Assembly (NCBI GenBank): GCA_942159475.1
Contig: OW804096.1
Span: 111,016,194 to 111,080,193 of the forward strand
Direction of reading: 5' to 3'
DNA length: 64,000 nucleotides
DNA from: Sthenelais limicola
Taxonomy: Eukaryota; Annelida; Polychaeta; Phyllodocida; Sigalionidae
Shown: positions 1 through 64,000 of the stretch, in pieces
Position numbering within the stretch: the first letter of the stretch is position 1
Layout of the letters: each line of letters starts with the position of its first letter
The notes under the pieces: model-generated
Databases searched by the model: none
What the model saw: the letters and a program-made list of their open reading frames with translations, nothing else
What the model was told of the DNA's origin: nothing
Made by a program: the position numbers and the translations under genes

Positions 1-930
1 TTCTTGTGCGATAAGTATTTCCACTTGATCACACCTGTCATGGGGCAGTCAAAAAGAACATTTTCCCAGATCCCACAAGGGAATATGGGCTCAAGAGGAA
101 CCAGTAAATCCCGCAGTACAATGAACTGATATATATGCAAAACATATTTAAAGTCTACCATAGCTAGCCTAGAAGAAAGTCAGAAGTCTCTTGCTGGAAA
201 CAGATTCTGGTCAAATATCAAGAAAAGCGCACATGAAACCACCCAGCTTCACTCACTAGGAAGAGAAAGATGCATAATGGCAACAAAAATGAGATTCTTA
301 ACTGCCTGATTTCAAAATCAAAGACCAGACACAACTGCTGCTGTGTAAAAGGTGGGTTTCACTGCCATGGTACTTCTCCCTCTACTTCTCCTGCTTTTGG
401 TTAATGGAAGTTGGAACCATAACAGGGGAGTAAAAGGGATGGATGCTATTGGCTTCCACTACATAGCCATGTTACTTCATAGTTCGCCTGGTAATGGAAC
501 CCACTCTTTAGATGGGGCATTGTTTGTCCAAATTCTAGGTCCTGCTAGTGATTTTACTGGAATTAGATTTATTAGAGATTATTTCCAAGGGGTCTTCATG
601 CAATATATTATTTTATTATTTTGAAGAGACAATTGAGTTGCCTTTGTCAAAGACATCTACACTTAGACAAGGTTAAATCAGGACCTCAGGGGAAAAAAAG
701 GCACAGGGTGAAGATGAAGGGTTACTATTTCAACTAAAATGCCTATCAACTAGGCAGCTTTCCTGCAGGTGAACCTCAACAAGCAGGAATTCATTGTGAT
801 TGTGGACCTGGCCTACAGCTCAAAGTTTTTTGTAACTTCATCAGGTAGAATGTATTGACTGAAATATATGGAATCATAATTTTTCTGATGGATATTGTAC
901 TAAATGAATTATAAAGGATTGTTATAACAC
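1..930. other. AT-rich stretch, nothing recognised
   Basis: I see no convincing gene here. An open stretch at 352-624 (+) begins with a hydrophobic Leu-rich segment and could mimic a signal peptide, but I recognise no family and see no supporting structure, so it is not called. Confidence 0.3.
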
Positions 931-949
931 TATTTCAGTGTCTTGATTA

Positions 950-1545
950 AGGCCACATTATTGTTCACCACTATGCTTGGGAAATGTCCAAGGATTCAAG
1001 CTGGTATTGATGCAATGACTCCTTGCATCCATGAGAAAGTAGTTGTTGTGATAGGCCTAACCTTTTTTGTGGCACTCAGAGAGGAGATAGTTGCATTCTG
1101 GATTGCATTGGTTTGTTGCAATTTCAGGTAGACAACTATTTTTTAGCTAGTTTAGGTTCTTTCCTCTTTTTATTTGAATAGCCTGATGAATAAGTGACTT
1201 CTTTTACTTGTCAGGTATATATACCTCTGCATGAAATTGCATCAACTCTTGGACCATCTAAAGTATGGCAATGCTCTAATGGTCTTACAGGGTGGGATAT
1301 AGCACCATACTTTTTCAGTTCCTCTTGTGTCCTCACCCTACCACTAAGATTATTGAGGCCCATTCACCAGTGTTTCAGAAATTTGTAATGAAGCTTTATT
1401 GTGTATCTGATGACGATATCAAGAGTATAGATGAAGATTGTCACCATCATCTTTTCCTTAAAGGCAAAGATTTTGAATTCATGCCATCTAGTTCTGATAC
1501 ACAGCAACTACAAATCTTATGAACAGCATAATCAGGTATGATATC
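950..1545 (+). pseudogene. Decayed PIN-like (GCDT-type) orphan protein fragment
   Basis: Several short pieces in different plus-strand frames read like one protein family that is repeated in many aquatic invertebrate genomes. They are a PC-x-HE piece near 1015-1040, an 'IPLHEIASTLGPSK' piece near 1210-1262, then 'GLTGWDIAPYFF' near 1280-1315, which lines up with the family's LTGCDT core, and a 'MPSSSDTQQL' piece near 1480-1515. The second copy at 43315-44200 (-) has the same order of motifs and is better preserved. In my reading the DTDV-type and GCDT motifs recall PIN/XPG-like nucleases, which is inference. At least two frameshifts, and the core Cys replaced by Trp, mark this copy as dead. 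Family membership rests on short motifs only. Confidence 0.38.
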
Positions 1546-1744
1546 TTGGGTTGAATTTGTACTTAGAACAACTTGTGGTGCATTTCTCTTCAAAGTGGAC
1601 ATATATCGGGCAACATGTTTGTCAAGGATCCAGCTTTGTTCTCATCTTCTTAATGATTTTGGAAAAATGATTCACCAGATTGACCTCAAAGACCTCTCTT
1701 TTCTACATGCTAAAATGTGTATCCCCACCTTGTAATGGCAGGAA

Positions 1745-2710
1745 TGAACTACTTACCATGCATTCTTATGTTGGAGATTTAACACATAGAATCTGACCGT
1801 TGTTTAATTCAGGTTTATTTTGACAAAAAAATATCCTGGTCATTATTCAGCTTCTACTGATTACATTAATAAAATAATAAAACTTGTAAGTGGAGAATTG
1901 AATCCATGAGTCATGTACAGTTTTCAGTTCTATTGAGATTAATTCCTTTAATTTAGCTTGTTAAACACAGCTAAAAATTTACCAGGAAAGTACAGTTTCT
2001 GACCTGCCTGCTGACAGACCTACATTACTGAATAATTTGTTCCTCATTATTCCTTTATTTTTGGTAGCAGCTCTGTAGACAATTTAGAACTACAACTCTG
2101 AGATGATATATGAATGTGTTTTCCTCATAGGATCTTGAAAAAACTTGCCTTTTCCACACACTCATTATCACTTAATTTATGTGTCAAAGGCAGGTTCTTC
2201 TCACATGTTTGAGGACAACATGTATACTCATACCACCTGCATAATGCAGTTCTATCATAAAACCACACTACCCACAATTCCTCAGGATTTGCCTGAACTA
2301 GCTCTTTGCCACTGTCAAGACAGACTGTAGATACTGTGAACATGCTGCAAGTAGAAACAACCCTGATTACCTCTGGGTGTATGGCAGAGATCGTGCTCTT
2401 GCTGGGTGCATCATTCAGCTAAACCTAATATTATGATATTTTCAAGCATTTTTTTCAGCTTTCAATTATTTGAGCAGTTAATAATAAGAGTAAAGTGTGT
2501 TTACCCTACCAGTCACCCTACAAACAAGGAGTTTGCTTAAAATACTAGTAAAAAATCAATTTCATAGAATTTTATTAGATTTTTTCCAATTTTATTTCCA
2601 ATACTCATTTTTAAATGAGAATTATCATTCTTTGAGACTTGAAACCCTTTCTATCACATTCTTTGACCCCTAAAACCTATGTTTTGACACCAATCTTGTC
2701 TTTCTATGTA
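1745..2710. other. Non-coding, AT-rich, nothing recognised
   Basis: Overlapping short open frames on both strands near 2125-2343 shadow each other, and neither resembles a known family. No structural RNA or repeat was recognised. Confidence 0.3.
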
Positions 2711-2714
2711 AAAT

Positions 2715-2908
2715 AGAAGTGAAGTTAGCGTGTTGGTTGAATTTTTGACGGCCATTTTGAAAAAACATCATTTTTTCGAAAATGGGGGGTGATCTTGCGT
2801 GTGTCTTAGGATAAATCTTTTTCTATTGCCTTAAGGTGCTACCATACCAAAAGGGACCTTTGCATCATGATTTGAAGTATCAAGTCGCTAAGCCCACCAA
2901 CTTTTTAA
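2715..2908 (-). repeat. Dispersed repeat, copy A (inverted partner at 40447-40724)
   Basis: The reverse complement of this segment aligns almost throughout with 40447-40724. Both copies contain an A/T-rich hairpin built from CCATTTT..AAAA and TTTT..GAAAATGG (about 2752-2786 here). This copy lacks the poly(A)-containing insertion seen in the other and so acts as an empty site. No coding potential was seen. The family is unidentified. Confidence 0.75.
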
Positions 2909-2909
2909 A

Positions 2910-3145
2910 ATCCTGTCTTTGGAGTGTGTAGATAAAATCCCTAGCTAAACGAACACACCTTTAGGGTGAAGCTTAGCGATGATTATGCAGAACTTCGCAG
3001 TCATCAGAGCGGAACAAATCGCATATTTTCTTCATTTTGACTTAATTTGAAAGTGTATTCTAATAAATGTGCCTCTTTTCTTATGAAGTAATGGTATTTG
3101 CAGATCTTATGTAATTGTTGTACATTAGTTCTTATATGTAGACCC
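2910..3145. other. Spacer between dispersed repeat and LINE fragment
   Basis: AT-rich sequence without recognisable genes. Confidence 0.3.
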
Positions 3146-3297
3146 TCAGATATCCTCAAAGCTGTGTTTTTGGAGTACTTGTAGTTTGCCTAAAATGTTC
3201 TTTGAAGCAGCATTATACAAAGTGTCTTCGTATTCTAGTATGGGGCTTATAGTGACCTTATATAGCATTCTTATGGTATTTGGTGTAGCTATTCTTT
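3146..3297 (-). pseudogene. LINE reverse-transcriptase C-terminal fragment
   Basis: A minus-strand reading contains 'IRMLYKVTISPILEYEDTL' followed by 'NILGKLQVLQ'. This corresponds to the block 'LLLYKMMVLPLIDYGDLFYG...LQKLQTLQN' of the longer RT ORF at 4149-5144, so it is a short relic of the same non-LTR family just downstream of the catalytic domain. It is bounded upstream (in coding sense) by a TA-rich simple repeat at about 3303-3350. It lacks every catalytic motif. Confidence 0.6.
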
Positions 3298-3349
3298 CAA
3301 TTTTGATATATATATATATATATCGTATTTTTTTTTTATTCTGATCCAT

Positions 3350-4148
3350 TTATCAAACAGTTACATTATTCAGAACAAGGTTGTCGACCTCTGCTGTAGC
3401 AGATCTTCCTGGTGAAGCCCAGTTAGCTCATTACAAGTTTTACCTTTATAAGAACATATTACGATGTGCACTGCTTATCTATCTGGATCATAAACATTAG
3501 TACAATATACAGTATATAGGTAATAATATGAAAAAGGAACTCCCCCTTTCCCCGGCTCTTGATTTTATGCTTAATTATATATTCTGCAATCGATAAATGA
3601 CACAACCATGTTCATCATCGTCATCGCAATCAGTGTTGTGTTGCTCAATGTTCAATTGTCTTTCCAATTAAGTGTTCATTGTCCTTCGTTGTTCAATATT
3701 CAATTGTCTCTTCAATTAAATTAAATGTTCATTGTCCTTTCAACCAGTCATATATATTCTTTGATTACTAATTTCTATTTATCCCTGAGCCAATCCCAAA
3801 TCCCAACATCTTAATTCTAAGTACATAATACATAATACAAAGTACATGAAGTCAGATATATAATTATGTGATATAGCTTTTGTTAATTGTTACCGTGATA
3901 TCGGTCTTTTACTAAGGACTTACAAGCCTTATTTACAGGTTGGGATTTAATCCCCGCCTGGATGATTTACTATTCCAACCCTGATGCATACATCTTGCAT
4001 ACAGTGTGACCTTACTGTCCATCTTATTCTACTAGTGAATTTTAATACGTTTTACATACAGTTCTGTTTGTTTGAATGGCACCTCCTTTTCACCCAATTC
4101 AATCATTTGCTCAATCCTAGTTATGAATTAAACATATGATTGTTGTAT
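3350..4148. other. Non-coding; possible 3' flank of LINE and a small tandem duplication
   Basis: This lies 3' (minus sense) of the RT ORF ending at 4149 and may include its 3' UTR; no tail repeat was identified. Near 3640-3740 a block of about 60-70 bp containing 'ttcaattgtct' and 'tgttcattgtcc' occurs twice in tandem with small changes. Confidence 0.4.
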
Positions 4149-5060
4149 CTATTCTTTCTTTTCTTCAGCTAGGTATATATCAAAATCTGAATAATAGGTT
4201 GTTCTCAGATAATTCTTCATCTGCATCCTTGTTTTCATGTTCTGTACCTCACTGGGTAATTTGTTCCACAGCTCGGTAAGTCTGAAAACATAGGATTTTT
4301 TAAAAATCTCGTTCCTCGGTCTCGGTACAATAAGTTTTTTCCCTCCCTTTAATCCTCTTAATGCTATCGTTCTACTATCTATATTGGTGTCTTCTCTAGT
4401 CCTCATATAAGCCAGATCTAAGAGGTGGCTATTTCTCCTAGTCTCTATTGCGGGTATGTTTAATGTTCGATGTATTTCTTTAGTACTCGTTAATTTGGGG
4501 AGTTTCAAAATTATTTTCATAGCCGAGTTCTGAAGTGTCTGCAGCTTTTGTAGGTGTGTTTTTGTCGCTGCACCATAAAATAAGTCGCCGTAATCTATCA
4601 AAGGAAGTACCATCATTTTATACAGAAGTAACAAAGTACTCTTGTCGCATATATTATATAGTTTCGACATTGAGTGAACTTTTGCTCTTACACTAAACAT
4701 CTTTTTCCTGAGAAAAACATTATAATTCAACCTACAATCAATCTCCATTCCTAAATATTTATACTCCTTTACATTCTCCAATAATTGGCCATCGATTTTG
4801 TAGTTAACAATATTTCTAGGATCACTTTTTGACCTTATCGTTAATGCTTTACATTTACTAATATTAAGGGAAATTTTGTTCACCTTACACCACTTAACAA
4901 TGTTATCCAGGTCATTCTGAAGTTCCTCACTACCAGGCTTCCCTAATTCTCTATTTACATACAGGACCGTATCATCTGCGAAAAGTTGAACGTTACATTT
5001 TTCCACACTTTTCTGTAAATCATTGATATAAATAATAAACATTACCGGTCCCAGACTGGT
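4149..5060 (-). pseudogene. Non-LTR (CR1/Jockey-like) reverse transcriptase, 5'-truncated
   Basis: About 300 minus-strand codons cover the second half of a LINE RT. 'FIIYINDLQ' is followed by the catalytic 'LFADD' block, then 'WCKVNKISLNISK', 'YKYLGMEID', 'LLLYKMMVLPLIDYGD' and a C-terminal 'LWNKLPSEVQ' thumb-side motif. The FADD form of the active site is usual in the Jockey/CR1 group. It ends at a stop at 4149. The endonuclease domain and the front half of the RT are missing, so it cannot be autonomous. The open frame runs on to 5144, but those first residues come from a second RT copy (next entry), which makes the 331-codon ORF a chimera. The RT identity is certain and the clade is inferred. 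Confidence 0.9.
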
Positions 5061-5430
5061 TGGATAGATAATAAATTTGGTTTTTGCTTTTGTTAATTTG
5101 TCTTGTAAATGATCTTTGAACGACAGTTCCTGGTCGATGCTCATGCCAAAATAAGTGTAATTTTCTGTTTGATCGATCTCGTTTTTCCCATAAAAATTGG
5201 TTTCATAACTTTCTGGTCTTTTATTCTTGAGGTTCTCAAGGACATAATTTTGCTTTTCCCTACATTTAAAGAAATCTTATTTTCCTTACACCATACATCT
5301 ATACCTGCTAGGTCTACCTGCAGGTTCTCTTCTGCAATTCCCCTATCTCTGTTTCTGTCTCTGTATATATTACTGTGTCATCCGCAAAATGTTGGATTCT
5401 ACAGTTTTTAATAACCTTGTGAATATCACC
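5050..5430 (-). pseudogene. Second LINE RT fragment fused head-to-tail upstream
   Basis: Minus-strand reading gives an 'HFADDTVIY' block near 5371-5400, 'VWCKENKISLNV' near 5270-5305, then after a frameshift 'YTYFGMSIDQELSFKDHL' near 5110-5160. This is the same order as in the 4149-5060 copy (FADD, then WCK-NKISLN, then YLG-ID). The fragment runs directly into 'TSLGPVMFIIYINDL' of the next copy at about 5045-5060, so RT motifs repeat in tandem. It contains at least two frameshifts. This is a rearranged or doubly inserted LINE, not a functional gene. Confidence 0.7.
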
Positions 5431-5449
5431 TCTGCCTCTGTTAGAGTTC

Positions 5450-6420
5450 GTATTGAACATTGCCTGTCTTGTTTCGGTCATAGGAATCCTTCTGGAGGAA
5501 ACTCATGGTTTTTGCTAGTCTGGCTGCCTGCTTGTTTTCTTTCTGGGATGACATTTAGGTTGTATGCTAGTAAGTCCTTTGCCCCCCCCCGGGGTGGGGG
5601 TGGGGGGGGGGTTAGAATCATTAGCTAACGCTTTATGCATGTTTAGAAGGTACCTTCTGATAGCTTCCCTTCGGTCCTTGACAATCTTGAAGTGGATGAA
5701 ATAGCTTGCCATAGCGAAGTCAACTGCTAATTTTTTCATTGAATCCTGTCTATTTGGCCTCCTTTTCCTTCTCTTTTAGGTCTTTAAGCTGTAAGCATCT
5801 TCATGAAGATAGCTTCTGTTTTTTTTATTTTCTCATCCCCTACTTTCGTGTCTGCTGGTAGGGCACCTTTGAGTTTGGAGTTTAGATCATGGATTTGTAG
5901 GTAGTCCATATTCTTTGGGTGTGGATATGAATCCATCCTCTTTTTTAGGCCTTCAGTTGAGAGGGTTAGCTTTATTCTTTTCCGAAAAAGGCTTTATGTC
6001 AGGGTCAACAAGATCACCGAACTTATCATCCACTCACAGTCTGCGCCATAATCTTCATCCTCATTCCCTTCTAGATCATCCTCATTAGTCTCAGTGTGCT
6101 GATCATTGCCATTACTACACCCTGTCCAGCCTCTGTAGGACCCAGACTTCAAAGAGTACCGGTATAGGCTAGCATTGGGGTCCGGGTTCTTCAGAGGCTG
6201 GACAGGGTGTAGATATAAATGGTTGTTGGAAGGGAGATGGCCATCTTTTGGTTCCCTTGCCTGTCTGTTGCTCCATATATAGTCCAGGCACGTATTAAAC
6301 TTATCTAGTTTGGAATTAATATTCCCAATAGCAGAAAGCAGTTAATCAGATGTTCAGCCTCCCCATCGTCAGGTTTCTGGGTTGAAGGCTTTGGTTTCAT
6401 GCTGATTTACATGGTGTCTT
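5450..6420 (-). pseudogene. Possible gag/ORF1-like relic
   Basis: Interrupted minus-strand readings include 'INSKLDKFNTCLDYIW' near 6300, an Asp/Glu-rich 'NEDDLEGNEDEDYGADCEW' near 6045, and 'KLAVDFAMASYFIHFKIVKDRR' near 5700. Such K/R-rich helical segments with 'RRE-IR' and an acidic stretch recall gag-like first ORFs of YR (DIRS-type) retroelements. I cannot exclude a LINE ORF1, because LINE RT fragments follow in the same orientation. Several stops and frameshifts are present. A G/C homopolymer run (about 5582-5610) interrupts the 3' part. Function is unproven. Confidence 0.3.
6115..6212. repeat. Inverted repeat (hairpin) with 21-bp perfect arms
   Basis: Positions 6115-6135 and 6192-6212 are exact reverse complements, and complementarity continues imperfectly inward (6136-6149 with 6178-6191), leaving a loop of about 30 bp. 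It lies inside the gag-like relic. Both arms read as parts of that relic on the minus strand, so an inverted duplication within the old coding sequence is likely. Confidence 0.85.
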
Positions 6421-6424
6421 TTGT

Positions 6425-8220
6425 GTAGCACACACTAAGAAAAAACCAACAGCAATGAATTTTCAATAAAAAGTTTGTAACAATGAAGTCTTGAATGGTG
6501 TAATTGAAGGTTAACAGCTTTGTTTTCTTCCATGCGTCTACAGTGCATGTGTACCGGGAAGTGACTCATGCAAGTGCGTTCCGCACTCTCCTCGGTAGTG
6601 CCGTCTGGCGGTGGAGATAAACCTGATTAAACTGTCAAAGCATAAATGGAGCAGGCACTTAAAGATCACAATGTTCTCCCAAAGCTCAATTTGATTGTAA
6701 ATCCCATCAAGGCATTCAAATTGGATCCATTGCGTAACTTCAAAGAAATGGAATGGGCGAAATCAAAGTTAAATCCATCGTTTTATCCAAAAGAATTAAA
6801 TGCTGTAGCTATGATTATGATTATTACAGTTGCTATCATCGATTACCCAAAAGTGCCATTGTATAATACTAGTGATTACTTACTTGTATTTACTGCTATG
6901 TGGAATTTGTTGAGACAGACATAGGGCGCTGGTTCGCGCACGCCAATGCCACTTCTTGGCGGGAAGGGTAAACTTGACACAGTCATGAACTTTGGCATGG
7001 AGGAGGTCAATTAATTGTTTGTGGGATCCTCCGTAGAAAGGTTCAATGAGCAATATTGATCCTTTATTACTGCCGTCAGCATCACCACTGAATCAATAGA
7101 AAAAACACATCATTAGCAAAGCGAACAAAAAGAGTTGTTTGAATCGATCACCAAGCATCACCATACACACATGTATAATTGTATGAATACATAGGCTCAG
7201 TTTACTACACATTTAGGATAATTAGCGCTGTTATATCCATTGCCTACACGATTGTATTCCCATCTTGCGCCTACATTGATTGCAGAAAAAGAACGGATCC
7301 ATGATTCACAAAAAAAAAGTTCCCAATACATTGCAGTAAAAAGATGATGTTGTACTGTGGTAGATGGAAGCAGGAAATGTAAGACATAATCAAGAGATCT
7401 CAAGTCTCCGCACATTTATTGCAATTAAGGAGAGCGGCAAGTCTGTTTTTATGACTGGGGGTTTATAGGAGCCACGCGATTTAGAAGAAAGCAACGCCCA
7501 CAGTACAATGAGAGCCACATCCCTAGTTAAAATACATGTCAGCGGGTTTAATATATGGTGAATATTAAGTGAGTTGGAGGGATTAGAATATTGAATTATG
7601 ATTATGATTATACCATTTTTTGACCAGTGGTTAAGTCAGGATTGACCCAGGTGCTTGATATGAGAGTGGGGAAAGCACTCACTAGCTAAGTCATGCCACT
7701 GGAACGCCCACTACCGCTATGCCTAGACCTATTTATACATGATGAGGTAAAGTGGGATTCGGAGGTTTCAGTTCATAAACGTTTGCTAGGGTTAACACGT
7801 TTTTCATTTATATGGGATGCTTATTTATATGTTAGTGAGGTGTACAGTGACAAATCGGCAGTGATATACAATTTTCATATTAACATGCCTGTTAAGGGTC
7901 TACTGACCCCATTGGGTCGACCATACCAGCTGCAGTGATATCACTATCAGTTTAGTAACAAGAACTGATACCAAGTGCAGTCCTTGTAGTCCATGATGCA
8001 TGTTTAATCGTCCCCTGGAGTAATCAGATACTTTCAGTCTTCAAGACCTTTAGAAATTCCAAATTGTTTTGAGTACCAACTATGATAATTCATGAGAGAT
8101 GGAGAGATTTATATTAGTAGGCCTATACAACAAACATCGATTTGATGATTTATGGGACAATGCTCGAAAATTGTTTTTCCACCAACTTCATCTGTGGATG
8201 ATTTCATTGAGGAGTAATTT
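6425..8220. other. Non-coding, no recognised gene
   Basis: A 92-codon open frame at 6646-6924 (+) has a hydrophobic middle (IMIITVAIID) but no family resemblance. A short GC-richer patch at 6540-6610 precedes it. Nothing else was recognised. Confidence 0.3.
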
Positions 8221-8227
8221 GTGGTCA

Positions 8228-8372
8228 GATAAAAAGTGGGTCAAACAAAAAAGTGGGTTGAAAAAAAGAGTTGGTCAAAGAAAAAGTGGGTCGAAAGAAA
8301 AAGTGGATCAGAAAAAAGTTGGTTGGGAAAAAAATTTGGTCGAAAAAAAAAGATGTTCGAAAAAAAGTTGGT
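8228..8372 (+). repeat. AAAAAGTGGGTC-type minisatellite, about 17-18 bp period
   Basis: About eight degenerate units of an A-rich run followed by GTGGGTC, GTTGGTC or similar lie in tandem. The Lys/Trp/Val-rich open frame across it results from the repeat and is not called as a gene. Confidence 0.75.
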
Positions 8373-8449
8373 TGTAAAAGTAGTAAGAAAATTTTAAATT
8401 ATAATTTTAAATAGTTTGTACTTTAAAAAAAAATAAAATAACTAACTTT

Positions 8450-8594
8450 ATTCAGTAGCGCACTTGCGCGGTGGCCATCTTGGATTTTCGGACACGCAAA
8501 GGATTGTGGGAGTTGGTGTATTGCACGCACCATTACACAAGTAAAGGTGCAGCAAGCGGCGGCCATTGTAGCCTTTGGTAAACATTGTAACGAG
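8450..8594 (+). promoter_or_regulatory. Promoter-like CpG-rich segment upstream of THAP ORF
   Basis: A locally GC-rich segment in AT-rich surroundings contains GCCATCTTGG (YY1-type core) near 8473, a GGATTGTGGGAG segment near 8502, and GCGGCCATTGTA near 8558, the last about 37 bp before the ATG at 8595. YY1-type sites next to start codons are common in CpG promoters of small zinc-finger genes. The site identities are by eye. Confidence 0.3.
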
Positions 8595-8989
8595 ATGGGT
8601 GGGTACACCTATTGTGTCCCTCGATGTTATAACAATAACAAATTAATGTTGGGAGGGGTGCTGCCAACCGTCTGAATTTCAGGTTGTTTAGCTTGTTACT
8701 GGTTGAAAAAGAGGGTTGTGGAATTGATTGTTACACTTTTTTATTTGGACCTTTAACTTTAACAAATTAATTGCATCCTAATGTGAGGTTTTACCAGTTT
8801 CCTAAGGATGTCAAGGCTCGGGATTTGTGGAGAAAAAACATTGGCAGAGCTGGAAATACTCCCTCTTTATGCTGCATAGAACAGGCCACAGAACTAGAGT
8901 GTGTAGTGAACACTCAAGGGAGGTCGGAAAACATACATGATTTCTGTGCCAACACAATTCCCCCTGAAACCTACTTCACAGAAACCTAA
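8595..8989 (+). pseudogene. THAP-type zinc-finger ORF, interrupted
   Basis: From ATG 8595 the frame reads MGGYTYCVPRCYNNNK, the start of a THAP (C2CH) DNA-binding domain with Cys-x3-Cys. The domain continues at about 8771 with 'HPNVRFYQFPKDVKARDLW', the conserved F-x-x-FP and R-x-x-W block. The two parts are separated by 124 bp bounded by a 12-bp direct repeat TAACAAATTAAT (8636-8647 and 8760-8771), which looks like an insertion with target duplication rather than a GT-AG intron. The expected C-x2-H pair after the Trp is not evident, so the finger is incomplete. THAP domains occur in P-element-type transposases and in host regulators; which of these this was cannot be told. Confidence 0.55.
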
Positions 8990-8999
8990 AAGGCGGAGA

Positions 9000-10320
9000 A
9001 TCAAAAGACCTGAAATTACAGTGCCCTGTGCGGGTGAAAAAGAAAAAGTTAAAACTAACTTATACCAGTAGGCCTGCTACCATCGAACACTGCATGTATC
9101 TTGGGTTAGCCTTAGGCACTTAAAGACATATGCCTATGTGTATGTGTATTATTTTTTCGGTCATAGCCATAGGCCTAACCTTATTGCCAATGTATCGTTT
9201 TTGCTATATATGCATCCAAATAAAGCATGTTAATTTATTAACGAATATGCAGCTTAGGGGAGGGATAGGGTATCTTAATATATTGGTTTGTGATCTACAG
9301 CGGATCCTAAATGATGTATGTTGGTGACCAAAAATGAACATCTTTTTATAGTGGTTGATTTTGGCCTAAATATCTAAAGATATAAAAATCACTGTTTTAC
9401 GTTTATTATATAGATCATTGTCATCGGTATTCAGATGAGCTTTATGGCAGCTTATCATGTGAGGGGACCAGCATATGTTTATTCATTTTGTAATATAAAT
9501 TTTGACTTTTGACTTGGACATTGAAAAGGATTGCCAGGAAACATGAAGGAACCTTTCCTTGATGAGTAGCCCCACTAGGAACATCCATTATGACAATACA
9601 ATAAGCCATGCTCTTCTAAATGGATGGCAAATACAGTTGGAGCTCGCGCATGCAAATCGGTCATCACCTTTATTGTGGGTTGTAATGCAAATCTGAAACC
9701 TTAGGTACCATGTACTGATGTTGATGCAAAAGGTCGTAGAGATCAGGCAAAACTGCAATACAGCGTGTCCATTGAACATCTCAAATTAAATGTAGACCAA
9801 ATTTATGATTATCCTGAGTGAAATGCACATAACAGAGCAAGAGCAAAGGAGCTTCTTTATTCTATCTTTATGTTTACTGTTTATTCAAGAACATAGAAAC
9901 ATGAGACAATTACTATCTAGCTGAATTCAACAACTTTAGCCTCACCTCTACTCACAAAATGGATTCATCAAGTTAATTGTTAAATTATTAAACACTGTTC
10001 TCAGGTTTCAATACAACCTAGAGAAAATACATTGGATCCAATTCAGTAGTTAAGTATACAAATAGTATACATTATTACTGTGAAAATCAAGGTATTTCTT
10101 CATAACTTGAACGTCAGTCTTTATCTGCCCAGAAACAGTTAAGTATATCGTCAAAAAGACAAACATCCTAGACCTATCGAGTTGTGAATTGACATCCGCT
10201 AGATAAGAGAGCACATTCAAACACTATCAGATAATACTATGGATAGAAAATAATTACGACAGAATGCCGCAAAGGGCTGTCAGCGTTTTTCAACCCAGTT
10301 TAAGTAGTAAGCTTATGTTA
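9000..10320. other. Non-coding, nothing recognised
   Basis: AT-rich sequence with only short open frames; no repeat or RNA gene was identified. Confidence 0.3.
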
Positions 10321-11010
10321 GACTAGCAAAGTACCCGTCCTCCGGACGGTCACCCTCTCTCCCCACACTTCCCTCTTTTCCCTCCCCCTCTTCTCTATCT
10401 TTCATACCTGTTTTTCTCCCCAACCCCATCTGCGATTTCCCATCCCTCCTCTCCCGCCCCTCTTCCTGATGCCTGTTCTTCTTTCTTTCCCAACCCCATC
10501 TCCGATATCCCCCCTCTCCCTCCGCTCTTCCTCATGCTCCCCCTCCCCGCTTTGTCTCACTCCCCTCTCTCCCTTCCCCTACATCCTCTCCCTCTCTCCC
10601 CGCCTCTTGTATGTATGAATGTATCAATTTTATTTCCAATTTTTACATATACATCTTTAGGAAAAAGGGAAGAAGCATCCACATTGACTTCTTTACAAAT
10701 CCTTCTGTGAAAACTAAGTTCTCAGGTCTTCCAGGTATCCCTGTTTAGTTTGATGACAGTGAACATAGATAATGTTACAGTAGAAAGCAGTCTGCTTATT
10801 GGTTAACCCTCGTCTTCTTTCCCTCCCCCTCTCCTATTCCTACACCCTCTTCTTCACTCTCCCACTCCTCTGCATGTAGTTAGGTCCCCCTGGACATAGC
10901 TTGTGGTTAATGACGTAGTATCTTACAGGGGCTTTCCCAGTCTATAAATAGAGTGTGGATATCCCGATTTAAAAAAGGCTTCAAAATCACATTTTCACCC
11001 TAGATACCTT
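10321..11010 (+). repeat. CT-rich dispersed repeat, copy 1
   Basis: It starts with ACTAGCAAAGTACCCGTCC, shared with 41746, and continues through about 250 bp of C/T-rich sequence. It ends with an 80-bp block (about 10925-11003) that is reverse-complement matched at 27862-27938. The order (shared start, CT-rich core, shared end) is the mirror of 27862-28735, so this is one repeat family and not only simple sequence. Confidence 0.7.
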
Positions 11011-11669
11011 CACAAACCACATATAATGACCTCCAGAGTATAACCGCGAGATATTACGATTTGTAGGGTTTGCTATGGTTAGTGTTAGGTTATATGAATA
11101 AAGAAAAACAGTTGCCGAGGAACTCCCCTCCACCCAGTCGTCCCGTTCTCCACCCTCGTGGTACAACACGCAGGAGTATGATCGTGTATGCAAAGATGGC
11201 AATAATTATTGTTTCTCCCTCTATAGCACCTGACCGTGATAACCGGTACAACAGCTCTAAGTTTTAAGAATTGGCTGATGGCAGCTTTTGAAAAAACGGT
11301 TGTCGGGAAGAGTCCAGACAGGGTCAATGGCCCTGTAGAGACCAACAAAGTAGATGGGGAGACTCCAGATTCCGAGAACATGTGACACAAAGAAACCCCT
11401 CTTTTCTACCTCTTTTCGTAGAAATCGCTCTACCCGTATATTATATGGATGTTACACTCACCAGGGGCGGTTCCAGGATTTTCAAAAGGAGGGGGGGGGG
11501 GGGCTTTCAAATTTTATTTTAAGGAACATATTTTTATATGTTAAATTCTAATTAATTGCTCAGCTTTTGTTCTGAAATGCTTTAAATATACAGAGTGCCT
11601 CTCTCTTATTTCAACCCTAAAATCGACCATGATGAAAGTACTAAATAATCTTAAAATCACCCAAAAGGA

Positions 11670-11700
<31 letters not shown>

Positions 11701-12276
11701 AGGTTTTATTCAATATAACCCGCCATCGAGGCTCTTACATTTCCAATGAGAAGTGAGTCATGTTTCTTATATTTCGTATTTTTGCGGGTTTTTCAAATTT
11801 TCTTTACTCTACCACTGTCTATTTCAATGGGATCCAACCTGATCGTCATAGTGGGATGACGTCATAGCATGGTAGCAATAGCGGAGGCCAGCAGCGTGTT
11901 TGTTTGGTCTTACACTGTCTATTTCAATGTTCGTTGAATGAAATAGTTAAAATGTTTCAACATTAATAAACAGTTTAGGTACATATAATCCTTGGTCTTC
12001 ACTGTTAAGTTCTCTTAACAATTTCCACCAGAAATCTGTTCTTTTTTTCCATGTCCCTGCATAACGTTGTTATACTCTACTATTCTGATATTAATTTTCG
12101 TTTCTTTGATAAATGCATTATTCTGATATTCATTTTCGTTTCTTTAATCAATGCACCAGAATCAATGGTTCTCTACCAATATGTTATACGTAGTGTAACA
12201 CAAATTGATAAGGAGATGTAGCGTAGAGTATCGTAACGTAGTTTATTGTAGTAGATCTTAAGTGAGGCATGAGGGG
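11011..12276. other. Non-coding with homopolymers and a short tandem duplication
   Basis: It contains a G-run (about 11491-11505), a T-run of roughly 25 or more followed by A-run (about 11669-11702), and a tandem pair of about 40 bp sharing ATTCTGATATT-ATTTTCGTTTCTTT (12080-12158). No gene was recognised. Confidence 0.45.
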
Positions 12277-12690
12277 TCACAGCCCCTCATTATATGCGAG
12301 GGGTGCACGGTCACGTAGGACAGGGGCACCCTGATTGGAAGGTGAAGCCGTCCAATCAATATATAGATTGAGACAGTTGGGCTTGCGCCAGCATGCAGGT
12401 AACATGTAAATGAAATGAAAATTTAAGATATGAACTCTTATGTAACCATAAGGTATAACAATATATATATAGTTCTTTGCTGCTGTTATAATCCAGTTGA
12501 TAACATTTTTCTGGCTGCTTTCACCACTATATACAAGTAAAATATTTGTATTATTCAACTCATTTTCGTGAAATCTAGACAATAAAGTGCTATTTCTAGC
12601 CCAGACTCTTAACCTGTTCCATAAGGCATTAGGTTTCACACATCCAACAAAAAATGATCAATTGTGTTATTTCCTTCACGTTTGAACTTT
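12277..12690 (-). pseudogene. L1-like LINE 3' end (zf-RVT region) relic
   Basis: The minus-strand frame reads 'HFFVGC'-like residues around an in-frame stop near 12650, then 'KPNALWNRLRVWARN' and 'NVINWIITAAKNYIY'. The pattern E-x-HFF-x-C-x4-LW-x8 followed about 50 residues later by N-x2-I-x3-AK-x-YIY is typical of the C-terminal end of L1/Tx1-type LINE ORF2. Only this last part is present. The stop at 12277 could be the natural end or later drift. The domain assignment rests on pattern memory. Confidence 0.5.
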
Positions 12691-12851
12691 TCTTAAATAC
12701 AGCATTAGTTATGCCTCCTCACCATTCAAGGATTCATTTTAAGAGCATCCAAGTATTTTCCTTAATGCCCAATTTCATTATATATTTTATTTTCAATTTT
12801 AGATTTTAGAAAAATCCACATTCCTATAATTCCCTATACTACTTCAACACT

Positions 12852-13399
12852 TCCTACCACTACATTGCAACCAGGAAAAATTCGCACCCTCCCTATACTA
12901 CTTAGTACTTCACCACTTTCTTGCAACCAGGACAAATTCCCACCCTCCCTATACTACTTAGTACTTCACCACTTTCTTGCAACCAGGACAAATTCCCACC
13001 CTCCCTATACTACTTAGTACTTCACCACTTTCTTACTACTTTATTGCAACCAGGAAAAATCCCCACCCTCCCTATACTACTTCAACACTTTCCTACTACT
13101 ACTCCAACCAGGAAACATCCCCACCCTCCCTATACTACTTAGTACTTCACCACTTTCTTACTTCTGTATTGCAACCAGGACAAATTCCCACCCTCCCTAT
13201 ACTACTTCAACACTTTCCTACCACTACTCCAACCAGGAAACATCCCCACCCTCCCTATACTACTTAGTACTTCACCACTTTCTTACTACTTTATTGCAAC
13301 CAGGAAAAATCCACATTCCTCCCTATACTACTTCAACACTTCCTACCACTACATTGCAACCAGGAAAAATTCACACCCTCCCTATACTACTTAGTACTT
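12852..13399 (+). repeat. CCCTATACTACTTAGTACTT minisatellite, left block
   Basis: Tandem units contain TTGCAACCAGG, a CCCACCCTCCCTATACTACTT segment and (TTAGTAC)TTCACCACTTTCTTAC. The period is 56 bp in the regular part (12918 to 12974) and about 67-70 bp where TACTACTTTA is added. Open frames such as those at 12921-13142 are products of the repeat. The array is interrupted at 13399/15098 by a LINE and resumes beyond it. Confidence 0.92.
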
Positions 13400-15097
13400 A
13401 AGATTAAGATTAAGATTAAGATACTTTTATTTTCGAATTCATCGCTATCAGAGAACATGACCCCAGCTAAGGGAGGTTTTCAAGCTTTCTGTTATTTACA
13501 ATCAGGGTTGAACAGTGTACAATTCTACAGTCGTCATGGACGAAGGTAGTTCACTGTTTTTTACAATAAGTTTTGACTCTTACATCAAATAGGTTGTGTA
13601 GATAGCGCACTAAAATTTATCATAATGAATCTCAGATATAGTAACTCTAAAAGATTTATGGATACATTATTAACGTTTAAGGAATTATGTATCAGCTCAT
13701 TCAATGAAATACTGGTCTGACCAAATCAGAGTTTTTTTAGCTACCATCTTAAATATTCTTGGGTCTTGTAGTCTATGTGTCATGGTTTGAAGGGCGTTCC
13801 AAGTATATGGAATTCTATGCAATATGGATTTCCGAAGTTGCTCGTTTTTGGGTATGATTTGCTTTAAGGGTTTTCTGGCTTGGGCAAAATTTCTTGTATT
13901 TAGATTTCGAATGTCTACTAGTCTTGGGTCGCCCGTCAAAGTATGGCCTGCCTGTAAAATATGAAGTCTCCTTCTATGCTTAAGAGTTAACAAATTCTTT
14001 TTGACGTGTATGTCATCTACATTGGCCCTGGATGGGAGTCCATATATCCTACGAAGTATTTTATTTTGAATTATTTGTAATTTATTTGTGCCTGTTGTGG
14101 TGTGTGAGTCGTGGAGGAGATCTGTTTGGTCTATTAGTGGTAATACCATGACTTTGTATATTAATAGCAGTGTTTCCTGAGGGATTTTGCCTTTCAATTT
14201 GGTGATTTGCCAGCATTTATAGTTCATTAAATTTATTAATTTGGTTACTGCAGTTTTAAATTTTAAGTTTCTGTCCACCTCGACTCCTAGGTATTTATAT
14301 ATATCAACGTCTTCCATTGTATTCCCATCCAGGCTCAATTTGTACTCATTCAGTTGGGATTGGTTTTCAACAACCCACCTCGACCTCATGTTTTGTTTGG
14401 GAAGGAATGTTTGTATTTTTGATTTGTCATAATTTATCGATATCTTGTTAACTTTGCACCAATATATCATGGCATTTAGGTCCTGTTGAAGCAGGTTTGT
14501 AGCTTCTAGGGCGTTTGTGCCTGTTGCATATATTATGGTGTCATCTGCAAATAATTGGATGTTTGATTTCTCAATGAATTTTGGCATATCATTTATATAA
14601 ATACTGAACAACAGTGGGCCAAGGGTTGTGCCTTGAGGTACTCCACAAGTAATGCGACTCAGGTTTGATTTTCTTTTGTTTACTTCCACAGTCTGGAACC
14701 TGTTTGTTAGGTAATTTTTGACCCAGTCTAATTCTTTATTTCTTATTCCAATAGTATTTAATTTTTCTATGAGTCGTGAGTGATTTACCGTATCAAAAGC
14801 TTTTCTGAAGTCGAGGTAGGCTGCTCTTGTTACCCTGTCTTCATTTATATTTGTATATACATCTATTAGGTAGTTCAATAAGGCATCCTTTGTTGACCGA
14901 CCCTGTCTAAATCCATATTGATAATGATACAATAAGTTATTGCTTTCTAGGTAGTACATAAGCTGTTTATGCATTGTTTTTTCAAGGAGTTTTGCAGGCA
15001 GTGGTATTGAGGAGACAGGCCTGTAGTTACTGGGGTTAGTAGTGGGACCAGCCTTATAGAGAGGAGTAACCTTTGATTGTTTCCATTCTTGTGGGAT
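13400..15097 (-). mobile_element. 5'-truncated LINE (CR1/Jockey-like) inserted in the minisatellite
   Basis: The minus-strand element ends 3' with four CTTAAT-type hexamers (13400-13423), a microsatellite tail common in CR1/L2-like LINEs. Its 5' end is cut off inside the RT. The interrupted repeat unit can be restored exactly: AGTACTT at 13399 continues as CACCACTTTC at 15098, with neither target duplication nor loss. This gives base-level boundaries. Part of the 5' junction was later duplicated (15021-15248 to 15249-15476). Confidence 0.88.
13697..15097 (-). CDS. LINE reverse transcriptase (truncated but open)
   Basis: About 467 open codons hold a nearly complete RT domain: 'PSNYRPVSSIP' fingers motif, 'YGFRQGRST', 'AYLDFRKAFDTVNH' with the first catalytic Asp, 'CGVPQGTTLGPLLF', 'LFADDTIIYA' with the catalytic Asp pair, 'WCKVNKIS', 'YKYLGVEVD' and a C-terminal 'HRIPYTWNAL...IWSDQYF' block up to the stop at 13697. 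The APE endonuclease and the start of the ORF are lost, and the first codons of the open frame are minisatellite. Compared with the copy at 4149 this frame has no stop, so the insertion is probably younger. The product would reverse-transcribe LINE RNA at the nick, but this copy cannot move on its own. Confidence 0.9.
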   Translation of the reverse strand: MPQEWKQSKVTPLYKAGPTTNPSNYRPVSSIPLPAKLLEKTMHKQLMYYLESNNLLYHYQYGFRQGRSTKDALLNYLIDVYTNINEDRVTRAAYLDFRKAFDTVNHSRLIEKLNTIGIRNKELDWVKNYLTNRFQTVEVNKRKSNLSRITCGVPQGTTLGPLLFSIYINDMPKFIEKSNIQLFADDTIIYATGTNALEATNLLQQDLNAMIYWCKVNKISINYDKSKIQTFLPKQNMRSRWVVENQSQLNEYKLSLDGNTMEDVDIYKYLGVEVDRNLKFKTAVTKLINLMNYKCWQITKLKGKIPQETLLLIYKVMVLPLIDQTDLLHDSHTTTGTNKLQIIQNKILRRIYGLPSRANVDDIHVKKNLLTLKHRRRLHILQAGHTLTGDPRLVDIRNLNTRNFAQARKPLKQIIPKNEQLRKSILHRIPYTWNALQTMTHRLQDPRIFKMVAKKTLIWSDQYFIE

Positions 15098-15690
15098 CAC
15101 CACTTTCTTACCACTAGATTACAACCAGGAAAGATTCCCCCCCCTCCCTATACTACTTAGTACTTCACCACTTTCTTGCTACTTTATTGCAACCAGGACA
15201 TATTCCCACCCTCCCTATACTACTTAGTACTTACTTCACCTGTAAGGTCTGTAGTTACTGGGGTTAGTAGTGGGACCAGCCTTATAGAGAGGAGTAACCT
15301 TTGATTGTTTCCATTCTTGTGGGATCACCACTTTCTTACCACTAGATTACAACCAGGAAAGATTCCCCCCCCCTCCCTATACTACTTAGTACTTCACCAC
15401 TTTCTTGCTACTTTATTGCAACCAGGACAAATTCCCACCCTCCCTATACTACTTAGTACTTACTTCACCACTTTCTTACTACTGTATTGCAACCAGGACA
15501 AATTCCCACCCTCCCTATACTACTTAGTACTTCAACACTTTCTTACTACTTTATTGCAACCAGGAAAAATCCCCACCCTCCCTATACTACTTAGTACTTC
15601 AACACTTTCCTACAACTACATCACAACCAGGAAACATCCCCACCCTCCCTATACTACTTAGTACTTCAACACTTTCTTACTACTACATTG
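15098..15690 (+). repeat. Minisatellite right block with embedded 228-bp duplication
   Basis: The same repeat family as 12852-13399 resumes at CACCACTTTCTTACC. Segment 15021-15248 (77 bp of LINE 5' end plus minisatellite) is repeated in tandem as 15249-15476, with an extra C in a C-run. The open frame at 15305-15661 comes from the repeat. Confidence 0.9.
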
Positions 15691-15694
15691 CCAC

Positions 15695-15830
15695 CAGTAG
15701 TCTAGTGGCCAGAGAGGTGAACCTTGCTTTGGCGTCCATATGACGAGTGATTCTACATCTCCTGAATCTCCTGATTTCAGATCTGCCGGGTGCAACGCTG
15801 TAACCCTTGGGCAAAAAAGGTTATAAGCAT
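15695..15830 (+). repeat. Possible tRNA-derived SINE relic
   Basis: AGTAGTCTAGTGGCCAGAG (about 15699) resembles a pol III A box with its tRNA context. About 70 bp on, GATTTCAGATCTGCC could be a degenerate B box, and GCAACGCTGTAACCCTTGGGCAAA matches the 'cccttgggcaa' segment common in vertebrate and invertebrate SINEs. No poly(A) or target duplication was seen. It abuts the minisatellite end. Confidence 0.4.
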
Positions 15831-15839
15831 TTGAAAAAC

Positions 15840-17920
15840 AAAGTAAAAGAATATTTTTTTAATTAATGAATAAATAAGATATGTCTTTTTATGCCTAAAT
15901 TAACCATCTTTTTTGAACCCCATTATATTTTCTATATTATTTCATAAAGGTTTAATCTTTGGATTATGTTTTTTTACAGTCTGTCCCACTTAATGACCTA
16001 TTTAACGGTGAAAGGCAAGGGCTACTAATATGTCGCCGCAACCTGATAGCCAGCACTTAGTGGCAACTGAGCGAATTACATCATGGTCGGTGGCAGGGGA
16101 AAGGAACACTCGGATTTCCTCCTATCGCATCCTAAACCTTAATGATGAATAAGTAGTTTCTCAGTTCGGGTATGAAAAATGAAAAACGACATATCTTTGT
16201 TGTGCAGGAACTGTGGAGCATCTGCCTCGTTGTTAAAGATTAGATCATTGGAAGGGAAATAGTAATAATAATAGTATGAAGTACAGCAAAGGTTTTCGTT
16301 TTTGTACAGCAAAATTTTCGTTTCTTATTTATTAGAATCATTAAGTAGAGGTACTATGCTACTTTAAGCTCGCGTTATGTAAAAATCGGAATTATCTTCA
16401 TAAATTCAAATGCTGGATTTTGGAATGTTTTGAGAAGTGGATGATCCCGACGAAACTATGATATAACGAAGACATACCATGTCGGCGTTATATTACCTAT
16501 TAAATGTCATAATATGTTGGTCCATAGAAGAGCACCTTCTTAAAGCATAATAGTTTAAATACATATTGATATGTTGTTATCATATCAGATTAAAACCAGT
16601 AAATCATTAAATATTTATCAAAACAAAGGAGAGGAGTGCACTGTGGTTATATTACGTTTGCCCGGTTGTGTGATCTAGTTACTTTGCCTTCGGGAATTTG
16701 GATATCAATGAGACCTCTGTAGAGTCGATATTGATATGAAATATTCTCATATGATTAAGGGTACGAGATAATAAAATAAAGGGACACTCGAGGGCATTTG
16801 TATCCCGGCCGAATGCCACTGGGAATCACGGGCAAATAATTGGAAGTAGGAATGCTCAGTTGGCAACCGGGCATACTTTATTTGCAGCTTTATCGTTGAT
16901 ATAATTGAATTGGAACATCCCTACGCGAAGTACACCGAGAATATGATCACCGAGAGAGTAATACTGTATGCAGCTTCTATCCATTATGTTATCAGTTTAT
17001 GTTAACCCAAGGCCATCTACTGCATAATTATCTTTTCTGGTGACTAGCTGTGTGGTATTGATTTAACTTTATCACAATAAATGAACGCAATACCTAATAA
17101 CTCATTCATGCAATACCTAATTCCATTTAGCAATGTCAGTTCTTCTCAGATTAGCTGCAGGACTGGTAAGGGGATAATGCAGAATTGCTCTTGCTGAAAT
17201 GGTATACCCTAATTCCGATATGTAAGGGTTACTGGTCTTCATAGGAACAAAACGCGTCAGCTTCTATGAACGTTTTCACAGTGGATTCAATCGGTGACCT
17301 TTAGATTGGAAGTAACTCTATGGCGAGCGAAAACCATACACTGACAGCTTAACAAGCATATCTAAGGTCTCAACTCCAATCCTTTGTAATAGACTCTGCT
17401 TTACATGGCACTCACTGGGAACTTGCCTGACATGTCTTGAATTAGAATTCGACTGAAAGGGGGAGGTTTTCGTCAGTGAACATTATGGACAATAAGAGAG
17501 TTGAGAGTGGTTGAGCTCTCGTTTGTTTCGGAAAACAATCCCGGCAAGTCTTTATCGTTCAAATGGTCGAAGTTATCATTTTCTTGTCAACGGGATTGCC
17601 TTGAAAAAGAAGGCAAACATACAGTATGTCTTTAAGTAGGGAGAAGCAAAGATGTACCCAACAAAATCACTTAACTGCATGGATATTATATGTATATCTC
17701 TGAAAGGGTATATCCATTAGGACATCACTCCTTGTACGAGGAGAGCCCCCATTGTCATGTTTCGAGATAATGGATCTCTGCGAGGATACGTTTAAGTTCT
17801 GGAGCTGACAGCTGACATGATGGATCGGTACCATAGCACACTGCACCTTATACAACAGCCCCAAAGGTAGGGTTGGCAATACCTGAATGTTCAGATGGTA
17901 TAGATACCAATACCAATACT
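15840..17920. other. Non-coding, nothing recognised
   Basis: AT-rich sequence with short open frames only; no RNA gene, repeat family or promoter was recognised. Confidence 0.35.
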
Positions 17921-17924
17921 GTCT

Positions 17925-18345
17925 GTTCTTCTTAATTCTGTTTTAGAATCTTTAATTCTGACTTAAAATTTTAATTTGGACTATGTATTTATTAATTTGG
18001 TTTCTGTATTTATCAATTCAGTCTTTGTATTTTTAATTTAGTCTTGGTACTTTTAATTTGGTCTTAGAGTGTATAATTTGGTCTCTACATTTTAATTTCG
18101 TCACTGTACTTTTATTTTGGTCTTAGAACTTTTAATTCTGGGTATGATATTTATAATTCTGTCTCCACATTTGATATTTTTGTCATAACCTTTTTAAAAT
18201 TCGGTCATTATAGCTTTTTATTCGGTTAATAATTCTACCACTAAATGTATTTATTCTGTTCCTGCATTTATCTATTCCATCCTAGTTTTGAAATAAGTTT
18301 GTCTTTATATTGATTAATTCTGTCTCTCTATGTAACAAAATAAGA
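17925..18345 (+). repeat. Degenerate TTTAATTTGGTCTTNGTA minisatellite
   Basis: About 15 diverged tandem units of roughly 25-30 bp, each combining TTTTAATT(T/C)(G/T)GTC with a variable CTTNGTA(C/T) part. The strand is strongly T-rich. It does not code. Confidence 0.8.
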
Positions 18346-21300
18346 CAGAATAAGTTAGGTAACACTTGGCGCCTTATAATAAACGCCTGAGATATGAACG
18401 CCCTACAGCTGCATGCACCTGACTTTCATGGCTTACCCCCTGTAATCTAAGGGCCTGTGGACACCAAGCGGCGCGTCCACCAGCTATAGTATGTTCATTG
18501 TTAAATGAGCATAGGACGCCGCATTATGAAAGGAAAAAGATGATACAGGCCTGATATCCACTGGGGATACTAAGGACTTGCCGAGTCTCTTGGGCGGCCT
18601 AGAGACGATTGGACTTAGCCAATCTTGTCCGCCAGTCTGGCGGACACATGAAATGACTGGAAGAGACTGGCCGGGAGACTGGCCAGCGGGTAGACGGTGA
18701 TGCGTGTCCACTGGCCAGACATCAACCAGTAAGTTCGCGGCCCTCTTAAGATGGGAAAAACGGCTTAATGGATACAGGGATTTACGCAGCAGCCTGGACT
18801 CAATGCATCTTGGACGATATATCAGGATTCCCAGACAGGAGAGAGGAGCACTCTGGGTCATCTGACTTACTCCAAGCCCTCACTATGTTTACCAATACTT
18901 TTATATTGAACGAAATGCTTATTCTTGGTTGAAATAAAACAACGAACAATAGCCATCTGATGCACCAATAACGGCTCATGTAGGATTATGCGTATATAGA
19001 GGGATTAGATCTCCCAAAGTGGTCATTTGATTCCTACACGAAAATTATATACACGAAAATATAGATATATGGATATAGGATACATTTTCTCATATGTATA
19101 CTATAGACCCGGTGGCGCGTCATCAGAACTCACAAACACAATGACAAATACCTAAGGGGGTAGCCCAGCCACTGTCTAGTTGTGCCACCCTACCAGACTG
19201 ATCTCAGATACATGCATTGATCTAAATGGAACAAGCATATGTCCCTCTTCAGCGAGGGTTTCCAATTACCCTTCTCAAAAGAATCACCACATTTTCTAAG
19301 ACTAGCTATACAATACTAGATCCCATGAGCCACACAATTATAAAGGCTTATAATTTATTCTTTCATGTGGGGTCAAATTGAAGAGTATAAAACCATAATT
19401 AATATAAAATTATAATAGGAGACATTACACACCGACCACTTGACCTTTGGTTGGTAAGAAGAAATGTTGTACACGGAATACTCTGTCAGAAGGGGTTAAA
19501 CAAAACAAAACATAAAGAAAAACTGTGAAAAGAAAAGCTTCTTATAATAGTGAACACATGTATATTTTCCGAGTTTAGTATCTCATTTGAGGCCCATCAC
19601 TTCGGAAAGGCATCAAAGATGTTGAGACGTGCTGGTGGACTGCTTGCTGGCATGTAATCTGCTTTGGATATCAGTCAAGGAGTACACCAAGAGCGGTAAA
19701 TTACAGCTTTATTCCCAACCAGACACCCGACATATAGATACAGGCAGGGCCTGTGCGGTTGCTCGGATGTTCGTTCCCTTCCTATATGCCACGAATGGTT
19801 AGCGCAGGGATTTTATGTGTGAATAAACACCCAAAACAGTAGCACGGGCCATTGTCCCAAGGGTACATATCAAATTACACGGACCAGGAAATCCTCAATC
19901 ACTACATCGTTTGCTGAACAAACCCGCCTCGAGATAATCATACATGTATACGAGCAACATAAGGAAAACGAAAATGAGAAAAGGGAGTGGTATTAATTAC
20001 GAGATACTCGAGCACATATAGCCATATAGAAAGAGGAATTCAACCCAGGGCGTTTATATCCTGCCATACATCCCAGAGACCGGCATAAAACACATGACGT
20101 TTAAAACTTGGCGATCATATTTCACAATCATGAACAATGAGGAGAACATTTTATTGCCAGAAAGGCTTACTTCAGCAGATTCCAGAGTAAATAAAACCAA
20201 GTGAATTGCCCTCATTTATAATCACTTTGCCACTGCAAGAACATAGTTTTGGGGACAATAAACCGAATTCAATTATGGCGTCCCACCCATCGCTATATTC
20301 TCGCCATGTAGGCTCCAAAAAAGAAGTAAACTCAAAACGAACATAAATCTGGGATGGATCTCCGGAGTCGGAGATTTTTATCGCCAATCGCCATGGTTTC
20401 ATCGACGATGCCTAGACACATGGCATCGCAATTGGATCTTTTGTGCTTAATCGTGAACGTACTTCATGACGGCTGTTATTCCCATCGTTTCCTCGATCTT
20501 CGAAGCAACAGCACAAAAAGCTAAAAAAAAAAAAAAAAAAAAAAAAAGAATAAAGGTCGACCGCCACATATTTAAATCTATTTGAGACGATAGTTGTAGC
20601 ACTATACATAGAGGCTATTCGCTTCATGCTTATCGGCAATCAAATCAAAACTCATGTATCCTTGGGTTTAGGCCCCAGCATTTAGCATGTGAACGACCAG
20701 AGTATAGGTAAAAAGATGGCTCAGTCAATAATACTCATTAGTGGACTTATAAAACCGCTGCACGAACCAATACAAGCTGAGCCATGAAGGACATGACAAG
20801 GTACAGAATAATAAACAGGATATTCATTCTCTCGGTGAACTTCCATTTATACCTCCAGCTCGTAAATTTATCATTCGGTCCCCTGATATAAAACCTAAAT
20901 AATTAGGTTCTAGATGCGGTCTTCTTTTTCTGTTCTCTTGTGCATAGCTGTTAAACGCGAGCACTAACGTAATCGTGACCAAGCAGCGGCACCCACATCT
21001 CTACAACTAATGGCAACGCCTCACAGTGATTCATGTAGTTAGCGCAAGTCTAACGCTAGTATGGTGACGGCCGTACTAGCATGATCATTGAGAAGAGGCA
21101 GGTTCGACTGACTATGATTCATGTAGCCAACTACCCCCAAGTTAATGGTTATGTACAGAAATGTCTTTTGTCTTCAAATGACGAAAATGTAATCGGCAGA
21201 ACTCTTGTCTTTGTCTAAACTACACCATGCAGGAAAAATACTGTTTTAAAACTATTACCCAGGCTGTGCAACAAATAAGAAATTGGATCTAACCAGGAAC

Positions 21301-22260
21301 TTACACATTTGCACAACCTAGAAGGGTGGCAGGTGGGCACCCTTGCCTGATTCACTCCAAGCTCACATTTTTCTACCAGAGCCAATCATTCAGGCATTAT
21401 TAGGGCCAAAGCAAACCTGAGCTCGGGGGACCAGAGGCAAATAGCTATCAACATAGCCCTGGTGTAGCTGATGAAATCCTAACATTAGAATAATAGGTGC
21501 TTTTAAGAGGAGAGAATTTAAACGCATACTTATTTTTCACGCACATCTCGCGTAATATATTCACAGTAGTAATACTGTGTATAGTGATGTTGTTCTCTGT
21601 TTTTGAGAAACCACTAGGGGGTTTTAGGGGGTTAAAGTTTCACATAGTGTATCTATGTTACAATGCATTCATTACAGGATATGTGGTTCAATACGATTTT
21701 TTCTTAGACCAGAAGACCCACTGTCTTATAGTCTGCACACCTGGACTTACTTCCAGTGGCGAATAATATCCTTAATCGAAGATTTGTATGAATTTGAAGC
21801 AAGCACACTGCTCGGTGAAACTGTCCTTTTAAGCTACGGAAGTAAACTGTCCGATCTAGTGACCTACATCCCAATTATTTCAGCTCATCTCCACTAGATG
21901 GCAGTGAAAAAACTCAACAGTGGGCAATATAACCCACGTCAGCTGTGTAAATCACATACGACTGACTTCATATATGATAACTCCCAGGTAATGTTTCCGG
22001 AGGACAATAAATGTGGCGGGAATAGGTCGAAGGGCGAATTCCCATGCATTAGCCTACTGCTGCAATGCGACAGATCCGAGTTCTTGCTGGTCATGTGACT
22101 CGACAGTCCAATCACAGACTCTCCAGTTCAGGAGCTTTCAAGCAAGGCGGCAGTTTCATAAAGTTTTTCGCTGTCGGGGTTTCTCGTGCTGTACCATCTC
22201 TACACGAACCATAGGTCGCCATCATTTGTCACACAAGCTCAACTAAGCTTATAGGCCTAG
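18346..22260. other. Non-coding region; GC-rich palindromic patch at 18.6 kb
   Basis: At 18480-18760 a GC-rich patch carries the palindrome GTCCGCCAGTCTGGCGGAC (about 18627-18645) and several CTGGCCAG copies. An A-run of about 24 lies near 20523-20546. An open frame at 20172-20402 (-) starts with ATG and looks gene-like in composition, but I recognise no domain. Nothing else stands out. Confidence 0.35.
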
Positions 22261-22304
22261 ATGGCAGGTAGACATAAGAGACCCGCGCCTGAAGTTACAC
22301 CACC

Positions 22305-23950
22305 ATGGGCCAAGGCCAGTCGTCATCGCCCTCCAGAGTGCGAGGTGAGGAAACTCCTCAAAATGAATGACCAGACGCTACTGATGATGTAGTACTTCCA
22401 CCCAGGCCTCCGCCTGTCAAGCCGCAGGACTTGGTCCCAAGAGTGGAGCTCAGGACCATGTACACTAATATTCTGGATGCTGTTACCTCTCTATCAGCTG
22501 ACAAGGACAAGCCTCCTCAGCCTCAAGTACCTCTATATGCAACTCATCCACAACCGTTGTTTCCACAAACTCCAGTGGTAAGGCCTGTCTACACTCTGTT
22601 GGCCCCTACGCCGGCAGCCATTTTCCCGGCCACAATGCAGCAGTGCCCAACAACAGCATATCAACCTCTGCCACTTCTGCAGCCTCTGTTTACGCCTGAC
22701 GCGGAGGCCATATCTCAGCCTAGAGATCAAGCTGGACAGTACATAGATTCTGATCTTGTCTTCGAGGCTCTCAACAGACAATTTCCCTCATTCACGCATC
22801 ATAAGGGTATGTTAAAGTTTATTCAGCCATTCACCACCCCCGAGGCATCTCTTCCACCTATTATGTACAAGACTGTGCGCAAGGATAAATGTGAGCTTGA
22901 ATTTTCGGAGTATGTCTGTGGCTTTGCATGAATGTTGCAGAAGTGATTAGCACCTGCATCACAGCCTATGTTTATGGTGAGGCACCTCAAGCAGGTGGCC
23001 GAAGATGTCACAACAAGGCCTTGGGAGGGAGTGAGATCTTGGTCCCAGGGATGTCTACCATTTATTAATGATCGTCAGGCCAGCTGGGCGGATGATGCGC
23101 TATTCAGTTCCGAGCGTGCATGCCTTAGCTGGATGCAGCAACTGCAGTTACCTAGCACTCGATCATCCTCGTCAGCTGCAGCAACAATCACATCAGCCAC
23201 ATCATACGCTGTGCCATGTCCAGCCTTTAACCTTGACAACTGCCCGAAGCATGATTCTCACAGGGAAGGAGCTGTCATGCTTAAACATATTTGCGGCTTC
23301 TGTTTCATCCTCGCCAGGGGCCCGTTGCATGAGGTATCGTTAAGTAAAAGTCGTGTCCTTAAAATATCCCTAACACTTTCAGCCAATATCGTGTCCTTAA
23401 GTCCTGTTTCGTGTCCTTAAATGGGGGTTTTTAACAACGTGCCTTTGAGCATGGGATATCCTTATCGTAGCGCTAAGTGACCCCCGTTGTCTGCTCGTTT
23501 CTGAGCGATAATAGAGCAACTAGTGTCTCGAGAATTTGATAATGAGAATGGGAGGGTCAGGGAGTATTTTCAAAAGTATTTTTTCTCAGAAATGGTGATG
23601 ATATATATGATAAGTATATTTCATGATTTAAAATAATTTTCTTTTGTATAAAAATGTAAAAATAAGACACAATGTACGGGTAAGTTGCTACCAGTTGCAA
23701 CGCACCACTTTCACCATTATGCCTGCCTCATGTTAAGGATAGGACTGTCTCATGCAACACTAGAACAATCGTATTGTTATTATATCCTTAACGTATCCTA
23801 AATATAATGTTAACGCTACGATATCACCAAAAAGTGGTGCAACGGGCCCCAGGGGCTGTGAGTTTCCTCACTCTGCTCATAATTGCAATAACAAAAAGGC
23901 TATGCCTGAATGACAGAAGGAGTCTAAGAAAGGAGGCTCGGCACCCTGGG
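22305..23950 (+). pseudogene. YR-retrotransposon gag, broken by stops and a MITE
   Basis: ATG 22305 lies in a strong Kozak context (CACCATGG). The frame has a TGA about 21 codons in, then runs open with a Pro/Gln-rich stretch (about 22520-22700) to a TGA at 22929. Later readings give 'DVTTRPWEGVRSW' (near 23010) and a Cys/His cluster with 'PCPAFNLDNCPKHD' and 'HICGFC', a C2-type finger seen at the end of Ngaro/DIRS gag. The finger is split by a 532-bp MITE (23318-23849) and continues as 'GCEFPHSAHNC' after it. At least two stops besides the MITE show it is inactive. Expected role: RNA-binding structural protein. Confidence 0.6.
23318..23849. mobile_element. 532-bp MITE with TIR GGGCCCGTTGCA
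   Basis: The termini GGGCCCGTTGCA (23318-23329) and TGCAACGGGCCC (23838-23849) are exact inverted repeats. CAG flanks both sides (23315-23317 and 23850-23852), a 3-bp target duplication; TIRs one base shorter with a 5-bp CCAGG duplication are equally possible. Removing the element and one flank rejoins the gag finger in frame. It has no transposase and the superfamily is not assigned. Confidence 0.85.
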
Positions 23951-24099
23951 GTAAGCAAAATAATAATAACAATCCTAGTGTAAGGCATAAATCATTTCTT
24001 AGCAACCATTCATTCTCTGGGTTGACTCTTCCATTAAGTAAACAATAATGGTGGCCCCCATGGGTCCACTTCTGCCTACCTCTTACTACACTCACACTT

Positions 24100-24953
24100 C
24101 GAGAGTCCATATGCTACTGCATCCTCTCAATTAATAACTCCTGCTACCATCGGATGGTATTACACTTTCCACTGAACAATATTCTAGTAATTATATCAAC
24201 CTTTAACTGTCTACTTGAAGATGACGTTCGTCAAAATCATATTCTGCCCCTGCCTCATGCTATGCATAGCACTGCATGTTCTGCCTCTAATATTGCCCAT
24301 AAAAACAATATACCTCCATTCGGAGTTGCCCAGGACTCTGTTGAAGCGAAGTTGTTGCCTCCATCTGTTGTTTCTACTTTACTGCCAACTCACCCTGTTC
24401 ATTATGGTTCAGACTTACAGCTCCAGCCCCTATTCATGTTGATGTTACCAGGCCAGTGGCCATATCGCCCGGCTGTGAAGAGGAACTCTCTCATGTTCAA
24501 GTTGATGTTACCCAGCCTCCGACCATATTGCCCAGCTGTGAAGAGGAACTATCTCATGTGTTATCGGTTAGTTTTGTGCAAAATCATCATCAACGTTCGG
24601 ATGAATATAATAACATCCATCAAATCACTAATGCTACCCAGTCAGCAGCCTTATCGCCCAGCTGTGAAGAGGATCCACTTCATGTGCTACCTGTTGGTTT
24701 AGTGAATGAACATCACCACTCTTCTGGTGAAATGTATAATAACTTGCCAGGCCTCCAGAAGGACACTGGCCTCGGCAACACTCTCCCATCGGATGAGTTC
24801 TTACATATGGACTTGTACCTGGATCTGGGACCTGACCCAGTTGTGCTCCCTAGTGATCTGGACAATGTCCACCCTACTCTGTGTGACCCCCTCAAACATA
24901 AATCATGGCCATTCCCAGCATTGTGCATGGACTCTGATACAGCCTCTATATAA
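24100..24953 (+). pseudogene. Repeat-containing spacer ORF between gag and RT
   Basis: Two overlapping frames (24154-24702 and 24456-24953) read through three copies of a block of about 60-120 bp. One frame gives 'LPSCEEELSHV' three times and ends in an acidic 'DLYLDLGPDPVVLPSDLDNV'. The other gives 'PAVKRN' repeats. The CEEELSHV frame is directly upstream of, and nearly continuous with, the RT frame (stop at 24951, RT reading from 24960), so it is probably the N-terminal part of pol or the end of gag. Its function is unknown. Confidence 0.45.
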
Positions 24954-24959
24954 AAACAG

Positions 24960-26571
24960 GTGAGGGCAGCTGAGGCCCCTAATTGGATAGGTGCCAAGGT
25001 CATTCTTCCCTCTCGCTTAGCCAGGAGTGAGTGGGAGTCATATGCTACAGGCCACCAAGATGATGCTATGGTTATCAATGGTATGTACTATGGCTTCCCA
25101 CTTCAGTATCAAGGTTCCCCTATGCTGGATCTGCCTGTGCAGGACAATCATCAGTTGGCTCTGGCCTTTCCTACACATATTAAGACTTACCTCGACACAG
25201 AGGTCGGTTACTCTGCACTATCTGGTCCATTTACATCTCCACCATTTGTGCCATGAACCCATATTAGCCCGATGATGTCTCGGCCGAAACAAGACAGGAG
25301 AATCATAGTGGACCTCTCTTTTCCATATGATGGCATCAACAAAAGCATAGCAAAGAATTGCTTCAATGGTCAGCCAGTTTACCACCGCCTCCCTACAGTG
25401 TCTGATGCAGTAAAAATGATAAATTCCTTAAATTCCCCTGCTATATGGCCATAGTCAACCTTAAGTGGGCCTACCACCAATTCTCAGTGTGCCTCATGGT
25501 CTGGTGCTTACTGGGCGTAAAATTCAACGACCTCTTCTACTTCAATAGAGCTCTTCCATTTGAAGCCAGAATGTCTTCGTTATGCAATCTATAGCTGGCT
25601 TCGTTGTGAGGGCCCTCAACAAGAAGGGCATTTGTTCTCTCATGTACCTGGATGATTTCATTCTCTTCGGGGAGTCAGAGGAGGCTCTCCAGCTGCAACT
25701 TGACGAAACCTGCCAACTATTCTCCACTCTAGGGCTTCAGCTCGCCCCAGAGAAGCTACAACCTCCAGCTTCTCTCGTGACATGGCTTGGTATTATGTTC
25801 GACGTTGCCCACAATACCCTCCTCATCCCTCAAAACAAGCTACACAACATACAGTTGTGTTTGGCTAAATTCTCATCATTCTCAAACCTCTCCACCAACA
25901 AAATGCAGCAGGTGATAGGTAGGCTCAATCATCTATCAAAGGCTATTCCACCAGCCCGCCTATTTATGAATAGGCTCTTGTCGGCCCTCAGATCTGCAGT
26001 GGGAGGACCCATCACTGTTACAAAATCTGTGAGATCTGACTTGGTTTCTTGGTTTCCTGCCCCAATTCAATGGTAAAGCTATTATGCCATGCAACATATC
26101 TCCATGACAATCTGGGTTGACTTGTCGCTCACTGGTGCGGGCGGCACCGACGGCTCAAGATGGTATGCCTTTAAATACCCTAGTGACTTAGCTCTTGCCT
26201 CATCTATTAACCATCTGGAGGCGATAAATTGCCTTGCAGCAGCGAGGGCCTTCTGCTCTCCTATACAGGCCGGCAAGATAGTACAAGTCTGTTGTGACAA
26301 TCAAGCTGTGGTGCAGGCACTAAAAGATGGGTGTGCCCGGGATGCCAAGCTTGTTGCCTGCGTGCAAGCCTTCTGGTTCCTGGCTGCCTCCCTCTCAATA
26401 GAATTCAGATTCGTCCATGTCCCAGGTATCTTTATAGAGCTCCCAGATGCTCTCTCGAGAGCCCTTGCCTCTGATACTTATAAACTGTTGACAGCTGACA
26501 TAATTCGGCAGAATTCTCTTAAACGTCTAGAAATGCCACTCATTAACTACTCCCTCTCGTCATTCTTCTAG
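24960..26571 (+). pseudogene. YR-retrotransposon RT-RNase H, three or more lesions
   Basis: The RT starts with 'GPFTSPPFVP', then an in-frame TGA (about 25255), then 'RRIIVDLSFPYDG' (fingers). A frameshift near 25445 leads into 'MAIVNLKWAYHQFSV' (the first catalytic Asp position reads Asn). A second near 25575 leads into 'QSIAGFVVRAL', 'LMYLDDFILFG' with an intact YLDD box, and 'WLGIMFD'. RNase H follows with 'IWVDLSLTG', 'HLEAINCLAAA', 'VCCDNQAVVQAL' and 'HVPGIFIELPDALSR'; a stop at 26073 separates the two. Motif spacing is that of Ngaro/DIRS RTs. It is inactive because of the stops, the frameshifts and the changed Asp. Confidence 0.8.
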
Positions 26572-26594
26572 GCTCACTCCTGGCATCATTAGAC

Positions 26595-27534
26595 ATGGCT
26601 GCGCTAGCAAGACAACATGAAGCACACAGACCAGGTACCATCTCTAACCGGAAGTCAGCAGTCACAACATTCATTGGCTTCTGTAACCTAGTCAACATCA
26701 ACTTCGCTGCCATCAACCCCCGGGAAGTGTGCTGGTACATTGAGTACCTGGCGTGCTTCACCGAGGTCCCAGCGACCATTAAGGATGCCTTGAGCCTCAT
26801 AAGGACATTCTTTAGGCTGGCAGGCCTCAACTCTGCTCCCTTCCAGTCTCCCCTTGTGCTCAACGCAATAAAAGGGCTTGAGCTCTCTCTTCATCACACA
26901 CTGTCTCAGAAGCTTCCGGTTATGCCAGCCATCCTCTTCAAAGTCATATCCTATCTGTACCTACATGAGTATGGACCACAGCTGAGAGTGGCTTTCAGTG
27001 TTATGTTTCTAGGCTTTACATCAAAGTAATGTTGCCCCTCAGACATCAAATTCATTTGACCCAACTCGCCATATGACAACAGGCGATATTGTTCTATGTA
27101 ATTCTGGTGTTGATATATCAATTAAATGGTCTAAAACCATGCAACCAGGATGAATTCATGTTTTCATATTTGTGCCGAAAAAAGATAATAGTAATATCTG
27201 CTTATACACTGATCTGACAATTCTACGTACTATACAGCCTTCCGACCTGCTCTTTCCACTACTACAGTTCAGAGGTGGGATGGCTATCACCACCTGGTAC
27301 TTGGCTTCTCAATGGCATCAAGCCATGGACAATCTTGGACTTGATCCTGCTCATTACTCTCTTCATAGCCTCCGTCGCAGTAGCACGAGCTATGCTTTCC
27401 ACGAAGGAAATGCATGTATAACAGATGTGAAATTACACAGGACTTGGACCTCAGATGTGGTCTTTTCATACATAAACTCCCAGAGACAATACAGGAACTC
27501 CGTCCATACTGCTGTGGCTAATATCTCAAATTGA
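26595..27534 (+). pseudogene. Tyrosine recombinase of the YR retrotransposon
   Basis: It begins 23 bp after the RNase H stop. The N-terminal SAM-like domain ('TISNRKSAVTTFIGFC', 'WYIEYLACF') is open to about 27012. A +1 shift leads to 'LHQSNVAP', where the catalytic Arg of 'FLRKSN' is normally found, so this Arg appears lost. The frame then reads 'FDPTRHMTTGDIVL', has a stop after 'SKTMQPG' (about 27150), and resumes with 'HSLRRSSTSYAF' (H-x-x-R), 'HRTWTSDVVFSY' (His/Trp and nucleophile Tyr) up to 27534. The enzyme would integrate circular cDNA without a DDE integrase. With one frameshift, one stop and the missing Arg it is dead. Confidence 0.85.
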
Positions 27535-27539
27535 TATAT

Positions 27540-27860
27540 ATAATAGTTGCTTTGCAATGGCATTTTATAATTAATTACCTATCATAGGTATATATACTCA
27601 AAGACATTCCAATGACATTGCATTGCTTACTTCTCTACAGACTCCTGTTGAATTATCATGATGATGTATGCTATGTTTATAACAGAATATCTTTACATCT
27701 GATGCTGTGAAACTTCAACTGTCATGTCAATTTCAACACCTCTCATGTATGCAATGTATTTTCCTGAAATATTGTGGTCTTCAAGATGTAGCCCAAGTTG
27801 AATAAATGTGAATTCATAATTCATTGTCGTGTTGTAATGTGGTTTGATAAGGTATTTGTG
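27540..27860. other. Downstream flank of the YR element
   Basis: AT-rich sequence where the terminal repeats of the YR element would be expected. I could not pair any segment with sequence upstream of 22260. Confidence 0.3.
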
Positions 27861-28176
27861 GTGAAAATATGATTTTGAAGCCCTTTTTAATCATAGATCT
27901 CCACACTCTATTTATAGCCTGGGAAAGCCCATGTTGGGAACTTACTAGAAGAGATTCAGGTCATGCCTCTTTATTCCATGATTTGGCCGTGAGCGTACAA
28001 TAGTGTCAATATACTTGCTGCTCACAAGGTGTACAACATAAACTTGCTGTATTGTACAGTGATATCAGGACCATTCCAGACTATCGGTGAGTTATGCGGA
28101 CAAGACAATTTGATGAAATAAATGCAAATAAAGTTGTAATAACACAAGAATCATGGAATAAAAGCAAGAACAACAG

Positions 28177-28198
28177 AGTCGACCTTAAGTGGGCCTAC
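28177..28198 (+). repeat. 22-bp match to the YR-element RT
   Basis: 21 of 22 bases equal 25452-25473 and would encode 'VDLKWAY', the RT motif around the first catalytic Asp. Here the Asp codon GAC is present, whereas the larger copy reads AAC. It is a likely crumb of another copy of the element. Confidence 0.45.
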
Positions 28199-28211
28199 GT
28201 GCGTCTTCGGT

Positions 28212-28292
28212 GGCCTGTATTCACCTTGTATGGCCGAAAACAACTCAGCCTAACGGCCTTGTTGTTTACGGCCATACTCGGTGAATACAGCC
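28212..28292. repeat. Hairpin with about 32-bp arms
   Basis: 28212-28243 and 28261-28292 are imperfect reverse complements: GGCCTGTATTCACC...TGGCCG on one side, CGGCCATAC..GGTGAATACAG on the other, with a loop of about 17 bp. It is MITE-like but has no visible target duplication. Confidence 0.8.
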
Positions 28293-28735
28293 CCCCTCAT
28301 GCGATACTATGGTATTCTTGCTATAATATCCCAATGTCCGCAGCATAGCAATGTGGAGTCCTTCGAAAGAAAACGTAATGATGTCATGATGCCTTCAATG
28401 CACCACGGGACCATCGCAGGGAAAGAGAGGTGGGGAGGGGGAGGGGGAGAGTCAAGAAGAGGGAGAGGGTGGGGGAATCGGGGAGGGGGAGGGGAGGGAA
28501 AAAAGGTATGAGTAACAGAGAAGAGAGGGAGGGAAATAAGGGGAGGGAGTGGGGAGAGAAGGGCAGGCAGAGAAAGCGGGAAGGGGGAGAGTAAAGAAGA
28601 AGGAAAGGAGAGGGTGGGGGACTTGGAGAGGGGGAGGGGAGGGGAAAAGCTATACGAGAGACAGAGAAGAGGGGAGGGAAAGGAGGGAGAGGGTGAGGTG
28701 CGGGGCGAGAGGACGGGACAGTATACTACATCATT

Positions 28736-31700
28736 GATGGCTAACTGAAAATGCCATAACTGCATAAAGCGAAGGATAATAATGCCAAGGCAGCCGCAAT
28801 AAACATGCTAGGAACAAGTTGTTATTTTACAAGCTCTGTCAGTGATGTTTACTCCTAAAACCACTGCTGTGCAAGCAGCTTGGATGAATTATGTCTGGCC
28901 AATGAGGACAAATGACTCTTGGTGTTCAGGTTGTATTATTTTTGCCAATGTTGTTTGATTAGCCTTAGACGATATTTAATGTAGTTGGGCACTGTATGTG
29001 CCCTGCCTAAGTCTTTACCGAGTGGCTTGTCTTGATATTACCTGAAATCAGTCTGCAGCATTTATGCACAAGGGTTTGTAAAATAAGAATGGATAACGAC
29101 AAAGAATAATAGCTAGATTGATTATATAGCGTATCTAAATATGTGCTACCAACTACTATACCATTTTTACTATAGTATGATATATATAAAATTAAAGCAA
29201 ATATACGTGGCCTCCTATAGATCTGAATATGTTTTCCCCAGAGTTGAAAGAGATTATAAATTAATAAGGTAAATGGTGTTGTGAAAGCTGATGTATTACA
29301 CGCCGAGTTGATCCGTTATATCCTAGACTAGTATGAAGCAGCAGGCACAACACATATGTCATGTCGATAGATGCTAAGTGCATATTTGATTCAGAACAGG
29401 AGGTTCAGCCAGCAATCACTAACAGATTAGGCACCTACAACGGAATTAGTTGATATTTGCTCTCGAAGTTACATTTGTTTCTTAGCTCTCACTGGCTACA
29501 AACTGTATTTATGATTAGACGTGTAAACATACGGCTTCGACTTTACAGATCTTCTGATGTTCTGGGTGAAAAGGTTAAAGTTAAATGAGTGAACTAGTAG
29601 TATAGATTCGTAGATCTCCGATGGGAACATTTCATCCGCCCCGTATCATTGATTGATCACAAAATATTTTGATTTCACTCAAGTTAGAATCCACATATAG
29701 TTTCATAGAATTGTCAATGATCTATTCTAATGTGAATTCTATGAATTGAATTTATTATTGAAATACCAGGCCAACAAATACCTTCTATCACGATACACTA
29801 GGCAATATGCAGACCTATCTTTTAAACGTCTTGATAAGAAACCAAAGCTAGAGTTTCGTTTACGGAATAGGAGTAGAATGGACACTTGTTTCTATCAAAC
29901 GGAAATTACATACTTGGATATGGCATCTTCAGTGACATTTTCCGAGGCGGCAATCTTAGTTCCAGCGGATGCTTGATTAGTTTCAGTCGCCATGGCAATG
30001 TCGCCCAAGTACCCTCAATCTTCAAAATCGTCGTAGCACCCTTGAGGTGTCACCCGTCCCCCTGGCGAGAGAAAAACACATTAGAATGTAATAACATGGA
30101 GGCCCCGTATCGCGGATTGAGAAATATATCAGACGTAATGAGTAACAGGGACAACATCTCAACTCATCCCCATGTCTCTATTGACGCTCAAGCCCAGGAC
30201 AAGGAGGAACTAGTCGATACCACAGGGCTCTATTTGATTTAATCTGGTCGGGACTTTCAAAGGAAGATTCTGAGCGATTTTCACTGCAGTTGTTGACAAC
30301 TGCTAGCAACCAAGATCCCAAGATACAAGATCCTATATGTAGAACACACACGTAGCTAGTTAAGGCAGAAAAACAAGTAACGGTGACAGGGAAATTCACA
30401 GAAGCATGAATAAATGCATGATAGGCCTATTCCATGGATATTCCTCTGAATCTTAATGATTCTTATCATAAAGGAGTGTTCAGTTTACATGGATTATTTC
30501 TTCATGTTTGTGAAAATGGTATTATGTTAAGCAAGACTCCTTGAAATCATAAAAAGGGGTCTTTTTTAGCATCAGATTTTCTGCATTTTTGCCACAAAAA
30601 GGAACGGGGGGTATAAAATGCCTGGGAAATTCGCAGAAAGGGGGTCCTTTTCAAAGGCTGGAACAAAAAAGCGTACACTTTTGACCACTGACTGTGTGTA
30701 TGTGTGTGTGTGTGGGGGGGGGGGGGGGGCTGGGGCCAAGAGCTATGAAAGCAATGTGCGAAAATATTCCAGGTTCATGTACCCATTTTGATCTAAGGCT
30801 AGCCTGAGGAGGCCTTCACTGGGGGACGAGGCTTTTTTTAACTAATTAATTAAAACACATGCGGGCCCAGCACAAGCTAGCTGGGTCACCTAATTAACTA
30901 CCCTGGTTTGACAGCCACTGCTAAGCTGGCTCGCACTGGCTGATCTAGCTGACTGGGCCAGCAAGTCAGCCAATTATACAAACTAGTCAACAGATTACAT
31001 GCCAATTAAGTCCCTTTGTGGAAACCCTAGTGCCGCGTAAGTCAAAATTTTATATTTAGAAAAAAAATTGTTTATGAAACCATCATCTAGAGGAAGGTGT
31101 CTTCTGGTACATAAGTCCAAACATGAAAGAAATTGGTTGGGGGAAAATAGAAGTAAAATTCACCAACTGAACGCCACAGAATCGGTCCATATACAATGTG
31201 AGGACACCTAGCTGAAACTGGCCGAAGCTAGAGTGAAAGAAGCTCCGCTTTAATAAGTGTTTGCACCCATAGACATTGCACCCATAGACATTTGGTGACT
31301 TTTCAAATACATGGCTTTTTGAGAAATTTGTGTGACTAACGTCGCATATTTCCATCATTCTAATTTCAAATAGAAAATTCTTAGACCAATGAGGTATATT
31401 ACATCTTTAAAGTAAAACACTGGGTTGGAACAATTGCTGGTCATACAGCTCAAGTATGGTTAATTACTGGTATCTTTCATTATATTAGGCATTTCTGAGC
31501 AATGATATTGCCAGAATCAATCAAGTAAATTCTGTCCCGCTCTCCCCAAAGCTAGCTCTGAGTGCTTCCATATTGCTAGATGTATGACACTAAAGGGGGC
31601 AGGCTAACTACCGTTCTGCTGGTCAGTCTGTGGTCACGGTCTACTTACTGTTACAGTAAACAGTGTCCACTCTATGGTATGTATGGAAAGCCATTTATAA

Positions 31701-33000
31701 ACACATGACTGATCCTCCCAAATAAACAAACATACTCCAAGATATACCTGTGAGCTAATATCACATATAATAATGATAGGGCCTTATGATATAATATAGG
31801 GGTAGCTCAGGTCTAAAGGTAGTAAAGATCTATCAATATAGGATATGTTAATGAACCCAACTTTTATATTATGAATATAAATAGCTTTCCATAGTAATGC
31901 ATGCAAGGCTGTCAACCTGACTAGTCAACAACAAGTTGGTAGTGATCAGGAATGAGGAGGAGGAAGTTTATTCTTTGCACCTTCCTTTATCCTTCCATTG
32001 AAAATGTAAACAATGAGATCCATAGGGTCTTTTCATTCCTCATTAGTTCTGGTGTAACATCCATGAGCCTCAAAGTCATGCATTGTTGAAAAGAAGTGAT
32101 TTGAGTGCACCAAAATAGTAGCATACAGTAGGGCAATCTGTATACAATAACACTACCTTCAGACTGACAGAAGTTTGCTGTGCTTTGCTGACGTCAATCA
32201 GCATAGGAGTCTGGGAGTATGGTAGCTGCCAGTATTCCGGATAATAGCCAGTTATAACACAAACAATTACTCCCCAGTGATTTATAAATAATTGAATTAC
32301 ATATTACAACCGACAGAACATCATATTATAGTTTTTCCCAACATCTGAAAACGCATTATACTCAGTCCAGTGTTCCCCTTTAACATCAGTCAGAAACCTA
32401 GTCGGAGATATAAAGTAATGTTACTAGGTGAATATGCAAATAAAAATCTAAATGGCTAATTTGGCAAGTGACCACATTTTTTTTTGCTGTATTCAAGAAA
32501 ATATTATTCAAATTGATATTGAAAGTAACGATATTACAGTCTCATTCTATATCTGTTCATTGAGTTATCTCCTTTTTTAGATGTTTTCACATGAATACAT
32601 CGGCAGGCAGATGAAATACAATTTTATTTTAAAATGCAGTAGACCTTTCTGTCTAGAAGCAAAAGTACCAATGACGTTTTCCTCATTGATCACAATCTTT
32701 ACAAAAAGTAATTAAACAGTTAAGGGGTTCTTGTAAGGTTTTAGGGAATATGAATGAGATTTGAAATTTCAGATGTTACTATCTTGTATTCAAATGGTAT
32801 TTTAAACTTTGATATTAATGTGTTCGGGGTTGAAAATGCTGGTGTTTAAATTTAAAATGTTCTTATTTAAGGAGACATGTTGTTGGGCTGGATGGATGGA
32901 CAAGAAATACAATGAATATTGGCCTGGTGTTACTGAGGTTCATGCATAGGTCCATTAAAAATACTAGCAGTAACATTAGTAAACAGCTAGACAGTATTCT
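28736..33000. other. Non-coding, minor repeats only
   Basis: It contains a (TG)n/G-run (about 30690-30730), a 17-bp tandem TTGCACCCATAGACA-type pair (about 31258-31292) and an AGCTGG/CTAGCTGG-rich patch (30880-30975). No gene was recognised. Open frames at 29746-30242 and 31083-31358 (-) show no family features. Confidence 0.35.
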
Positions 33001-34537
33001 CCCTTGGTCCCTTTGAGTGTTCTTTTGCAACCACTTTTGCCACCCTCACTCTCCCTTGGCCCCTTAAGTGTTCCTTTAAGTCTTATGCAGAGATTACCCA
33101 GGTCAGTGTTACGTAACTTTCACGCACAACTAGGTCACAGCTATAGTAAACAGGCATTGATTTTATCTGACACAAGCACCTGCTTGTATATCACACTCCC
33201 CTTATCACTGTGAAATAAATTCAATGCAAGCCGTGATGTGATATCATCTTATTTCAGCTGACAGTTCACACCCATTCAGCCGATAAAAGCAAACAGGATC
33301 CAAATCAATGATTGACGTAAATCTGTTAGAATCATATGAGTCTCAAAATGTATCTCCATGAGCCCAGAATCCTGCAGGTATTTTAATTCTTCAAGAGAGA
33401 CAGACAGAGAGGTAGAGAGAGAAAGGGAGAGAGAGAGTGGAGAGAGGGACAGACTCCAGAAGCATAGCCACGAGATCTGTGGGGAAGTGAGGGGAAGTCG
33501 TAGGCTATTTAATTGTATAAATAGAGATTCATTTTCTCATTTTCAATGACACCCCGCTCCACCCGCCCTCCTCTCCCTCTCCCCTACCTAAATGTCCATT
33601 CATTTTAGTGTCTTTTACTGCTGGTGTGGTGAGTACGGGAGGCCAGAGTGTGGATGTATGGGAGTGAGCCAGCATGCACACATGACTGTAGGACCGGGCG
33701 AACTGGCATTGTTCGGGAAGTGAAAAATGAAATAAAAAATGTGAGTACCGTTGCGATTGTTTTTTTCATGTGGACAAGTATCCATTTCTTCCACTTGGAT
33801 AAAGTGTGCATTGATAGCATAGATATCTAAAGACAGTAATAATTGCGGAGATTCATATGACAAAAAGTGTGAGAAAAACAAAATCAATGAGCGAGTGGTA
33901 TGTGTTGGCGAAAGACCGGATTTATGTTGCCTTTTGTTCGAAAGATTCTATAATTAGCTTACGCTTTTGTAAACAAAACGTGTTTGGACGCTGACCGTCT
34001 AGTACAGTCCCACCCTCGCATATGTGGGACTGTTCCCTAAGACTGAGGAATGCATAGGAGTTTCTACTAGTATCCCATGATCCACTACACCAGAACATAG
34101 GCGTGCACATTACTAAAAATAGATCAGCTAATCAGAAAATTTGCGGCGTTACATCACACACCTCAAACCCTGTGCGGGTGTATGGACTCTTCAGGGCAGA
34201 AGGGTCCAGGTACATGGACTAAGAGAGGGAGAGACAGAAGAGAGAGGCAGTGACAGAGAGAAAGAGAGAGAATGAATTCTTCTTGCTGAACCCAATTGAA
34301 AACATTTCTAAATTTGTGAATAATAGGCCCAAAAATTTCATTTAAACTGCAACTTTCTAGTTTTAGAGTGAAATCTATAATTATTCTTAAGGGCAATGTG
34401 TATGACTAATACCAAATATAGAAACGATTATGAGCCAGCCATCAAGATGCATCTAGAATCAATGCAGATTTTGCTTTGAAGTGTAAGGATATAGCATAGA
34501 GACCACATTAAGTGGAATCCTCACATAAGACATTACA
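33001..34537. other. Non-coding with GA-rich simple repeats
   Basis: Two CCCTTGG(T/C)CCCTT-AGTGTTC segments (33003 and 33054) form a short direct repeat. (GA)n patches lie at 33397-33440 and 34220-34272. No gene was recognised. Confidence 0.35.
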
Positions 34538-34612
34538 GGGAATTACTGGAATTAGCACATTCCCTCGGGCTTCGCCCTCAGGAAATGTGCTAACTATGTA
34601 ATGCCCTGAACC
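34538..34612. repeat. Long imperfect palindrome
   Basis: CAGGG..TTAC..TTAGCACATT-CCCT on the left pairs with AGG-AATGTGCTAA..GTAA..CCCTG on the right around a GGGC-TTC-GCCC tip. It is a 75-bp hairpin, possibly a very short MITE. Confidence 0.8.
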
Positions 34613-34706
34613 CTTGAAATAACTCATTGGCTAATACTTTATTAGAATACTTTTGTAACGGTTCACTTGAGGGAGTATGTTAATAACACGTAATCCATGA
34701 GTGACG

Positions 34707-34947
34707 TGGGTCAGATCGTCAGAAAATGTACAATTGGCACCTCTACAATTTACTAAATTCATCAAATTAAGCTGAAAAATCGTAAATAATATACATATGT
34801 GTACATATCTGAGTACATTTTGTAATGGGTTGATTTAGAATCTGTTTGGTTATTTTTAACTATATTTAGATCTTCATATTTGTCTTAAATTTTGGTATTT
34901 TGAGAAGATTTGTGAAGGCCGATTGTGCAATTCTAGGTGACCATGGG
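34707..34947. mobile_element. 241-bp MITE, copy 1, 9-bp direct repeats
   Basis: The ends carry GGGTCAGATCGTCAGAAAATGTACAATTGG and, inverted, a degenerate CAATTCTAGGTGACC. ATGAGTGAC flanks both sides (34698-34706 and 34948-34956), compatible with a 9-bp target duplication. It is homologous throughout to 39974-40208. Confidence 0.7.
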
Positions 34948-34959
34948 ATGAGTGACCCA

Positions 34960-36885
34960 GATCTGGCCCTGATTTACCACATTTACTCAAACGGAATCCT
35001 TGTAGTGGTAGGTGGAGTATGGGGGAATAAGCCAGTAAATAGACTCAGCACATGAATTAAAGGAACGAGAAATCTTACACCCTTACCATAATATTAGTAA
35101 TAACCTACTGCCTAATTCAAAGCACCAATGCTCCGACAACACATCAGACTTTGACAATGTGGATTCCTCTAGTGGGGAGCAAGTGACTATTGCCATATAT
35201 CACTGGATCTTATTTCGGGTTGTTCACCATTGTCATATCACTGTGTGATATAAATATCTCTATCCTAAGTCTATAATATAGACTTGGTCTTTTTCACTTA
35301 TTCTAAACGTTATTACTATATCAGAGAGAGACAAAGAGAGTTGTTGATCCTTTTAGTCTCCGTGTGCAAGTGTCAGTTTATTACCTTACATATGAATCAG
35401 AGCAATGAATGGTGATATCTCAGTAACAGCATGCCTCCAGGGTTCTATTCCCACTAACCTTTGCTTGGGGGTTAGAGTCTATAGGTGTCTACCTTACAAC
35501 ATGACACTATGCTCTACATTTTATGTTAAACATATCTAAAAAATGTCCATAAAAACATTCATTTATTGCAGTAAGACAGTAAAACAATAAATGAAACCCG
35601 AACCGAAAGTAAATGTTTAACACATCCCAAAAGTATAAAGCACGAATATATGATATACCATACGAAATGGAAATAAGTAACTTAGATAGAAACTGGTATA
35701 TGAAGTGGGTATACATATAAGGTATAATATCGACATATGTATACATACACAACATTCATATATTATATTCAATGCCCAGTCGGTATCCAGTAAAGCAGTA
35801 AACGTGACTACCTCGACTCCATTCCAGTTCCCATTACCAGAAGACAATTTTACATCCATATTCAGTCTTTGGTATATACAACTCTGCCTATCTGATAAAA
35901 ACAATGTAATGCACCAGCATACCGCCTTACCAAAAGCTTACTCTAAGCCAAGAGTGCCAAGGGGATGTCTAGATCGTCTCCTCCTTCACCCTCGTAGACA
36001 CAACAAACCAGATATTGGCTGTGGACAGGCTGGCAAGCATAGACTTCCTATATCGACTCCATAACCCCGATGTCCAAGAGGGCAGGCGACGATGGTGAAG
36101 CTTTTACAAGTTTTTCTGTGTCAGCGATGACCCTGGTCTCAAGAGAGGCGTCCCTAAAGTTCTAGCAAAGGGGTGCTGCTAAGGCGAGCCAATAGAGACA
36201 GTGGTAGTAGTAACAGTGCTGTATTGATAGAAGTGATGGTGTACGACTGGTGGAAACTCCAGGGGTGGAGAGCTGGATTGAGTGCTTGTTCTCTGGCTCT
36301 ACCGCTACTACCCATACACATGTACGCGTGCACACACTAATCGTCAGTACCAGAAGTAACTTGGAATGTATGACATTCAAATAAATGGATACTGCAATCA
36401 GAGACTATCCATGCTCTATCCCCAATCCAATCTCAAAAGGATGATGGCGGATGATGGCGTATGATGATGATGCAATATCGTGACTAATCCTAGCAAGGGG
36501 AAATGTTCCACCTCCAACAGCGCAAAGTGTGGGCTTTCTGAAACGCTATGTTGGTGTGAGTATAAATCCAGACAAATCAGAAACAGAAATAGGTTTGAGT
36601 ACACGAGAAAATGAACACATAGAAAGCTCGATTGGGAATCTCCCTCGAGCAGCTCTTACAAGGCACCCTCGCCCTGGCCACAGGCTCTGAGAGTAGGACT
36701 GGAATGATCAAATTGTCTCCTTTCCTGCTCCCCCTCCTTAGTAATCCTATGCTTGCAGTCAGTGGGCTTTTATCTGTCCTTGTGGCCGAGTCTAGCTCCG
36801 GCTGAGGTAGTGGCCAGGGCTGCTGCCTCTCTCCTCCACTCTGATGCTGCAAATGCCGCCTGCCAGCCTGCACGAGATTCCTCGT
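34960..36885. other. Non-coding, nothing certain
   Basis: Several short open frames on both strands at 35500-36060 and 36160-36880 (-) have no recognised domains. No repeat array was seen. Confidence 0.3.
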
Positions 36886-36888
36886 TAG

Positions 36889-37077
36889 TCAATGGAGGTA
36901 TTCGGAAACCAGTTTGTTGACATACACAGAAAGCCCATTTAGTAATATCTCTCCGGTTACAGCGGCCCAACAGTGGGTTTGTGGCACCTTGTTGACAAAT
37001 ACCCTTGTGTATTCCTCACAGTTGTCAAATAGCATCAAACGGTCTAATTCTGCTGAACTCAAATAGTCGGATAGGGT
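36889..37077 (-). other. Unrecognised exon-like open frame
   Basis: About 60 minus-strand codons without stop read like protein ('LSSAELDRLMLFDNCEEY', then 'TRVFVNKVPQTHCWAAVTGE', then 'LNGLSVYVNKLVSEYL') between a TAA upstream and a TGA downstream. The amino-acid composition looks coding, but I do not recognise the family. It may be a transposon-derived or host exon relic. Confidence 0.25.
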
Positions 37078-37095
37078 GCGAATTTAACACCAGTG

Positions 37096-37795
37096 GCGCT
37101 GTAGGCTGCATTATCTCCCAGTAGGCTGAGACGGAAGCTTCCGCCTTAGGTGTTCGCGCCGACCGCCACCCGCGAAAACGGCAATAACACCAGCAAAAAA
37201 TGTGAGGATAGTCACGGGATTAAAAAATATGAAAAGAGTATATTCTCAGCTATCCGTAGGTATATAATTTTACCTATTTGAAAGAGTAGAGCCCGAGCAA
37301 TGTTATAATCATGTTTAGGCCTACTCTGTTTCTAAGGTTGCCGGAGCCATAGCCGGAAGCTCCCGCCTTAGCTTTATCTCCGCCTCCAGGTGGCGTGATG
37401 GTCGGATAGCTTATTTTCGCGCTATCAAGGATAAGGAGAATTAAGCAGGATTTGCTGCGCAGGTTTTAATTGGCGGGCTCAAATGGTTGTAAGAGTGTTT
37501 GACGAATGCACCACATTTGGATGGATCATAGGGTTCTGTCCTTAGCTAGAGTTGTGCCAACACAATGTCAAACTGCTAGGAGCAAGGTTGACCTAAAGGG
37601 GTTAGGGTAATATTATGATATTAGGACGCAAGGCCGGATTCAATCAGGGCAAGTTCTAACTGCCTGTTTCAATATCACAATGGACAGTAGCGCCTTTACC
37701 CTGGAAAAATGATTGTAACGGCAGAGTTGAGAGTCCCTCCAAACTGGGGGGGGGGGGGGGGAACAGCCTCTCGATCCAAACCGCAAAATGCAACT
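37096..37795. other. Non-coding with a GC-rich direct repeat and G-run
   Basis: CGGAAGCTTCCGCCTTAG near 37131 recurs as CGGAAGCTCCCGCCTTAG near 37350. A G-run of about 16 lies near 37746. No gene was recognised. Confidence 0.4.
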
Positions 37796-37798
37796 ATG

Positions 37799-39482
37799 AT
37801 GCTAATAACTCAGAAAACCTACAAGATATGCTGCAACATGATCTTGATAGGGTAGACACTTGGTGTATAGGGTAAACAAGATTTCTTTAAATGCCTCCAA
37901 GAGTAAGTTATATATACTTTAATCTTATAAATAGGAAATGTATGTATCATGTTTATTTCCGATAAAGAGAATGAATTTACTCAAAATCTTCTGTGAATAA
38001 AACAGTCTGATATACATATTATTTGCCTGGTTGTCGTATTATTTAGTTATTTTATTGGGTAGACATCTCATATACATTTCTAATACCGTTCATACAACAC
38101 CTTTCTTATTCAATGACGTGGTTTTCAAATCGCTCTCAATTAGTGAAATAAACATTATCTTTGTTACTGGCATTTTAAGGCAGTTTCGCCTGTACTGGAC
38201 ATGAAATTAAACACAATGTTCATATAAAGGCATCCTAATAGTGAATCAATCATCAACATGTGCACATCGCAACCTTTTCCCTTTCGATGGGAGTGATAGC
38301 TAAGTTTAAATTTAAGTTTCACTTGGTTAATATATCATCTTTTTATACTTGTTAAAGGAAATCCAATAGCCAAGCCAAATCATTACACCTCGGAGGCATA
38401 CAATTAAAGGAAGTTGGGGAATATAGGTACCTGGGTCTTCCGTTGGACAAGAGTTTAACTTTTAATTAACATATTGATGACAATAGAAAGACAGAATTAC
38501 TATATGGCCAAAGCCTCTCTGACTTTCAAAACAAAACAGGATATCTATAAAATGACTATACTGCCTTAGCTAGAGTTCGTAGGCATTTGCATTTCAGGCT
38601 CCAAAACGAAATTACAAAAACTGCAATCGCTTAGAAATTCACGCTTCGCTCTCCACACACATAGGAAGGTTGTTTGCGGCTCAGGCTCTACTGTTCGGTT
38701 GTGTGATGTAATTGACTTAAATCGACTCACGAACTTGGACTGCCACGAGTTTGTTTTTTATTTACGACGCCAGATGATGTCTTTTATCTTTATCGGATTA
38801 CCAAGGTTCAACTATTGTCTATCTGATGTGTATATTTTTATTCTTATTTGATCTTGAAAGAGTAGGCTACCTGTCGACCTCGATTTTTTTATGATAAACC
38901 AGCCCAAACTGAAAATAATGTAGCCGTACATAATGTTTTGCTGAATAAAAATCATTAAATACAATACGCCTTATGTACCGATTGTTAATTTTTCTTCGGT
39001 GTCTGGGAAGAACACGTAATATTGCCTAACGTGACCACACTATTAATACTGAAGGACATAACATGGCAAGGGCATTCATGACACTTGGTGCACTTTTTAA
39101 AGTATTCTAGCATATAAGAATTAATTATTAACCCTAAAGATCGATATAGATACAGGCAGACGTTGAGTGAGTAAATCCTATACAGCATCAAAAACGTTCC
39201 TAACGCCCATTTCCATATACTACTAGTCTGGCGCTAATTCGGCCGTTTCCACATACGAGGAACTACAATGAAGAGTACAATGGCGCCATCTGTGGCCTAG
39301 GCTGAATACCATGCCTTCTTTATGGTCCAAAAAACGAGCAAATACGTAAGGCAATTCTGAATAGAATTCCATATTTTTGGAAAAAGCTTCAGACGGTGGC
39401 CCACCAAATCAATGACTCAGTCATATTTAAGAAATATGCATCGAAATATTCTATATGGTCAGATGACAACTTTATAGATTAA
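37799..39482 (+). pseudogene. LINE RT copy split into three parts by foreign sequence
   Basis: Part 1 (37799-37912) reads 'ENLQDMLQHDLDRVDTWC' then, shifted, 'NKISLNASKSK'. Part 2 (about 38385-38780) reads 'GEYRYLGLPLDKSL', 'DIYKMTILP' and 'KLQKLQSLRN'. Part 3 (39354-39482) reads 'RIPYFWKKLQTVAHQ' and ends 'YSIWSDDNFID' plus stop, matching the C-terminus of the RT at 13697. Order and orientation are those of one RT ORF. Intervals 37913-38384 and 38781-39353 are therefore insertions or unaligned decay. Many frameshifts are present. The catalytic FADD part is missing. Confidence 0.7.
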
Positions 39483-39484
39483 CA

Positions 39485-39965
39485 TCTCACTGCTCAGAGA
39501 GTTTATTATTGGAAAAGGAAATAAATCGTTTTACTGTACTGCTGCGGGATAAATCCCCCATGTTATAAAGCTAATTTAAACTATGAATACTTTACTGAAC
39601 TGATAGTATAGTGGTTGGTCGCCTCCAGTCATAGACAGAGGTGAGCATTGTCAATCACTTAAAAAAGGTACCTGTAACGACATAAGAGGGTCTGAAATCC
39701 TCCCACTAGCTGGAGATCGCCCCCTATGCGCAATTTTAAGAATTGAATAAAAAGTTTTCAAATTCAAATGGTTTGCAGTATAATTTCTATCGATTCCTTG
39801 TTTATCATTGCTAATTGAATTGATTTTTTTTTTATTTTACTTTATATTTGATTTCGCACTGTTTTTTTTCCAAATTCTCTTGCTCATTGCATATTCTCTT
39901 GGCTAATGCAAATTCTTTTAATTGCCTTTGTTAATGCTGCGTTCGTCAGGCAAAGTCTATTGATT
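39485..39965. other. Non-coding flank
   Basis: AT-rich sequence that may include the 3' UTR of the LINE copy. No tail repeat or gene was seen. Confidence 0.3.
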
Positions 39966-39973
39966 CTATACAT

Positions 39974-40208
39974 GGGTCAGATCTTCAGATAATGTACAAT
40001 TGGCAGCTCTACACATTTAGGAAAATCTGCTAAATAAGGCTGCAATTTGGTCAATACTAGGTAAACTCAATTATATTCGGCATTGCATTGATTCTAGCAA
40101 TCGGTTTGGTTGTGTTGAACTGTCTTTTGAACTTTATTTTCAATTGAAATTTGGGTTACTTGAGAAGATTGGCGAAGGTGAATTGTACATTTTCTGGAAA
40201 TCGGACCC
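39974..40208. mobile_element. 235-bp MITE, copy 2, better preserved ends
   Basis: GGGTCAGATCTTCAGATAATGTACAATTGG at the left pairs with an inverted GAATTGTACATTTTCTGGAAATCGGACCC at the right (about 29-bp imperfect TIRs). ACAT flanks both sides (39970-39973, 40209-40212). The whole length aligns with 34707-34947 in the same orientation. There is no coding sequence. Confidence 0.8.
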
Positions 40209-40446
40209 ACATATTCGGTAGGCATTCATAATCTAAGTAACATCCATCAAGTTAAATTATTTCAAGGTATCTATTTGGCCTGAAGTAGGCGTTTATTGGT
40301 AATCCTACAGTAGCGTCTTTAGCCTAATGCAAAATGAGTGTAAATGAAAAGCAACAGTTCGGGGATTACCACAACATTGACAACATATAAATGCCTTCTT
40401 ATACGTAATAATGCACTTGTCAATTGCAACCCCCAGCCCCGTACTA

Positions 40447-40724
40447 GTTGGTGGGCTTAGCAACTTTATACTTTTATGTGTACGGTGCGACACAGTCCCT
40501 TCCTCAGGTCGAAAAAAAACAAAAAAAAAAACAAAAAAAACTTTATACTTTTAAGTCATGATGCAAAGGTCCCCTTGGTATGGTATGGTATACACCTTAG
40601 GGCAATAGAAAAAGATTTATCCAAAGACACACCTGATATCAACCCCCATTTTCGAAAAAATGATGTTTTTTCAAAATGGTCGCCCAAAATTCAATCAACA
40701 TGCTAAACTTCACTTCGTCATGAC
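40447..40724 (+). repeat. Dispersed repeat, copy B, with a retroposed insertion
   Basis: It aligns with the reverse complement of 2715-2908 except for an extra segment at 40477-40538. Confidence 0.78.
40477..40538 (+). mobile_element. Short poly(A)-tailed retroposed fragment with 15-bp TSD
   Basis: 62 bp consisting of about 35 bp of unique sequence (TGTGTACGGTGCGACACAG...) followed by an A-run with two interspersed C. It is flanked by exact 15-bp repeats AACTTTATACTTTTA (40462-40476 and 40539-40553). Copy A of the host repeat lacks it. The hallmarks are those of target-primed retroposition of a truncated RNA; the source RNA is not recognised. Confidence 0.82.
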
Positions 40725-40753
40725 AAGAAGTAAATGGCCTACTTTGAGCTCCA

Positions 40754-41257
40754 AAAGCTGGGTTCCACTAGCCGGCTACTCCTCCCACTTCTCCCGCTAT
40801 TCTTACAGTCAATTGGTCCTGTTTCTTTAGAAGCGGGAGCAAGCAACTGAAAGTAACCAGAACGGGTGCTACTGGCACATTACTTCCACAGCTACTTTAC
40901 TGCTACTAAGAAATTTGAGCAGACAACATTTTATTTTCACATGTAAATGAACACATCAAGTAACGTGAGGGGAAATGTAGAGTGGTGCTAGTGTCCCGCT
41001 TCAGCTCCCGCTACTTCCTGTTACTTCAGCTACAAAGTAGCGGCTGTTAAACATGTTTGATAGAAGAGGGAGCACTCTACGCTTCAAAAATCCGCCAAAA
41101 GAAGCGGAAGTAATGTGGCTATGTAGCGGGAGCCAATAGCAATCATCTCCGTTACGCTCCCACTGCTTGGCTACTTCTCCCACTTCTGCTCCCGCTTCTT
41201 GATTAAAGAAGCAGGAGCAGAAGCGGGAGAAGTAGGCGAGCAGTGGAACCCAGCTTT
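40754..41257. mobile_element. 504-bp MITE with TIR AAAGCTGGGTTCCACT
   Basis: The left end (40754 on) and right end (up to 41257) form inverted repeats of about 36 bp with few mismatches. Inner sequence repeats GAAGCGGGAG/CTCCCGCT motifs in both orientations and could fold into one long hairpin. No target duplication was identified with confidence and no coding sequence is present. Confidence 0.8.
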
Positions 41258-41259
41258 AA

Positions 41260-41745
41260 GCCCACCAACTAAACCGGGGGTATGGGGGAATGGTAGTAAT
41301 ATGCCCCTACCCAGCCGGGGATTTCCCTCAGTTTACCGAAGTAGCAAGAGGTGACCCAGGGTGAGGGAATGTCCGTTAGGGTTCGCGGCTGTTACTACTG
41401 GGGTGGGGGTGGGGGGTCCATGGCTGTACATTTTTTTTAAATATAAAAAGTGTATGCTTCATATTCATCATAAAATCTAATTACATAAATACACATGTTT
41501 AACTTAAGGATGCTTTTCTGTTATGTTTAGTGCAAGTTGCCTGATAATTATACATCACATGGAAATAGATATGTAACCTCTGTTCCCAAAAGACTTCATA
41601 TAAACCAGCCAAGCAGGCCTTCTGCCATAGACTCATAGTTTCAATGTTCTATTAGTATAGCATTGGACTTTTCCTGTATACATGTAGTTCTAATGTGCCC
41701 AAGATACTTGGCGGTTCGGATATTCAACTGTTGTCTAAATTGCAT
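41260..41745. other. Non-coding spacer
   Basis: It begins with a G/C-rich patch including GGGGTGGGGGTGGGGGG near 41400, then AT-rich sequence. No gene was recognised. Confidence 0.35.
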
Positions 41746-42070
41746 ACTAGCAAAGTACCCTTCCTCTGGATGGTCACCCTCTTCCTCTCACTCTCTCCCC
41801 CTTCCTCCTTTCTCTCTGTGTCCCTACCCTCCCGCTCCCCTCTTCTCTCTGTATCCTCTTCCCCCCTTCCCTATCCTATTTCCCCCACCCTATCCCTCCG
41901 CTCTCCCCCTCTGATCTCTCTTCCCTCACCTCCTTCTCTTTTCCCTCGCTCTCCCCCTCCAATCTCTCTCTACCCTACCTCTCCCTCTCCCTCCCACTTT
42001 TTCCTTCTTCGCCCTCCCCCCTGTGCGCTCTCTCCTTCCCCTCTTTTTCTCTGCCCCTTCCTGTAGCTGC
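41746..42070 (+). repeat. CT-rich dispersed repeat, copy 3
   Basis: ACTAGCAAAGTACCCTTCCTC-GGA-GGTCACCCTCT matches the start of copy 1 at 10321. The CT-rich core follows for about 300 bp. The shared non-simple start shows common origin. The Ser/Pro/Leu open frames across it are low complexity. Confidence 0.7.
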
Positions 42071-42415
42071 TTATTTATATGTATGTATTCCACCTGAAGC
42101 ACCCAAGTCCTATGTTACTATTAAACACTCATACAAATTCTACCACAGTGTGAGGGTTGTTCTTTCTAGATCTCTCATATTCATATACAATAGCTCTTTA
42201 GGTCTACATAACATATTGGTGGAGATACCCTATAAGATCCTTATATGGAACATTGCTCTCATTTAAACAGATAATCTAAAAGTAAAAGAGGATTTTCAAA
42301 ATATCCGGAATTATTCTTGAAAAATCCTCCAAATTTACACCCCCTCAGTTCTCACTCCCTACGACCGGGGTTATACAAACCTGAGCCATTACAATCAGTG
42401 AAGAAGCGGCAAGTA

Positions 42416-42900
42416 GCATAAAAATTAGATCAGAGAAAAAACAACATACATATTTTTTTAACAACATAAACCTAATAACTGACCTGCATGTATTGACTCA
42501 CTCTGTGAGAAATTATGGAGATCTGTGATAAGTATTTAACATGACAGAACAATGACCTAGTAGCATAAATATGATGCCGAGAAAAAACACCATGAATATA
42601 TTTTTTAACAACATAAACCCATCCAATGTCATTCAAATTTGGTTTTTAGAGGGTTTCAGGGATGAGGAATTCATTTAAGCCATTATTTTTCTAATCCAAG
42701 GTCAAGGTCAAGGTCACCTGCTATGACCTAGGTCAATGTTAAAATGGGGCTAAAGTATAAAAAATGCTATATTATGTTTTTCATAACTTTAATTCTATGG
42801 TAAATATGGATGACCTATCTGACAATGGATTTACTGACCTGCATGTATTAACTCACTCTGTGAGAAATTATGGAGCTCTGTGATAAGTATTTAACATGGC
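42416..42900 (+). repeat. Two interleaved direct duplications
   Basis: A block of about 64 bp starting CTGACCTGCATGTATT occurs at 42480-42543 and 42835-42898. Another of about 55 bp (GAGAAAAAACA..AT, then TTTTTTAACAACATAAACC) occurs at 42416-42472 and 42563-42617. Both pairs are nearly identical and non-coding. Confidence 0.8.
42700..42745 (+). promoter_or_regulatory. Cluster of AGGTCA half-sites
   Basis: AAGGTCAAGGTCAAGGTCACC is followed by TGACCTAGGTCA: several AGGTCA nuclear-receptor half-sites as direct repeats, plus an everted or inverted pair. Similar TAGGTCAAGGTCA sequence recurs near 43060-43110. Whether it is functional is unknown; it may just be part of a repeat. Confidence 0.25.
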
Positions 42901-43314
42901 AGAGCCATTAGAATGTAGAAAAGTCTTTGATGCATAACATGTGTGAGGAAACACAGATTGATATTCATAGCATCCAATATTATTTCTTTGTAGTAAACAA
43001 TAGTTTGATGATTTTGTCTAAAGTTATTTATTCATTAAGGGCACAAAGAGGATTTTTCTAGGTCAAGGTCAAATAAGAGGATCTAGGTCAACCATGTGAA
43101 TTAGGTCACATTTCACAAATCACTGTACATGAATACTGAAGCAAATAATGATAAATCGACTGGCACCATTTGTTACTACACATTAGCCTACATTCACATT
43201 AAGTTACATTTTAAAATTTAGGTAACTGAACAGTTAAAAATTCGAACAATGAAACCACATTTGAATAGAGAGAAAGGAAACACACTAACATCAAATTGTG
43301 ACAAGTTCTCAGTC

Positions 43315-44200
43315 CTATTCATCATCATCTGTTACATCATCCTCTTGGTCATTGGCACCATCATCATATCATCATCTGTCATCTGGTTTTGTCATGTTTG
43401 CAACCTACAAACTGGAGTGCACTTAAGTCTGTTTGCAATGCATGGGCAGTCTGTTGGTTTACATTCCCTTTTACATGAGCAGGATAACAAGTGTAGAACA
43501 GCCTCTGGAGCAGGCGGACCCTCGGTCCAGTCTACAGACAGGTATTCCAGGCCATTTGTTGTTTCAGTGTGCCAACCATTGCCCTTTGGTGATGGAATAT
43601 CTGGACATGGTTCAAGACAGCGTTTCCAGATAGCTGCTTGAAAATTGGCTTGTAGGCAATACTTTTGCAAGGAGGCAGCACAAGGAGGCAACTGCCAGGG
43701 CTCAATGTCTCCCTTCTTAATGTTGAACAAGCGATACCTTAGATCATTGATGTTGGTTGTAGGAGTCTGGCCATTATACATTTTGTATGTGAATCCTTGG
43801 AGCTTATGGAACAAATCAGTTGACACAACTCCATTGGTTACCAATTCCCTTGAGTATCTCTTGGTGACTGGCTTTGACTTTACCAGCTTCAAGGCAGATA
43901 CCTTTCCACAGCATGCAAAAGAACTCACAGTGTCACACTCTGTAAATGCGTGCAGGCCCAATAAAGGCCTGTGTCACATCCCTCCCCATACTCCGCGCTA
44001 TTTTGTTGGCATCAATGAATTTGATATGGGATTAGTTTTCTGGTACATTTGAGCAGATATTTTATCGCAGAAGCTGACACAGGACTAATACATTTGCATC
44101 TTCAGAAACTATTATGGTTTTGTAACCTGAGTTTGAAGCATTAGTGGGAGATACTAAGTCCAATATTGGGTTGAATTGTTCATTTTGTGATAGAAGCAAG
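43315..44200 (-). pseudogene. PIN-like orphan family protein with Cys-rich tail, frameshifted
   Basis: Read on the minus strand from about 44200: an open start, 'YKTIIVSEDANVLVLC' (PIN-type acidic motif), a stop near 44070, 'FIDANKIARSMGRDVTQAF', a shift near 43957, then the long frame 'GLHAFTECDTVSSFACCGK' (family core G-CDT), 'ANFQAAIWKRCLEP', 'GLEYLSVDWTEGPPAPEAV' and a Cys-rich 'CSCKRECKPTDCPCIANRL'. Past a further shift an acidic tail (YDDGANDQEDDVTDDDE) ends at a stop at 43315. This family is multicopy in many aquatic invertebrates; the nuclease link is my inference from motif shape. Lesions: one stop near 44070 and two frameshifts. Confidence 0.7.
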
Positions 44201-44254
44201 GCACTTTGCACAAATGTACCTATAGGGGGTCTGATTAAAAAAAACCGTTAGCCA

Positions 44255-44625
44255 CTCAAATTTGCAAAATGGCCGCCGCCAGGGGGCGCTTTTATCCACC
44301 ATTTTTTTACGTTTCTGAGTCTGACGTCAAATTTATTCATAATAAAGCTTAGTATATATTAAATCGATTAAAGGTAATAAAAAGAGCTTTCAAATGATGT
44401 ATCATATGATGCAATCCGTTAATATGATAATTTTCTATGATTTTTCAAAAATTAGAAATATTTGCCCAAAACCTGTTTTTCTCAAATAACCTCACAAACA
44501 ACTTCTGTAACTCAGAAATTGTAACCCAGACATCAGAGTGATCATTAAAAGGTTTATAGCACAGAAGATAAGCTTTCATTTGATATGCTGATATCAATAT
44601 TTTATGCAATATTTCTCTGTATTTT
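44255..44625 (+). repeat. Flanking direct repeat, left copy
   Basis: It aligns at roughly 70-75% by eye with 45838-46165: shared GATGTATCATATGA, CAAAAATTA, TTTTTCTCA and CCTCACAAACAAC segments in the same order and orientation. It lies left of the nuclease-like pseudogene. Confidence 0.7.
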
Positions 44626-44743
44626 AGACAAATTGTCAAGATGGCCACCATGTATGACCATGGCTATTATAACCTGATTTTGAGGGTTGAAACTGTGTTA
44701 ACTAGAGGTCTATATTTACACTCATGGAGAGTAACCAACCACC

Positions 44744-45617
44744 AGATGGAAAGCAGCAAAAGGAGTAGAGAGGAGACACTTGGTTCAGTCAGAAGTCAGG
44801 GTCATGGAGGAGGAAGGCAGGATGATAAAAGCAGCAGGCATGAAAAAGCAGGGGAGTTGGTTAAACTGGGAAGGGTGTAGATCGAAAAGCCTATCTTGGA
44901 GTGAGATATGGAACACATAACCATACAGACTCAAATTCCAACTAAAGTCTGTCTACGACGTGTTACCAAGCCCAACTAATCTGGTAACATGGGGACTGAC
45001 GGAGGATCCTAATTGCCCATTGTACTGTGCTTCAATCTGGAGCATGTACTCTTGTCATGTTCTGTAGCACTGAAAGAGGGGACACCCTGGAACTGCGAAG
45101 GAAGAGTACAAAGGTGAAAAAGGGAGGACCAAAGTTCATCAACTTTGTGGGAGCAGGAGAGGAACCAACTAGAAAGAGAACAGAGGGAGGTGGGCTGCTA
45201 GCGACATCAGGTGACTGGGAGATGCGAGCGGACATTAAGACACGCTTGGTATTTCCCGTTGAGGTAGCAGCCACCAGCCAGAGGCCTGACATAGTGACTT
45301 GGTCACCGTCAACTAAGCAGGTCATAATAGTGCAGTTGACTGTGCCATGGGAGGAAAGAATAGAGGAAGCGTATGATTGGAAAAAGACCAAGTACCAGGA
45401 CCTAGTCAGTGAATGCCAACAATGGGGCTGGAAGGTATGGTGCTTCCCTGTGGAGATCGGATGCAGGGGGTTTGCAGGCCAGTCAATGTGGAGGGCACTG
45501 AGAACTATAGGAGTGGTAGGAGGGGAGAGGAAACGGTTCATTGGCTCTCTGTGTAGGGAGGCGGAAACAGCATCCATGTGGCTGTGGAGGAAGAGAGGTG
45601 AGAGGTGGAGAGAGTAG
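44744..45617 (+). pseudogene. Transposon protein C-terminus: Zn knuckle plus PD-(D/E)XK-like domain
   Basis: Frame 1 (44744-45028) reads 'MEEEGRMIKAAGMKKQGSW', 'LSWSEIWN' with one stop, 'FQLKSVYDVLPSPTNLVTWG' and 'DPNCPLY'. After a frameshift, frame 2 (45027-45617) reads 'FINFVGAGE', 'GLLATSGDWEMRADI', 'PDIVTWS', 'QVIIVQLTVPWEERIEEA', 'KYQDLVSECQQWGWKVW', 'EIGCRGFAGQSMWRAL' and 'ASMWLWRKRGERW'. This combination recurs as the end of an RT-associated protein in aquatic animal genomes. PD-x(n)-(E/Q)-x-T resembles a restriction-like endonuclease core with Glu replaced by Gln; that is inference. The 'TLEH' Cys/His part seems deleted. It is a 5'-truncated, inactive relic. Confidence 0.6.
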
Positions 45618-45837
45618 AGTTGATCCTGGGCTGGGATTTGATCACCCCAGTCGGCGCACCTCTGGAGGTTGTAGTGGACAGCGGCAAAACAACCGATGAA
45701 CGAGGATCTACCTGAGGACAGGACCAGCAGGCATCTGTACGATCGATGTTTATAACAAACACTCATGGAAACAAATGATATGGTTTTTTTTCAGAACAAA
45801 TACCACAAACAATGCTTTGGTTTAGATAAATTCCAAT

Positions 45838-46165
45838 TTGGCCGCCATTTTTCAAGATGGCAGCCAAATATAACCAAAGCGGGTCTATACACTATGTTTT
45901 TGAATCTGACATCCTAAATACTCATGATGCAGCTTAGTGTATATTAAATAGATTAGAGTTCATAAACAGATCTTTCGGATGATGTATCATATGAAGAAAT
46001 AGGTTAATAATAATATTTTCTATAATTTTTCAAAAATTAAAAGTTTTCCCCAAAAACTTCTGTTTTTCTCACCGAACCTCACAAACAACCACCTGTAACA
46101 TGAAAATGGTAACCTTGACATGAAAGTGATCTTTAAAAAGTTGGTAGCACAGCAGATGCCAAAAA
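45838..46165 (+). repeat. Flanking direct repeat, right copy
   Basis: Diverged second copy of 44255-44625. Together they bracket the nuclease-like relic in the same orientation. Confidence 0.7.
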
Positions 46166-46169
46166 CAAT

Positions 46170-47435
46170 ACTTTTGTATTGTAAAGATACAAATATGGTT
46201 GCTACAATGGCTTTTTTGCTATATTTGCAATGGTTTTTTTTGCTTTGTTTAAATGAAGTTATAGAGTAATTTTTTCCTGCCTTGCATCAGCAGGTATTTC
46301 AGTCATTCAACACAACTATTATTTGAAATATCGCCCATGTACTGCCACTGGGCTCTATGTGGTGCAACCTCAGACAAACAAACCCATGACTGCCACTATA
46401 CAGCATTGACACTGCCTATGTGTAGAGGTGTGTTTTGACTCCATGATGAATAATACCATATTTAACAGTAAATATGAATATATTTAGTGGAATATTAAAA
46501 TGATCTCCACCAGAGGTTGTGCCACTGTACATAGAGGGATTTAGGCTTTCCACTCTCTCCCTCCTTCCCTCTCTCTCTGTCTCTCAGAGAAAGAATGTAC
46601 CCGTCCACACAGTACATTCCTCTAATACTCCTCTAATAAATACTTTATTAAAACCTCATTATTTCTGTTTTCAAATAGATTTCCAGCGTTAAGGATTCTC
46701 AAGCCTATTTTAGCGCTATTCAGCAGTGGCGATTTCTGGAACTAATACCTGAATATAGATATATAAAAGTTTTGTCTTTCCAGTTTACTGATATCATTAA
46801 ATATGCATATTTGAAGTATATGGATCTTTATCACTCCGACCTTTATAAATCTCCATTGTCCCTGGATGGGGTGGAACTCTTCCTCCCATTCCAACCGCCT
46901 GCCCTCCTCCCATGCACCCCTCCACCCACCAACCCACCCACCCAAGAGAGGGGGAGGACGGGAGAGGTATTTACAGGTAGTGGGGAAGTGGAGGAAGAAA
47001 AGGGGAGGGAGAGCAAGGGGATTTAACAGGTAGTCGGGGAGGGGAAGGAAAGGGGGAGGAGGAGTAGGATAATTGATAAACAATCTTTCCCTCTCCCCTG
47101 CCCTCAATCCTGCTTTCTCTCCCCTCTATTTCTTTCCCTTTCTCTTGCTCTCTCTCTCCCCCTCCCTCGATCTCTCCTTTATTTCCTAACATTGAATTAT
47201 TTTTAAATCAATATTAAATCCTCATTATTTCTGTTTTCAAATAGATTTCCAGTGTTAAATTTGGCAATTCTAAAATTCAAAATAACGAAGATATCGTTCC
47301 ATTTTTTTTCTCGAGATATATACCCAGAGAAAGAGGGGGAGTGGAGAGGGAAAATTGAGAAGGAAAATTAAAACCTGCTCTATCCCAAGAGCCGAAGGCA
47401 CTTGTCTGTGTAAAATGTGTCTAGAATGAGCTTTA
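46170..47435. other. Non-coding with CT/GA-rich cores
   Basis: Low-complexity C/T and G/A stretches lie at 46545-46590 and 46880-47180. A TTATTTCTGTTTTCAAATAGATTTCCAG-type segment occurs twice (46659-46687 and 47225-47253). No gene was seen. Confidence 0.45.
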
Positions 47436-47439
47436 TGGA

Positions 47440-47530
47440 CCCGGGACGTTGGGGCCCCAGACCGTTAGGGCCCAGACGTTAGGGCCAGGCCTTAGACAGT
47501 AGGGCCCCCAGCTTTGGACAGTAGGGCCCC
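47440..47530 (+). repeat. GACGTTAGGGCCC cluster, left
   Basis: Four to six degenerate copies of GGAC(G/A)(T/G)TAGGGCCCC lie in about 90 bp. The same motif appears inverted (GGGGCCCTAACGTC) at 55985-56140 on the other side of the hAT element. Confidence 0.8.
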
Positions 47531-47567
47531 TGAAAGAACAAGGGCTTCTGATGGGGGGGTCCTGTGT

Positions 47568-47838
47568 CGATTTGTCGTGCTAAGGATGGGCATTTGTCCC
47601 TTGTCCCCAGAATCCCATGTCGATTTGTCGATCATAAGAAATGGCTATGTCAGTTTGTCAATTTTAGGCATCAGGACACCTTATAATGTTGATTTGTCGC
47701 GCTAAGGATGAGCATTTGTCCCTTGTCTCTAGAATTCCATGTTGATTTGTCGCTCTAAGTAAGGGTCTATGTCATTTGTCGATCATTAGAAACGGCTATG
47801 TCAGTTTGTCGATTTAGGCATCAGGACCCCTAGAACAG
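47568..47838 (+). repeat. Tandem duplication, two units of about 120-145 bp
   Basis: Both units contain GATTTGTCG-GCTAAGGATG-GCATTTGTCCCTTGTC..AGAAT-CCATG and end GGCATCAGGAC. Within a unit 'GT(C/T)GATTTGTCG' itself repeats. They are non-coding. Confidence 0.85.
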
Positions 47839-48029
47839 AGTACAGAGGGCAGCACATAGGCCTATATAATAAATTCAATATTCCTCTTTTAGCTAGAGGG
47901 GAAATTAAAGAAGAAATATTAAGGTGTTATATAAATCTAATACATCAACTGGCGTTTTTCACACATATGTTAGATTTGCAGTAATATTGAGGGGAAGTAG
48001 CTAAAAGATCAACATGATGCACCAACATG

Positions 48030-48035
48030 AGAATA
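48030..48035. repeat. hAT target-site duplication, left
   Basis: AGAATA directly precedes the TIR and is identical to 55814-55819. Confidence 0.85.
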
Positions 48036-49183
48036 CAGAGGTGCCAAACCTCCCATGTTGGCGGGAGATCTCCCGTTTTTCTGACCAATTTGGGACTTAC
48101 TCCCGTGTCCACATCAAAATCTCCCATGTCGGCCTAATGTCTGGCCTAATGATGAAATCACATGTGGGCATACCTCCTGCGGGTACAAACAATAGGATGC
48201 AGGCCGGGGATGAAGGCAGCATCCTGAAAATTCTTATAGCTGCCACCACCCGATGTATAGTAAAAACATTGATAAGGAGAATTAATCTCCTCTGATCTGG
48301 GTACCCCCATTTGATATATAAATGTAAAATAAACATGGGAAAGGAAATTAATCTCAATGAAAACATGTTGGAGGCCCATATGCAGCTATATGCGGAAATT
48401 CAGGAGTCTGCTAGCCATTCTGCTCTCTGATTCCAACCATACAAGATCAACTAGAAAAGACACTCAGAACGGCTTCAGTTTTTCAAAAAACGTGGACAAT
48501 GGCAGAAGGCAAAGAAAGGCCAAGAAAAAGGCCAAAATACGCCACTAAGTTCAATCCTGACTGGGAGAAAGAGTTTGATGGAATAAGATGGGATAAAAGT
48601 GATCAGCACAAAGCTCTGTGCACATATTGTAATGTTAGTTTTACGGTGTCTGCTGGAGGCAAAAACTGCGTGTAGAGGCATGTGGATTGACCAATACATT
48701 TAAATTCAGTTAGCGATGCTAAAAGACATGGTAAGCAGACCAGGATTTTTTAACTTCAACATGGTCCCAACCATACATCACTGGATGATCAAGTAACGAC
48801 GGCAGAAATATTGTGGGCCAATTTCGTGGGCCAACACAACCTGCCGTTTACCGCCTCAAATTGTTTTTCTGAATTGGTGAAACATATGTTTCCTGACAGC
48901 AAGATAGCAGAGAAGTTCTCTTGCAAAAGGACAAAGACTGTAGCCATTGCCGTGCATGCACTGGAGGTGGAGGAGAGGGAGAAAAACATCAGATACACAA
49001 AGCAGGGCCCCACAACGCTCATGGTTGATGAATCAAACAAACGAGATGATGACAAGGCATGTGCGTTTGTGCTAAAAGTGATTAACCCAGACCTCGGACG
49101 GGTGCAAAATAGGTTTCTGAATATGCCTATATGCAACAAAGTAATGCAGCAAATCTCTTTGATAAGATTGACGCCATACTGAA

Positions 49184-49330
49184 GTAAGTGTTTTATTTTA
49201 TTTTATTTTTAAAAAGTATTTTTATGTGTCTGATTTAAATTTTATAGTTGTTTCCCAGCCACTTGCTTCACCTTCTTTAATGTAAAAATTATGAAATACA
49301 AGTGCTAAAATTTATTTGTAACCATTCCAG
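49184..49330 (+). other. Transposase intron 1
   Basis: GTAAGTG donor at 49184 and a CCATTCCAG acceptor ending 49330. Removal joins codon AA|G and continues into KNGIPWES in the frame required upstream. Confidence 0.75.
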
Positions 49331-49694
49331 GAAGAATGGTATTCCATGGGAGTCAATAAAGGGCTTTTCTTCTGACAATGCACCTGTGATGGTAGGTAAG
49401 AAGAAGTCGGTTTTGTCAAGAGTAAGAGAGGCAACAAATAAGCAAGTGTTTGGCCTCGGCTGTGTGTCACATATAGCCAATTTATGTGCACAGGCCTTAG
49501 TGAAATGTTTGAAGGAACCGGTGGAAGATCTCCTGGTCGACACCTATTTCTGGTTTGATAAATGGTAAGTTAATTAAGTGCATACTAAAACAAAGTACGG
49601 TATAATGACTATGCTTGAACCATGTTGTATACATGTATATGTATGTACATGGTATATATCATGCGTAAAATCAATATCAAATTAATGATAAATC

Positions 49695-49800
49695 TGTAAT
49701 GTTTGGCTTGTGTACATCGACGACGTCACTTCCGCCCGTGCAGGCGCAATAAAGATCAGAGTTAGCACGCTATTCTCCGCGTTGATTCACGTTCATTTCA
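49695..49800 (+). repeat. 5' LTR, 106 bp
   Basis: It begins TGTAATG and ends TTTCA. AATAAA (within GCAATAAAGATC) near 49747 may be the polyadenylation signal. It differs from the 3' LTR at two sites (GTGCAGGCG against GCGCAGGCA). Confidence 0.95.
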
Positions 49801-49818
49801 TGGTGTCAGAAGTGGTCG
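49801..49818 (+). other. Primer binding site, Leu-tRNA type
   Basis: TGGTGTCAGAAGTGGTCG starts directly after the LTR. It complements a 3' tRNA end ...CCACTTCTGACACCA, of the kind found in leucine tRNAs. Confidence 0.75.
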
Positions 49819-49988
49819 AATTTCCTGTGTTAGAACGATGCAAGCCATCCGAAACAATCAGGATTTGTTGATAACCCACTAGGGATACTATAGAAAGGTC
49901 TGTAGCAAGCTGTTAAGCTACATTTAAGCTGCTTTGGACTTGTTTATATCAGCTAGACCCAGCGTGACTCCCGTTTCCCGCACTCAAG

Positions 49989-52900
49989 ATGGCGGACGAC
50001 GACAATGGAGTGAAGCTTGGTAGATTCAAGCCATCAGACATCGAATCATGTGCTAGTGAATGGGAGTCATATAAGAGACAGTTTGAAATCCATCTAGACT
50101 CTAAAGGACTACATGATGCCGCTGGTAGAAGGTTGGTAGGACAGCTACTAAAACACATGGGTCAGGAGCATGTGAAAATATATGATAGTTTTGTTTGGGC
50201 TCTAGCCATTGATGCAGTTGAGGCTGACCCAGATAATGGCATCCTAGGAGTAGTAGGAGTTGCTGCAGAAGACAGGTATAACCTAGACACTGTATTTGCT
50301 AAGTTTGACGCATATTTTGGAGTACACAGATACCGTAGTATTAAAAGGCAGGAGTTCCTTGGCACAACTAGAAACGTTAAGACTCAAACCATCATGGGTT
50401 TCATTTCTGACTTGAGGGCTAAAGCCCAACATTGCAACTATGGGGCCTTGGAAGACAGCCTTATCATTGACATGATAATAAATAGGGTCAATGATTCTAA
50501 GTGTACTGAAAAGCTAATGGAACTTGCAGATGATCAGCTGAGTATGAACAATGTCACTAGGATATGCAGACAGGTTGAATTAACACAAGCTCATGTTAAG
50601 AACCTAGAAAGCCAAAACCAAGGGGAAGCACAGGTCCACTACTCAGGAAACAGAAGTCAAGGAAGGGGAAGAGGACGTGGTACAGGATACCACAACAGTG
50701 GTACAGGATACCACAACGGTGGTACAGGATACTACAGCGGTGGTACAGGATACAACAACAGTGGTGCAGGACACAATAGTAACTCTAAGTGCAACAAGTG
50801 TTGTAGAAATCACAACCCAGGTTATTGTAAAGCTGATAATGAGTTCTGTGGGGCTTGTGGGTCAAAGGTGCATTTTTGTAAATCATCTCTGTGTCAAGCC
50901 AAACCTCAAGGTTCAGGTAATTCCAGAGGTCGTGGAAACTCATATAATGGCCGTGGTAGGGGTAGTAGCCGTAGCAACTACAACCATGGTAGCTATGGGT
51001 ACAGGAACCAAGGACAAAGGGTGCACTATACAGATGACAATAGCAGCCAGAACTATGAACATGAATATGAAGAAACCTCTGAGGGTCACGATGGAATGAA
51101 TGAGATGTTTGATAATTTTGATTCCATGCATGTCAATGTTTACAATGTTGGGGATGATTGTATTGACGGGGATTTCTATGCAATGTTGAAGGTTGAAAAT
51201 GATTCATTTCAGGTCGAGTTAGATACAGGGGCCAAGTGTAACATTCTGAGTTTAAAATCTTTGGAGAAACTGAATGTAAACTATGATTTGAAGCAAAGTG
51301 CTACTGTTATTACAGGTATTCACGGTATCAGCAACCAAGCTGTAGGTTCTGTAATTCTACCTTGTACATACAAGAACATGATGAGACATGTTGAATTCCA
51401 GGTATTGGATGGTAAGAAAAATGTCAATTTACTTGGAAGGACCGACTGTGTTAGATTTGGTCTGGTCGCCCGTACCAATAAGATTACTGTTAATGATGCT
51501 TGTGAGTCAGTTGTGTCTAAGTACGCAGATGTATTTGGGGACCAAATTGGGTGCCTCCCAGGGGAATATGACATTAAGATAGACGAAACCATCCCCCCCA
51601 CAATTCATCCACCGCGGTCCGTGCCTTGCGCTCTCCGAGAGAAAGTCAAAGCAGAACTCCATCGGCTGGAGGTGCTCGGAATCATAAAGAAGGTGACAGA
51701 GCCAACGCCGTGGGTCAGCAGCATGGTTGTCGTCAGTAAGAAGGACAAAGACAAGGTGCGCATATGCATAGACCCCACAGATCTGAACAAAGCCATTCGC
51801 CGCGAACACTTCCCGATGAGCAATATTGACGATATTGTGACAAGACTTCATGGAAGCAAGCACTTTACCACCCTCGATGCCAACATGGGCTACTTCCATA
51901 TTATGTTGACCGAGAAGAGCTCGTACCTAACGACCTTTAATACACCGTTTGGTCGGTACCGTAACCTGAGAATGCCCATGGGGGCAAAGTGTTCTGCGGA
52001 TAAATTTCAGTCAGCACTGGTAGGAGCTTTCGAGGAGATTCCCGGAGTGGAAATCTACCAGGATGACATCCTCATCCACGGAAAGACGATGACTGAGCAC
52101 AACAACCGACTCGAGAAAGTGCTTGAGAAATGCAGAAGCATCAACCTGAAACTCAACAAGAAAAAGTGTCAAGTTGGGAAGTCGGAAGTCGACTACATAG
52201 GCCACAAGCTGACCGGAGAGGGCCTCCAACCAACAGAGGACAGAGTAAAGGCAATAACAAGCATGAGACCTCCCAGAGACGTTAAAGAGCTGGAGACAGT
52301 ACTTGGGATGGTAGCTTATGTCGCGAAATTCATCCCTCGACTAAGCGAACTGACAGCGCCACTACGAGAGCTGAAAACACAAGATGAATGGCACTGGGGA
52401 CTAGAGCAGCAGACAGCGTTCAGCAGGATAAAGCAAGAACTGTCATCGAACAGAGTTCTCAGATACTTCGATGTCCGGAAGCCATTACTGATCTCAGTGG
52501 ACGCAAGCTGCAAGGGACTAGGGGCAGCCGCAATCCAAGATGGAGCCGTAGTCGCCTATGCCTCAAGAACTATAACGCCAACTGAGCAGCGCTATGCACA
52601 GATTGAAAAGGAAATGTTAGCTGTGGTGTACGGCTGCACCAAGTTTCATAAGCTAGCATACGGGAAAGACGATATCACAGTGGAGAGTGACCACACACCT
52701 CTGGAAGCGCTGATGAAGAAGCCAATGAGTGCCAACCCAATGAGAATCCAGAGAATGAGACTAAAGCTTGAGCCGTATTCCTTCAAGCTCATCCATGTCA
52801 GCGGAAAATCAATTGGACTTGCTGATTGTCTCAGCAGACTTCCGATCACCGGGGAATCAAGCGACGTCATGATGGACGAGGACTTAATGGTATGTAAGAT

Positions 52901-54299
52901 CGATACCCTGGCTCATAAATGGCATGAACAAATTGAGGAAGCAACAAGGAGTGATGAGGAGATGTTGGCGTTGAAGAGGGTTATATTCAACGGATGGCCA
53001 GCCAACAAGCAAGAACTACCGACCAGCGTAGCCCCATATTGGAGCATGAGAGACCAGTTGAGCACCTACAATGGGATCGTGTTCAAGGGGGAAAGGATAA
53101 TCATACCACAAAAGCTTCGAGGCAAAATCCTCAAGACCTTACATCAGTCACACACGGGCATCGTGAAAACCAAGCAGCGGGCTCGAGACATGGTGTATTG
53201 GCCAGGTCTAAATGCGCAGATCGAGGAAATGGCAAGCCAATGCCCTGCGTGTCTAGAGAATCAGACCAAACAGCAAAAAGAACCTCTAACTGTTCACCCG
53301 ATTCCAGCACTCCCGTGGAACAAGGTCGGAGCAGACCTATTTGAGCTAGACGGTGCTCACTATATCCTCATGGTCGATTACTATTCCAATTTCATAGAAG
53401 TGGCGCCACTCCGCCAAGACACAAGATCTCCAACAGTAATCCGTAACATCAAAGATAACATAGCCCGATATGGTATTATGGAGATTCTAGTGACAGATAA
53501 CGGGCCCCAGTTTAGCAGCACCCCGTTCAAGGAATTCACAGAAGCATATGGAATCAACCATATTACCTCATCGCCAACATACCCGCAATCGAATGGTCTT
53601 GCTGAAGAAGGGGTGAGGCAGGTAAAAGACCTGATGAAGAAATGTAAGCAGTCCGGCGACGATTTCTTCTTAGCACTACTGGACCTGAGAAACACACCGC
53701 GCGACGAGATTTTAGGATCGCCCATGCAGCGACTCCAAGGGAGACGAGCCCAAACCAGTCTTCCTATAGCCGACAGCAAACTCAGACCAGCAGTCCCAGA
53801 ACCAAACCAAGTACATGAAAGAATGATGGGGTACCGGAGACAGCAGAAAATATATCACGATAGAGGTGCACAATCTCTAAAGCCGATAGATGAAGACAAA
53901 GGACTTAGGGTATGGACTCCACAAGGCTGGAAGCCAGCTGAATATATTCGCCATGACACCGCTCCAAACTCCCACATAATCAAGGCTGGAGAGCAAGGAC
54001 GACTGTACAGGCGAAACCGAAGAGACCTCTTGATAACTGGAGAGAGACCTCACACTATCAGGACTCCAGGGCCACACATGCCACCAGCAATCCAAACTAG
54101 ACCAGGGCAAATCCAAACACCTAACCCGCCAGCTCTAGTCAACCCACCTGAGGAAACTCCAAACCAGCCAGGTCCAACACAGAAGCCACCAGCACCGGCA
54201 CCAAAGCCGCCACCTCCTCCAGCACACGCTGCTCCACCACCCAACAGACCGAGCAGAGTAAAAAGGAGCCCAGCCTGGATGAAGGACTATGTTCCATAA
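49989..54299 (+). CDS. Gypsy gag-pol polyprotein, 1436 aa
   Basis: The ATG at 49989 is in good context (AAGATGG). Domains by residue: gag/capsid 1-230; a Gly/Tyr/Asn repeat of 8-residue units (about 230-265); two Cys/His clusters (CNKCCRNHNPGYC and CGACGSKVHFC, 268-300); aspartic protease with LDTGAK (about 410); RT with 'TTLDANMGYFH' and a YQDD active site (about 690; the second residue is Gln, both Asp are kept); RNase H with VDASCKG (about 837) and 'DCLSRLP'; integrase with H-x3-H...CPAC (1050-1090), catalytic Asp at about 1115 and 1169 and Glu at about 1206; and a Pro-rich tail. No stop or frameshift is present. Expression without a frameshift signal means gag and pol would be made in equal amounts. 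Confidence 0.95.
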   Translation: MADDDNGVKLGRFKPSDIESCASEWESYKRQFEIHLDSKGLHDAAGRRLVGQLLKHMGQEHVKIYDSFVWALAIDAVEADPDNGILGVVGVAAEDRYNLDTVFAKFDAYFGVHRYRSIKRQEFLGTTRNVKTQTIMGFISDLRAKAQHCNYGALEDSLIIDMIINRVNDSKCTEKLMELADDQLSMNNVTRICRQVELTQAHVKNLESQNQGEAQVHYSGNRSQGRGRGRGTGYHNSGTGYHNGGTGYYSGGTGYNNSGAGHNSNSKCNKCCRNHNPGYCKADNEFCGACGSKVHFCKSSLCQAKPQGSGNSRGRGNSYNGRGRGSSRSNYNHGSYGYRNQGQRVHYTDDNSSQNYEHEYEETSEGHDGMNEMFDNFDSMHVNVYNVGDDCIDGDFYAMLKVENDSFQVELDTGAKCNILSLKSLEKLNVNYDLKQSATVITGIHGISNQAVGSVILPCTYKNMMRHVEFQVLDGKKNVNLLGRTDCVRFGLVARTNKITVNDACESVVSKYADVFGDQIGCLPGEYDIKIDETIPPTIHPPRSVPCALREKVKAELHRLEVLGIIKKVTEPTPWVSSMVVVSKKDKDKVRICIDPTDLNKAIRREHFPMSNIDDIVTRLHGSKHFTTLDANMGYFHIMLTEKSSYLTTFNTPFGRYRNLRMPMGAKCSADKFQSALVGAFEEIPGVEIYQDDILIHGKTMTEHNNRLEKVLEKCRSINLKLNKKKCQVGKSEVDYIGHKLTGEGLQPTEDRVKAITSMRPPRDVKELETVLGMVAYVAKFIPRLSELTAPLRELKTQDEWHWGLEQQTAFSRIKQELSSNRVLRYFDVRKPLLISVDASCKGLGAAAIQDGAVVAYASRTITPTEQRYAQIEKEMLAVVYGCTKFHKLAYGKDDITVESDHTPLEALMKKPMSANPMRIQRMRLKLEPYSFKLIHVSGKSIGLADCLSRLPITGESSDVMMDEDLMVCKIDTLAHKWHEQIEEATRSDEEMLALKRVIFNGWPANKQELPTSVAPYWSMRDQLSTYNGIVFKGERIIIPQKLRGKILKTLHQSHTGIVKTKQRARDMVYWPGLNAQIEEMASQCPACLENQTKQQKEPLTVHPIPALPWNKVGADLFELDGAHYILMVDYYSNFIEVAPLRQDTRSPTVIRNIKDNIARYGIMEILVTDNGPQFSSTPFKEFTEAYGINHITSSPTYPQSNGLAEEGVRQVKDLMKKCKQSGDDFFLALLDLRNTPRDEILGSPMQRLQGRRAQTSLPIADSKLRPAVPEPNQVHERMMGYRRQQKIYHDRGAQSLKPIDEDKGLRVWTPQGWKPAEYIRHDTAPNSHIIKAGEQGRLYRRNRRDLLITGERPHTIRTPGPHMPPAIQTRPGQIQTPNPPALVNPPEETPNQPGPTQKPPAPAPKPPPPPAHAAPPPNRPSRVKRSPAWMKDYVP

Positions 54300-54568
54300 T
54301 CCCAAACCTTTAGAAATCTAAACTCATACTGCGCATTTGCATACTTTACACAACGGGCACACTTGACGTACGATACCTGACATGTCTCACAAACATTTCT
54401 AAGTCATATGATGAATTGTTTATCCTGGTGCTAAGATACATCTTTGGTAATCTCATGGTTATTATCATACCTAGTCTTTAACCTTGTGTTTGATGCTCCA
54501 AGATCTGTATTTAGAACATGAGTTGTTCAGGTGCTATCACTACATATATATATGCCACCTTCTAAAAT

Positions 54569-54587
54569 TTGTAAAAAAAAAAGAGGA
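54569..54587 (+). other. Polypurine tract
   Basis: An A-run followed by GAGGA ends directly at TGTAATG of the 3' LTR, as needed for plus-strand priming. Confidence 0.85.
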
Positions 54588-54693
54588 TGTAATGTTTGGC
54601 TTGTGTACATCGACGACGTCACTTCCGCCCGCGCAGGCACAATAAAGATCAGAGTTAGCACGCTATTCTCCGCGTTGATTCACGTTCATTTCA
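54588..54693 (+). repeat. 3' LTR, 106 bp
   Basis: It matches the 5' LTR except at two bases and is followed by the AAATC target duplication. Confidence 0.95.
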
Positions 54694-55813
54694 AAATCAA
54701 TGGCCAATATATAGTAAGTAGAGCGTAAATAATTAGGTACAATTCAATTCCACAGTTTCCTTGTCTGGTATAAAATATTTAGACTTGATTGTAACTTTCT
54801 TGCAGCTCTGGTCGGCGAGAGAACTACAAGTTCTACCAGTTATTTACCGATACCCCTATGGAAATCCTCATTAAGCACATATCAACAAGGTGGCTATCGT
54901 TGGAAAGATGTGTCAACCGCATTCTGTCTCAGTGGCCAGCTCTCCAGAGCTATTACAATAGTATCCCGGAAGCAGAGAAACCTGGACGGGCAATGCGATG
55001 CAAAGAGGCTTACAACAGTGAGTCCATGAGACTGACGTACATTTTTCTAAGTCATGCGCTGAAAGGGCTGAATAAGTTCAACGTCCTCTTTCAGGTGAGT
55101 ACAGTAATGTACACATTTATGGGGAATGTAGCTCATTATCACTGCGTGGGATAGGGGGTAGCAGAATTATGATCATTTTTGCATGTGATGCTGAACCTAT
55201 TCTATATTTTGGTCCTTAAGGGGAGTGAGTGAGTGATGGTTGCTTAATGCCATGACAACATCCATGTGGAGTCATATTCATGGCAATTGGTCCTTAAGGG
55301 GGAAGGCTGTAGGATACTGCAGGTCCTGGATGAAACAAAGCAACTATTCAGGCTGTATCTTAGTGGCTTTGTCAAGCATGCCGTAGTGAGCCAGACAGTA
55401 GACATCCTGAAGCTGGAGTGTATGATGATCCCCAGGTGCAAGTAACCGATGAAGAATTGGATATTGGCATTGCTGCTCACAGGTACATTGAGATTATCCA
55501 GGAGGACTGACCCATCTATCATCAACCACTTCTACAGGTATTTCCAGTAAAATATGTTTGTGTATTTGCACAGTTAACGCTGATAATTATTAATTATTCC
55601 TTATTGCATTGAAATGATATATTGACTTATTAAAATGTGTCTTTAACGTTTAAATAAATAAATATATATTTCAGGGATGTTAGGAATGCCCATATCGCCC
55701 TGAGGCCCCTTTCAGTACTATTCACATTGCTCCCGCCCCAGACCCCCCCCCCCCCCCCGCCCCCCAGGACGGGAGATCTCCCGTATCTGACCTCTTCCTA
55801 CTTGGCACCTCTG

Positions 55814-55819
55814 AGAATA
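55814..55819. repeat. hAT target-site duplication, right
   Basis: AGAATA, identical to 48030-48035. Confidence 0.85.
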
Positions 55820-55984
55820 GATTAGAATTAATTAGGAGATTAGAATTAAGTAGAATGGAATTGTTATAGATTCCCACCGAGACTCAAAACAATGCTCCTA
55901 AACACAAATGTAGACCTTATCAATATGATTGCTGTCATTAAGACATTATAGAACAACCTGACATATCGATTTAAAGCCTTGCGC

Positions 55985-56140
55985 TAACCATAAATCGGGG
56001 GGGGGGGGGGGTGCTGCCATGGACTCGGGGCCCCTACCGTCCATGGCAGGAGCCCTACCGGCGGGGCCCTAACGTCCAAACCGGGGGCCCTAACGTCCAG
56101 GCCCAGGGCCCTACCGCCTGGGGCCCTAACGTCTCGGGGG
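55985..56140 (-). repeat. GACGTTAGGGCCC cluster, right (inverted)
   Basis: Several GGGGCCCTAACGTC or GGGCCCTACCG units follow a G-run (about 55998-56013). They are inverted relative to 47440-47530. Confidence 0.8.
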
Positions 56141-56531
56141 GAGCTACTCTAAGCTACGGTACTCTATAGTGCAACCGCACTCCACGAGCCGGAGTCCGGC
56201 CCTCTCCGCGGAAGTTGGCAGCCCTGCCCCGGCCAAAGATCCTGAATCATCACATTCACACCCGTTGGAAACTACAATGCATATTGCTTACACGTCCATA
56301 ACCACGAATCATAGAATGTCAAACGATCTCGATGTAAACCTAAATACCAGAAACAGTCTTACCTGCGTGCGATAGGCGATATTGTGGGGACTGGCCAATA
56401 AATCAAACAACGGAAGTAAGAACTGGGTCAGTTATGTTTACTTCGTAAGTGGGTTTCCGGTTCAAACGGCACGTTGAGGGCCAGGGGACAAGGTCCCTTA
56501 TCTTGATCCACGAATGACTTCCTTCATCAAT
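56141..56531 (+). promoter_or_regulatory. Candidate bidirectional promoter region
   Basis: CpG-richer DNA upstream of the exon at 56532. It has GGCCAATAAA (CCAAT-type) near 56393, CGGAAGTAAG (ETS-type) near 56414 and TTTCCGG near 56453. On the minus strand CGCACGCAG|GTAAGA forms a good splice donor at about 56363, so a divergent transcript could start here. All sites are read by eye. Confidence 0.3.
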
Positions 56532-56637
56532 ATGGGCAATGTTCTTGTAAAAAGTGCCGTTGTTGACGTAGGTATACAATGGGCCTGTTTTGCCGTCGCA
56601 GCAGCGTTCAAGACCGAAAAATTCTTCGATTTAGCTG
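56532..56637 (+). CDS. First exon of a DUF1295-like membrane protein (host gene candidate)
   Basis: From ATG 56532 the 35 codons read MGNVLVKSAVVDVG, then IQWACFAVAAAFKTEKFFDLA, and stop in phase 1 at a G|GTAGGT donor (56637/56638). The pattern D-x-GIQW-x-x-(F/W)A-x-AA-x-KTEKF(Y/F)DLAG matches the start of eukaryotic DUF1295 proteins, multi-pass membrane proteins related to steroid 5-alpha-reductase-like enzymes. The hydrophobic IQWACFAVAAAF would be the first membrane helix. The next exon should start by completing a Gly codon. No further exon is seen in the window; 57.06-64 kb is occupied by a Gypsy element in the same orientation. The family call is from memory of the motif. Confidence 0.6.
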
Positions 56638-56639
56638 GT

Positions 56640-57060
56640 AGGTTCTGCTTACGTACCGTACCGTAGCCTAGCTACAGCTTTATAATTTATTGGCAATATT
56701 GCCTCAATATTTAGACCCCGCCCCCTGGGCTAACGTAACGCATAGCTATGTCGCTAGCCCGGGCTCCCAGGCCCTCTCTATGTATGAGCGACAAACCAAA
56801 CTCTTAAGCCAGAGAGTCTGAGCCTCTCGGGCTAAGCTACGCATGCTATTCAATTAGTTAAGACGCATTTTACACATACCCCGCATTTTACACGGAAACC
56901 CCACATTTTAGGCCTACACTTGGGTCGGGACAGGCAGGTTGTGTATTTTGCTACCTAGGCCTAGTAGCCTACTAGTGGTGCGCCCTAAGTTACTTAGTAA
57001 AAGCTAAAACTTTTAAGTTGCCTCAACTGAGGCTATTTTATACGAGTCATGATAACTTTA
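56640..57060 (+). other. Start of putative intron 1
   Basis: No coding features. GC-rich CGCCCCCTGGGCTAACG and GCTAGCCCGGGCTCCCAGG segments lie near 56720-56780, with AT-rich sequence after 56830. Confidence 0.4.
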
Positions 57061-57063
57061 TAA

Positions 57064-57454
57064 TGTGATGGAGTGGAATTATCCATTACACAGCATTCAG
57101 ACCTATAGTCCAGAGATAAGTCATATCAGGTCAGTGGGAGTATTAGATACACATAGGGGGAGGTAACATACATACTTAGGAATATAGATTGTAAACCAGA
57201 CTCCACCTCTTCACCTGTACGCATGAATATTGATAATTTGATATGATATATATATGAGCTAGAGATATTAAAAGACAGAACCTTTATGGAATTGAAACTG
57301 TTGTGTCATTCTTTACTGTACTTATATTAGAGGATCATACATAGACCAACTTAGAGATATCCACTCACACATATACCACAGGACTTCTAGTATACATTCA
57401 CCCAATATCGATCTTAAAAGTATATACATGCATATCTACAGTCTAGTGGACGCA
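57064..57454 (+). repeat. Tentative 5' LTR of the second Gypsy element
   Basis: It starts TGTGATGG and includes a TATA-like TATATATATGAG (about 57245). It ends near GTGGACGCA before ATTGTATCATTGGTGGAAG, where a primer site would be expected. The matching 3' LTR lies outside the window, so both ends are guesses. Confidence 0.3.
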
Positions 57455-57503
57455 TTGTATCATTGGTGGAAGAATCCGGATTGGGTTTGGATTGTATTTC
57501 TGG

Positions 57504-59762
57504 ATGTCTGAGAGTGAGGGGGATTCTCTGGATTCTGTGTTAAATCTCACAGACACCAACAGAAGTATACTCAACACTACTGCTGAGTTTATTGTCAGTA
57601 CTCAGAGGCTCTTCAAAGGGAAGAGAAACATCCCCAGGACTGGGAGTTTTTCACAGCAAATGGACAAAATAGCGGCAAGGATAGGAGGAGTTGTTTCCAG
57701 CATGACAAAGGCAAAAAAGGTGGGTGTGTTTGCTGATAACACTAACTCTAACACTAACAGTTCAGCAAAAAGCACTGCATCTGTATCTAATATTGACTCT
57801 AAAATTAAAGGAAGTGCTCCACCTGCATATGGGGAATCTGTGGACCATAGGGTTAAGCCCAGTGCAGCAAAACCTAATGCACCATTAATACAAATAGGAG
57901 GGGGGGTAAGTAGTACATATTTGGGGGCTATGGGAATGGGACAAGCTGGGGGATTTGCACAAGACAATACGGGACCTTGGGATGAATGGGACAATTGCGC
58001 ACATGAGTTTGTAGGACATGCACAGCCCACCTATCACCAAGCCGCTATTTTAGTTCAAGAAAACCGACGGTTAAAGCAAGAGTTGGATCGCACATTAGAT
58101 GCAGAGCGTCAGCGTCAGCGCGATTACGAAGACCGCATTGACGTAATTGCGCATGAGCTGCGCGACACAAAGCGAACGCTGAAGGAGAGCGACGCAGACA
58201 GAGGGGCGCACATCAGTCATCTGAAGCGTGAGCTCATAGAGGAGTCCGTCAAGAGGGACCAAGAGCTCTTGGAAGAGAGGAGCGGGCATGAGCGCAGGGC
58301 GGCAGCCCTGGAGCAGGAGTTGAGGATTCAAGCGGAGGCACTAGCCAAAAAAGACAAGGAGTTCTGCTTGGCTAAGGACAGGTACCGCCAAGATCAGGAA
58401 GATATAGAGCGAAGGCTCGTCCTCCTGAGGCAAAGACACTGCACACACGAGAGCTGCGGGCGTGGCCGGTGTCCGGAGGTGACTTGCATAGAGAGCAGGC
58501 TGGGCTCCGAGTCGAGTGGAAAGGCGACGCCAGAAATTCGCTTGCCCTTCCAGTTTACAACAAGCACAAGGGGTCCTGACGCACCGGAAGGCCCTCCCAG
58601 GGGAACCGTTGATATGGAACGGGAGTCAGGAAACGCGGCCATGCGTTTTTTCGTGGAACCACCGGACAAATTCTCCGAATCAACGGCGCTGAGATCGGTG
58701 GAGGAGTTTTTCTCCGAATATGAGGCGTGGGCAACAGCCCTAAACATAAAGCGAGTCTTTTGGCTCCAGGGGCTGAGCGCCCGCCTCGAAGGCTCGGCGA
58801 GGAGCTTCTATAAGCAGCTGACTGCACCTAATCGAGGACGCCCGGTGTACGATGACGTCAAGGAGCGTTTTCTGGATAACTTCAAAGAACTTCCATTCGG
58901 AGAAGTAAAAGAAGATTACAGCCGGCGCCGCCAGGGAGATAAGGAATCGGTGAAGGAGTATGCCGACTCCATGCTCACGCTGCTAGCGAGGACATCTCTG
59001 ACGGAAGATGAACGCACTAAGGCCTTCTTGGCAGGCCTGAAGGACGGACTGATGGAGCGAGTGCTCACGGAAAACCCACGCACTAGCGAGTTGGCCTTCA
59101 GAATCGCGCTCAAGTACGAGATGTCCGATATTCAGCGCGATAAGGCTCTCGAACGCTTAATGCCAGATGCAACTGCCATGATAGCTGCCCTGACTATGGC
59201 AGGTTATCAGGTGGAATCGAAGGAGGAGGGCGTTAATGCGGTGCAGCAATTTGCGCCATCAACAGGGGGAAAGAAATCCTGGGACGGGAGGGGCAAGGGT
59301 CGAGGGGGTTCGCAACGCGGTGGAGGCCGTGGTGGTTACCAGAATACCCAAAATAACCAGAGTTATCAGAATAACCAGGGTTACCAGGGCTACCAGAATA
59401 ACCAGAACCAAGACCAAAGCTCCCCCAACCAAGAGCTACCTCAGCAATTTGCTCAGGCAACGCCAGGATACATGGCAAGCAACGGAACTCTGCAACCATT
59501 GCCAGTGCCGATGCAATTCCCGCCAGGTTACGGCATGCCTGCGGCACCACAATTTCTGCAACCACCGCCAGGACAATTCTTCCCTCAGCCTCCGCAGCAG
59601 CAACAGAACCAGTCCTACCATAGGGGACAGAACCAGGGGGGCCATTACCAGCAGTGGGGAAACGGCCAGGGGGGTCAGAATAATCAGGGAAACCAGGGAA
59701 ACCAGGGAAATCAGGGAAATCAGAAGGGGGGACAGAAGGGGGGTCAGGGTAATTTTTTCTAG
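57504..59762 (+). CDS. Gypsy gag with coiled coil and Q/N-G-rich tail, 752 aa
   Basis: The open frame begins at 57492 without ATG; the first ATG is 57504 (MSESEGDSLDSVL). Residues 1-160 are Ser/Thr/Ala-rich. About 162-320 form a charged heptad-rich coiled coil (RRLKQELDRTLDAERQRQRD and on), ending in a Cys cluster HCTHESCGRGRCPEVTC. About 375-550 is a retrotransposon gag/capsid domain ('FSEYEAWATALNIKRVFWLQ', 'VYDDVKERFLDNF', 'VKEYADSMLTLLAR'). About 585-752 is RGG/YQNNQ/GNQ low complexity, likely RNA-binding in place of zinc knuckles. The length is about twice a usual Gypsy gag. It overlaps pol at the frameshift site. Confidence 0.88.
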   Translation: MSESEGDSLDSVLNLTDTNRSILNTTAEFIVSTQRLFKGKRNIPRTGSFSQQMDKIAARIGGVVSSMTKAKKVGVFADNTNSNTNSSAKSTASVSNIDSKIKGSAPPAYGESVDHRVKPSAAKPNAPLIQIGGGVSSTYLGAMGMGQAGGFAQDNTGPWDEWDNCAHEFVGHAQPTYHQAAILVQENRRLKQELDRTLDAERQRQRDYEDRIDVIAHELRDTKRTLKESDADRGAHISHLKRELIEESVKRDQELLEERSGHERRAAALEQELRIQAEALAKKDKEFCLAKDRYRQDQEDIERRLVLLRQRHCTHESCGRGRCPEVTCIESRLGSESSGKATPEIRLPFQFTTSTRGPDAPEGPPRGTVDMERESGNAAMRFFVEPPDKFSESTALRSVEEFFSEYEAWATALNIKRVFWLQGLSARLEGSARSFYKQLTAPNRGRPVYDDVKERFLDNFKELPFGEVKEDYSRRRQGDKESVKEYADSMLTLLARTSLTEDERTKAFLAGLKDGLMERVLTENPRTSELAFRIALKYEMSDIQRDKALERLMPDATAMIAALTMAGYQVESKEEGVNAVQQFAPSTGGKKSWDGRGKGRGGSQRGGGRGGYQNTQNNQSYQNNQGYQGYQNNQNQDQSSPNQELPQQFAQATPGYMASNGTLQPLPVPMQFPPGYGMPAAPQFLQPPPGQFFPQPPQQQQNQSYHRGQNQGGHYQQWGNGQGGQNNQGNQGNQGNQGNQKGGQKGGQGNFF
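59753..59762 (+). promoter_or_regulatory. Programmed -1 frameshift site T-TTT-TTC before gag stop
   Basis: The gag codons read AAT TTT TTC TAG, so T TTT TTC (59753-59759) matches X-XXY-YYZ and sits immediately before the UAG. A -1 slip enters the pol frame, which is open from there to 64000. A downstream RNA stem was not worked out. Confidence 0.75.
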
Positions 59763-62700
59763 ACGAACCAGCAGAACGCCCCTCGTTCTGGCTGGGACTC
59801 GAATCCGCAGATATTACGCCAGCTCAGGAAGCGGACATGGAGCGTCGCTTTCAGAAGAGGAAATACCAGAAAGCGGCGAGGCGTAAATTGGCGGACGACA
59901 AACGAACAGCCCAGGAGACTGTGCTGGCCATTGAGCCAACTGGGACTGAAATAGACATGTCTTCCGTCAAATTAACACTGTCATCCGGGGACAATCCGGG
60001 AAACATCTTTTTGCACACAAATTGCAATGTGATGGGGGGTATGGGGGGTCTGAGGGTACCATTTTTGATTGACACCGGAGCCTCTGTGAGCTGTCTTAGC
60101 GAGCAGCTGTACCAAAAGCTACGAACAATGGAAGCGACGGTGCACTGTGTTGTCAATGTCAGGACTCGGGTTTTCACCGCTGACGGGGCCAAACATATGG
60201 CGAACTATAAAGCCAGGGTCAGTTTTTCTCTTGAGCATTTGTCTTGTATTTGTTGGTTTTTAATCGTACCTGGGTTGTCTATTCCAGCTATCCTCGGGGT
60301 GGACTTCTTACGTAAGGAACGGGCATCACTGACCTTTGGCTCAGAACCAAGAGTACATGCGGTAAGGTTAGCAGACACTAAGGTAGTACCGGCGAATAGC
60401 GAGTTTACGTGCTCCGCCGTGGTCACCTATCCGGAGGATATGTCGGCCACGATAGGGACGTTAAACAATCTAAAACGACCACAGCCAGTCTCATTTGCGG
60501 TTAAGGGCGCGGCGGTCAGGCCTTTGCCGGGCACCAACATCATACCAGTTACAGTCTTTAACGCGGGTAGGATGCCTTTGACCCTACATAAGGACTATGT
60601 CATAGCGGTATATACAGTGTGTGATGAGGATGATCTCGTGCCAATAGATTTCTCGGGAGAAGGGGGGACCCATCAGGGAGCACAGGTTTCAACTTGCACG
60701 GGGAACATGGGGGGGGACGTTATGGGAGAAGAAGGGGGAAAAGGGAAAAAGGGGTCCTATACATTGGGGTCCGACTTAACAGAGGACCAGAAATCCTCGA
60801 TGAGCACGTTGATAGCGGAATACGAGGGAACGTTCGCATCAAAGGATAAGCCGATCGTCCAGACCGACGTGTATACGCACAAGATCGAGCTGAAGGAAGG
60901 CTACGTGCCTATTAACAAGAATCCGTACCGACTCAATCCGCAAATGATGGCGGTAATGGATAAACTCCTGGACGAACAGATAGACCTGAGAGTCATCGAA
61001 CCCGCGAGCGGCGAATCGGAATTCGCGTCGCCGTGTTTTCTTGTGGAGAAGTCGCGTTTGGGGCTCGACGGGAAGCAGGAGCACAGGCTCGTGATCGACT
61101 ATCGCTGGGTGAATTCCCAGATAAAGGACCAGGCCCGCGTCTTTCCGAGAGCCGACGAAACGTTGGAAAATGTTGGTCGACTCAAAGGCCGCTATTTCAG
61201 CAAATTAGACGCCGCCTCTGGATTTTACCAGGTGTCGTTACGGGAGTCCGATAGGCACATTAGCGCCTTCTCAACCCCTAGGGGCGTTTTTCAATATAGG
61301 GTAATCCCGATGGGGCTGAAAACTGCGCCAAAAGCATTTCACGCTGTGGTCGAGGGAGTGCTGAAGCACATACCAAACGCTCTACCCTATTGCGACGATA
61401 TTATAATTGCGTCCAGTACATGGGACGACCATATGGCAGACGTGCGAGCAGTGCTAGCAGCGTTTCAAAAAGCGAATATGCGATTCAAGGCGGAGAAATG
61501 CGCATTCGGCTACAGAGTAATACAATTTCTAGGGTTTGTGATCACCAAGGATGGGCTCATGCCAGATCCCGACAAGGTCGAGTCTATCCGGTCATACCCA
61601 ACTCCGAAAACGGTAAAGGAACTAAGAGCGTTCAACGGTCTGGCGAATTACTACAGAGCGTTCATCCCGAACTTCTCGGACAAGATGCACCCGCTATACA
61701 TCTTAACCAAGGGCCCGAAGAAGGGACGAGGGGAGATTGCGTGGGGAGAGGAGCAGGAAACTGCCTTCAGAAGCGTCAAGAGGGCGCTCTGCGAGGATGC
61801 ATTGTTGCAATACCCAGACTACGACAAACCGTTCACAATATGGACAGATGCCTCCCGCGTAGGATTAGGTGGTTGCCTGACGCAAGACGACGGGAGCGGG
61901 TTCCATCGACCAGTGGCCTTCGCAGGAAGGAGCATGAACGCCACCGAACGAGACTATTCAGCTACGGATCGGGAACTCCTAGCAATTCGATTTGCAGTAG
62001 AAAAATTTAAACATTACGTGCTAGGCACGACCTTCGAGGTGTACACGGATCATGCCGCGTTGCTTGCGATAAACTCGAAGCAAGACTTGACAGGACGGAT
62101 GGCCAGATGGCTTGATTGGTTCGGGAACTTTGATTTCCAGATAAAACACATCAAGGGGAGCCTTAACCTCGTGCCCGATGTTTTGAGTCGAAGGCCGTAT
62201 CCGGAGGGTAGGGGAGAGAAGTTGGATCCAACCAGCAACGTCGACCGTAAGGTTCGCTTTCGCGAGGTGAACTTTATTAGGTACTTCGGAGCTGGAGACT
62301 TGGTTCAAATGGCACCCATCCGTAAGTACCGACGGCCGTCAATATTGAAGAACGGGAAGCTGCGAAACAAGCGCAGGGACTCGAAAAGCGCTGATCAAGA
62401 AGCCGTTGTCGAGACGGAGCGCGTGGAAGGTACACCTATAAACCCGTACAACATACGAGTGGACGAAGGACAGCCTATAGAGCGCGATACAGGCGCTACC
62501 GACGAATATGTGGCTGTCATGGAGTCTCGCCGAGTGCGAAAGCCCACCGAGAAAATGCGCGAGTGGACGAAGGAAATTGCGGCTAAGCGCGAGAAGAAGA
62601 CACTATTGAAAACCGTAGTGGAAGAAGTGACTGAACCTGTCGACCACTCAGATAGTGATAGTGCGTCAAGCGACGACGATAGGGACGGCGCAGAAGAGCA

Positions 62701-64000
62701 AGGACCAAGAAGGTCCGCCCGTCTGGCCGAAACGGCGGATGAAGGCCGAAAGGAGCCGGAATCAGAACCGCCCTTAGAGCAGCGCAGAGTGCGCCGGCGT
62801 ACGGGGGTAGCGTCGATTAAAGGAAAATATAGAAAGGAACGGGCGCGTAAAGGGGTTAGAGCGGCCTCTATTGACCCACCACAGATAGACTTCTATCGCA
62901 AAATAGAAGGATACTATGGAACGCTGGGTACACAAGTGCAGTTCCTGCGTGCACAGAAAGTTGATGGCTTCTGTGTGGCTATGACCAAATACATCACTAA
63001 GGAGGAGCTTCCACGCGGAAACATGGAGGCACGGAAGGTGCTATTGCACCACGATTGCTTCCTTATATCGAGCGACGTTCTCTATCGCATCCCGCCACGT
63101 ACACGCAGGGATGAAATCGAGGCTAGAGCGCAACTGGTGGTGCCTGAGGCAATGGTACGCAAGTTACTCGAACAGATACACGACTCTCCATTGGGTGCAC
63201 ACTTGGGGGCCGGTAAGGTAATGAGCGTATTGACACCACGGTACTACTGGACGACTATGTCTCGAGACGTTACGCAATACATCGGCACTTGCGACAAGTG
63301 TCTGTCGAATAAACCAAATAAGCATCCGATCAGGCTACCAATGACTGCCAGGCAGCCGGCCCCAGGGCCGTGGTCAGCAGTTATGATCGATACATTGGGA
63401 CCTTTGCCAGAGACCACTAACCACAATAAATACATTCATGTGTGTGTGGATGTATATAGTAGGTTCTGCGTGGCTTGGCCCACGGACAACATAAAGTCCT
63501 CAACACTTATTGAAGAATTTTTCCGAAATGTGATAGCGGTTATGGGAGTACCAGCTGAGATTTATTCCGATAACGGCAGCTCTTTTAATTCAAAATTGTT
63601 CTCCGGGTTTTGCAAAACCATGGGGATGCGACAGATCTTCTCGTCTGTTTACAAGCCCACGACAAACGGGCAGGTCGAAAGATGGAATTCGACACTTGTA
63701 CAGGCGCTGAGGGCGTTCACAGATGCATCGACCCAGAAAGATTGGGATCGATATGTAGCACCAATTGTGTTCGCAGTTAACGCATCAGATGCACAGTCGC
63801 TTGGTTTCTGTCCCTTTCTACTGGTCTATGGCCGCCTACCCAAATTGCCGAGCGATCGGGTCCTACGTGAATACGAAGGGGACATTAAGCCGGTGCTCGA
63901 ACATTTAGCGGACATTTTGCAAAACCAGGAATTTTACGGTGAAATGGCACAGAAAAAGCTGGAGGAGTCGAAACAACGTATGAAGGCGAGATATGATAAG
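59759..64000 (+). CDS. Gypsy pol: protease, RT, RNase H, integrase (runs off window)
   Basis: 1414 codons are open to the window end. Residues counted from 59759: protease with LIDTGASV (about 105) and ILGVDFL; RT with 'VIDYRWVNSQIKD', 'SKLDAASGFYQ' and a YCDD active site (544); RNase H with WTDASR (about 696) and the closing 'VPDVLSRRP'; a linker of about 230 residues (810-1040) rich in Arg/Lys/Glu with an acidic DHSDSDSASSDDD stretch and RRSARLAE; integrase with H-x-H and CDKC (1140-1182), Asp in MIDTLG (about 1210), Asp in SDNGS (about 1271) and Glu in VERW (about 1306). All catalytic residues seen are intact. Likely translated as a gag-pol fusion by -1 slippage. Confidence 0.92.

What the first reader, a model, noticed from the sequence alone, without database searches (positions are those of the whole stretch)
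48030..55819. Gypsy element nested in an intron of a hAT transposase, with exact footprints of both
The hAT TIRs and a 6-bp AGAATA duplication, and the Gypsy 106-bp LTRs with AAATC duplication, are all present. The transposase frame continues across the intron once the Gypsy element is treated as intronic. The order of events is clear: hAT first, Gypsy later, in sense orientation.
Basis: seen in the sequence. Interest (0 to 1): 0.75.

Follow-up and report, generated by a model that had tools for sequence, protein, structure and literature searches.

The report
Retrotransposon inside a dead transposon's intron
A young-looking, apparently intact Gypsy-type retrotransposon has inserted into an intron of a broken hAT transposon gene in what looks like an animal genome, a tidy example of ordinary nested mobile DNA.

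Summary
A hAT copy (48036-55813) has perfect 12-bp inverted ends and a 6-bp AGAATA duplication. Inside it lies a 4,999-bp Gypsy element (49695-54693) with 106-bp LTRs differing at 2 sites, an AAATC duplication, and one uninterrupted gag-pol frame. Splicing 49564 to 54806 (GT...AG, codon TG|C) joins two exons that abut without a lost or gained residue against a 684-aa hAT relative, so the Gypsy does sit in an intron. Three corrections apply. First, the transposase gene is a pseudogene: three in-frame stops in exon 1, two frame breaks, and no recognisable C-terminal part with the dimerisation region. 'The frame continues' holds only locally. Second, 6 bp is not the usual 8-bp hAT duplication, but it is a described variant (hAT6). 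Third, the footprints prove that the Gypsy entered hAT sequence, not that this hAT copy was already at this site. A published precedent exists (LTR sequence, seemingly BEL, in intron 2 of a Drosophila willistoni BuT2 hAT). Copies elsewhere in the genome could not be examined: the own-genome search did not complete. Ordinary nested transposons; low interest.

The parts
48030..48035 (+). hAT target-site duplication AGAATA, left copy
48036..48047 (+). hAT terminal inverted repeat, left, CAGAGGTGCCAA
48062..48076 (.). subterminal motif CGGGAGATCTCCCGT, contains a palindrome, also at the right end
   Evidence: D13, I8
48499..49183 (+). hAT transposase exon 1, broken: in-frame stops TAG 48673-48675, TGA 48688-48690, TAA 48751-48753, and a frame break near 49141
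   Evidence: start ATG by inspection
49184..49330 (+). hAT intron 1 (GT...AG, 147 bp)
   Evidence: boundaries by inspection
49331..49564 (+). hAT exon 2, uninterrupted, 78% identical to P0002 residues 240-317
49565..54805 (+). hAT intron 2, phase 2 (codon TG|C); 237 bp without the Gypsy element and its extra AAATC
49690..49694 (+). Gypsy target-site duplication AAATC, left
49695..49800 (+). 5' LTR, 106 bp, AATAAA at 49748
49801..49815 (+). primer binding site candidate TGGTGTCAGAAGTGG directly after the 5' LTR; tRNA-Leu complement is my recollection, not tested
49989..54299 (+). single uninterrupted gag-pol frame: protease, RT, RNase H, H2C2 zinc domain, integrase with 35 residues between second D and E; gag by position only
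54573..54587 (+). polypurine tract directly before the 3' LTR
54588..54693 (+). 3' LTR, 2 of 106 sites differ from the 5' LTR, both in CpG/TpG or CpG/CpA contexts; AATAAA at 54641
54694..54698 (+). Gypsy target-site duplication AAATC, right
54806..55094 (+). hAT exon 3, uninterrupted, 63% identical to P0002 residues 318-414
55095..55298 (+). hAT intron 3 (GT...AG, 204 bp; its 3' site has little of a pyrimidine tract, so this boundary is the least sure)
   Evidence: boundaries by inspection
55299..55507 (+). hAT exon 4 remnant, frame break between 55418 and 55421, stop at 55508; matches to P0002 end at residue 483 of 684, one to P0063 runs on weakly through the stop to 55576
55770..55784 (.). 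subterminal motif CGGGAGATCTCCCGT, right copy
55802..55813 (-). hAT terminal inverted repeat, right
55814..55819 (+). hAT target-site duplication AGAATA, right copy

Best explanation
A hAT transposon of the 6-bp-duplication kind lost its transposase gene to stops, frame breaks and loss of the C-terminal end. Separately, an intact-looking Gypsy (Ty3-like) LTR retrotransposon was copied through RNA and integrated, with a 5-bp staggered cut, into the 237-bp second intron of that hAT copy in sense orientation. Shown: both sets of ends and duplications, the exact exon junction by comparison with relatives, the broken hAT gene, the unbroken Gypsy frame. Inferred: copying through RNA (from the element's family); that the hAT gene was mostly dead before the Gypsy arrived; and that the insertion therefore has little effect. 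Its sense orientation also brings an AATAAA signal in each LTR into the hAT unit, so even a working copy might have been truncated rather than cleanly spliced.
For: Perfect nested footprints. Exon pieces abut exactly at 49564/54806 against a 684-aa hAT relative with a C-terminal dimerisation region, and in 70 of 113 relatives matching both pieces. Three stops and two frame breaks in hAT. One open Gypsy frame of 1,436 codons from its ATG, with protease, RT, RNase H and integrase matches and 35 residues between the second D and the E. At the LTR divergence of 2/106, the hAT gene should have gained about 0.5 stops since the Gypsy arrived; chance of 3 or more is 0.014.
Against: The dating is weak: at the upper 95% limit of LTR divergence (0.066), three or more stops since the Gypsy arrived has a chance of 0.26, though the intact Gypsy frame would then be unlikely (0.004). 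The two LTR differences lie in CpG contexts, which change fast. Perfect hAT ends and duplication beside a decayed gene are only mildly expected (about 0.12 for 36 intact sites if the whole copy had decayed 5.7% since insertion). The junction is exact in 70 of 113 relatives, not in all. The window's own hAT reading reaches no Pfam cut-off (DUF4371 at E 0.003, below its cut-off; exon pieces alone match no hAT model); the hAT placement rests on relatives. No second copy of either element was found: blastn (E up to 0.01) found none elsewhere in the window, and the genome could not be searched.
Confidence: 0.9

Rival explanations
1. The hAT copy already carried the Gypsy when it made its last jump to this site, mobilised in trans by another hAT's transposase, so the 7.8-kb composite moved as one unit.
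For: hAT ends and duplication are perfect although the gene is decayed, as for a non-autonomous copy that moved recently; both footprints look young.
Against: 7.8 kb would be long for a hAT; published range 2.5-5 kb (PMC3942097, passage). No second copy of the composite in the window. A simple later Gypsy insertion needs fewer steps.
Confidence: 0.08
2. The 6-bp duplication is a chance match and the element is an 8-bp hAT whose duplication has mutated, or has lost a flank.
For: hAT elements usually make 8-bp duplications (PMC12730594; PMC3942097). The right flank is rich in AGAAT-like words.
Against: The six bases match exactly and abut both perfect ends; the 8-bp flanks match at only 4 of 8 positions by eye (TGAGAATA/AGAATAGA). 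6-bp hATs are a described group.
Confidence: 0.06
3. The hAT gene is host-domesticated and still used, and the Gypsy sits in a spliced intron of a working gene.
For: Exons 2 and 3 are open and 78% and 63% identical to P0002.
Against: Three in-frame stops in exon 1, two frame breaks and no recognisable C-terminus; both inverted ends still present.
Confidence: 0.02

Closest known systems
BuT2 hAT copy of Drosophila willistoni with a 424-bp insertion, seemingly a BEL LTR retrotransposon, in intron 2 (PMC3942097, passages)
   Same: LTR retrotransposon sequence in intron 2 of a multi-exon hAT transposase gene that also carries a stop in exon 1; 12-bp inverted ends
   Different: There the insert is 424 bp and seemingly BEL, and the duplications are 8 bp with one mismatch; here the insert is a full 5-kb Gypsy element with an intact frame and the hAT duplication is 6 bp
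hAT6 group (6-bp duplications; Kapitonov and Jurka 2007, cited in PMC12730594, passages; the 2007 reports themselves not seen)
   Same: hAT transposase relatives and a 6-bp target-site duplication
   Different: No named hAT6 sequence was available to compare, so subgroup membership rests on duplication length from one copy
Animal Gypsy/Ty3-like elements, some annotated 'K02A2.6-like' (listing)
   Same: RT then RNase H; the 120 listed of 2,043 hits are 44-80% identical over 56-100% of the 466-aa query

Membership tests
hAT superfamily | transposase homologous to hAT transposases | tested here: met
   143 proteins at E<=0.001 among 1,274 candidates, 120 listed; best full-length P0002 at 7.2e-160, 60% identity over 98%; P0002 has Dimer_Tnp_hAT at 3.8e-07. 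The window's own reading alone reaches no Pfam cut-off
hAT superfamily | short terminal inverted repeats | tested here: met
   12 of 12 bp
hAT superfamily | 8-bp target-site duplication (usual, not universal) | tested here: not met
   6 bp; 8-bp flanks disagree. The superfamily also holds 5-, 6- and 7-bp groups (PMC12730594), so this does not exclude hAT
hAT superfamily | C-terminal dimerisation region in this copy | tested here: not met
   matches to P0002 end at residue 483; the region is at 594-645. One 13-residue match (E 2.0) of P0015 falls in intron 3 at 55163-55201, treated as chance. The copy is defective: filed as a hAT-derived remnant, not as a working hAT
hAT6 group | 6-bp target-site duplication | tested here: met
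   one copy only
hAT6 group | transposase groups with named hAT6 proteins | not testable with these tools
   no hit named hAT6 among the 120 listed
Gypsy (Ty3-like) LTR retrotransposons | two direct LTRs beginning TG and ending CA, short (here 5-bp) duplication | tested here: met
   TGTAATG...TTTCA, AAATC
Gypsy (Ty3-like) LTR retrotransposons | order protease, RT, RNase H, integrase | tested here: met
   RVP 1.6e-4 within 50700-51506, RVT_1 8.8e-11 within 51504-52049, RT_RNaseH 7.6e-25 within 52401-52901, Integrase_H2C2 3.2e-15 within 52899-53300, rve 1.9e-12 within 53301-53900
Gypsy (Ty3-like) LTR retrotransposons | gag protein | tested here: inconclusive
   first 237 aa match no Pfam model; gag by position only
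Gypsy (Ty3-like) LTR retrotransposons | clade within Gypsy (for example Mag-like) | not tested
   no named clade references were compared

The most novel reading that the evidence does not exclude
A transposase-dead 6-bp-duplication hAT was moved in trans to this site with a complete Gypsy retrotransposon already in its intron, so a cut-and-paste transposon ferried an intact copy-and-paste element.
Probability: 0.07. Interest if true: 0.35.

Novelty: new member of a known kind. Interest (0 to 1): 0.15.

Why it matters
It is a clean, fully bounded case of nested transposons: useful for relative dating, and a worked warning that a local open frame across an intron does not make a transposase gene functional. 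The intact Gypsy frame with nearly identical LTRs suggests recent Gypsy activity in this genome. Nothing here changes a general picture.

Tried and rejected
Searched for other copies. blastn (E up to 0.01) of the two hAT halves and the LTR against the window found only themselves and the two LTRs. With up to 2 mismatches the hAT end occurs 7 times in the window against 5.1 expected (29 of 100 shuffles had at least 7), so only the two perfect ends count. Scans of the viral and prokaryote contig collections with the full-length relative P0002 found 3 and 7 pattern matches, none confirmed as a relative, as expected for animal DNA. Rfam and tRNA scans of the window found nothing. No paper held the primer-site letters together with 'primer binding site', so the tRNA-Leu assignment stays recollection.

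Considered and rejected: hAT surrounding the Gypsy by chance (the Gypsy has its own duplication inside the intron); the intron being a second insertion (relatives abut exactly there); a domesticated gene (stops, frame breaks, unrecognisable C-terminus).

A maximum-likelihood tree of 33 rows (the window's hAT and 32 of the 120 listed relatives, 12 of them with an organism name) puts the window's hAT with P0001-P0003, support 100/100. It names no subgroup.

Paper searches. Of these I saw the listings and abstract starts, and beyond that only passages of PMC12730594 and PMC3942097.

Full report
What is there. A hAT copy spans 48036-55813 (7,778 bp; 2,774 bp without the Gypsy element and its extra AAATC). 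Its ends are a perfect 12-bp inverted repeat, CAGAGGTGCCAA, flanked on both sides by AGAATA. In the whole window this is the only pair of perfect 12-bp inverted ends within 12 kb that also carries a 6-bp duplication; 20 mononucleotide shuffles gave none. The motif CGGGAGATCTCCCGT stands 26 bp in from the left end and 29 bp in from the right.

The Gypsy element. LTRs of 106 bp at 49695-49800 and 54588-54693 differ at 2 sites, both in CpG/TpG or CpG/CpA contexts (one search prints the context). AAATC lies on each side. TGGTGTCAGAAGTGG follows the 5' LTR directly and a purine tract precedes the 3' LTR. One frame runs without a stop from an ATG at 49989 to 54299. Searched in pieces, it matches protease, RT, RNase H, H2C2 zinc domain and integrase models in that order, with 35 residues between the second catalytic D and the E. 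The gag part matches no Pfam model. A 466-aa RT-RNase H piece finds 2,043 proteins at E<=0.001 among 7,988 scored candidates, 120 listed. Listed hits with an organism name are 46-53% identical and come from molluscs, corals and a sea anemone, a sea cucumber, fishes and a moth (animal groups assigned by me from the species names); several are called 'K02A2.6-like'. No clade assignment was made.

Is it in an intron? Yes, on comparative grounds. P0002, a 684-aa hAT relative with a C-terminal hAT dimerisation region, matches 49329-49562 with residues 240-317 and 54804-55094 with residues 318-414: nothing is lost or gained between. The splice TG|GTAAGT ... TTGCAG|C restores one codon (cysteine where P0002 has serine) and leaves the frame open. 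Of the 120 listed relatives, 119 matched at least one of the two exon pieces and 113 matched both; in 70 of the 113 the pieces abut exactly, in 33 the relative has one or two residues more, and in 10 the offset is otherwise. Two further introns of 147 and 204 bp (boundaries by inspection) suggest that the 237-bp pre-insertion intron is of normal size for this gene. No RNA evidence was available.

The gene is dead: TAG at 48673, TGA at 48688 and TAA at 48751 in exon 1, a frame break near 49141, and another between 55418 and 55421, followed by a stop at 55508. Matches to P0002 end at residue 483; one relative, P0063, is matched weakly through that stop as far as 55576. So roughly the last 180-200 residues, including the dimerisation region (P0002 594-645), are not recognisable. 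One 13-residue, E 2.0 match of P0015's C-terminal part falls in intron 3 and is taken as chance. In 427 readable codons about 4.1% of substitutions would create a stop. Three stops suggest roughly 5.7% decay, against about 0.9% per lineage for the LTRs. If the hAT gene had decayed only since the Gypsy arrived, three or more stops would have a chance of 0.014 at the point estimate but 0.26 at the upper limit of LTR divergence. So the gene was probably, not certainly, dead before the Gypsy came.

The order. The AAATC duplication inside the intron shows that the Gypsy entered hAT sequence. It does not show where that hAT copy then was. A copy that later jumped with the Gypsy aboard would look the same. 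I consider this unlikely (0.07-0.08) but not excluded.

Compared with what is known. hAT elements usually make 8-bp duplications, but groups with 5, 6 and 7 bp have been described as hAT5, hAT6 and hAT7 (PMC12730594, passages). One copy with 6 bp fits hAT6 by that feature; no named hAT6 protein was on hand for comparison. LTR sequence inside a hAT intron is in print: a Drosophila willistoni BuT2 copy has a 424-bp insertion, seemingly BEL, in intron 2, and its exon 1 carries a stop (PMC3942097, passages). The present case is therefore another, better bounded, member of a known kind.

Limits. The organism was not identified; hAT relatives with an organism name are molluscs, fishes, coelacanth and arthropods, which together with the introns points to an animal genome (inference).

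Noticed in passing
47440-47530 and 56026-56138: GC-rich arrays built on ACGTTAGGGCCC stand in inverted orientation on either side of the hAT copy (best alignment 47440-47530 with 56063-56138: 91 columns, 71% identity, E 1.7e-7). They may be ends of an older outer element into which the hAT inserted; no clear duplication outside them was seen by eye.
   Followed up: partly
55209-55223 and 55287-55301: Exact 15-bp direct repeats TTGGTCCTTAAGGGG flank 63 bp inside hAT intron 3 and overlap its inferred 3' splice site (D14); perhaps a small insertion with its duplication.
   Followed up: no
57447-59762: A second, different LTR-type gag frame of 771 aa (Retrotrans_gag, E 2.3e-10) begins 1.6 kb downstream of the hAT.
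   Followed up: no
13697-15118 (- strand) and 4149-5276 (- strand): Long frames that look like non-LTR (LINE) reverse transcriptases by eye; not searched.
   Followed up: no
12831-13399, 15097-15232 and 15325-15697: Related tandem arrays (units sharing TCCCTATACTACTTAGTACT) lie on both sides of the 13697-15118 frame.
   Followed up: no
50677-50771: A 21-bp tandem repeat (4.5 copies, a multiple of three) in the gag part of the Gypsy element.
   Followed up: no
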